Virus record (IMG/VR): IMGVR_UViG_3300019776_000329
Span: 1 to 32,955 of that record
Strand: one strand, 5' to 3'
Source: a virus
DNA: 32,955 nucleotides
This document shows positions 1 to 32,955 of this stretch, one piece after another (within the stretch, counting starts at the first letter, position 1; each line of letters begins with the position of its first letter). Below the pieces are notes generated by a model that saw only the letters and a list, made by a program, of their open reading frames with translations, was not told the origin of the DNA and ran no database searches. The translations under genes and the position numbers were made by a program.

Positions 1-287
1 AGGCGGTCGCGCTCGGCGGAAATATCCTCGGCCTGCTGAACCTTCCGCGTGGCCGTCTCCATGGCGTCACGATGCCGTTTCGCCCACGTCTGGTTATCCT
101 CCTCCAACTCCGCCACACGCGCCCGCAGCGTGCGGAGTTCGGCGGCGAGGGCGGGAAAGGCGTCAAATGCCGCCTCGGCCCAACGTCTCGCATTTTCGGC
201 GTGATTCGTGAGCCTGATTGACATAGGCTCATACCTCGTAACTGCTGCGTGGATCGCGTCGAGGCGGTCGAGGTCTACGTTACTCAC
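1..287 (-). CDS. Hypothetical coiled-coil protein, 3' end cut by window edge
   Basis: A GTG start at 287-285 opens a frame that stays open to base 1, giving about 95 residues of an unfinished protein. A strong Shine-Dalgarno (GGGAGG, 5 bases before the GTG) supports this start, and the gene overlaps the stop of the preceding gene by a few bases. An in-frame ATG 22 codons in is a weaker alternative. From about residue 45 the protein is rich in Ala, Glu, Arg and Leu with heptad-like spacing (ELRTLRARVAELEED), so a long coiled coil is likely. I recognise no family. It is the last visible member of the leftward early operon. Confidence 0.7.
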   Translation of the reverse strand, partial: MSNVDLDRLDAIHAAVTRYEPMSIRLTNHAENARRWAEAAFDAFPALAAELRTLRARVAELEEDNQTWAKRHRDAMETATRKVQQAEDISAERDR

Positions 288-768
288 GGGTGCCTCCCTT
301 CGCCCGCGCAATCGCGGCGAGGGCGTCACCAGCCAGCAGTTGCGCGTTGAGAGGCACGGAAAGCGCGGAAAATGGCGGGTCGGCTTGCCTTAGTTGGTCG
401 ATACCCAGCACGCAATGCTTCAGCGCCTTCTCAGCCCGCTCCAGCGCCTCGTCGCGCGGGTCCGGCGGCGGGGCTTCGGCGAGGGCGGTCATCGCCGCCT
501 CATACTCCATGCGCGGGCTTTCGTTGGTTGGACAATCGTCAATGAACCACTCGGCATTGATGAGCTTCGCGCACGCTTCCAGCGCCTCCCGCAGCCGCCG
601 CTCGCGGTCGGTCCACGGCTGCTGCGCCGGCTCGGGCAGCGCGGCGAGTTGGGCGCGGTACTTAAAGCGTAGGTACATGATGCAATCGAGCGGCAATGTC
701 CTGATATTGCGCAGTTGTTCAATTTCCTCCAGCGCCGCAATCGCGCCGATGAGTTGCTCGCGGGTCAT
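280..768 (-). CDS. Hypothetical helical protein of the early operon
   Basis: This encodes 162 residues. Its ATG overlaps the TGA of the upstream gene (ATGA), which fixes the start by translational coupling. The sequence is mostly charged and helical. It has a proline-rich linker near residue 100 (APPPDPRDEAL) between an N-terminal helical half (LIGAIAALEEIEQLRN) and a C-terminal half that includes an HCVLGIDQLRQAD segment. No catalytic motif, signal peptide or membrane segment is visible. Its place downstream of the recombination ATPase and SSB-like genes suggests an accessory early function, but no function can be assigned. Confidence 0.65.
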   Translation of the reverse strand: MTREQLIGAIAALEEIEQLRNIRTLPLDCIMYLRFKYRAQLAALPEPAQQPWTDRERRLREALEACAKLINAEWFIDDCPTNESPRMEYEAAMTALAEAPPPDPRDEALERAEKALKHCVLGIDQLRQADPPFSALSVPLNAQLLAGDALAAIARAKGGTRE

Positions 769-1505
769 TGGGCACCCTTGAGCGCGGCGTCGATGTCCGA
801 CTCAAACTTTTTTCGCGCCGATTGTGCCGCCAGGCGATAGGCGATTGAACCACTTTCGCCAGCGTTCCAGGCAGTGTGATAAAGCGAAACTCCGTCCGCA
901 TTGGCCACCCGCAGCGCCGCCTCCAACTCCGCGATGCGGGCGTCGCGGGGGCCGGGGGAGTCGATCATGTCCGGTATTTCGCCCACGGACCGCTCAAAGT
1001 CAGCCTGATCTTCCGGCGTCCAAGGCGCTCCGGTTGCAGATAGCGTGGCTACCCTTGCTATCTCCTGCCGGATGCGGTCAAGGTCGGCTTTCGGCATACC
1101 GGGCCGGATGGCGTCGATGAAACTCGGCGTCTCGGTCCGCACCGTGAGCTTCCCTAGATCGCCAGCCACGTCGCCAAAGTGCGGGGCGAGTGGGTCGGGA
1201 GTCGGCAGCGGGCCTGTTTCGCGCGGGTCGGTGGCAATCACGGGAGCCCGCAAGCGATCCCACGCAGCACTGACCTCCAGCGCGTCGTAATCCTCTGAAC
1301 CTTGCCGCCCCGAGTGCCGGAACAGGTGGTTGATTTGATCCTCGCGCGCCCGAATCGCCTCCCGCATGCGCTCAACCTCGCGCAGGGCCTTCGCCCCCGC
1401 CAGCACCGCCGCCTCGTCGTCCTCGTCGATCCAGACCGGCGTGCCTGCGGCCTTCGCTTGCGCGGCGCGCTTTTCGAGACGCGCGGCCATCTGGTCGTTA
1501 GTCAC
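765..1505 (-). CDS. Hypothetical acidic/helical protein of the early operon
   Basis: This encodes 246 residues from a GTG at 1505-1503. I prefer that start over an upstream ATG because a full GGAGG lies 6 bases before it and it overlaps the preceding stop by only 8 bases. Residues 1-70 are charged and helical (QMAARLEKRAAQAKAAG, then an IDEDDEAAV acidic stretch). The middle is Pro-rich (GPLPTPDPLAPHFGD). The C-terminal part contains a helical ARIAELEAALRVANADG segment. I do not recognise a family and see no enzyme motif. It is coupled to the next gene by an ATGA overlap. Confidence 0.65.
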   Translation of the reverse strand: MTNDQMAARLEKRAAQAKAAGTPVWIDEDDEAAVLAGAKALREVERMREAIRAREDQINHLFRHSGRQGSEDYDALEVSAAWDRLRAPVIATDPRETGPLPTPDPLAPHFGDVAGDLGKLTVRTETPSFIDAIRPGMPKADLDRIRQEIARVATLSATGAPWTPEDQADFERSVGEIPDMIDSPGPRDARIAELEAALRVANADGVSLYHTAWNAGESGSIAYRLAAQSARKKFESDIDAALKGAQ

Positions 1506-1692
1506 CGACCACCTCCAGTCGAACCGTCTGCCGCATCGCAGCAGCAATCGCCGCAGACCGCGCCCGGTCGCGCAAAGCTGCCGCGCCAGCTCGCAAGGCC
1601 AATGAAGTCGTATTGGTCAGCCACTGTTCTGATTTATCCAGCGCTTCCAATATGTCCGCTGCTTCCTGATCTGTCATATCGTCCCTATGCAT
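1498..1692 (-). CDS. Small hypothetical helical protein
   Basis: This encodes 64 residues, or 59 if the second ATG at 1677 is used. Both starts have a usable ribosome site: AAGGA six bases before the first, AGGG five bases before the second. The protein is almost entirely helical and Ala/Arg-rich (LRAGAAALRDRARSAAIAAAMR). It opens with an acidic stretch (DDMTDQEAADILEALD). It is the first gene after a 190-base structured gap and is coupled to the 765-1505 gene. Function unknown. Confidence 0.55.
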   Translation of the reverse strand: MHRDDMTDQEAADILEALDKSEQWLTNTTSLALRAGAAALRDRARSAAIAAAMRQTVRLEVVGD

Positions 1693-1881
1693 CCTCTTTC
1701 CTTTCAGGGCCGGTCCCCCGGCCCCTAGAATTCAACTCATCCATTTATCGAGGTCGTTAGGCGCCTCGCTTTCTGAGCGCTTCGCGCGCCCGGTCTGAGG
1801 ATTCGCCGCTCCTATCCCTCCCCCGAGGTCTAGGACCGCCACGGCGTGGTCCGCAGGCCGCGGGCGCGAGGCCCGCGCGGG
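1693..1881 (-). other. Structured non-coding gap with GC-rich hairpins between the SSB-like gene and the next gene
   Basis: No convincing reading frame occupies these 189 bases. Reading the minus strand, the gap opens with an inverted repeat of CGCGGGC/GCCCGCG around a 5-base loop (1877-1859). GGACC/GGTCC follows (1852-1833). A strong 7-bp stem GGGCCGG/CCGGCCC with a 4-base loop (1724-1707) lies just before the ribosome site of the 1498-1692 gene. None is followed by a clear T tract. They could be terminators without a U tract, an RNA element controlling the downstream genes, or part of a replication origin. The sequence does not decide between these. Confidence 0.5.
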
Positions 1882-2331
1882 TTAAAAGGGAACGTCTCCG
1901 TCATCCACCGGCGCCGGAGCTTGCGGGCTTGTCGGCAAAGCCCCCTCGCTGGCCAGCAACCGAGTGATCTTGCCGGAAATGGCCTTGGAAATCGGCTCAA
2001 ACGGCGTCGGCGACAGTTGCTTGATGAACACTCCGGTGCGCCCGTTGAACTCCCACGCCTTGGTGCGAATGAAGACTTCCTTGCCCGTCAGCATCGCGCC
2101 AAGCCCTTCGACGTATGACGCCGATGTCATTTTCTTCGTGTCCACGCCAAGCGCCAGCAGCGCATCGCGCGAGCGGATCACCTCGTCTTTCGTCTTCCAT
2201 TTCAGCTTGTACGGCACCGACGCCGATCCTTCGCCGATGTGAAGATGCAATTCCGGGTGCCCGTCGTTGTCCTCCGTCTGGGACACGCCAGCAATGACGG
2301 TCCTGTATTCCTGATCCGGCTGAAAAGCCAT
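1882..2331 (-). CDS. Single-stranded DNA-binding protein-like (SSB with acidic C-terminal tip)
   Basis: This encodes 149 residues. The protein looks like a single OB-type beta barrel (about residues 8-115: an alternating strand pattern with ELHLHIGEG, EVFIRTKAWEFNGR and GVFIKQLSP). A Pro/Ala linker and an acidic tip ending DDGDVPF follow. That tip closely matches the conserved C-terminus by which bacterial and phage SSBs recruit partners. It lies 3 bases downstream of the Sak4-like ATPase, a frequent pairing in phage recombination/replication modules, so it probably coats single-stranded DNA for annealing. The fold assignment is inference; the tail is directly visible. Confidence 0.7.
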   Translation of the reverse strand: MAFQPDQEYRTVIAGVSQTEDNDGHPELHLHIGEGSASVPYKLKWKTKDEVIRSRDALLALGVDTKKMTSASYVEGLGAMLTGKEVFIRTKAWEFNGRTGVFIKQLSPTPFEPISKAISGKITRLLASEGALPTSPQAPAPVDDGDVPF

Positions 2332-2334
2332 GTT

Positions 2335-3318
2335 TTACGCCTCCACTAATGCCGCAGCGATTTCCTGCTTGCGGGTGTCTTTGATTGCCGTGAGCGCGGT
2401 GTAGTTTTCCTCGCCCAATTTCGTTTTCTTGCCGTTGGTCAACGCCCAAGCAGCGCGAAGCTGGTCGGCAGTATTTGCCGATAGCAAAGCCGACTTGATC
2501 TGATCCGCCATCGCCTTGCGCTCTTCCTCGGCCCTGCGCTCGTTCAGCGATGCGCGCTCAGCGTCGGCTGCGGCGGTGTCGTCGGGGTTGCCCATGACGG
2601 CCTGCGTGTCGCCGGAAAGGTACCGCATGATCGGCGCGAAGGTGTCGTAGGTCGGTTCCGCCACGGTTCGGCCGGTGAGGATGCCGCTGCGGTCCTTCTC
2701 GAAAAACACCTGGACCAAATACCCGCCGTCCTCGGTGCGTTCCGGGCAAAACCGCGCCAGCAGATGCGGCTCATACGGCGTCTCGCCCTCAGCCTTCATC
2801 TTCGTACCGATAACTTCCATCTGGCCGTCTTCGTCCTTGTCCATGACCACGCCCTCGCGCCCGCAGATGATGGCGTGAAAGTTGCCGTCGAGCAAAAGCG
2901 CCATCAGCTTTTTGTATGGCTTTTTGATGGCGCCCCAGGCGTGAATCGGGATCTGGCCATTGGCCATGCGCTTGCCGTCGTATGCGGCTTGCGCGGCCTC
3001 CCAGAGATGCGTAATGGAGTCAAGGACGATCACGCCGTGCGTTTTCGTGTCCAGTGATTCCACGGCGTCGATGACCTCGTAAATGGACCGCGTGTAAAGC
3101 GCGTCGAAGTCAAACGCGGCCGGATGCACTCGACGCTCTGCCACCGCCTGCGCGTAGAAATCCGTTCCGCGCTCCGTGTCCACATACGCCACGCGCTTGC
3201 CATCTCGCGCCGCTAATCCCTCTGCGACAAGTAGCGACGTGAATGTCTTGCCGCTCCCCTGTTTGCCGTAAAAGCCAGCCTTAAACCTGGCTTGTTGCGG
3301 CGATGCTTTCTTGAACAT
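2335..3318 (-). CDS. Sak4-type RecA-like ATPase (AAA_24), single-strand annealing/recombination
   Basis: This encodes 327 residues. A Walker A motif GKQGSGKT is at residues 18-25 and a Walker B strand GVIVLD at 95-100, followed by SITHLW. This is the layout of phage Sak4/AAA_24 proteins, a RecA/Rad51-core family that promotes single-strand annealing together with a phage SSB. The C-terminal 90 residues are charged and helical. The start has an excellent ribosome site (AAAGGAGAG) and lies 38 bases inside the upstream gene. The SSB-like gene follows directly. No separate recombinase, polymerase or helicase is in the window, so this is the main visible DNA-metabolism enzyme. Confidence 0.82.
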   Translation of the reverse strand: MFKKASPQQARFKAGFYGKQGSGKTFTSLLVAEGLAARDGKRVAYVDTERGTDFYAQAVAERRVHPAAFDFDALYTRSIYEVIDAVESLDTKTHGVIVLDSITHLWEAAQAAYDGKRMANGQIPIHAWGAIKKPYKKLMALLLDGNFHAIICGREGVVMDKDEDGQMEVIGTKMKAEGETPYEPHLLARFCPERTEDGGYLVQVFFEKDRSGILTGRTVAEPTYDTFAPIMRYLSGDTQAVMGNPDDTAAADAERASLNERRAEEERKAMADQIKSALLSANTADQLRAAWALTNGKKTKLGEENYTALTAIKDTRKQEIAAALVEA

Positions 3319-3508
3319 CTGCTCTCTCCTTTTCAGCCGCGATCCTGGCTTTTGCCAGGGCCGCTATCAACTCGTGTCCGAGCTTGTTTTGTATGGCGAT
3401 CGCGTGAAGCTGATCCACCTCGGTTTCGATTTCGATGACGGCTGGTAGCTGCGTGGCCGGCGCGTGTCCCTCCAGCGCGGCAAACCGGGCGCGGTGTTGG
3501 TAGGTCAT
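3281..3508 (-). CDS. Hypothetical small helical protein
   Basis: This encodes 75 residues from an ATG that overlaps the upstream TGA (ATGA), which is why I prefer it to longer starts. The protein has an N-terminal basic part (MTYQHRARFAALEG). A long amphipathic helix follows (EVDQLHAIAIQNKLGHELIAAL), then a charged C-terminal helix. No family is recognised. Its last 38 bases overlap the start of the Sak4-like ATPase gene, so the two are probably translationally linked. It may be an accessory to recombination, but this rests only on position. Confidence 0.6.
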   Translation of the reverse strand: MTYQHRARFAALEGHAPATQLPAVIEIETEVDQLHAIAIQNKLGHELIAALAKARIAAEKERADVQESIAATSQV

Positions 3509-3717
3509 CGCGCCACCACCTTCCACCCCAGCACCAGCACCGCCACGGCCAGCGCAAAGCAAGCCCACCTCAGCCGGTTGCGCGACACGAACAGTTCATC
3601 AATGTGGGCGGCTTGCCGGCGTAGCTTCTGGCCGTAGTCAGTGTCAAGCGTCGCCAAATGCCGCATCCACTGGTCCGTGGCGGCCGCGATCTTCTTCTCG
3701 TATGCCGGGGTCCTCAT
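3505..3717 (-). CDS. Small C-terminally membrane-anchored protein
   Basis: This encodes 70 residues from the ATG that overlaps the upstream TGA. The first 48 residues are helical and charged (YEKKIAAATDQWMRHLATLD). Residues about 51-66 form one hydrophobic span (WACFALAVAVLVLGW), followed by a short basic tail. This is the layout of a tail-anchored membrane protein with a cytoplasmic coiled coil. Together with the 3714-3803 product it makes two consecutive tiny membrane proteins in the early operon. Possible roles are membrane anchoring of replication or superinfection exclusion; neither is shown. Confidence 0.65.
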   Translation of the reverse strand: MRTPAYEKKIAAATDQWMRHLATLDTDYGQKLRRQAAHIDELFVSRNRLRWACFALAVAVLVLGWKVVAR

Positions 3718-3803
3718 ATCGCCTGCCACCAGCCCACAATCGCCGCGCAGCAGTACAGGAACGCGGCGAACTCCGTGAGGTCCTGCAAGGTGATGCGCCT
3801 CAT
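3714..3803 (-). CDS. 29-residue single-span membrane protein
   Basis: This short frame starts at ATG 3803, overlapping the TGA of the upstream gene (ATGA), and ends with TGA overlapping the next ATG. The peptide has a basic/polar head (MRRITLQDLTEF) and a hydrophobic span (AAFLYCCAAIVGWW) reaching almost to its C-terminus. Exact ATGA coupling on both sides is the main evidence that it is real. Function unknown. Confidence 0.6.
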   Translation of the reverse strand: MRRITLQDLTEFAAFLYCCAAIVGWWQAI

Positions 3804-3964
3804 TTGGCACCTTCCAAAATCTGGTCGGCCAGTTCTCCGGCCCGCTTTGCCCAAATGTCGCCATCAACCACGCTGCCAAAGTCGATCTCGATGGCACTAG
3901 GAAACGCCGACGAGTGATCGAGCAACTCCTTGACCAGCTTCGCCAACTCAACCGCCGCGCTCAT
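3800..3964 (-). CDS. Small hypothetical acidic protein
   Basis: This encodes 54 residues from the ATG overlapping the upstream stop (ATGA). The sequence is helical-acidic. It has an N-terminal amphipathic helix (VELAKLVKELLDHSS), a short strand-like stretch (IEIDFGSVVDGDIW) and a C-terminal helix. No motif or family is recognised. It is coupled on both sides to small genes of the early operon. Confidence 0.6.
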   Translation of the reverse strand: MSAAVELAKLVKELLDHSSAFPSAIEIDFGSVVDGDIWAKRAGELADQILEGAK

Positions 3965-4236
3965 GCCGCACCGCCGATCAGCGACTTGACGACTCGCGCC
4001 GCGCGTCCGGCTCCGTGGTCTCGGTCGTAGCCCCACGGGTCGAACGTGTCTCCGCTGAAATCTGCCTTGATCGGTACGCCCATCGCGTAGTCAATGTAGT
4101 TGCACTCGGCCAACATCTGAGCGGCGCGCTGCTCGGTCAAATGACCCGCTGACAATATGCCCATTCCGAGCGGGGACCCTTGATTGACCAGCGCGGCGAG
4201 CAGCTTTGCTTTGTCGATTCCTTTGATGTCGATCAT
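3961..4236 (-). CDS. Hypothetical protein of the early operon
   Basis: This encodes 91 residues, with the start fixed by ATGA overlap with the upstream gene. The N-terminal half looks helical (DKAKLLAALVNQG, then EQRAAQMLAECNYIDY). The C-terminal half is richer in Gly, Asp and aromatics (DFSGDTFDPWGYDRDHG). I do not recognise it. There is no signal peptide, membrane span or metal motif. It lies between two other small genes of unknown function, ahead of the recombination genes. Confidence 0.6.
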   Translation of the reverse strand: MIDIKGIDKAKLLAALVNQGSPLGMGILSAGHLTEQRAAQMLAECNYIDYAMGVPIKADFSGDTFDPWGYDRDHGAGRAARVVKSLIGGAA

Positions 4237-4472
4237 GCCGCACCGCCCGTCTCAGCGATCAGCCCGCGCGCCTCGGTCATCAGCGCATCAAGCAGGCTGA
4301 AGTTCTCGCCACGGTGCGCCCGCTCAATCCGCGCCAGCAAATCGAACGCGGCGCCGGCCTTGTCCGCGCGCTTTAGCGCCCTCTCCATGCGCTCGCCCGC
4401 CATCCGCGCGCCCGTCGGCAAGGCGGCGGCGTTGTGCGGGTAACGGTGGGTGCCGTAAATGTTGTCTCTCAT
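4233..4472 (-). CDS. Hypothetical small helical protein
   Basis: This encodes 79 residues. I choose the ATG at 4472 because it is preceded by GAGAGGAGCAACC, a leader shared with the capsid and tail-tube genes of this phage. Longer alternatives run through the non-coding gap. The protein is mainly helical and charged (GERMERALKRADKAGAAFDL) with an acidic C-terminus. It follows a 121-base gap, so it may begin a translational sub-unit of the early operon. Function unknown. Confidence 0.6.
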   Translation of the reverse strand: MRDNIYGTHRYPHNAAALPTGARMAGERMERALKRADKAGAAFDLLARIERAHRGENFSLLDALMTEARGLIAETGGAA

Positions 4473-4498
4473 GGTTGCTCCTCTCTTGGTTTCTGACA

Positions 4499-4530
4499 CC
4501 CGGACCTGTGATATTCTTCGCAAGTCCGGG
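4499..4530. repeat. Inverted repeat (7-bp stem) in the gap upstream of the 4233-4472 gene
   Basis: CCCGGAC at 4499-4505 and GTCCGGG at 4524-4530 are perfect complements around an 18-base loop. They lie 27-58 bases upstream of the start codon at 4472. No T tract follows on either strand, so it is not a typical intrinsic terminator. It may be an RNA hairpin ahead of the ribosome site or a protein-binding site. The rest of the gap 4473-4593 shows nothing else I can name. Confidence 0.4.
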
Positions 4531-4593
4531 GTTGGGTTGCTCCGGCCCCGGTAGGCCGCGCGGCTCCGTCGGCAAAATGGACCGCGCGGCTGA

Positions 4594-4683
4594 TCATTGC
4601 CAAAACGCTGCAACAAACGCAGCCGCCACCGCCGTACCCACGGCGAGGCAAAGTGTGATGAACTGCCGCTCAAGTCTGCTCAC
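4594..4683 (-). CDS. 29-residue small membrane protein
   Basis: The frame starts with GTG at 4683-4681, overlapping the TGA of the upstream helix-turn-helix gene (GTGA), and ends at TGA 4594. The peptide begins MSRLERQF and continues with one hydrophobic span (ITLCLAVGTAVAAAFVAAFW). It is the third small membrane protein predicted in the early operon. The stop/start overlap and the sharp hydrophobic segment support it; the short length makes it uncertain. Confidence 0.5.
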   Translation of the reverse strand: MSRLERQFITLCLAVGTAVAAAFVAAFWQ

Positions 4684-4949
4684 GCGGCCCTCCGCTGCGC
4701 CACGTAGGGACGCGTAAGCAACGAGCGGCGGCCGTCCGAAAACCCCTGCCTGCGGGCGGCCTCCTTCTCGATCTCAAACTGTTCTAGCAGCACGTCCTCA
4801 ATGACGCGCTCTTGTACACCGTACTCGCGGGCCAGATGCCGATTCGTGGCGCCCATCTGCGCGCGAATTAGGATGCTGCGGCGCTCCGTGGGCGTGATCG
4901 GGCGGCTAACCCCAATGGCGCGAACGAGTTGCAAAATATTGTTGCTCAT
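4680..4949 (-). CDS. Helix-turn-helix protein, probable early regulator
   Basis: This encodes 89 residues with AGGAG eight bases before the ATG. The central part (about 22-58) reads as a helix-turn-helix: ERRSILIRAQMGATNRHLA followed by REYGVQERVIEDVLLEQ. It resembles the resolvase/transposase-type HTH, in which a first helix is followed by a short Gly-containing turn and a recognition helix. The C-terminus is strongly basic (GRRSLLTRPYVAQRRAA), which would suit DNA binding. It is the second gene of the leftward early operon, just after the RHH-like regulator. It could control early transcription or act in DNA metabolism. No close family was recognised. Confidence 0.6.
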   Translation of the reverse strand: MSNNILQLVRAIGVSRPITPTERRSILIRAQMGATNRHLAREYGVQERVIEDVLLEQFEIEKEAARRQGFSDGRRSLLTRPYVAQRRAA

Positions 4950-4960
4950 ATGCGGTACTC

Positions 4961-5161
4961 CTATTTACGATGGGCCATGCGTCCAATGATGAGCCTCTGT
5001 CGAATGGCGTCGGCTATCCACTCGCGCACTTCCTGCCCGAGTCTGGCGGCGTCGGCTTTTGCCATGCGGTAGTCATTCGGATGAACGTCTATCGAACGCT
5101 GAACCCACTCAGCCTCAACCTCGGCCGGTTGTGATTTAATCGTTGCTGGCATTGTTAGCAT
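4961..5161 (-). CDS. Ribbon-helix-helix-like small regulator, first gene of the leftward early operon
   Basis: This encodes 66 residues from ATG 5161. A longer frame beginning at TTG 5197 would start inside the operator, and ATG 5152 is a possible shorter start. Residues about 21-57 read as strand-helix-helix (RSIDVHPNDYRMAKADAARL, then QEVREWIADAIRQRL). This is the pattern of Arc/CopG-type repressors: a short beta strand, helix A, a turn with Gly, helix B. It lies directly downstream of a promoter whose spacer holds a 14-bp palindrome, so autoregulation is likely. Its neighbour across the operator has a similar fold. The RHH assignment comes from pattern only. Confidence 0.6.
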   Translation of the reverse strand: MLTMPATIKSQPAEVEAEWVQRSIDVHPNDYRMAKADAARLGQEVREWIADAIRQRLIIGRMAHRK

Positions 5162-5175
5162 TGCTCTCTGAAATG

Positions 5176-5204
5176 ATCTTAGGTGCAATTGCACCAAGGT
5201 GCAA
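5176..5204 (-). promoter_or_regulatory. Predicted leftward early promoter
   Basis: Reading the minus strand, a -35-like TTGCAC (5204-5199) is separated by exactly 17 bases from a -10-like TAAGAT (5181-5176). The start codon of the RHH-like gene at 5161 follows. The -35 match to a sigma-70 consensus is partial. The position ahead of the whole leftward operon and the operator in the spacer strengthen the call. Confidence 0.5.
5182..5204. promoter_or_regulatory. Palindromic operator with an extra half-site between divergent genes
   Basis: GGTGCAATTGCACC (5182-5195) is a perfect 14-bp palindrome. Two bases later the half-site GGTGCAA (5198-5204) recurs, making three tandem copies of a GGTGCA half-site. 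It sits between the divergent genes starting at 5161 (minus) and 5241 (plus) and inside the predicted leftward promoter spacer. RHH repressors bind such short tandem half-sites as dimers of dimers, so one or both flanking RHH-like products are the likely ligands. Binding is inferred. Confidence 0.65.
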
Positions 5205-5240
5205 GCGAAAACGTGCGCTAATCAAAAGAAAGTGCTTTAT

Positions 5241-5714
5241 ATGAAAAAGTATGGAATTCTTCTGTCGGCCGAGGAACACAAGGAGCTGAAGACGATCGCG
5301 GCGCAGCGTGGCGTGCTGATGCAGGACATCGCGCGGGACGCAGTGCTGGCGGCGATGCGTGTTCAGCCAGAGGCCACTCCCGCCGCAACGCCCGTGAGTT
5401 CAGCTTTACAGGCAGCGCATACGTTGGTAAAACAGTTAGAGATCCTTGAAGCCAGGACCAAAGATCTAGCCCGCGAGGTCCAGGACGCTGCCGATTACAT
5501 ACGAGGAATCATAAATGCCGCAACTGTTGATGATGCCGGATCTCCCACCCGAAGCGAGCGAATGGAAAGCGCAGTATTGCCAACGGTGGCTCCGCTTATT
5601 GCAAGCACAGGAAGAATTATTGTCGACGCAGCTCCGGGTGGTGGAAACGCAGCGAGAACTCGTCCGCGAGCTGCTGGACCGCAAAGAGTGATGCCCGGCC
5701 GCCGGTCTAGTTAG
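5241..5714 (+). CDS. Plus-strand RHH-like DNA-binding protein, divergent regulator
   Basis: This is the main plus-strand gene in the window: 157 residues from ATG 5241 (a GTG start at 5199 inside the operator is less likely). Residues 1-36 (MKKYGILLSAEEHKELKTIA, then QRGVLMQDIARDAVL) form a strand-helix-helix pattern like ribbon-helix-helix regulators. A Pro/Ala linker and a helical, coiled-coil-like segment follow (TLVKQLEILEARTKDLAREV). The last 66 residues overlap another frame with much better codon bias, so the C-terminus as read here may be non-native. A possible extended -10 (TGcGCTAAT, 5214-5222) lies upstream. The ribosome site is weak. Confidence 0.65.
   Translation: MKKYGILLSAEEHKELKTIAAQRGVLMQDIARDAVLAAMRVQPEATPAATPVSSALQAAHTLVKQLEILEARTKDLAREVQDAADYIRGIINAATVDDAGSPTRSERMESAVLPTVAPLIASTGRIIVDAAPGGGNAARTRPRAAGPQRVMPGRRSS
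5515..5691 (+). CDS. Small coiled-coil protein overlapping the regulator gene in the +1 frame
   Basis: This encodes 58 residues from ATG 5515, preceded by GAGGA seven bases upstream. The frame has G or C in most third codon positions, whereas the overlapping frame of the 5241-5714 gene is A/T-rich at third positions here. That favours this frame as the coding one. The product has a short N-terminal loop and then a long amphipathic helix (RLLQAQEELLSTQLRVVETQ). It may be a separate protein, or the natural C-terminus of the regulator joined by a frameshift. Function unknown. Confidence 0.6.
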   Translation: MPQLLMMPDLPPEASEWKAQYCQRWLRLLQAQEELLSTQLRVVETQRELVRELLDRKE

Positions 5715-5727
5715 GCCCGGAGACACG

Positions 5728-5760
5728 AAAAGCCCCGCCACCCGAAAGGGCAGCGGGGCT
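5728..5760 (-). terminator. Intrinsic terminator at the end of the long late operon
   Basis: On the minus strand AGCCCCGC (5760-5753) pairs with GCGGGGCT (5738-5731), and a smaller CCC/GGG stem with a TTTC loop stacks inside. TTTT (5731-5728) closes the hairpin end. It lies 29 bases past the stop of the last late gene (5789) and between convergent genes. It is therefore the expected end of the late transcript, and may also block plus-strand transcripts from the regulator gene. Confidence 0.75.
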
Positions 5761-5788
5761 TATGTAATCTTGGGGCGGTATCGTTACA

Positions 5789-6130
5789 CTATCGAACCGT
5801 TATATCGGGTTCAACCGTGAGGGTGTCGTAGTACGCCGTGTGAATCGCGCCCGCGTCGGTTTCCAGTTCCAGATCGACGGCGAGTTTCACCGGGAACGAC
5901 GCGAGGCCGGAGGTATCGGCCGGGTCCAGCGTGATCGTCGCCAGCCCGCCCGCTGCGTTCGTGACGGTGATGCCGTCACCGATGGACTTGGAAAACAGGA
6001 CCGGCGCGCCGGGCGACTTGCGCGCGGTGAAGTAGAGCCCGGCCGCGTTGTCGAGGTCGTAGGCAATGCCGTTTTGCGTCACGGCGACGCTGAAGCTCTT
6101 AGTGTTGCCCCGGTACATGGTGAGTGACAT
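5789..6130 (-). CDS. BppU N-terminal-like baseplate/fibre protein
   Basis: This encodes 113 residues, starting by ATGA overlap with the repeat protein gene. The sequence fits a small beta-sandwich domain found widely in phage baseplate upper proteins. It opens with MYRGNTKSFSVAVTQNG, continues with LYFTARKSPGAPVLFSKS, then GDGITVTNAAGGLATITLDP, and ends with a strand giving DTLTVEP. In BppU-type proteins this fold forms the N-terminal part that binds the tail. Here the protein is only that domain. It could be a fibre attachment or chaperone-like partner of the 975-residue protein. It is the last gene of the late operon. Confidence 0.65.
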   Translation of the reverse strand: MSLTMYRGNTKSFSVAVTQNGIAYDLDNAAGLYFTARKSPGAPVLFSKSIGDGITVTNAAGGLATITLDPADTSGLASFPVKLAVDLELETDAGAIHTAYYDTLTVEPDITVR

Positions 6131-9057
6131 TAGATTCCCTCGATTTCCGCGACGATATCCGTCGCTGTGATAGTTGCCGTTGGTGCCGCCGCTGCCGTCA
6201 GCGTGGCCGATGGCGCAGCCGCGGCGGTGATTGCCGCCGAGATGGTGCCGGTTGCCGTCAGCGCCGCTGTGATGACGTAGACGGGCGTGACCACCGCCGC
6301 CCAGCCCGCGCCCGTTGGGATGCCAGCCGTGAGCCGATCTAGGACCGACGCCGCATCGGCGACGCTGATGTTGGCCAGTGTGCCCAGTGCCAGCGATTCC
6401 GCTACCGTCGCGGCGTCGGCGATGTAGATGACGTATGCGCCGCCCGTGGCCGTGAACAGGTCCACAAATTCAGCCGCGGTTGCCGCGTCGGAAACCGAGA
6501 CGTAGGCGAGGACATCCGCCGCGGTCCATTCCGTCGCGCTCGCCGTGTCGGAGACGATGGCGAACGTCAGCACCTCGGCTACCGCCGATTCCGTAACCGT
6601 CGCCGTATCCGTGGCAGATACCTGCGTCTGAACGGCCGGCGTTGCGCTCTCCGTGACCGTGGCTGCGTCGGATACCGCGGCCTCGGTGTTGACTGTGGCC
6701 GAAGTGTTTTCGCTCGCCGTGGCCGCGTCGGTGGCCGTTAGCGTGGTCTGAACTTCGGCCGCTTGGTACTCGGCGACCGCAGCATCGTCTGCGACGGACG
6801 GCGAGACACTTACGGCGTTTTCCGTGGCCTCCGCGACCGTTGCCGCGTCGCTGACTGAGGCGCTGGTGTTGAGCTGCGCGGATGCCGCTTCCGTGGCCGT
6901 GGCCGCGTCCGTTACGCTCGGCTGGACCTGGACGGCGTTGCTGACGGATTCGGTCGCGGTGGCGGTATCCGTGGCCGAGGCGCTGGTGTTGACCGCAAGC
7001 GTAGCTGACTCAGTGGTAACCGAGTCGTCGTGAACGATCACATCACCGAATGAGCTTGTCTCGATCGTCAGCGCCGCGTTTTCCGTGCCCGTCGTGGCGT
7101 CGTTGACATCGACGGAGGTGTTGACGGCAGACGGCGCCGCTTCCGTTGCGCTGGAGGCGTCGGAGATGGAGAGCGAGGTGTTGACTTCCGCGGCGCTGGA
7201 TTCCGTGACCGTGGTGGCGTCCGCTGCATCGACGGCTGTCTGAATGGATGCCTCGGCCGATTCGCTGGCGGTTGCTGTGTCCTCGGTCGAAACAAACGAC
7301 ACCATCATCGGCGTCACGTCTTCGGAAGTTGCCGCGCTGTCGGAGGTGTTGACCAGCGACACCAGCATGGGCGTCGCCGATTCGGTCACAGTGGCGGCAT
7401 CGCTGGTGTCCACCAGCGAAACCATCATCGGCGTGACGGATTCCGTGACCGCTACCGTGTCCGCTACTGACGCCGACGTGTTCAGCGTGCTGGCGGTGTT
7501 CTCAGTGACGGTCGCCGCGTCACTAACGCTAGCCGTCGTATTGACTTGCGCCGATGCGTTCTCAGCCGCGGTTGCGGCGTCGGTGACGGAAACCGCCGTC
7601 TGAATCGTGGGCGTGGCCGCTTCGGTGACCGCTACGGTGTCCGTCGCGCTAGCGTTGGTGTTGACTTGCCGGGCGAAGTCTTCCGCCACCGTCGCCGCAT
7701 CGAACGGCGCGACGTTGGACGCGCTGACGACGGACAGGTTTTCCGCGCTCGTCGCTGCGTCGGACGTGCTAACGAAGCTGACAATCGAAGGTGTCGCGGA
7801 TTCGGCGACGGTGGCGGCGTCAGATACGCTGCGCTCGGTGTTGACCTGCCGGGTGGTGGACTCGGCGACACTGACGGAATCGGACGTGCTGACGGTCTTA
7901 ACATCGCCGCTGATGACGGACAGCGTGACGGATTCGGCGGTGGTGATTGTATCGCTGACTGACGGCGCTGGGGGCGGCGTGTAGTCAACGTAGATTGCCA
8001 TAAAATCTACGTTGACGAAGCGATTAGTGCTGCCCGTTTTGCGCACCGTCATCGTCGGAGCGGTGCCGAGGGTGACGGACGGCGAGCCGGTGACCGGGCC
8101 AAAATGAGTCACCCAGCCGGACGGGAACGTGCCGACGACCGTAGCGGTGTCGTTACCATAATCAAACGTACCGGAGCCTGCGGCCTGCGCTGGATTCGAT
8201 GCAATCCAGACATCGCCCGCCTTCGTGCCAGTGCTGACCTCTTCGCCATCGTTGCAGATCGCCATGACGGCGTTGACGGTAGAACCGGACGGCACCCCGG
8301 CCGCCGTATAGGTCTGCATCGTTGGCGTGTAGTCCAAATTTGAACCGGTCGCGCCGTTTTTGATCTTTGTGCCGTCCGTGCTGGCAGCTGCGCCAGTCGG
8401 CGGCCGATTGTTCACGCCCTCAAAAATATTGGTCGTACCGCCGCCGCCGTTGGTCCATGAGTTAAGCGCGCCCGGGTCAGCAGTTGGAAGGAGGCATAAC
8501 TGCTTACCGAGCCGCGAGTACCCAGTAGACGAAGAAAGGGATGTATCGCAAACGACTAAATCGTCAAAATATAAATTGGTCGTGACAGAACTTGAAATTA
8601 CGCCTACATTGAAATTAGTTGTCGCGCTAAGGCTGGTAGTCGATCTTGCCCACTCGGTGCCATCGACGTACAAGACAGAATCGGTTCCGACTGTGGCGAC
8701 CTCGATAGAATGCCACTCGCCGTCAGCCGACAGAGCGTTCGTGCTGGTCGCGGCGACAATTTTTAACGTGCCGTCCGTATTCAGCGTTAGGTTTTGCGAC
8801 AATTGCGCAATGAGGCAGTTTAGGCTCGGCAGTGAGCCAATGCGAAGCCAAAAGCGCGCATTTAGGCAAAAGCTGGCAAGTGAGCCGCCTGCTGCTCGCT
8901 TGCTGAAGGTTAAATACGCAGCGCTGCCGCTGGTGTTGCACTGAAGCGCATAGGTCCCCGAACGCACAGTGGTTGACTGTATCGTCGGAGAGCCTGTGAC
9001 GGTTTGCGCCTGCCCGGTCGCGCCAAGCTCAAAACCAGTCAGCAGCGTAATTGCCAT
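6130..9057 (-). CDS. Giant repeat-containing tail fibre/adhesin-like protein
   Basis: This encodes 975 residues. Residues about 1-230 look like a LamG/concanavalin-type beta-jelly domain (WLRIGSLPSLNCLIAQLSQN, then EWHSIEVATVGTDSVLYVDG and FDDLVVCDTS). A further beta-rich domain runs to about 360 and includes a DYTPPPAP linker. About 26 repeats of some 20 residues follow (consensus SDAATVTESATPxVNTSxSV), then a hydrophobic Ala/Thr C-terminus. The Ser/Thr-rich repeats suggest an elongated stalk that could be glycosylated; glycosyltransferases are encoded nearby. There is no signal peptide. The gene is ATGA-coupled to the BppU-like gene. Receptor binding or host-surface attachment is the likely role. 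Confidence 0.6.
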   Translation of the reverse strand: MAITLLTGFELGATGQAQTVTGSPTIQSTTVRSGTYALQCNTSGSAAYLTFSKRAAGGSLASFCLNARFWLRIGSLPSLNCLIAQLSQNLTLNTDGTLKIVAATSTNALSADGEWHSIEVATVGTDSVLYVDGTEWARSTTSLSATTNFNVGVISSSVTTNLYFDDLVVCDTSLSSSTGYSRLGKQLCLLPTADPGALNSWTNGGGGTTNIFEGVNNRPPTGAAASTDGTKIKNGATGSNLDYTPTMQTYTAAGVPSGSTVNAVMAICNDGEEVSTGTKAGDVWIASNPAQAAGSGTFDYGNDTATVVGTFPSGWVTHFGPVTGSPSVTLGTAPTMTVRKTGSTNRFVNVDFMAIYVDYTPPPAPSVSDTITTAESVTLSVISGDVKTVSTSDSVSVAESTTRQVNTERSVSDAATVAESATPSIVSFVSTSDAATSAENLSVVSASNVAPFDAATVAEDFARQVNTNASATDTVAVTEAATPTIQTAVSVTDAATAAENASAQVNTTASVSDAATVTENTASTLNTSASVADTVAVTESVTPMMVSLVDTSDAATVTESATPMLVSLVNTSDSAATSEDVTPMMVSFVSTEDTATASESAEASIQTAVDAADATTVTESSAAEVNTSLSISDASSATEAAPSAVNTSVDVNDATTGTENAALTIETSSFGDVIVHDDSVTTESATLAVNTSASATDTATATESVSNAVQVQPSVTDAATATEAASAQLNTSASVSDAATVAEATENAVSVSPSVADDAAVAEYQAAEVQTTLTATDAATASENTSATVNTEAAVSDAATVTESATPAVQTQVSATDTATVTESAVAEVLTFAIVSDTASATEWTAADVLAYVSVSDAATAAEFVDLFTATGGAYVIYIADAATVAESLALGTLANISVADAASVLDRLTAGIPTGAGWAAVVTPVYVITAALTATGTISAAITAAAAPSATLTAAAAPTATITATDIVAEIEGI
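6330..7960 (-). repeat. Array of about 26 coding repeats of 57-75 bp
   Basis: Within the 975-residue gene each unit encodes D-[AT]-x-[AT]-x-[TA]-E-[SN] followed by a Val/Thr/Ser stretch of about 12 residues. Units such as SDAATVTESATPMLVSLVNT are close copies; others have diverged. Most are 60 bp, and two (near 7030 and 6430) are longer. The array is in frame throughout, so units could be gained or lost by recombination without breaking the gene. Confidence 0.85.
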
Positions 9058-9063
9058 GCGTTT

Positions 9064-9375
9064 TTACTCAACCTGATAGGAAGCGGAGGAGACGATCACC
9101 CAATCATTGCCCTTCATCGTGCGAAGCGTGGCAACGTAGGCGCCAGGAGTGAACACCTGGGCGGTCCAAGTGTGCGACGTTGAGCCGCGCGCCCCGAGAA
9201 GACAGGAGCTACTGTTGCCAGGGCAAACGTAATACGTCTTGTTCGTTTCGAGGCCAGTCGCAATGAATTGAATCGGCCCAGGCTGACACAGCGAGCAGCC
9301 GGCGCTCAGTGAGCCAGTCTGCGCAGAAAGGGCAAGCGCAAGCACGCCCGCCAGAATCAGAAACAGAGTCTTCAT
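9064..9375 (-). CDS. Small secreted protein with signal peptide
   Basis: This encodes 103 residues with GGAGG seven bases before the ATG. Residues 1-18 (MKTLFLILAGVLALALSA) are a clear Sec signal peptide: Lys, a hydrophobic core, then small residues at the likely cleavage site. The mature part is Cys-containing (AGCSLC, YYVCPGNSSSC) and beta-rich (TYYVCPG, HTWTAQVFTPGAYVATLR). It resembles a small Ig-like secreted domain whose cysteines may form disulfides outside the cytoplasm. It lies between the repeat protein and a zinc-ribbon-like mini gene. A secreted protein in a phage late operon is unusual; host-surface modification or superinfection exclusion are possible roles. Confidence 0.65.
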   Translation of the reverse strand: MKTLFLILAGVLALALSAQTGSLSAGCSLCQPGPIQFIATGLETNKTYYVCPGNSSSCLLGARGSTSHTWTAQVFTPGAYVATLRTMKGNDWVIVSSASYQVE

Positions 9376-9378
9376 AAT

Positions 9379-9564
9379 CTATCCTCCAAAGTGATCCCCC
9401 GCCGCAGCGGAGTCTGAGATATTGAACGCAAGTGGCGCGGCCTCAGCCGGCCCGCTCCAGAATAACACCCGCCCGCAGGCGCATTCGGTGACGGCAGTTG
9501 TGTCGCCGGGCTTGGCGATGGCCTCGCCGCCGCCGCCGCATTGGCAGGGGATGTGGTATTTCAC
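9379..9564 (-). CDS. Small Cys-rich (zinc-ribbon-like) protein
   Basis: This encodes 61 residues from GTG 9564, which overlaps the TGA of the upstream glycosyltransferase gene (GTGA). GGGAG lies six bases upstream. The N-terminal half carries two CxC pairs (IPCQCGGGG and TECACGRVLFW) separated by about 20 residues. That is the layout of a rubredoxin/zinc-ribbon knuckle. The C-terminal half is Ala-rich and has no motif. Phages often carry such small zinc ribbons of unknown role. It ends just before the secreted protein gene. Confidence 0.6.
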   Translation of the reverse strand: MKYHIPCQCGGGGEAIAKPGDTTAVTECACGRVLFWSGPAEAAPLAFNISDSAAAGDHFGG

Positions 9565-10367
9565 TTGATCTCCCTCGACTTCCCATTCGGCCGGAACCGC
9601 TTCGGCACTTCCAGCGGATACTGCACGCCGTTGGCGTCGATGTGGCGAACGAAGATGTTGGTGTCTACCAGGAACGGGTATTTCATGGCCTGATACTTCT
9701 TCCAGCCAGCCTTGGCGAAATAGCCGCCTTCGATGACGCGCTGGCACCATGCGAGATCGGACGTGCCGCTCTTGGTCAGATACGCGCCCGTCTCCGGGTC
9801 AGACCACGATTCCGAAGGCGTATGGAAGACGCGGCGCGTGATCTGGCCGTTGACTAGATATTCGGGCGACTCCTTCCACATCTCGCGCAGGATGGAAGCG
9901 TGGATAAGCGAGAAGCCCATCGGGATGCCAGAGCACCACACCTTATCGCCAATGCGCCAGTCTTGAAAGTAGCTGTTGCCAATGCCGCGGTATACCATCG
10001 GCTCGGGCGGGACGGACTTGGTGAAGTACAGGCCTGACACCACCGGGACCTTCGCATCGCGCATATACTCGTTAAGCCGGATCAGCGCGTCATTGCCGGG
10101 GATGTTGTCGTGCTCCCAGGAAAGCAGCCATTCTGCGCCGGTGTCGATGACGGCCTTCACGATCAGGTTTTCCGCGTCCGCGACCTGATACTTCATCGGG
10201 ACGAAAGGCGACATGAACTGGAGGATATCGACGTGCGACCAGTTGCACGGGATGGTTTGCCCGAAACGCCCCATCATCCACTCAACGCGGACGTTGCCCG
10301 TGACCGGGTGCCCGATCACGAGGCGATTCTGCCATTGGCCGGTATTAACGACGAGCTTACCCGCCAT
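9561..10367 (-). CDS. Glycosyltransferase-like protein (GT-A fold)
   Basis: This encodes 268 residues with GGAGG nine bases before ATG 10367. The region around residues 65-115 matches the core of phage GT-A transferases: a helix (AENLIVKAVIDTGAEW), a strand with the metal-site position LLSWEHDNIP (EHD in place of DxD, residues 85-87), then PVVSGLYFTK. The SGIPMGFSLIHASILREMW segment is typical of the acceptor side. The role would be transfer of a sugar to a virion or host-surface acceptor. It overlaps the methyltransferase gene by 11 bases, and the pair may form one modification unit. The substrate is unknown. Confidence 0.65.
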   Translation of the reverse strand: MAGKLVVNTGQWQNRLVIGHPVTGNVRVEWMMGRFGQTIPCNWSHVDILQFMSPFVPMKYQVADAENLIVKAVIDTGAEWLLSWEHDNIPGNDALIRLNEYMRDAKVPVVSGLYFTKSVPPEPMVYRGIGNSYFQDWRIGDKVWCSGIPMGFSLIHASILREMWKESPEYLVNGQITRRVFHTPSESWSDPETGAYLTKSGTSDLAWCQRVIEGGYFAKAGWKKYQAMKYPFLVDTNIFVRHIDANGVQYPLEVPKRFRPNGKSREIK

Positions 10368-10866
10368 AGGATTTATCCTCCGCGCGCTTCTCTAGGACCA
10401 CTTCCATGAAGCCCTCGGGCGTCCAATTGACACTGCAAATCTTCCACGGTTTCGGGCGGTAGAAGCGATAGAGGCCGGACGGGTGCAGCGGGTCGAAGTA
10501 GTTCCAGGTCACTTCGTTACACGGGTTGACGTGCGTCGGGTCCTGGACGAAAAAGGCGTTATTCCCATATGGCATAGCCATGATGAACTGCGCGCCGACT
10601 TCGAGCACGCGCCAAACCTCGTTCATCCAGTTGATAAATCCGAACTTGGCCGGGTTTATGTGCTCGGCGACGTGCGAGGCCATCGCAAAACGGAACGCGC
10701 CATCAGGGAATGGCCACGGGTACGTCTCGATGTCGTGCCGCACGATTGAGCGATTGCCGAAGTCTTGGCAGTCGATCCCCACGAAGCCCGGCTGCGGGTG
10801 TGAGCCGCAGCCGATGTCGAGCTTCAGTGAGGGTCCGTATTTGGCTAGCAGTTGCTTTTGGGTCAT
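10357..10866 (-). CDS. SAM-dependent methyltransferase (class I, Methyltransf_11-like)
   Basis: This encodes 169 residues. Motif I LDIGCGSHP is at residues 16-24. The acidic end of strand 2 is GIDCQDF at 30-36, and DIETYPWPFPDGAFRFAMAS is followed by HVAEHI (65-70), a typical motif IV/post-IV. VWRVLEVGAQFIMAMP follows. This matches small-molecule or sugar methyltransferases often found next to phage and bacterial glycosyltransferases, here 9561-10367. No DNA-methyltransferase motif (DPPY or PCQ) is present, so DNA modification is unlikely. No ribosome site is obvious. Likely acts on a glycan. Confidence 0.78.
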   Translation of the reverse strand: MTQKQLLAKYGPSLKLDIGCGSHPQPGFVGIDCQDFGNRSIVRHDIETYPWPFPDGAFRFAMASHVAEHINPAKFGFINWMNEVWRVLEVGAQFIMAMPYGNNAFFVQDPTHVNPCNEVTWNYFDPLHPSGLYRFYRPKPWKICSVNWTPEGFMEVVLEKRAEDKSYGG

Positions 10867-10869
10867 GCG

Positions 10870-11352
10870 CTACGAGAAGCGAAGCTGGTACGTGCCGTTC
10901 ACAGACTGGTTGGTCTGCAACTGGCTCGTAGCGAACGTCTGCCCGGCGTACAGCGAACCGGCCGCGGTCGTCGAGGTCTGAAATAGGCCGACGTTCTGAA
11001 TGGTCTTGGCGGCGGTGTACACGCCCGAGTTCAGGGTGAAGGCAAACTGCGCCGTGCCGGTGCCAACGAGCGAGGCCGTAACAGCCATGCGCGCGCCGGC
11101 TACGTCAGTGATTTCACCGTTGAGCGTGGTATCGGCGGCGCCGGGCGCGGTGCCAGTTCCGAGGGCGGCGTGCGTGATCTGCGAGGAGCCAGCGACGCCG
11201 GCCAAGCAGGACACAATGCCGTTCTGGAAGCCTTTGTTTGTGATCAGGTTTTCATGCCAGCCGGAATCACCGACGACCTTGCCGTCTTCGGTGATTTGCA
11301 GCTTGAAGAATCCGCGGGCGCGGATGTTTTCCTTGGGGGTTTTGCGTTTCAT
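10870..11352 (-). CDS. Fibre/decoration-type structural protein
   Basis: This encodes 160 residues, preceded by the shared AAGGAGCAACC leader. The sequence fits a common phage beta-domain found in tail fibre and decoration proteins. It has an N-terminal strand pair (RGFFKLQITEDGKVVGDSGW), then NLITNKGFQNGIVSCLAG and the marker ITHAALGTGTAPGAADTTL. TIQNVGLFQTSTTAAGSLYA then leads to a C-terminal YQLRFS. It has no signal peptide. It is probably on the virion tip or capsid surface, and its strong leader hints at high expression. Confidence 0.65.
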   Translation of the reverse strand: MKRKTPKENIRARGFFKLQITEDGKVVGDSGWHENLITNKGFQNGIVSCLAGVAGSSQITHAALGTGTAPGAADTTLNGEITDVAGARMAVTASLVGTGTAQFAFTLNSGVYTAAKTIQNVGLFQTSTTAAGSLYAGQTFATSQLQTNQSVNGTYQLRFS

Positions 11353-11396
11353 GGTTGCTCCTTGGGTTGAGTGTTGAACGCCGAGAGGCGCCCGCG

Positions 11397-11786
11397 TTAA
11401 ATCTTCACGACGGTGTCGTCGGCGTTGTTGCCGCCCACGAAAGAAAGGGTGTTGCCGGTGACAGTAAAGTCGCCTGGCGCGACTTGCAGTGAGCCGTTGC
11501 GGAATACCAGCCCGCCGCTGTACGGGTAAGAGCCGTCCGGGTTACGCGCGAGGATGACGGGCACCAGCGGCTTCGCGGTATCGACGACCGTCAGCGTCGA
11601 GCCGTCCGAGGCGAGGCCGGCGCCGATGCGGAGCGAGGAGAAGCGGTTATCCGCGCCCGTCGTCAAAAGCCGCTGCTCGCCCGTCGATCCCGCCTGCAAC
11701 TGATCGGCGCGTAGCTTGGAAGCGGCCCACGTGAACGGGGCAGCGAGGAGCCCGAGAAGGGCGGCGAAAAAGGCGTTTCTGTTCAT
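11397..11786 (-). CDS. Signal-peptide-bearing fibre-like protein
   Basis: This encodes 129 residues, starting by ATGA overlap with the upstream gene. Residues 1-22 (MNRNAFFAALLGLLAAPFTWAA) form a signal peptide or N-terminal anchor with a plausible cleavage after WAA. The mature part looks like a fibre domain: RFSSLRIGAGLASDGSTLTV is the hairpin style found in many phage tail fibres and collar proteins, followed by more strands (GGLVFRNGSLQVAPGDFTV). A virion-type domain behind an export signal is odd. The product may be shown on the host surface or in the periplasm rather than in the virion. Confidence 0.6.
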   Translation of the reverse strand: MNRNAFFAALLGLLAAPFTWAASKLRADQLQAGSTGEQRLLTTGADNRFSSLRIGAGLASDGSTLTVVDTAKPLVPVILARNPDGSYPYSGGLVFRNGSLQVAPGDFTVTGNTLSFVGGNNADDTVVKI

Positions 11787-12031
11787 TGTGGTTTCCCTGG
11801 AATCGTGAGTCGTTCAAGTACCGAGCCGCGCAGCCCTTTCGAGTGTTGCAGCAGGTCAACCGCGGCCAGCGCGCAGGCGCTCGGGTAGTCTAAGAATTCA
11901 TGGGTGTAGGCTTGGACGCTTCGCGCCCATCTCGCCTTCGCCTGCTCGCGGCGCTGCCACGGCTGGAGGCGCGATCGGTCGTGGTAGGCGTGGTCCATGA
12001 CGCTCTTGCGGGGCGGGCCGGTGGGTTTCAT
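11783..12031 (-). CDS. Hypothetical basic protein
   Basis: This encodes 82 residues from ATG 12031, which overlaps the TGA of the preceding mini gene (ATGA). A start 15 bases upstream exists but ignores that coupling. The N-terminal half is strongly basic and aromatic (DHAYHDRSRLQPWQRREQAK). It continues into a helical part (ALAAVDLLQHSKGLRG) and ends LTIPGKPQ. I do not recognise it. It may bind nucleic acid, judging only from charge. Confidence 0.55.
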   Translation of the reverse strand: MKPTGPPRKSVMDHAYHDRSRLQPWQRREQAKARWARSVQAYTHEFLDYPSACALAAVDLLQHSKGLRGSVLERLTIPGKPQ

Positions 12032-12207
12032 TTCAAACGCTCCCATTTATCCAGCACCCGCGCCCACTGCTTCAGGTCGAGTTGCCCGCGCGCCAGGCGC
12101 GTAACGTACTCGTTGTACTCGGCCACGAACGCATTCAACTTCACGTCGTCAACCGGGGCGTGCGGGGCGGGGCATTGCGTTGCCAATACGAGGTCGCGCC
12201 TACGCAT
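12028..12207 (-). CDS. Small hypothetical protein (59 residues)
   Basis: The frame runs from ATG 12207 to TGA 12028. Its ATG lies inside the last codons of the upstream metallopeptidase gene and its stop overlaps the next ATG. An AGAGG lies about four bases before the start. The peptide begins MRRRDLVLATQCPAPHAPVD and continues with a helical, charged part (FVAEYNEYVTRLARGQLDLK). Tight coupling at both ends supports it. No function is known. Confidence 0.55.
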   Translation of the reverse strand: MRRRDLVLATQCPAPHAPVDDVKLNAFVAEYNEYVTRLARGQLDLKQWARVLDKWERLK

Positions 12208-12499
12208 GACGCCTCTCGATAAGCGCGTCGGCTACGTCGCAAATCCAAGCCTCATGCGTGGCGTCCGTGAGGCCAGTTTTCACGTGCAGGAGTTCGTGGA
12301 CTATGACGCGCTCTGGATTGAGGTGCTTGCCTCGGCGAATCTTGATGCGCCAGTTGTTGGCGCGTTCGTCGTCGAAATCGACGACCGCATCACAGCCGGG
12401 TATTTTCGACGCGGCTACAAGCTCAATGGCGGGATAGTTCGAGATGCGCAGAATTCTGCACCACTCCTCGACCAACCATGCCCACGCGAGGAGAGTCAC
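12200..12499 (-). CDS. Small HExxH metallopeptidase-like protein
   Basis: This encodes 99 residues from GTG 12499, which overlaps the TGA of the phosphoesterase gene (GTGA). A longer ATG start at 12565 would overlap that gene by 70 bases. The key motif is VIVHELLHVKTG, with H68-E69-x-x-H72, the zinc site of gluzincin-type peptidases. A family of small phage proteins has this layout: an N-terminal Trp-rich helix (AWAWLVEEWCRILRI), strands, then HELLH and a C-terminal helix. Their substrate is not known to me. The gene lies near the holin and phosphoesterase, so a lysis role is possible but unproven. Confidence 0.6.
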   Translation of the reverse strand: MTLLAWAWLVEEWCRILRISNYPAIELVAASKIPGCDAVVDFDDERANNWRIKIRRGKHLNPERVIVHELLHVKTGLTDATHEAWICDVADALIERRHA

Positions 12500-13350
12500 G
12501 CAGGCACCGCCGTTAAATGGAACTCGCGGTCGTTGCCAGGGCGAGACATCTTGATTCTGAGCCACCAGCCGCCCGCAGGACGCGCGGAGCGCCCGCGCTC
12601 GACGTGCCAGCCGCCCGCGCCTTCCTCGTGCTTGTAGGCGCCGCCACGGAGGAAAAGCTGTGTACGCTTCTCGACGCGGCCCTGATGGTTGATGGACATT
12701 ACCACGTTCTCGTCCATGTTGCGGCGGTGGATGTGCCCGCTGTAATAAACATCCGCGTGATACTGGCTGCGTGTGCGATTGTTGTCAATCATCCCGCGCG
12801 TGACTTCGCCGCCGCCGCCGTAGCCGTGGTGGAAGTGTAGATCCCAGGAGTAGGCGCCGCTTCCGTTGCCGCAGGAGATGCGGACGAATCCCGTGAACCC
12901 CATCAGGACAGCCGGCGAGCCCGCGCGCCGCAGGCGGTCAACCAAGCGCTCCGTGAGGTGCGTCTGGTGGTGCTGGAGAATCGACGTTTCGTGGTTCCCG
13001 TCGCTGATGACGGCAATGCTTTTGGCGTAGGGCTCGTAGAGGCGCTGGTGGAAGTCCATCAGGCGGTCTAGGTACCCGTTTCCGCGCAACTCCGGCCGCA
13101 ACTGCTCCTGATCGGAGCGGCGGTCCCACTTGCCTTGCATCGCGCAAAACGTGTCGCCGAATTTCAGAATAGGCGCGTTACGCTCGGCGGCTTGTTCGTG
13201 ATGCGCGCGAATCAGCCCGAGGTCGCTGTGTGCATTGTCGGCGTGCTCGTCGGACATGAGCAGCACCCACCGCTCCTCCTCGACGCGTTTGATCTCGGGG
13301 AGCCTAAGTACGGCCACCATCGGGGATTTGCGCTCGATGGTCCAGCTCAT
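12496..13350 (-). CDS. Calcineurin-like metallophosphoesterase
   Basis: This encodes 284 residues. The five metal-binding blocks of the family are in order: SDEHADN (D34, H36), GDTF (65-68), GNHE (118-121), HFHHG (172-176) and GHIHR (205-209). Family members hydrolyse phosphodiesters or phosphomonoesters with two bound metals. In phages their substrate may be nucleic acid, cyclic nucleotides or cell-wall components. The protein has no signal peptide. The start overlaps the upstream stop by ATGA, and the end is coupled to the HELLH gene. It is complete, with all catalytic residues present. Confidence 0.85.
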   Translation of the reverse strand: MSWTIERKSPMVAVLRLPEIKRVEEERWVLLMSDEHADNAHSDLGLIRAHHEQAAERNAPILKFGDTFCAMQGKWDRRSDQEQLRPELRGNGYLDRLMDFHQRLYEPYAKSIAVISDGNHETSILQHHQTHLTERLVDRLRRAGSPAVLMGFTGFVRISCGNGSGAYSWDLHFHHGYGGGGEVTRGMIDNNRTRSQYHADVYYSGHIHRRNMDENVVMSINHQGRVEKRTQLFLRGGAYKHEEGAGGWHVERGRSARPAGGWWLRIKMSRPGNDREFHLTAVPA

Positions 13351-13591
13351 TTAGCCTCCAGGTTTGCGATTGCCCGGTCGATGTACCAGCGAGCCTTTTT
13401 CAGGTCTTGGAGCATAGTCCCCTTGTCCTGGCAGCGCCAGAGGTATTTCATGGCGTTACCGAGGCAGAAGTGTAATCCCCAGCCGTGATCCTCGATGATC
13501 TCGATGGGGTGTTGACGAGATCGGGGGGTTGGACTGTTGGCGGTGGAGCCGCGGGCCGTGGCGGGGCGGGGTATACCGTCGGCATATCCAT
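13347..13591 (-). CDS. DUF3310-type protein, frame broken by a -1 shift
   Basis: The C-terminal part is a good DUF3310 match: IEIIEDHGWGLHFCLGNAMK, then YLWRCQDKG and DLKKARWYIDRAI. However, the best start is an ATG at 13591 (GGAGG seven bases upstream, TGATG overlap with the holin stop). It lies in a different frame, giving MDMPTVYPAPPRPAAPPPTV and then DLVNTP. To join the two, one base must be gained in the reading between the C6 run (13528-13523) and the C4 run (13509-13506). An alternative is an uninterrupted frame starting at 13619 with no good ribosome site. DUF3310 proteins are common in phages; their role is unclear to me. Confidence 0.6.
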
Positions 13592-14001
13592 CACTTGGCC
13601 TCCATCTTCGCCCGCGCATTTGCGAGCGCCTGAACCACGAAGGCAGGCAGCTTGACGCCTGATCGGTCGGCGTTCTCGATGATCGAGATAACCTCGACCA
13701 AGCAGAACAGCCCGGCGACGTGCGGCCCGGCGTCGAAGGGTACGATTCCGACGTGGCACACCATATGCACCGCGCCCACTAGTACCCACATTTGCGCTTT
13801 CTTCACCATTCCGCGGCGCCCGGCGTCGGATGAAACCGAACCGTCGCCCCAGGCGGCGAGAACGCCGCTGGCGAAGTCTAATACTTGAAGCACCGCGAGT
13901 GCTATCACCAATGGCGATAATCCCCATATCAGGCCCAAAACCAGGCCAGGTAACGCGGCGATCTTCGCCTTTGCTGCGGACGTAGGCGCGGTGACGATCA
14001 T
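13591..14001 (-). CDS. Holin, phage_holin_4_1 (toxin secretion/phage lysis holin) type
   Basis: This encodes 136 residues. Family hallmarks are visible: hydrophobic spans at about 18-40 (LVLGLIWGLSPLVIALAV) and 70-85, the motif LDFASGVLAAW (41-51), SSDAGRRGMVKK (57-68), and a C-terminal LVEVISIIENADRSGVKLP (101-119). These holins form membrane lesions that time host lysis and release the endolysin. The start overlaps the upstream stop (ATGA), and the end overlaps the DUF3310 start. No endolysin is recognisable next to it. Confidence 0.8.
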   Translation of the reverse strand: MIVTAPTSAAKAKIAALPGLVLGLIWGLSPLVIALAVLQVLDFASGVLAAWGDGSVSSDAGRRGMVKKAQMWVLVGAVHMVCHVGIVPFDAGPHVAGLFCLVEVISIIENADRSGVKLPAFVVQALANARAKMEAK

Positions 14002-14450
14002 TTCACCCGCTCTCGTAGCTCGGCCGCGTAGTTGGTCGGGTTCCGAACGAATGCCGCGATTTCAGTGCCAGCGCATAAGCCTACGGCCTCACCGCTTGGC
14101 TCGTCGCTGACTGCCTGCACTCGCAGCATTCGCTTCGGAGCCCACTTGAAGGGGCCGACGTTGACAACCTCGTCGTAGGGCTCGACCTTGAAATTTGGCC
14201 CAAGCACCTCGCGCACTTTGCGCAGCGCGAGAGCGGCGGTGTTGACGGTGGCGAATTCGAGGGTGTTGTTCTTCCACCACATCGACAGAAAAGCGCCGTA
14301 GGTGGTCACATCCTCGTAAAAGTAGCCGCTGGGCGTCAGCACGTCCTCGGGCAGCACGCCAGGCTTGGCAAAGCTGTCGTACTTGCCCGGCTGCATTACC
14401 CATAGCTGGTTTGCGTCGTCAAGCCACGCTCGGTCGTCAATCTTTCGCAT
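13998..14450 (-). CDS. Hypothetical protein upstream of the holin
   Basis: This encodes 150 residues with CAGGAGCAACCG before the ATG, a variant of the leader shared with capsid and tail-tube genes. The protein is a soluble mixed alpha/beta sequence rich in Trp and Tyr (DANQLWVMQPGKYDSF, YFYEDVTTYGAFLSMWWKNN). It ends in a basic helix. No catalytic motif is visible, so I cannot call it an endolysin even though it sits directly before the holin. A DNA-binding or regulatory role is equally open. Confidence 0.55.
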   Translation of the reverse strand: MRKIDDRAWLDDANQLWVMQPGKYDSFAKPGVLPEDVLTPSGYFYEDVTTYGAFLSMWWKNNTLEFATVNTAALALRKVREVLGPNFKVEPYDEVVNVGPFKWAPKRMLRVQAVSDEPSGEAVGLCAGTEIAAFVRNPTNYAAELRERVK

Positions 14451-14641
14451 CGGTTGCTCCTGTCGGGCGTCGGCATGCCCTCAAAAATAGGTTAATTCTG
14501 TGTGCGTGAAACAAAAAAGCACTTTTTTACGCGAAGAACTTGAAACGGTACCGTACTATTAGTCACAATGTGGCCAGAATGGAACTATTTCGACGCCTTC
14601 GCCTATACCTTCGCCGCCCGTTGCGTGCCGCCTACGCGCGG
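14451..14641. promoter_or_regulatory. AT-rich gap with palindromes, possible promoter region of the lysis/accessory genes
   Basis: These 191 bases separate the propeller gene from the genes leading to the holin and are visibly richer in A+T than their surroundings. They hold a perfect 10-bp palindrome ACGGTACCGT (14545-14554) and an A/T-rich inverted repeat AAAAAAGCACTTTTTT, which could weakly terminate transcription in either direction. On the plus strand TTGAAA is followed after 18 bases by CACAAT. No clear minus-strand sigma-70 promoter stands out. The shared leader for the 13998-14450 gene occupies the left edge. Confidence 0.4.
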
Positions 14642-16075
14642 TCAGTATGCGTAGTTGGCGCAGCAGCAGGCGTTGACCTGCCCGCGCCAGAAATGGATGG
14701 TGTCAAGCCCATCTAGCCCGCTGACAGTTCCGACCCATCCGATGTTTTGGTTTAAGTCGGTTCCGCTTAGATCGCCGATAGCGGACCACTTTAGAATATT
14801 GTTTTGCTGGTATGGGCCGAGGTATCCGTACCCATACGCCTCAAACGTGCTCCATAGTTCCGTGGGCGCATCCCACGCGCCAGCGCCAGCGTACCGCTGC
14901 GCGTAAACCCCATAGCGGTTATTCGATGGTGCCGTGAATGTCCCGAAGCCGCCAGCGAGGCAGTAAAGATCAGCCCCGTTCGTAACGAAACACGGCGTCC
15001 CGCTGTCGCCGTAGCTGACATACGCAGTGTCCCAATCAGTCGATCCAATATCCTCGACCGTCCACGATGGCGCCGACGTTGCCGACGGAGCACGGAACGC
15101 CGCGATCTTCCATTGACGGAATGGAGATCCGGCCGGGGACCACAGCCACACCGACTGAACGAAGATCACCTCTGAGCCGAACACTGTGACGAACCCGTTG
15201 TAGTTCTGGAAGTCGGCCGTCAACGCCCTCCAGCCACCCGGCCAGGACGCAAAGAGGTTAGTTACGGTGCCGAGAGTCGAGCCGCTAAGTTCGCGCGTCC
15301 AGCGGGCGCCAGTGCCAGCGGTGGCATAGTCGCCAGCCTTGGCAATGAAGCGCACGGTAGAGCCGTAGGCAATGCAGCGCTCCGGGTCAACCGCCGTTGA
15401 CGTCGAGGACGTGAAGACGACATTACTGGTCGATGTCCACGTCAGCGAAGACGTGTTGAACACGGAATACATGGACCGGTGCGGGCTTGCGGTTTCGTCG
15501 GTGTCCGAGTGGAAAACGACGATTTCATCGCTTCCCCGATAGCACGCATCGACGGAAATGTTGTTGATTAGATTGACTGAGGCGCTTGTCAGTTCGCGGA
15601 TCGGCCCGCCGCTGGTGATAGCAGTCCCCCAGGTATCCGTCGCGCAGTCGAAGGCAATGGCGCGTATTTCGTCAAACTGGTAGCCATAAACGCCGGGCGA
15701 TACCTCATCGTGCTCTCCGTAATCGAAAAACACCCAGATTTTTGAGCCAATCTGAACCGCAGCTTCGCCATAGGCGGAGGAGCCGTATTTGCCGCCGATT
15801 GGCTGATTGCCCATGTCCAACTGCGTCCACGTTTGCCCGCTGTCGGTGCTGCGAGAGATAATCCACGTGCGGCGGTAGTAATACGGGCTGAAGCCGTCGA
15901 TTTCGTTTCCGTCGTAATCCCACGCGAGCGAGTACAGCGCGGAGCCATAGCGCCATACCCGCTGATAATTGGCGGGCTCGTTGTCGTTGCCGTAGCCAGT
16001 GGATCGGTAATAAGCATCTACGCTCCAGCCTGAAATCGGACCTACGACTACATTTGGCGCAATAGATGCAGACAT
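14642..16075 (-). CDS. Beta-propeller receptor-binding/sialidase-like protein
   Basis: This encodes 477 residues with GAGG seven bases before the ATG. A classic Asp-box S-T-D-S-G-Q-T-W is at 76-83, as in sialidase-type (BNR) propellers. The rest is rich in Trp, Tyr and Gly with repeated strand-turn patterns (IGSKIWVFFDYGE, AYGSTVRFIAKAGD, GSEVIFVQSVWLWSP). Catalytic sialidase arginines are not clear, so a sugar-binding tail-tip protein is more likely than an enzyme. The C-terminus is unusual, with three adjacent Cys (NACCCANYAY). It lies after tail genes, in the usual place for receptor-binding proteins. Confidence 0.6.
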   Translation of the reverse strand: MSASIAPNVVVGPISGWSVDAYYRSTGYGNDNEPANYQRVWRYGSALYSLAWDYDGNEIDGFSPYYYRRTWIISRSTDSGQTWTQLDMGNQPIGGKYGSSAYGEAAVQIGSKIWVFFDYGEHDEVSPGVYGYQFDEIRAIAFDCATDTWGTAITSGGPIRELTSASVNLINNISVDACYRGSDEIVVFHSDTDETASPHRSMYSVFNTSSLTWTSTSNVVFTSSTSTAVDPERCIAYGSTVRFIAKAGDYATAGTGARWTRELSGSTLGTVTNLFASWPGGWRALTADFQNYNGFVTVFGSEVIFVQSVWLWSPAGSPFRQWKIAAFRAPSATSAPSWTVEDIGSTDWDTAYVSYGDSGTPCFVTNGADLYCLAGGFGTFTAPSNNRYGVYAQRYAGAGAWDAPTELWSTFEAYGYGYLGPYQQNNILKWSAIGDLSGTDLNQNIGWVGTVSGLDGLDTIHFWRGQVNACCCANYAY

Positions 16076-16132
16076 AAAAATACCTCAGGCTACGACATCA
16101 TAGACGATTGTGGGGGCGGTGGAGGGCATGGG

Positions 16133-16747
16133 TTAGGACTTGGCGACGCCGTAGCAGCGGATGGTGCCGGACGTGATGTTACCGGAGGATGCGAGGAAGT
16201 GAAACCCGGTGATCGCGGTATTGGCTTCGTATGCCCCGGCGAGGGTGTGCTTGATGCGCGTGCCAGCCGCGCTGCGGAACACCACGTCCCCGACGATGGC
16301 CTTATGCTTCGACGCGCTTTGCGGGTCGAATAGCTTGATGCTGCCGATCAGCCCGAACGCCGAAGCGTTGCCAATGCCGTTGGTTTCGGCGAGGATAATC
16401 GACGTTGCGCCCGTCGCGCCACCGACGCCGCCCGTGCCGGAGTCGAAGCGGTAATCCCAATACGAATAGCTAGCGGTGCTGACGTAGGTCGAGCCGTTAT
16501 CGGTCGAAACGCGCATGAGCAGGGTCGCGCCGTCAGTGGCGGGCAGGATGTTGACGAACTCAATCAGATATTCATCGTAGGTGCCGGAGATGCAGGCCGT
16601 AAACGCGAGCGTGGCGGATGCGGAGGCGGTTTTCGACTCCAGCAGGACGAGCGCGCCAGCCGTGGAGCTTCCGCCACCACCCTGCCCCGGCGCGGGGATC
16701 TGGGCAAACGCGGCGAGCGAGGCGAGGAGAAGGATGAGGATGTGCAT
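16133..16747 (-). CDS. Signal-peptide-bearing tail-fibre-type protein
   Basis: This encodes 204 residues from ATG 16747; GGAGGGAG lies eight bases upstream, which rules out the longer frame. Residues 1-15 (MHILILLLASLAAFA) are a signal peptide, with Q-I-P-A-P following. After a Gly/Ser linker the mature part matches a domain common in phage fibres: LVLLESKTASASATLAFTAC, YDEYLIEFVNILPATDGATL, and at the end GNITSGTIRCYGVAKS. In other phages I know this domain without a signal peptide. The export signal suggests display outside the cytoplasm or a membrane-linked assembly route. Confidence 0.65.
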   Translation of the reverse strand: MHILILLLASLAAFAQIPAPGQGGGGSSTAGALVLLESKTASASATLAFTACISGTYDEYLIEFVNILPATDGATLLMRVSTDNGSTYVSTASYSYWDYRFDSGTGGVGGATGATSIILAETNGIGNASAFGLIGSIKLFDPQSASKHKAIVGDVVFRSAAGTRIKHTLAGAYEANTAITGFHFLASSGNITSGTIRCYGVAKS

Positions 16748-16749
16748 GG

Positions 16750-17223
16750 TTAGTTCTCCCTCCAATACAGAGCGCTCTTGCACGTCGCGCTCGATCCGGT
16801 GGTGATCGACAGCGAGACGTTGCGCGTGGTGCCTAGGCCGCTGAATGAGATGTGCGAGAGGTCGAGGGTAAAGGGGGTGTTAGCCGAGAAAGTGTACGCC
16901 ACCGAGACAGCCGTGCCCGCGCCTACGTCGCTCGATGTGTACGCCGTCAGGACCGACGCCGTGCCGCCTGGATTGACAGGCGAGGGCGTAGCGGCGGTGT
17001 TCGCGGGCGCCGTGCCACCGACGAGAACGGTGACGGTACCGGCGACGGTGCACTCGACCACGCCAGCGGCCATGCGGACGACGGCGGGCGTCGTCTGGTT
17101 CTGCTGAATGGTTAGCTTGTCGGCCGTCATCGAGGCGGTAGATGTCTTGATAACGTGCGTCGCTTGCACGCCGCTTTGTGCCCACGCGGAGGCCGCGCAG
17201 AGCAATAGAATCAGGGTCTTCAT
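16750..17223 (-). CDS. Secreted Ig-like/fibre-like protein with signal peptide
   Basis: This encodes 157 residues from ATG 17223, preceded by AGGAG; a longer frame lies across the upstream gene and is rejected. Residues 1-16 (MKTLILLLCAASAWAQ) are a signal peptide with a likely cut after AWA. The mature domain is beta-rich and small-residue-rich (VVECTVAGTVTVLVGGTAPA, VSVAYTFSANTPFTLDLSHI), like a small Ig-type or fibre module. It ends with a Cys-containing strand. Directly before it lies the 148-residue tail-associated gene and directly after it the second fibre-type secreted protein. Confidence 0.65.
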   Translation of the reverse strand: MKTLILLLCAASAWAQSGVQATHVIKTSTASMTADKLTIQQNQTTPAVVRMAAGVVECTVAGTVTVLVGGTAPANTAATPSPVNPGGTASVLTAYTSSDVGAGTAVSVAYTFSANTPFTLDLSHISFSGLGTTRNVSLSITTGSSATCKSALYWREN

Positions 17224-17231
17224 TGGGGCTC

Positions 17232-17678
17232 CTATTTGTAGAGGATGTTGATGATGATGTCGTTGGCCGAGGGTGCGCCGGTGTCGTTGTCGGCGAGGCC
17301 AGTGGTAGCGGCTGCGGTGATGGCGGTGGCGAAGGTAGCGGGGAATGAAGGGTTCCACTCGAAGACTTTCTGAGCCTCCAGTGGGATCGTGATCACGGGC
17401 GTGGTGGTGCCAACGGTAACGTTTGCGGCGGTGGCGTTGTAGAGCTTCAGGTACCGCACAGCGGCGTTTGCGTTGTAGCCCTTGATTGAGTACACCTGGC
17501 CCGCCGTCGCCTTGACCTCCTCCTCGGATTCGTCGAGGTCGAGGCTGCGGAAGATGGAGCATCCGCCCGCGATGGCGGCGTCTACGTAGTGGCGCGGCGT
17601 GTAGACGCTGCTGTTATCCTTGGCGGCGACGGTGACCGTGGAGCCTGCCGCATTTACTAGGGAGAAATTGTCTGCCAT
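17232..17678 (-). CDS. Tail-associated hypothetical protein
   Basis: This encodes 148 residues; its start overlaps the hub gene stop (TAATG). The protein is beta-rich and soluble (FSLVNAAGSTVTVAAKDNS, VYSIKGYNANAAVRYLKLYN, PVITIPLEAQKVFEWNPSFP) and ends IIINILYK. It resembles small proteins encoded beside phage tail-tip genes, which often bind the baseplate or fibres, but I cannot name a family with certainty. Confidence 0.6.
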   Translation of the reverse strand: MADNFSLVNAAGSTVTVAAKDNSSVYTPRHYVDAAIAGGCSIFRSLDLDESEEEVKATAGQVYSIKGYNANAAVRYLKLYNATAANVTVGTTTPVITIPLEAQKVFEWNPSFPATFATAITAAATTGLADNDTGAPSANDIIINILYK

Positions 17679-19912
17679 TAGATCACCGCCATGATGGTTG
17701 TTGTCGTTTCTGCCGAGCCATCGAACATGAGGCCCGAGGTTTCAGCGTTGCGTTGCCGCGCCGCGATTTTGATATTGAGCCCTTCGGCCGCGCCCGCCGT
17801 GGTCACGTCAAAGCGGAACCGGTCGCCACGGAGCAGCGCGAGGCCGCGCGCCGAGATGTCCGTATAGAACTGCACCGCCGTTGCGCCCGAAGGGAACGTA
17901 AAGCCGCCAGCCGTGAAGATTGAGACGGGCGTTTCGCCGTCTGAGAAGACTTTGATGTCCGCTTCGAGGTCCGCTGTCGGCGCGGTCTTGCAGGACACGG
18001 AAACCTCGAAAACGCCGCCTGGCTGATGGACGTGAGGCCAAAATGGAGCAACGTCGGTGCCGGTGGTGACCACATCGCAGCCGCCCATCCCCGCATAGAA
18101 ATACTCCACGTCGCCCCCAGGCGAGCCCGCGGATGATCCGGCCGCGCCGCCACCGCCAGAGAGTTCCCGGAACCACTGGAGCAGGGACTTGGTGACCGAG
18201 CCGTGGAACATCTCGACCTCATAGCGGAACTGCCAATTGGAGCTATCTACGCTGCCGATGGTGCGCATGTTGATAGTCCGCACCAGATAGTCGTCCTGCT
18301 GCGCGGCCCAGCCATCCAGCCGCATCGACTGGTATTGCCCCGGCTGGAGGTTCTTCGCCTCTGGCTCCAGATAGTCGTTGGTGACGTAGTTGCACTTCAG
18401 CGGCACCGTCGATCGCTCGGCGAGGATCGCGTCGGCGACGGCCTGCGCGTCAGAGCGAGACAGGAGCCGGTCGATTTCAAACAGCTTTTCATAGCGGCCG
18501 CTGCTGCCCTCAATGGCCGCGCGTGCGGCGATTTCGCCCGCCGCCTCGGCGGTGACGTACTCGACGGAGATGCCGGAGTATTCGACGTTGAGCGTATCGG
18601 ACGACGACAGCGCCACGCCGTCCGGGTCCTGTCTGATTTCCTTCGACCCTTGCGCCCAATACCAATCACGCCCGGTGTCTACGTCGAGGACGCCAACGGT
18701 GTTGGGCGTGCCGTTGACGTTGATCGTGGGTTGCGAGGCGAGCGGATAGGCTAGTTCGAAACTGGTAGTCGAGCCGTCGCCGACGAACGACTCGGATTGA
18801 GATTCTCGGATGGTCTGCTGAGACTTGACGACGACGACGTTGCAATAATCCTCGTCCGTCTCAGTGACCGACAGGGACTCGATGTTGCTCGCTCCGCTGG
18901 CGATCTGGAACGGCGCCGCTTCGGTCGTTGGCAGGATCAGGCGGAGGGTTTTCCCGGTGTCCACCCAGAAGCGTTTACCAGCGAGTTTGGCGACTTCCGT
19001 CAGCGAACCGGCTACGGTGTCATAGGCCACGCGAAACGACGCGATATCGACGGCGGTAATCGTGTCCAGCACGATCCCCTCATCCGTGAGGCAGCGTGTG
19101 TTGAGGTCGCCCGCGATGGCGTTGTCGGTTGAGCCGGTGTACTCGGCCACGCCGGATAGACGGCGCTCGAGAATGAAATTGTAATCGGTCGCCGCGATGT
19201 CGCAGAACAGGGCCGGCGAGTTGGCATCGGGCTTGCGGCGTGTCACGCTGCGGATGATGCCGCCGAACAGAACGACCCAATAATCGAAGCCGAGGTCGAT
19301 GGTGTCGAGGTTTGGCAGCGGCCCGTTTAGTGGTTCGCGCTTCAACTCGTTGGTGTCGAGGTCGAGGTAATACTGCTTGCCGGAGTCAACGCCCCAGATG
19401 CCGAAGGTTTGCGGGAGGATGGAGTTGGCGACGACCGACAGGATGTTCGTAGCCGTCTGCGGCAGCGCCCAGGTATCCTCCACGCCGTCGCCGACGATCT
19501 GGAATTCCGTCGCGTGCGACTGGCGAATGATTATGGGTTGACCGACGCTCGGGTACCATGTGCCCAGGTCCACGTCGAGAACAGCGCCGGTTACGGGCGT
19601 CCCAAGCGGGTCTTGGTACAGGTTTTTGGTGCCTAACTCCCAATACCAATCTTTGCCCGTGTCGATGCCGTAGAGTCCGACGGTCTTAGCGACCGAGGAG
19701 ACGGTTACGCTGGGGATGTTGGCCGGAATGCGCGTCAACTCGAACTGCTGAAGCACGCCGTCGCCCGTGATGGTCTGCGTTTCTCCGTCGAGGGAGACGC
19801 TAGCAAGGTCCGCAGTCCAAGTTTCTCCGAGGGTCTTAGCGATCGAGATTTCGGCGCCGGCGAAGATGTTGGAGTTCTTCACCTCGCCGTTGATGAGTAC
19901 CTCGATGCTCAC
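17678..19912 (-). CDS. Tail hub/tip protein with three inserted domains
   Basis: This encodes 744 residues from GTG 19912, overlapping the tape measure stop (GTGA). The order tape measure then large beta-rich protein is typical for the central tail-tip/baseplate hub. Three copies of a domain of about 70 residues are visible: at about 50-118 (GIDTGKDWYWELGTKNLYQD), 141-210 (GVDSGKQYYLDLDTNELKRE) and 378-448 (DVDTGRDWYWAQGSKEIRQD). Each begins with GDG and ends with a strand. The rest has hub-like patterns (VRTINMRTIGSVDSSNWQFR) and a Gly/Ser linker at about 577-596. The hub role is inferred from position and size. Confidence 0.65.
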   Translation of the reverse strand: MSIEVLINGEVKNSNIFAGAEISIAKTLGETWTADLASVSLDGETQTITGDGVLQQFELTRIPANIPSVTVSSVAKTVGLYGIDTGKDWYWELGTKNLYQDPLGTPVTGAVLDVDLGTWYPSVGQPIIIRQSHATEFQIVGDGVEDTWALPQTATNILSVVANSILPQTFGIWGVDSGKQYYLDLDTNELKREPLNGPLPNLDTIDLGFDYWVVLFGGIIRSVTRRKPDANSPALFCDIAATDYNFILERRLSGVAEYTGSTDNAIAGDLNTRCLTDEGIVLDTITAVDIASFRVAYDTVAGSLTEVAKLAGKRFWVDTGKTLRLILPTTEAAPFQIASGASNIESLSVTETDEDYCNVVVVKSQQTIRESQSESFVGDGSTTSFELAYPLASQPTINVNGTPNTVGVLDVDTGRDWYWAQGSKEIRQDPDGVALSSSDTLNVEYSGISVEYVTAEAAGEIAARAAIEGSSGRYEKLFEIDRLLSRSDAQAVADAILAERSTVPLKCNYVTNDYLEPEAKNLQPGQYQSMRLDGWAAQQDDYLVRTINMRTIGSVDSSNWQFRYEVEMFHGSVTKSLLQWFRELSGGGGAAGSSAGSPGGDVEYFYAGMGGCDVVTTGTDVAPFWPHVHQPGGVFEVSVSCKTAPTADLEADIKVFSDGETPVSIFTAGGFTFPSGATAVQFYTDISARGLALLRGDRFRFDVTTAGAAEGLNIKIAARQRNAETSGLMFDGSAETTTTIMAVI

Positions 19913-22900
19913 TTAGACAGGCCCTTCTGCTTGAACCGAATAACGGCCGTCTCAAACATCTTTTCGACGGTCTGCTGGTTGACTCCGCCCAGGTTTGCGC
20001 CGCTGAAGTCGAAGTAGAACGAGTCCCCGCCACCGCCGCCCGCGAAGGCTAGTGAGCCGCCGTCTTCGAGCTTGATTCCGAGTTGCCGGAACTCAATGAG
20101 GCGCTGATGGATGTCGGCCAGCTTGGGTAGGAATTCGTTGGTTTTTTCGAGGAGTGAGAGCGTATAGGCTTCGGTGTAGCGGCTGGACTTTTCGATTAGG
20201 TCGAGGGTCTTATTCATGCCCTTCATCTGGAAATTGCCAACGATGCCGGAGATGAGTGAGCCGACCGCAGCAGCAGCGCCAACAATGGCCGTTGCGCCTT
20301 GACCGGCCACCTTGCCAGCACTTGAGCCAATGGACCCAAGCGAGGCACCGGCAGACGCCGCCGAGCCTGCCGCTTGCGCGCCACCACCAGCAGCGCTGAA
20401 GATTACGCCGCCAGCTTTTGCGCCGGAGCCAAACAGCCCCCCGATAGATGAGGCGATTCCGCTAAACACTGACTTTGAGGTATTGCCGATGCCGAACAGG
20501 GTTTTCCCAAGCTTGGACAGCGCCCCCTCAATCAGCAGCCGCGTGATGCTCTTCGCCACGTCAGCAGCAATGTTCTTCAACGCCTCCATCGCGCGGAACG
20601 AGAGCGACGTGCGCTTGACGGCATCGGCCATCTGTTGATTCACCGCCGCCATCTTGCGCTGGTTCTCCGTCAGCGCCGCCGTGACGTTCTGGCCCTTCTT
20701 TTGCGCGGCCGTCAGCTTTTCTTGCTCGGCGCGGAGGCTTGCAAGCTGGTCCTCAAAGCGCGACGTGTCGGCAATCGGCTTCGAGAACAGCAGGTCGATG
20801 GCGGAGTTGCTGACGCTGCGGGAGAGGTCGGTGATGATCGTCGAGACTTGCTGGAGGCCGCGGGAAAGTCGCTCGGTTTTCTGCGTCGTCTTGCCCAGCA
20901 GTTCGTCAATGACGCGCTGCGCCTCGATGATGTCGTTGCCGCTGACGGCGGCCGGGTCGATCTTGTTTGCCGCCTTAAGTGCGTCAAGTTCTTTTTGGAG
21001 TTGCGCGGCCTTCTGTCGCTTCACCGCGTCAAGCGTGATCCCGAGTTCCTTCGCCGAGTCTTCGACGCCAAAGCCCTTGGGGAGTTCAGGAAACCCGATT
21101 GGCTTTTGAATCTGCTTGATCGCGTCGGACGCGGCGAGCGCTTCAGATTCGCGGAGCGCCGCGCGCAGTGACGCTGCGTAGTCCTCTGTGCGGCGGGCAA
21201 GGTCGGCAAAATCGCGGGTATTGTTGACCACTACCCGGTCGAGATTCCCGCCCTCTGTGATGAACCTGCGGACTACATCGTTAGCGAGGTCGAGGCGCCT
21301 GCCCAGGACGGTTCCGGCCGTCACATACTCGTACATCGCATCCTTGACGCGACCAATGGCAGATTTCAGGCGTTCCTGCGCCTCGACGCCGACGAGCGAC
21401 GAGCCGGAAAAACGGCCGATAATGTCGCCGCCGTTGGATAGCTCGCGCTTCCATGCGGCCGTTGCCTGCGCGTTGTCGTTGACGGAGCGCGCGAGTTGCG
21501 ACGTGTTGCTCAGGGCGGCGAACGAGGAAACGGTGATCTTGTTTTCAGCCGCAGCCGTCTCACCAGTCGCCGCGGCCAGCGCCTTCATCGCGTCGGCTAG
21601 TTCCTTGCGGACGATGGCAAGGTCTTTGCCGACGTTCTGGCCGGAGGCTTGCAATTCAAGCAGGGATCTCTCGGCGGTGCGGAGCTTGTCGATTTCCTGC
21701 CGGTAGCTTTCAAAGCCGCGCTTAATCCCGGCATCGCCGAGAATCGCATTGATCGACTTCAGTTGCGGCCCGATAATGGAATCGACGCGGAATAGCTTTA
21801 ACTCTTCGGCGACCTTGCCAGTGTCGATTTTGATCTTGGCGGTGCCAATGCCCTGAATAGCTTCGGCGGCGCCATTGGCGGCGGCGGTGAAATCGCGTAG
21901 CTTTGCGGTCTCGGCGTCGTAGCCCTGGATCTTGATGATTTCCTGTCGCCCGCCATTTAACAAGCGGTCGCGCTCATCGGCTAGATCCTTGGTGCGAGCT
22001 TTCAGGTCACTGATGGCCGAAGCGGTCTGCGCAATCGAAACGATTACAGCGGCCCCAAATAAAGAGCCCACGGCCGTGACTGCCGCGCCTGCCACCGTTG
22101 CGATTCCACCGATAGCCCGAGAAACGCCGCCAATGGCGGCTGAAATTGGACCAGCAGACACGGTAATAGCGCCCAAGGCAATCGCTACGTTTTGCAGTGG
22201 GGCGGGCAGTTTGGAGAAAACGTCAATCGCATCCGCAGCGGCGCCGGCCAGCGCCTCCAGCTTCGGAATCAGCGCAACCACCGCAGGCAGCAACTTCGCG
22301 CCCACGCGCGCCGAGGCTTGGTCGATCGTGTCGCTGAGGTTCTCGAAGGCGTTCTGCGGCCCGCCGACTACCTGCTTGAGCTTTTCAAGTTCGGCGACGA
22401 CCTTGCCGACGAACTCCTGCGAAGACACGCCGAGTTTCTGCAAAACTTCGGTGTCAGCCGTTCCGAACGCCGCCTGGATAGCCTTGCGGATCTGCGGGAC
22501 GCGCTCGGCAAGCTGATTGATTTCCTCAGCGCTAATCTTGCCTTTGCTGGCGATCTGCGACAGGGCGAGCGTCACGCCGTCGAGGTCGGCCTTGCCCTTG
22601 CCGACAGTGGCGAGGGCGTTGCCGAACGCCTTCAGCGCCCGCTCGGATGTCTGCGCGGAGAATCCAGCCGCTTGCAAGCGGATCGAACCTTCGATGGCGT
22701 CGCGGAAGCCGAGTCCGGGGAGTTTGGCGACTTCGCGCAGGGACACCAGTTGCGCTTGCGCGGCTTCAGCGGAGCCGGAAACGGCCTCTAGGCCGCGAGT
22801 GAGGGAGTCGAGGGAGGTGGCAGAGCGGACAGTGGCAGCGGCGAGCGCGGCGACGGGGGCGGTGATGCCGAGGGAGAGGGTGCCGCCGAGAGAACCGAGT

Positions 22901-23016
22901 TTATTGGACAGCGTATCCACGCGGGAAGCCGTGGACGAGAGGGACGCGCCCACTTGCCCCAAGGCGGCTTTAGCGCCGCTAGGGTCGCCGGTGATTCTGA
23001 TGACTAGAGAGGCCAT
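19909..23016 (-). CDS. Tape measure protein
   Basis: This encodes 1035 residues, starting by TAATG overlap. It has the N-terminal tape-measure domain (LEAVSGSAEAAQAQLVSLRE, then GFRDAIEGSIRLQAAGFSAQ and ISAEEINQLAERVPQIRKAI). Several hydrophobic spans follow (about 265-335 and again near 900-930), with long helical coiled-coil segments between. The protein sets tail length and is ejected on infection. By the usual scale of about 0.15 nm per residue the tail would be about 155 nm, an inference only. The position right after the tail chaperone and gp10-like gene fits. Confidence 0.9.
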   Translation of the reverse strand: MASLVIRITGDPSGAKAALGQVGASLSSTASRVDTLSNKLGSLGGTLSLGITAPVAALAAATVRSATSLDSLTRGLEAVSGSAEAAQAQLVSLREVAKLPGLGFRDAIEGSIRLQAAGFSAQTSERALKAFGNALATVGKGKADLDGVTLALSQIASKGKISAEEINQLAERVPQIRKAIQAAFGTADTEVLQKLGVSSQEFVGKVVAELEKLKQVVGGPQNAFENLSDTIDQASARVGAKLLPAVVALIPKLEALAGAAADAIDVFSKLPAPLQNVAIALGAITVSAGPISAAIGGVSRAIGGIATVAGAAVTAVGSLFGAAVIVSIAQTASAISDLKARTKDLADERDRLLNGGRQEIIKIQGYDAETAKLRDFTAAANGAAEAIQGIGTAKIKIDTGKVAEELKLFRVDSIIGPQLKSINAILGDAGIKRGFESYRQEIDKLRTAERSLLELQASGQNVGKDLAIVRKELADAMKALAAATGETAAAENKITVSSFAALSNTSQLARSVNDNAQATAAWKRELSNGGDIIGRFSGSSLVGVEAQERLKSAIGRVKDAMYEYVTAGTVLGRRLDLANDVVRRFITEGGNLDRVVVNNTRDFADLARRTEDYAASLRAALRESEALAASDAIKQIQKPIGFPELPKGFGVEDSAKELGITLDAVKRQKAAQLQKELDALKAANKIDPAAVSGNDIIEAQRVIDELLGKTTQKTERLSRGLQQVSTIITDLSRSVSNSAIDLLFSKPIADTSRFEDQLASLRAEQEKLTAAQKKGQNVTAALTENQRKMAAVNQQMADAVKRTSLSFRAMEALKNIAADVAKSITRLLIEGALSKLGKTLFGIGNTSKSVFSGIASSIGGLFGSGAKAGGVIFSAAGGGAQAAGSAASAGASLGSIGSSAGKVAGQGATAIVGAAAAVGSLISGIVGNFQMKGMNKTLDLIEKSSRYTEAYTLSLLEKTNEFLPKLADIHQRLIEFRQLGIKLEDGGSLAFAGGGGGDSFYFDFSGANLGGVNQQTVEKMFETAVIRFKQKGLSK

Positions 23017-23573
23017 TATTTGATGGAGTTCAGGCGGTCAACGGCTTTTCGGTATGCGTTCGTCATGATCTGGATCACGGCGGCGCGGGTTCCAAATACG
23101 GCAGAGCGGAAGTAGCGGCCGGCGCGGATTCGCCTGTCCTTTGTGCCTCGCTCGAAGAGAGCACCGAAGGACATTGATATGCCGCCAGTAGCGACGCTGT
23201 TGTCTTTCCGGCGCCTCGCTCCGCGGCCCCATTGAATGAACAGGCGCGGATCGCGGGATCTGGCAGATAGACCAGTACGGACGCCGATCAGCGCGGATTG
23301 CTTGGTGCGTGGCGATGATCCGGCATCGGGGTCAGAGAATGCGAAAATGGCCGGCTTGTCTCCGGTGTACAGGCGGCGGGGAAGCTGCTTCCCAGCGGCG
23401 TTTCCCCGCGCCTTGTCGCGGATGTATACAGCGGCGGTTCGCAGCGCGTCCGATATACCGAAGTCTGCGCGGCGTTTCTCCGCGGGGTCGATGGCGAGCG
23501 CGGCCAGTTTGAATCGCGCCCGCACTTCGGCCAGGTTTGCCAGTTCAGCGGCGAACTTTCGAGCCCTTGCCAT
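23016..23573 (-). CDS. HK97 gp10-like / tail-completion-type protein
   Basis: This encodes 185 residues. It is basic, with an N-terminal helical part (ARKFAAELANLAEVRARFKL), a middle with many Arg/Lys, and a C-terminal block FGALFERGTKDRRIRAGRYF followed by RSAVFGTRAAVIQIM. That block matches the end of HK97 gp10-like proteins, where a GT-x-x-x-(R/A)-x-x-F helix pattern is usual. Such proteins help join or complete the tail. It is unusual to find it between the chaperone and the tape measure rather than beside the head-closure gene. It overlaps the chaperone extension by 29 bases. Confidence 0.6.
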   Translation of the reverse strand: MARARKFAAELANLAEVRARFKLAALAIDPAEKRRADFGISDALRTAAVYIRDKARGNAAGKQLPRRLYTGDKPAIFAFSDPDAGSSPRTKQSALIGVRTGLSARSRDPRLFIQWGRGARRRKDNSVATGGISMSFGALFERGTKDRRIRAGRYFRSAVFGTRAAVIQIMTNAYRKAVDRLNSIK

Positions 23574-24065
23574 GATCGCGGTGCATCTCCTGGTGATAAG
23601 CGCAGAGGTCCATCCACTCGCCGGGGCTCATGTCCCAGAACTCGCTAGGGCTCAGTCGGTAGACATGGACGGCTCGGCATTCGAGGAGTCGCCAGAATTG
23701 CCTTCTGCTAAAGGGCGATCATCTTTCGCCTCCGGCTTCTTAATTCCCCAGAAATCGTTGAGGACCGGCTCAAAGGCTGTCAGCGCGGCGTCGAGATCGT
23801 CGCGGTACCGGTCGCGGTCGGGGCCGGTGACGACATCCAGACATTCGTCAATCGTGACGCTTGCGTCCTTCTGACGGACCAGCGCGTACAGCAGCACGGC
23901 GCGCTTAAAAAATTCAGGCTTACTGAAGACGTTTCCGGCCTTCGGGACGAGGATGTCAACGTCAAGCTCGCCCTCTGTGGCGGCGATGTCCCGCATGCGG
24001 TAAGTCAGAGGGTATACTTTCCCGCGCCACTTAATCGGCGTTCCGGGAAGGGTGTAATCAGGCAT
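23545..24065 (-). CDS. Tail assembly chaperone, frameshifted long form (gpGT-like)
   Basis: The long product joins 119 residues of the 23652-24065 frame to 54 residues of the -1 frame, total 173. The shift is predicted at the slippery heptamer at 23715-23709. The extension reads ...QFWRLLECRAVHVYRLSPSE, then FWDMSPGEWMDLCAYHQEMH, and ends at TGA 23545. Phrases such as SPSEFWDMSPGEWMDL are typical of the T part of lambda-type gpG/gpGT chaperones, which bridge tape measure and tail tube during assembly. The -1 frame has a stop just upstream (near 23724), so the slip must occur after it, exactly where the heptamer lies. Confidence 0.8.
23652..24065 (-). CDS. Tail assembly chaperone, short form (gpG-like)
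   Basis: This encodes 137 residues with AAGGA upstream. It is the standard-frame product: an N-terminal beta part (YTLPGTPIKWRGKVYPLTYR), then helices (FKRAVLLYALVRQKDASVTI) and an acidic, flexible tail (EGNSGDSSNAEPSMSTD). This is the usual layout of the G protein of long-tailed phages, made in excess over the frameshifted form. It lies between tail tube and gp10-like/tape measure genes, as expected. Confidence 0.8.
   Translation of the reverse strand: MPDYTLPGTPIKWRGKVYPLTYRMRDIAATEGELDVDILVPKAGNVFSKPEFFKRAVLLYALVRQKDASVTIDECLDVVTGPDRDRYRDDLDAALTAFEPVLNDFWGIKKPEAKDDRPLAEGNSGDSSNAEPSMSTD
23709..23715 (-). promoter_or_regulatory. Programmed -1 frameshift slippery site CCCTTTA
   Basis: On the minus strand the heptamer C CCT TTA fits X XXY YYZ in the gpG reading frame (codons CCT TTA, Pro-Leu). 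Tandem slippage gives CCC TTT and continues in the -1 frame, which is open for 54 more codons. It is the only such heptamer in the short interval between the -1 frame stop near 23724 and the end of the short gene. Confidence 0.78.
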
Positions 24066-24116
24066 AGTCTTCCTTTAGTGGAAGGGCGCGGAGCGGCGAG
24101 CCCCGCGCCCGGCTGG

Positions 24117-24542
24117 TTAAGGCGTGGTGGTGATCGCGGTGGTGAGGGTGATTTCAACGTCAGCGGAAATCGCGCCGTCAACTTCCAGCCCGATCGAGAA
24201 GTTGGAAACGTAGGCGCTGTACGTCAACGTCGCGGCGCCGGCATCGGCAAGCGTGTTCTTGCAGGCGACGGCGGTCGCGGTGGCGGCGTCGTAGCTCGCC
24301 AGCATCGCGGCATGGCTGGCTTCGGCGGGATCGTAGAACAGCTTGAAAGACGCCTTGCGCTTGGCTCGGCGGCCGCCGATCGTTACCTGGTCTTCGTCGT
24401 CGATGCCGGTGACGTCAATTTCACCGCGTTCGCCACCGGAAAACGTGAACCCGCTGACGCCCTTGACGACCGTGAGGGCCGCAGGAGATCCGCAGGTGTA
24501 TTCAAAGGTGCTTCCGGCTACGGCGTAGGCAGAATATGGCAT
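24117..24542 (-). CDS. Major tail (tube) protein
   Basis: This encodes 141 residues, preceded by the strong leader GCGGAAGGAGCAACC shared with the capsid gene. It is small and beta-rich (SGFTFSGGERGEIDVTGIDD, RKASFKLFYDPAEASHAAML, ADVEITLTTAI). It fits tail-tube proteins of the lambda gpV/TP901-1 type, which stack as rings around the tape measure. Its position between tail terminator/glycosyltransferase and chaperone genes is canonical. The neighbouring glycosyltransferase might modify it. Confidence 0.75.
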   Translation of the reverse strand: MPYSAYAVAGSTFEYTCGSPAALTVVKGVSGFTFSGGERGEIDVTGIDDEDQVTIGGRRAKRKASFKLFYDPAEASHAAMLASYDAATATAVACKNTLADAGAATLTYSAYVSNFSIGLEVDGAISADVEITLTTAITTTP

Positions 24543-24557
24543 GGTTGCTCCTTCCGC
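24543..24557 (-). promoter_or_regulatory. Strong ribosome-binding leader of the tail-tube gene
   Basis: GCGGAAGGAGCAACC directly precedes the ATG. The same 15 bases precede the major capsid gene. A small stem (CCGCC/GGCGG) overlaps its 5' edge. A shared leader on the two most abundant virion proteins suggests tuning for high translation. Confidence 0.6.
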
Positions 24558-24587
24558 CTCCCGGCGGTAGTCTGGTTGGAATTGTTA

Positions 24588-24614
24588 GGCCGCTGGCGTC
24601 GGCAGTCAGCGGCC
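24588..24614 (-). terminator. Strong hairpin between glycosyltransferase and tail-tube genes
   Basis: GGCCGCTG (24588-24595) and CAGCGGCC (24607-24614) form a perfect 8-bp stem with an 11-base loop, 24 bases downstream of the glycosyltransferase stop. On the minus strand it is followed by TAACAATT, only weakly T-rich. It may be a partial terminator or an RNA processing/stability hairpin that protects the 5' end of the tail-tube message. Confidence 0.45.
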
Positions 24615-24637
24615 CCTAGCTGCGCGTCTCACGACGC

Positions 24638-25255
24638 TCAGCAAAGCGTGTAGCCTGCCGGTAGCTCGGTGCGGTCAACCGGCTTCCAGCAGGCGTCTAT
24701 AACTCGTTTCGATGTGTTCCCTGGATGGCATGAGGCCACGCACAGGCCGCGGCCGTCGATGCCGGTTATCCGGCCTCGGGCGGCTTGGACGAACGCGCCG
24801 TCGTATCCTACCTGCATGGCCCGGAACGGGTTCCGCTGCCAGAAATCGCGTGTGAAAAGCAGCGAGTTTCCAAGTAGCTCACCCGGGCGCGCGGTGTACT
24901 CGTAGACGTGGGCGCCGTTGTCGAAGTGGATGCGGTTAAAGCCGGTGACGTGGGCGCTGCCGAGGGCGGCTAGTTGCGTTTCTAGGCGCTTCGGCCCGTA
25001 CCAATCATCGTCGTCCCAGATGGCGAGATAATCGCCCGTCGCGTGGCTGGCGCATTCGTTGACCAGTAACCCCAGGCACGCTTTTCCGAGCGCTCTGACG
25101 TACTTGACGCGTGGATCGTTGGGTATCAGGTCTTCGACTGACTGCCCGTTATCCAGCACGATCAGTTCGGCGGGTACGGTCTGCGCGGCAAAGCACGCAA
25201 ACGCCCGCGGCAGCCACTCGCGCCGGTTCCGCGTCGGCATGATGCAGGAAATCAT
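24638..25255 (-). CDS. Family 2 glycosyltransferase inside the tail module
   Basis: This encodes 205 residues, starting by ATGA overlap with the tail terminator gene. Family features are clear: an N-terminal strand-loop (ISCIMPTRNRREWLPRAFAC), VPAELIVLDNGQS, the LGLLVNECASHATGDYLAIW helix-strand, and the metal-binding run DDDDW at 81-85. Then comes a long acceptor region (FNRIHFDNG...). It is complete. Such enzymes add sugars to proteins or surface glycans. Its place between tail terminator and tail tube is unusual and suggests virion-protein glycosylation. Confidence 0.8.
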   Translation of the reverse strand: MISCIMPTRNRREWLPRAFACFAAQTVPAELIVLDNGQSVEDLIPNDPRVKYVRALGKACLGLLVNECASHATGDYLAIWDDDDWYGPKRLETQLAALGSAHVTGFNRIHFDNGAHVYEYTARPGELLGNSLLFTRDFWQRNPFRAMQVGYDGAFVQAARGRITGIDGRGLCVASCHPGNTSKRVIDACWKPVDRTELPAGYTLC

Positions 25256-25659
25256 GTGGTGACGAGGTAAGTCTGCAAAACGCCGAACGTGCCCGACTCA
25301 AAAAGCCGCTCTTCGAGCACTTCGGATTCGTCCACGCAGTGACAGCGCTTGAAGGTGATCCCGCCACTCGCCGGAGTTGCGCCGGTGCGGTTGTCTAGCA
25401 CGTCGCGCACGGCGTCAGCTACGGTCCAGGCGCCAGTTTGCGTGCTGGCAAAGCATCGCACCTCCACCGTGTACTCGCGCGGCGAAAGGGCGCCATTCAG
25501 CGCCACGGCCAGTCGGCGAGTTGCGGCGAGAGATACCATGATGCACGGATGCGCTGCATCGGTCACGCCATACGGCCAATAGGTGCGGGTCGATACAATC
25601 GCGGTGACGGATGTGGCGTCGGTGCGAAGATACTTGGCGATGGCTTCAGCGGGTGTCAT
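25252..25659 (-). CDS. Tail terminator / DUF3168-like tail completion protein
   Basis: This encodes 135 residues, starting by ATGA overlap. The layout fits tail terminators (lambda gpU type, DUF3168): an N-terminal helix (TPAEAIAKYLRTDATSVTAI), a strand with YWPYGVTDAAHPCIMVSL, a central EYTVEVRCFASTQTGAW and helix VADAVRDVLDNR, then ending strands GTFGVLQTYLVTT. The protein caps the tail tube and joins it to the head. Position after head closure and before the tube gene agrees. Confidence 0.72.
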   Translation of the reverse strand: MTPAEAIAKYLRTDATSVTAIVSTRTYWPYGVTDAAHPCIMVSLAATRRLAVALNGALSPREYTVEVRCFASTQTGAWTVADAVRDVLDNRTGATPASGGITFKRCHCVDESEVLEERLFESGTFGVLQTYLVTT

Positions 25660-25823
25660 TTGAGAAGGTCAGTCAGTTTCCGTTCCTGCTCTTCGCTCAG
25701 GATGTATTCGCACTTAATACTCACGACTCCGTTTTCAGGCAGCGTGATTTGAAACGACATCGTTAGCTCAGGTAGAATTCCGGCCTGAACCAACAGGGAC
25801 AATAGCGGGTCTTGGCTCATCAT
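25656..25823 (-). CDS. Small hypothetical protein in the head-tail joining module
   Basis: This encodes 55 residues from ATG 25823, overlapping the head-closure stop (ATGA), and its own stop overlaps the tail terminator start (ATGA). The sequence is MMSQDPLLSLLVQAGILPEL followed by strands (FQITLPENGVVSIKCEYI) and a charged C-terminal helix. The double coupling is the evidence that it is real. It lies where gp10-like genes usually sit, but it is too short and shows no match to them. Confidence 0.6.
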   Translation of the reverse strand: MMSQDPLLSLLVQAGILPELTMSFQITLPENGVVSIKCEYILSEEQERKLTDLLK

Positions 25824-26155
25824 GCCCCATACCTCCGCCCGCTGGACGCGTACAGCATCAGCGTTTTCTGCCGCCCGTCAGGATCGCGGACGGCGGTAAT
25901 GTCGTAGTAGACGCCGCCGCAGGAAATGCGGCTAGTCGGCGTGACGCTGGAGATGTACTCGATCTCGAACACCACATCCTCAGACGATTGCCGAGCGGCG
26001 GCGACGGTTTCCTCGCCCGCGGTGAGTGTGCGCTTAGATGCCCACACGGTAGCAGTCGGAGTCGCAGACCAAGACGGCTGCGGATCGCCCGAGGTGCCGG
26101 TGGTTTCAGTGCTTGGATAGATCACGATTTCCGTGACGCGCTGGCCGGCCCTCAT
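25820..26155 (-). CDS. Head closure / head-tail joining protein (SPP1 gp16-like, PF05521 type)
   Basis: This encodes 111 residues from ATG 26155, overlapping the connector stop (ATGA); an ATG 12 bases earlier is possible. Typical features are RVTEIVIYPSTETTGTSGDP, VWASKRTLTAGEETVAAARQ, FEIEYISSVTPTSRISCGGV and YYDITAVRDPDGRQKTLMLY. These follow the usual pattern of head-tail adaptors: an N-terminal beta hairpin, the 'W-x-x-[RK]' region, then DG-x-x-x. It closes the capsid vertex after DNA packaging. Confidence 0.75.
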   Translation of the reverse strand: MRAGQRVTEIVIYPSTETTGTSGDPQPSWSATPTATVWASKRTLTAGEETVAAARQSSEDVVFEIEYISSVTPTSRISCGGVYYDITAVRDPDGRQKTLMLYASSGRRYGA

Positions 26156-26739
26156 CGAAGCACCCATGAGGCCAGCAGCGCATCGACGGCCATCTCGACC
26201 TTTTTCGAGGTCAGCGCGCCGTCTGCCACCACGACTGCGCCCCGATTTTCATAGAAGTGAGTGGCGAGCATGAGAATCGCCGCCCGGATATCGGCTGGCA
26301 CCGCCTCTGCCGTGGTCCATCCACATACGAATTGAACTTCGACGGGATCGAGGACGCGCAGGGTTGTAGCTGGCCAGGAATAGCCGTAAGACAGCGCCAG
26401 TACGCCGGGCTCGCGCGCCGTGGAGATTTCCCACGCATCGGTCGAAAACGTCGTCTGGGAGCCTGCGGTGTCGGTGTATTTGACGTGCGTGACGCTTTGC
26501 AACTGCCCGAATGGTAATTCGATGCGGTCGCTTCGACTCGGCCAGTCGTCGTAAAACGTCTTCCAGGTCTGCGTGATCAGCTTCCGATTCGTGACCGTTT
26601 CCACATATGCCTGCGCCGCTGGTACGTGCCCGGCGAGCTGGTCGGATGGTTGTCCAGACGCGCGGGCGTGCGTTTCTAACTCCGCCGCGGTAACGGCGGG
26701 AAAGAGAGGCGCGGTGACTAGGGAGCGGGAGAAGTCCAT
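26152..26739 (-). CDS. Head-tail connector protein, phiE125 gp8-like
   Basis: This encodes 195 residues. The pattern matches the phiE125 gp8 family: ELETHARASGQPSDQLAGHV, then AAQAYVETVTNRKLITQTWK, the IELPFGQLQSVTHVKYTDTA strand block, VEVQFVCGWTTAEAVPADIR and AAILMLATHFYENRGA. These proteins form the ring below the portal. No ribosome site precedes the ATG, because the terminator hairpin and its T tract lie right there (26772-26745), so translation may be weak or depend on another signal. Confidence 0.78.
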   Translation of the reverse strand: MDFSRSLVTAPLFPAVTAAELETHARASGQPSDQLAGHVPAAQAYVETVTNRKLITQTWKTFYDDWPSRSDRIELPFGQLQSVTHVKYTDTAGSQTTFSTDAWEISTAREPGVLALSYGYSWPATTLRVLDPVEVQFVCGWTTAEAVPADIRAAILMLATHFYENRGAVVVADGALTSKKVEMAVDALLASWVLR

Positions 26740-26744
26740 ATGGG

Positions 26745-26772
26745 AAAAAGTGGGGCGCCGAGGGCGCGCCCC
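26745..26772 (-). terminator. Intrinsic terminator after the capsid genes
   Basis: On the minus strand GGGGCGC (26772-26766) pairs with GCGCCCC (26758-26752), and AC plus TTTTT follow (26749-26745). This is a strong intrinsic terminator. It lies 32 bases past the stop of the decoration-like gene and ends 6 bases before the connector start codon. It would lower transcription of tail genes relative to capsid genes. Confidence 0.75.
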
Positions 26773-26803
26773 TAATCAGGAGAGAGGAGCGGACAGGGAG
26801 AAA

Positions 26804-27220
26804 CTACGCGCCGTTCGGCTGGAGACTGGCGTGGCTGAGGATGGCCACGGCAGACAGGTAAATGTCGCCCGTATTGCCAGCCGGCGTAATCGTCATGCGC
26901 ACATAGCGCTTATTGCCGATGTAGCCGATTTTCCGCGTCTCGTTGTCGTCGTCAAACTGGAAGCCGGCGAGGGCTTCCGTGCCGTTGAGTTCGGCATCGA
27001 CGACGGCCGCGTTGTCGGAAAGATTAGCGGCGTCGCCGTCCTCGATGAGAACGGTGAAGGTGGCGTTGGCGTCGGCCAGTGATCCCGTGTTGATGGCGAA
27101 TACCAAGGAGTCGAAACCCTGGCGGTCGATGATCTGGGAAACGAAAGCCGTATTGTCGGTGACCGCGACGCCGGGCGAGATTGCCCGGCGGATGGTGAGC
27201 TGATTGTAAAGGTCGCGCAT
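26804..27220 (-). CDS. Head-module protein, decoration-like candidate
   Basis: This encodes 138 residues, right after the major capsid gene and before the terminator. The sequence is beta-rich and soluble (VSQIIDRQGFDSLVFAINTG, ATFTVLIEDGDAANLSDNAA, RKIGYIGNKRYVRMTITPAG). Small proteins of this style lie directly after capsid genes in many siphoviruses and can be decoration or stabilising proteins. The family is not named here. Sharing the transcript with the capsid gene suggests high expression. Confidence 0.6.
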   Translation of the reverse strand: MRDLYNQLTIRRAISPGVAVTDNTAFVSQIIDRQGFDSLVFAINTGSLADANATFTVLIEDGDAANLSDNAAVVDAELNGTEALAGFQFDDDNETRKIGYIGNKRYVRMTITPAGNTGDIYLSAVAILSHASLQPNGA

Positions 27221-27235
27221 GGTAGTGGTGTCTCC

Positions 27236-28459
27236 TTAGCTGTTGAACTTGATGAACTTGATGGCTTCGAAGTTGACCACGCCACCGCCTACGCGCTTGG
27301 TGGTGTAGAACTTGACGTAACCCTTCGTGGTGACCGCATCGCGGATGACCGACAGGCCCTTCCGGTCGAAGATCTGGTACCCGATCTTGAAGTTGCCGAA
27401 CGCCAGCGAAAGCGAGTCGGCGGCGAGCGCGGGCATATCCTCGGCTTCGGTCACCGGGTAGCCGCAAACGACGGCGGGCTGGCCAGCCTGGAGGCCCGGC
27501 TGCCAGATGTAGGCGTTGGTCGTCGCTTCCTTGAATTTGCGGATCTTCAGGAGGACCGCGCGGTTCGTCAGCCAGCGGGCACCGTTGCGATACTCCGCCT
27601 TCAGCGCGTAGATCACATCGAGCAGTTTGTCGCTCGGCGTGGTCGCGGTAAAGTCAGCGGAGGCGCCGGAAAGAACGTGTTCCAACTGGCCCCAGGAGCG
27701 GGACGAGTCGGCGGTCGCGGCGGTGGTGTAGCTCGTGATGCCGCGGGGCTTACCGATGCCGTTGCCGATCACGAAAGCGCTGTTCTCGGCCCGGCTGAAC
27801 TTCTCGGCGATCTTGCGCTCAAGCCACGCGCCCACGTCGAGGTCCGCGTCGTCAAGCAGCTTCTGCGTGATGCGCGGCTCGGCGTACTGCTCGTGGACTT
27901 CGATGCGCCACTTGCCCACCTCGGGCGTGTCGGTTTCGCTGCGGGTTCCGGTTTCGGACACCCACCCAGTCGAAACTTCGTCGTTGTCGTTCAGGCCCTC
28001 GACCGCATCCGAAGTCGTCGAGTCAACCTGCGCAATCGCGCGGATGTTCGACGTTTCGTAAATCTTCATGGCGATCCGGCCGCTCGAATCGACGGGCACG
28101 AGATACCCGCCATTGTCGTTGCTGCCGACGCTCATGGCCTTGGTCTGGTCGGCGGACAGCTTGCCTTCGCCTTTGCGCGCCCACTGCAAGAACGCCTTCG
28201 TGTGCTCGTCGATACTGGCGACACTGCCACCGGCGCCAGGGCGGGCGAACTTCGCGGCCAGTTCGTCGTGCTGGCGCTGCGACTCTTCGAGTTTCTTGGT
28301 CAGATCGCTGATGACATCGTTGATCTTGACGGCCTTCTCTTCGAAGATGCTGGCAGAAACGCCGCGCGCCGCGGCCTTGATCTGGTCTTCGTTGTTCGCC
28401 TTAAACTGTTCCCAGGCTCTGCCCAGGTCTTCGACAGTCTTCTGGATTTCAGCAGACAT
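27236..28459 (-). CDS. Major capsid protein, HK97 family
   Basis: This encodes 407 residues, with the GCGGAAGGAGCAACC leader. Residues 1-105 are a helical scaffold-like delta domain (DLGRAWEQFKANNEDQIKAA, then VISDLTKKLEESQRQHDELA), likely cut off by the prohead protease. The mature part begins near MSVGSNDNGGYLVPVDSSG and has the HK97 markers: SNIRAIAQV, WVSETGTRSETDTPEVGKWR, YAEPRITQKLLDDADLDVGA, VIGNGIGKPRGI, and near the end GYPVTEAEDMP and FGNFKIGYQIFDRKGLSVIR. Position after the protease is canonical. Confidence 0.93.
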   Translation of the reverse strand: MSAEIQKTVEDLGRAWEQFKANNEDQIKAAARGVSASIFEEKAVKINDVISDLTKKLEESQRQHDELAAKFARPGAGGSVASIDEHTKAFLQWARKGEGKLSADQTKAMSVGSNDNGGYLVPVDSSGRIAMKIYETSNIRAIAQVDSTTSDAVEGLNDNDEVSTGWVSETGTRSETDTPEVGKWRIEVHEQYAEPRITQKLLDDADLDVGAWLERKIAEKFSRAENSAFVIGNGIGKPRGITSYTTAATADSSRSWGQLEHVLSGASADFTATTPSDKLLDVIYALKAEYRNGARWLTNRAVLLKIRKFKEATTNAYIWQPGLQAGQPAVVCGYPVTEAEDMPALAADSLSLAFGNFKIGYQIFDRKGLSVIRDAVTTKGYVKFYTTKRVGGGVVNFEAIKFIKFNS

Positions 28460-28474
28460 GGTTGCTCCTTCCGC
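28460..28474 (-). promoter_or_regulatory. Strong ribosome-binding leader of the capsid gene
   Basis: These 15 bases (GCGGAAGGAGCAACC on the minus strand) are identical to those before the tail-tube gene. A short stem CCGC/GCGG overlaps the 5' edge. Shorter versions (AGGAGCAACC) precede the genes starting at 4472, 11352 and 14450. Confidence 0.6.
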
Positions 28475-28517
28475 GCTCGGCGGTGGTTGAAAGTGGTGGG
28501 TTCCCGGGCGTGTCGGC

Positions 28518-29183
28518 TTACGCGCGGAGGATTGCGGTGGCGGCGCGGAGCGAGTGCAATAGCGGCTCGTCGGCGTTGACGGTCTTGCCGTCGTCGGCGG
28601 CTTCGTCCAAGGCGTCAGCCTCGGCCAAAAGTGCCTGAATATCGGTGATAGCGGACTCCAGCCGCTTGCGGGTGGCTGCGCTCAGAGTGCGGCCGGCCTT
28701 AATGTCCTCGGCGGCGCGCTGCATAAACTCGGCCTGATTCTTGACGGACTCGATTAGCGTCAGCGGGTTGGCCGGGATAGTGACCATTGACGCTTCAAAC
28801 AGCTTGACCTCGAAGAGTCGGTACGCCTTGGCCGCGTCGTCCCACATTTCTTTAACGGTGCGGTAGCCGATGGAAAGCCCCTTGAGCATCTTTTTCATTG
28901 CCTGGGCGTGCGCCAGCTTGCCGTCTGGCAAATCGGTTTCGATGGTGCCGTTGAGCCGCAGCCCTTTCGAGTCGTCAGTCAGGCGCGCGGTTCCAATCGG
29001 GCGGGTCCTGTCGTGGTGCAGGAGCAGAACGATCTCGCCGCCGTTTTCCTGGAGAGTCTTAGTGAACGCGCCGGGCTCTACAATGTCGCCGTTGAGGTCT
29101 TTGTTGCCGTAGATGGAAACGAAACCCTCGATCTCGCCGGTTTCCTGGACGCTCTTGATCTTAAAACTAAGCTGTCGGTCCAT
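28518..29183 (-). CDS. Prohead protease, HK97 family
   Basis: This encodes 221 residues. Family motifs: GFVSIYGNKDLNGDIVEPGA (20-39), the catalytic His in VLLLHHDRTRPIG (His56/57) and the Ser in LKGLSIGYRTV (Ser104). It cuts the delta domain of the capsid protein and itself during maturation. The C-terminal part has helices and an acidic stretch (ALLAEADALDEAADDG) that may serve scaffolding. It overlaps the portal gene by 17 bases. Confidence 0.9.
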   Translation of the reverse strand: MDRQLSFKIKSVQETGEIEGFVSIYGNKDLNGDIVEPGAFTKTLQENGGEIVLLLHHDRTRPIGTARLTDDSKGLRLNGTIETDLPDGKLAHAQAMKKMLKGLSIGYRTVKEMWDDAAKAYRLFEVKLFEASMVTIPANPLTLIESVKNQAEFMQRAAEDIKAGRTLSAATRKRLESAITDIQALLAEADALDEAADDGKTVNADEPLLHSLRAATAILRA

Positions 29184-30414
29184 TCGTGCCTCCGGGAGTG
29201 TTGTTAAGCGCCGTTTCGATCGGGATGTCTTGCATCTGGGCGAAGTATTCGTCGCCGCCGTCGTAGGGGTTCATATCGAGGAAAGCGCGCGCCTCGTTAG
29301 GGTTATAGATGCGCTTCTCGATGGCGATGCCAAACGCCTGCAACGTCTTCAGCAGGTCCATCCGCATAAAGGCGCCGACGTTGTGCTTGATGCTCAAGTC
29401 GCGCTCTGCCTCGTTCAGCAGGCTGCGCTCGTAGGCTTGTTCGTGGCACTTCAGCAGCGGAGCAAGGGTGAAGTCGAGAAAACCCTGCTTGAGCATTTCG
29501 ATGCCAGATCCCCATGAGGTCGTCTTCGTCGTAATGCCGATCATTGACGGCGGGACGCCGAAGGCCATCGCCATCTTCTCGTCTGAATACTGCATCTGCG
29601 CCAGCAACTCGATGTCGCCGGCCGGAATGTGCATGGGCAGCAGCTTGGTACCGCCCTCGGCGATTGCGAGTTCGCCGTTGTTCTCGGCGCCGCCGTTGGA
29701 TTCCCGCCACGCCTTACGAATCGCCTCGCGCTGTTCCTTGCTGATGGAAAGCGGGATCTCCATGACCACGGACGGCCGCGGTCCCTTGGCCAGCATCGTC
29801 GCCGCGGACTTCTCGGCGGTCTGGTTGGTGCCGATGGCGAGCGCCGCCTGCTGGATTACCGACAGGCCGTTGATGCCGTCGAGTGTGAAGTTGCGGATGT
29901 GCAGTATCTCGTCGGCGAAGTAGACCTTTTTCGGTGAGACGCCGGAATATTCATACATCAAGTTACCGGTCTTCTCGTCGCGCTTAATTTCAACGTGCGC
30001 CGGATTCAGCAGCCACAGCGCGGAGACGCGCTTGCCGCTCATGACTTTGACGGCGTAGGAGTTGCCCCAAAGAAGGAAATGACACCAAGCGGCGAAACGG
30101 AAATCGTAAGCCGACATCTCTGGATTCGGGTCCCAATCCAACCGGCGCTCTACAACGTGATCCGGCTGCGGCTCGCGCCGGCTGCCTACGCGCTTGATGA
30201 CGTCGATAGGGAACGCGGCGGCGACGCCCGCGATCAGCGTCACGCAGCGCATAACGGCGACGGTGTTAAGCGCGGATTCCTCGGTGACGGCCACGCCCGC
30301 GGCGTTCTCGCGGCTTCCCCAGATGCGCTCATAGCGGCCATTGCGGAACGAATAGCCGGACGGCATGAGGGCCGAGGCCATTTTCGCGCGGAGCTTGTCG
30401 AGAATCTGGATCAT
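29167..30414 (-). CDS. Portal protein, HK97 family
   Basis: This encodes 415 residues, starting by ATGA overlap with large terminase. Family features: ALNTVAVMRCVTLIAGVAAA near the N-terminus, DVIKRVGSRRE, the AAWCHFLLWGNSYAVKVMSG block, EILHIRNFTLDGINGLSVIQ, then MAMAFGVPPSMIGITTKTTS and WGSGIEMLKQGFLDFTLAPL. These are standard portal signatures. The protein forms the dodecameric DNA gate at one capsid vertex. Confidence 0.92.
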   Translation of the reverse strand: MIQILDKLRAKMASALMPSGYSFRNGRYERIWGSRENAAGVAVTEESALNTVAVMRCVTLIAGVAAAFPIDVIKRVGSRREPQPDHVVERRLDWDPNPEMSAYDFRFAAWCHFLLWGNSYAVKVMSGKRVSALWLLNPAHVEIKRDEKTGNLMYEYSGVSPKKVYFADEILHIRNFTLDGINGLSVIQQAALAIGTNQTAEKSAATMLAKGPRPSVVMEIPLSISKEQREAIRKAWRESNGGAENNGELAIAEGGTKLLPMHIPAGDIELLAQMQYSDEKMAMAFGVPPSMIGITTKTTSWGSGIEMLKQGFLDFTLAPLLKCHEQAYERSLLNEAERDLSIKHNVGAFMRMDLLKTLQAFGIAIEKRIYNPNEARAFLDMNPYDGGDEYFAQMQDIPIETALNNTPGGTNGPTA

Positions 30415-31967
30415 GCGAAGGTGAAAAAGGTGTCAGGGGTCGGCGGGGCCATAATTGCAATGCCCGTCGCCATCGTCATAGCGATTACCGGGTCAATTCG
30501 CTTCGAATTTTTCATGCGCTCTGGCTTCACCGGCTTGATCAGGTCGCCGGGCGCCTGCGTGATCTGCGTACAGTCCACACACCACCGAATCAGCGGCGAT
30601 CCTTCATGGACGAGCGCGCGGTCATACACCAACTTCTCGAAGCGTCGGCAGGCAGGACTCATTGACTGGTAGCCTTGGCCGAAGTCGATCACGTCGAGGC
30701 CGGCGTCCTGCAACTCTCGCGCCGTGTCTCGGGCGCCGTAGCGGTCGAAGGCCACGCCCTTGATTTGGTACTGCTTTGCGAGTTCGAGGATGTGCGCTGT
30801 GACATACCGCCAGTCGGTCGTAGTTCCCGGCGTGAGCCTTATGTGCCCATCCGCGGCCCATTGCGTGTAAGGCACGCCGTCGCGCTTGCTGCGGGCTTCC
30901 AGGCCGTCGCCAGGTAGGTATGCCCACGTGCGGTAGTAAACCTTGTCGCCGACCGGCCAACACAGCGCGAACGCCGTCAAATCGTGAACCGCGGCGAGAT
31001 CGAGGCCACCGTAGCAGGGATACCGCTCAAGGTCGGTGAAGTCGATGTCAGCGGCGCAGGCGTCCCAGTGATGAATCGGTATCCACTGCGTTTCCGACGA
31101 GGTCCACTGGTTCAGGTACAGGCGGCGGAACTGGTTTTGCAGGTCGGGGCGGGCTTGCGCTTGCCGAAATTCTTCGTCGTAGTCCGCTAGCGAGTGGTGC
31201 CCGGTTTCGAGCAGCGGCAGCGCCTTCGGCCAGAGTGTCTGGTCGGTCCAATCGGCTTCCGCTGGGACTTCGTAAATCAGGGGGAAGTAGGATTCGTCGA
31301 CGATCTCACCGGATAGCACCCGCTTGGCGTACTCGTACTCTCGGTAGCAGATCGTCTCTTGATCGCTGCCCGCCGTGGTGATGATCACCCGCAAGGGCTG
31401 CTTGCGCGACTTGCTGCCCGTGGTTAGGGCGGCGTAGAGTTCGGCTTGCGCCGGCCCCCAGGCGTGGAGTTCGTCGAAGACGACCATGCTGGGGTTGTAG
31501 CCGTGCTTGCGCTTGCCGTCCGAGGACAAAACCCGGATGATTGACCCGGTTTCTTTGTGTCGTATTTTCCGCTGCGAGAGCGTGATGTCCACCAGCGCCT
31601 CGAGGTCCGGAGAGGCGACGATCATGTCGTACACGGCCTCGAAACAGATAGCGGCCTGATCGGTGTCAGTCGCCGCCATGTAGATTTCCTGCTTTGGTTC
31701 CGGGTTCAGGAAGAACTCACAGAGCACTAGCGCCGCCGCAGTCTGTGTCTTGGCCTGCTTGCGCCCCATCGTGGCGAACACCTTGCGGATCAGGCGTCGC
31801 CCGTCCGGTCGCTTCCATCCAACGATGTTGCTAATCAGCTTCCGCGAGTGCGGCAGCAGTACAAACTGTTCCGGCTGGCCGCTGCGGGTGGATTTCGTTA
31901 GGGTGAGGGTTGAGATGAACCCCTCGGCTACCGCTACGGCTTCGGCGTCAAAGTAGGGGGAGTCCAT
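30411..31967 (-). CDS. Terminase large subunit
   Basis: This encodes 518 residues. The ATPase has a Walker A-like GRKQAKT at 68-74, following KVFATM, and a Walker B MVVFDE at 161-166, followed by LHAWG. The nuclease domain follows (GGLDLAAVHDLTAFALCWPV at about 325-345, and KRIDPVIAM near the end). The order fits Terminase_1-type large subunits. It packages DNA and cuts at the end of packaging. The start ATG at 31967 lies 34 bases within the HNH gene, and no strong ribosome site is visible. All key residues are present. Confidence 0.93.
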   Translation of the reverse strand: MDSPYFDAEAVAVAEGFISTLTLTKSTRSGQPEQFVLLPHSRKLISNIVGWKRPDGRRLIRKVFATMGRKQAKTQTAAALVLCEFFLNPEPKQEIYMAATDTDQAAICFEAVYDMIVASPDLEALVDITLSQRKIRHKETGSIIRVLSSDGKRKHGYNPSMVVFDELHAWGPAQAELYAALTTGSKSRKQPLRVIITTAGSDQETICYREYEYAKRVLSGEIVDESYFPLIYEVPAEADWTDQTLWPKALPLLETGHHSLADYDEEFRQAQARPDLQNQFRRLYLNQWTSSETQWIPIHHWDACAADIDFTDLERYPCYGGLDLAAVHDLTAFALCWPVGDKVYYRTWAYLPGDGLEARSKRDGVPYTQWAADGHIRLTPGTTTDWRYVTAHILELAKQYQIKGVAFDRYGARDTARELQDAGLDVIDFGQGYQSMSPACRRFEKLVYDRALVHEGSPLIRWCVDCTQITQAPGDLIKPVKPERMKNSKRIDPVIAMTMATGIAIMAPPTPDTFFTFA

Positions 31968-32470
31968 TGGATTCCAGCGGCGGCCAGGAGCATAGCGGCT
32001 TCGTCGATACAGCGCTGCCTGGATTCCGGCGTGTCGGCTTTTACGATGTCGGCGATATTCTGGCCGGCGCCGTGGAACCGCTTAACCACTTCCAGATTCT
32101 CGGGGCGGTTGTCGGTGCGGATTCCATTCTTGTGGTGAACGGATTCGTTAGGCAAAAGCGGTCTTCCGTTTGCCTTTTCCCATACGAGGCGGTGGTATAG
32201 TTTGTCCATTCGCTTACCGTTGGCCCAAAATCTGACCATTAGGTATCCGCCTGTGTTCTTAAACCGATGGGCGCTTTCCCAATCAACTAACCTTCGCGAA
32301 CATCCACAGCTAACACTTTTCCCGCGAATCAGATTATTGGCGACAATATCTGAAATCTTTCCGCAGTCACACTGGCATTTATATGTCGTGTTTCTGAGTT
32401 TGATTCCGCTTTTCGACAGCACAGACCACCGCCCGAACCGCTGGCCGGTCAAATCAATACGCTTTGGCAA
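31934..32470 (-). CDS. HNH endonuclease with zinc-finger N-terminus, between the terminase genes
   Basis: This encodes 178 residues from a TTG start at 32470 with AGGAG six bases upstream. The N-terminal domain (DLTGQRFGRWSVLSKSG, KCQCDCGK at 31-38, SCGCS at 54-58) is the zinc-binding module found in many phage homing endonucleases. Residues 93-130 form an HNH_3 nuclease: HRLVWEKANGRPLLPNESVH, HKNG, then RTDNRPENLEVV. Two 60-base stretches inside it have about 40-43% G+C, far below neighbouring genes, which points to recent transfer. It may be a homing enzyme or assist terminase cutting. Confidence 0.82.
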   Translation of the reverse strand: MPKRIDLTGQRFGRWSVLSKSGIKLRNTTYKCQCDCGKISDIVANNLIRGKSVSCGCSRRLVDWESAHRFKNTGGYLMVRFWANGKRMDKLYHRLVWEKANGRPLLPNESVHHKNGIRTDNRPENLEVVKRFHGAGQNIADIVKADTPESRQRCIDEAAMLLAAAGIQWTPPTLTPKP

Positions 32471-32505
32471 CTTTCGCTCCTAAAGCGTCATCTCGACGCA
32501 GTTTC

Positions 32506-32910
32506 CTATAACCCTTTGGCCCGCTGAATAAACGCCAGCGTCGCGCTGGTAGCGGCCGGCTTCTTCGTGTCCTTGATCCCTGCCCGCTGGCGATTCCTAG
32601 GTCCAATGTTCAACTGGCTGCGGAGTTCGTCGATCTGGCGGCCCCAGGCGAGCTTGGTTCGGCCGTCCGTTTCGGTCTGCCGGGAGAGCATCGCGTCAGC
32701 GAGTTCGGCGTACTGGTCGGCGTCGATCTGGCGGATAGCCACGCCCGCGGCGCGGTTCTCGGCGACCAAGCGCTTGAAGAGCTTTAGGCGGTCGGATTTG
32801 CACCACGCGGGCGGCGTGATGTCTTCCTGGATAGGTTCGGGGATGATCCCCCCGTTTTCTGCGATGCCGCGCCGACTATCGGGTTGGCGTTGGAAGCCTC
32901 GAAGGGCCAT
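32506..32910 (-). CDS. Terminase small subunit (P27-like)
   Basis: This encodes 134 residues. It is small, helical and basic, with a Pro-rich N-terminus (EPIQEDITPPAWCKSDRLKL), helices FKRLVAENRAAGVAIRQIDA and DQYAELADAMLSRQ, and a C-terminal basic tail. The composition and the position two genes before the large subunit fit P27-type small terminases, which recognise the packaging site. A T-rich stretch lies upstream at the window edge (32911-32955), where no ribosome site is obvious. Confidence 0.7.
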   Translation of the reverse strand: MALRGFQRQPDSRRGIAENGGIIPEPIQEDITPPAWCKSDRLKLFKRLVAENRAAGVAIRQIDADQYAELADAMLSRQTETDGRTKLAWGRQIDELRSQLNIGPRNRQRAGIKDTKKPAATSATLAFIQRAKGL

Positions 32911-32955
32911 ATTGATAACTCGAAATCAAAAAGTTGGAAAAAACTCGCGCGTGGG

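Follow-up and report, generated by a model that had tools for sequence, protein, structure and literature searches.

When a short word is repeated across a presumed promoter between two divergent genes, do the products of both genes compete for it as a switch, or does one of them use it to turn down its own operon? We examined this for a phage locus in which a plus-strand gene (P0002, 5241-5714) and a minus-strand gene (P0001, 4961-5161) flank three copies of the word GGTGCAA. The window, meaning the whole stretch of DNA that was analysed, is a single IMG/VR virus record (IMGVR_UViG_3300019776_000329) of 32,955 bases, which is without a terminal repeat and possibly incomplete.

Gene layout and the repeated word in the presumed early promoter

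Between 32.9 and 5.8 kb the minus strand carries terminase, capsid and tail genes, which are followed in order by a terminator-like hairpin, P0002 on the plus strand, the putative operator, and P0001 with the remainder of the early operon on the minus strand. The hairpin, at 5727-5764 on the minus strand, has an energy of -30.3 kcal/mol (z -6.9) and is followed by UUUU; it stands between P0002 and the late operon, which it ends. P0001, a small RHH-like protein and the presumed autorepressor, is encoded at the head of the early operon; the second gene (4680-4949, minus strand) has a weakly HTH/DNA-binding-like product (HTH_28 0.11, phrog_664 0.0025), the product of the third (4233-4673, minus strand) carries an HRYP.NAAALP motif, and a Sak4/RecA-like ATPase is encoded at 2335-3318 (minus strand). 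Among the late genes, a 975-aa ORF (6130-9057, minus strand) has many repeat units of the SDAATVAES type and is presumably tail-fibre or adhesin-like, and the product of 24638-25255 (minus strand), within the tail/head-completion gene cluster, has by eye a glycosyltransferase-like N-terminus (MISCIMPTRNRREWLPRAFACFAAQ).

Read on the minus strand, a -35-like hexamer TTGCAC (5204-5199), a 17-base spacer (5198-5182) and a -10-like hexamer TAAGAT (5181-5176) are contiguous. The spacer consists of a perfect 14-bp palindrome, GGTGCAATTGCACC (5182-5195), plus AAG, so that two inverted half-sites occupy 14 of the 17 spacer bases. A third half-site, GGTGCAA at 5198-5204, is the complement of the -35-like hexamer plus one base, and pairs with 5189-5195 to give a second dyad, TTGCACC-AA-GGTGCAA. 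An initial annotation had placed a palindrome and an extra GGTGCAA between the divergent genes, with the palindrome filling the 17-base spacer; both statements are correct, and the fit is exact to within the three additional bases.

The palindrome by itself means little, because three perfect palindromes of at least 14 bp are present in the window and 3.96 are expected from shuffles; a perfect 14-bp palindrome within the 76-bp gap arises in 89 of 20,000 shuffles. The triplet is non-random: any 7-mer occurring three times in that gap, on either strand, was seen in 15 of 20,000 shuffles, and the GGTGCAA copies form the only compact inverted-plus-direct (+-+) word cluster in the window. A fourth GGTGCAA, at 32798 inside the small-terminase gene, looks like a coding coincidence, since the same gene of two relatives (G004 and G009) has the same word. 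A search of IMG/VR for the palindrome together with the third half-site, as an exact pattern, gave no match. The promoter hexamers match 7 of 12 sigma-70 consensus bases, which is no better than random 90-bp pieces, and a stricter promoter scanner found no promoter. Because the hexamers are weak and at background level, the presumed early promoter is believable only through its geometry, which is kept before the corresponding gene in relatives.

The two proteins that flank the putative operator

The start of P0001 must be the ATG at 5161 (66 aa) or the ATG at 5152 (63 aa), the TTG at 5197 given in the list of open reading frames being discarded because it would fall inside the operator. By eye, the segment ...RSIDV-HPNDYRMAKADAARLG-QEVREWIADAIRQRL fits the strand-helix-helix pattern of RHH proteins. 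The sub-threshold family matches of P0001 are RHH antitoxins (ParD 0.054, VapB30 0.053), with nothing above any cut-off, and its score against a small, hand-written RHH profile is poor, being reached by 81 of 1,000 shuffles. The single-sequence AlphaFold model is a single long helix that lacks the RHH turn, and Foldseek matches of this model are meaningless, as expected from a poor model. Neither a pattern scan of IMG/VR nor tblastn against INPHARED returned relatives of P0001, and direct searches with P0001 and P0002 in related records gave nothing close. One match to P0001 in G004 (35%, E 0.005) was rejected, as its minus-strand position at 13.6 kb is well away from the early operon of that phage near 26 kb.

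P0002 combines an RHH-like N-terminus (about residues 1-41) with a predicted long helix (52-95). Its single-sequence model places helices at 10-23 and 27-41 with low confidence, and RHH proteins (CopG, including 1B01 and 1EA4; ParG, VapB and TacA) make up most of the Foldseek matches, every one of which has E > 1. Weak sub-threshold profile matches point to ParD (0.038) and ORF56 (0.039), and the score against the same hand-written RHH profile was reached by none of 1,000 shuffles. The N-terminus of P0002 thus looks RHH-like, and the pattern that the initial annotation had read in both products is indeed present in both, better supported in P0002 than in P0001. Codon statistics favour the RHH part of P0002 and are negative in the distal 200 bases. 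Within the distal half of P0002, codon statistics are better for a 58-aa ORF in another frame (5515-5691, plus strand), which follows a GAGGA ribosome site and is either a true overlap or the sign of a frameshift in P0002. No homologue of P0002 was found in the IMG/VR pattern scan, by tblastn in INPHARED or in the relatives searched, comparison of P0002 with P0001 detected no sequence similarity, and no plausible plus-strand promoter was seen before P0002.

The corresponding locus in related phages

A terminase scan of IMG/VR gave at least 77 loci, the best of them on a phage contig, G001, with 87% identity; a genome collection searched with the terminase gave no relative. Gene-order comparison with G001 identified a homologue of 4680-4949 (31% identity; none of 5,000 shuffles reaches the score), and the gene just before it encodes a protein, ...EFVKRSIPITDQDFRLLHIMRAFRGETVGQCVQRILREAY, that aligns with P0001 (BLASTP E = 6e-5 in one comparison; again 0 of 5,000 shuffles). 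This homologue of P0001 therefore has the same position as in the window, directly before the homologue of the next gene; its match to ParD (0.18) is sub-threshold. Searches with the G001 homologue of P0001 and with the next gene returned only G001 among the matches listed.

In the 41.8 kb of G001, the word AAGTCTGA has just three copies, all of them at 13159-13198, a clustering matched for 7-mers by 2 of 20,000 shuffles. The promoter geometry there is TTGCAT, 17 bases and TACCAT, ending six bases before a GTG start, and two of the AAGTCTGA copies tile across the 17-base spacer. The triplet layout is drawn from two phages only, the window and G001. The DNA-facing strand residues, read by eye from a CopG alignment, are Q21, S23 and D25 in P0001, K22, S24 and P26 in the G001 protein, and K3, G5 and L7 in P0002. 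Such differences would be in keeping with P0001 and its G001 homologue reading different words, and would speak against one word common to P0001 and P0002. In the slot that P0002 occupies in the window, flanked by the late terminator and the early promoter, G001 carries a small membrane-protein ORF that is unrelated to P0002 and runs opposite to the early operon.

Four further relatives (G004, G009, G015 and G024) have, at the start of their early operon and before the 4233-4673 homologue, a gene of different sequence that shows an RHH-like pattern and that we call A2-type; it is carried by at least 37 IMG/VR loci. A2-type proteins have no detectable sequence similarity to P0001, and whether they are distant homologues or unrelated replacements cannot be told by sequence. 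In most A2-type phages for which upstream DNA was read, TTGACC or TTGACG is followed after ~17 bases by a TA...T hexamer; because this ends ~six bases before the GTG, it suggests that A2-type transcripts are nearly leaderless. No triple word was present upstream of the A2-type gene in the relatives scanned. Of other threefold word clusters in relatives, the one examined (L067) is not at an RHH gene. A2-type phages keep a TGCTATATAGC palindrome ~60 bp further upstream, with the extended form TGCTATATAGCrGTTTGTT, which one locus (L134) retains although much of the remaining gap has changed. This element may be the A2-type operator or an upstream promoter. Across L110-L142, a conserved TGCTATATAGC(A/G)GTTTGTT precedes the RHH-like gene by about 65-80 bp. 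The operator layout of the window is thus common to G001 and not to the whole phage group. Elsewhere in the relatives, iteron-like arrays of the words TTCCCCAAAG and GGAATGTTGAATGT occur at about 35.7-36.0 kb in G009 (L095), about 17.8-18.0 kb in G024 (L096) and about 22.4-22.6 kb in G028 (L103), and are possibly replication origins.

In the A2-type relatives, the gap corresponding to the P0002 slot is too short for a gene. Because the slot is variable in relatives and P0002 has no plausible promoter, P0002 is treated here as a lineage-specific passenger between late terminator and early promoter, with a putative link to the operator; it may be affected incidentally by the same operator. Additionally, searches for integrase and resolvase families (PF00589, PF00239), which do detect their families in control genomes, found none in the window or in ten relatives linked through terminase or RHH, records that may be incomplete. 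Three records whose only link to the window is the Sak4-like gene encode an integrase. No CI/Cro-like (HTH_3) gene was found in the window record, and an HTH_3 protein is present in the early operons of G004 and G015. The lack of integrase and resolvase matches in the window and the ten relatives makes a lysogeny-type switch unlikely at this locus.

Proposed autorepression, its alternatives and known systems

In our reading, 5182-5204 is probably the operator of the early promoter, to which P0001, as a small RHH-type repressor, would bind. P0001 would most likely act as an autorepressor of the early operon through promoter occlusion, because its G001 homologue has the same place and a different triplet again fills a 17-base spacer there. 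In early infection, host RNA polymerase would engage TTGCAC-17-TAAGAT and transcribe P0001 together with the replication and recombination genes. As P0001 builds up, its dimers would settle on the GGTGCAA half-sites, covering both spacer copies and the copy over the -35 hexamer, and would occlude the promoter, giving negative autoregulation of the kind seen with SvtR, CopG or Arc. The half-sites with their spacer fit, the gene position and promoter geometry common to relatives and the different word of the G001 triplet are read directly from the DNA; the fold of P0001, its binding, the repression and its timing are inferred.

The initial annotation had envisaged a compact switch for the early operon without a classical CI/Cro pair, with both proteins recognising the same half-sites and competing for them. 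Part of this stands, namely an RHH-like regulator, half-sites in the promoter and the lack of HTH_3, and the two-protein part is unsupported. A choice between early transcription and an alternative state, made by P0001 and P0002 as competing RHH proteins, would agree with the divergent layout about a single operator and with the RHH-like N-terminus of P0002, for which the Foldseek matches and the profile score speak. A two-repressor switch consists of divergent regulators with their own promoters and common operators, whereas P0002 has no recognisable promoter and was not found in any relative, its slot there being taken by a membrane-protein ORF or empty. The two proteins are also without sequence similarity, their DNA-contact strand residues differ by eye (Q-S-D vs K-G-L), and neither integrase nor resolvase was found, all of which makes competition of this kind very unlikely. 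We give equally little credence to a broader scenario, in which lineages of apparently virulent phages retained an RHH autorepressor as the opening gene of the early operon while its DNA word was swapped wholesale (GGTGCAA vs AAGTCTGA), giving heteroimmune-like groups without lysogeny, and a second, unrelated RHH protein was recruited on the opposite side to compete for the operator. It is somewhat easier to imagine, and still improbable, that P0002 alone, or the 4680-4949 product, binds the half-sites, with P0001 being, for example, antitoxin-like or RNA-polymerase-binding. The RHH profile score is better for P0002 than for P0001, and the 4680-4949 product has its weak DNA-binding matches and a homologue in G001. 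However, G001 has a similar triplet without P0002, and although the homologues of P0001 and 4680-4949 occur there together, only the P0001 coding sequence abuts the operator.

Two other explanations involve no phage protein. The repeats could be chance or a non-regulatory palindrome to which nothing binds, given that about four 14-bp palindromes are expected per window and that the promoter score is at background; the rarity of a triple 7-mer in the gap, and an independent triplet at the same place in a second phage, leave this reading with slim prospects. A host regulator such as LexA could bind the dyad TTGCACC-AA-GGTGCAA, which would put the early operon under host SOS control. The dyad is an exact fit to TGCNC-N4-GTGCA, which we take to be the Fibrobacter LexA box, a box not confirmed in the literature searched. 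LexA-controlled phages do exist, for example GIL01 (PMC4551915). Against such control, bacterial genomes carrying TTGCACCNNGGTGCAA are scattered over many phyla among the matches listed, a LexA relative is encoded in none of the 80 genome stretches with TTGCACCNNGGTGCAA among those matches, and G001, in spite of its closely related terminase, carries a different word at the corresponding place; we regard it as extremely unlikely. Among the matches listed (L152-L231), TTGCACCNNGGTGCAA is over-represented in Comamonas genomes, where it is perhaps a dispersed repeat element.

Autorepression by P0001 would be of an ordinary kind, as early control by a repressor on half-sites in a promoter is already known for phages. 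What the comparison adds is a likely early repressor and its operator for an uncultivated phage group known only from metagenomes, together with the suggestion that the DNA word changes between phage lineages. The window, G001 and the A2-type phages form a set in which regulator can be compared with promoter. If the word truly follows the protein, this set would be a natural series for change of DNA specificity in RHH proteins, and would also bear on why an apparently virulent phage would turn its own early operon down.

Several known systems resemble the proposed one. Arc and Mnt of phage P22 are small RHH repressors that act on short half-sites in a phage promoter spacer, as proposed for P0001, and belong to the immunity-I region of a temperate phage, whereas no integrase was found in the window and P0001 has no significant match to either. 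CopG/RepA of plasmid pLS1 and ORF56 of pRN1 are autorepressors of replication operons with an operator overlapping the promoter. Their role is in plasmid copy control, not in the early control of a phage, and it is P0002, not P0001, that matches them, non-significantly, with CopG structures among its Foldseek matches. ParD and VapB antitoxins (PF09386; 4XGQ), which commonly autorepress, are the best sub-threshold matches of both proteins, but the scores are under cut-off and no toxin gene was recognised next to P0001 or P0002. Among viral RHH proteins, for which autorepression via promoter occlusion has been reviewed (PMC5569661), SvtR of SIRV1 and the other archaeal-virus repressors F55 and AvtR work with archaeal promoters and hosts, and no sequence match to the window was found for them; SvtR also acts on further viral promoters, whereas the window shows a single operator locus. 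They are nevertheless small viral RHH proteins that occlude their own promoters, and F55, like the presumed repressor of the window, is associated with repeated words at early promoters (PMC5569661).
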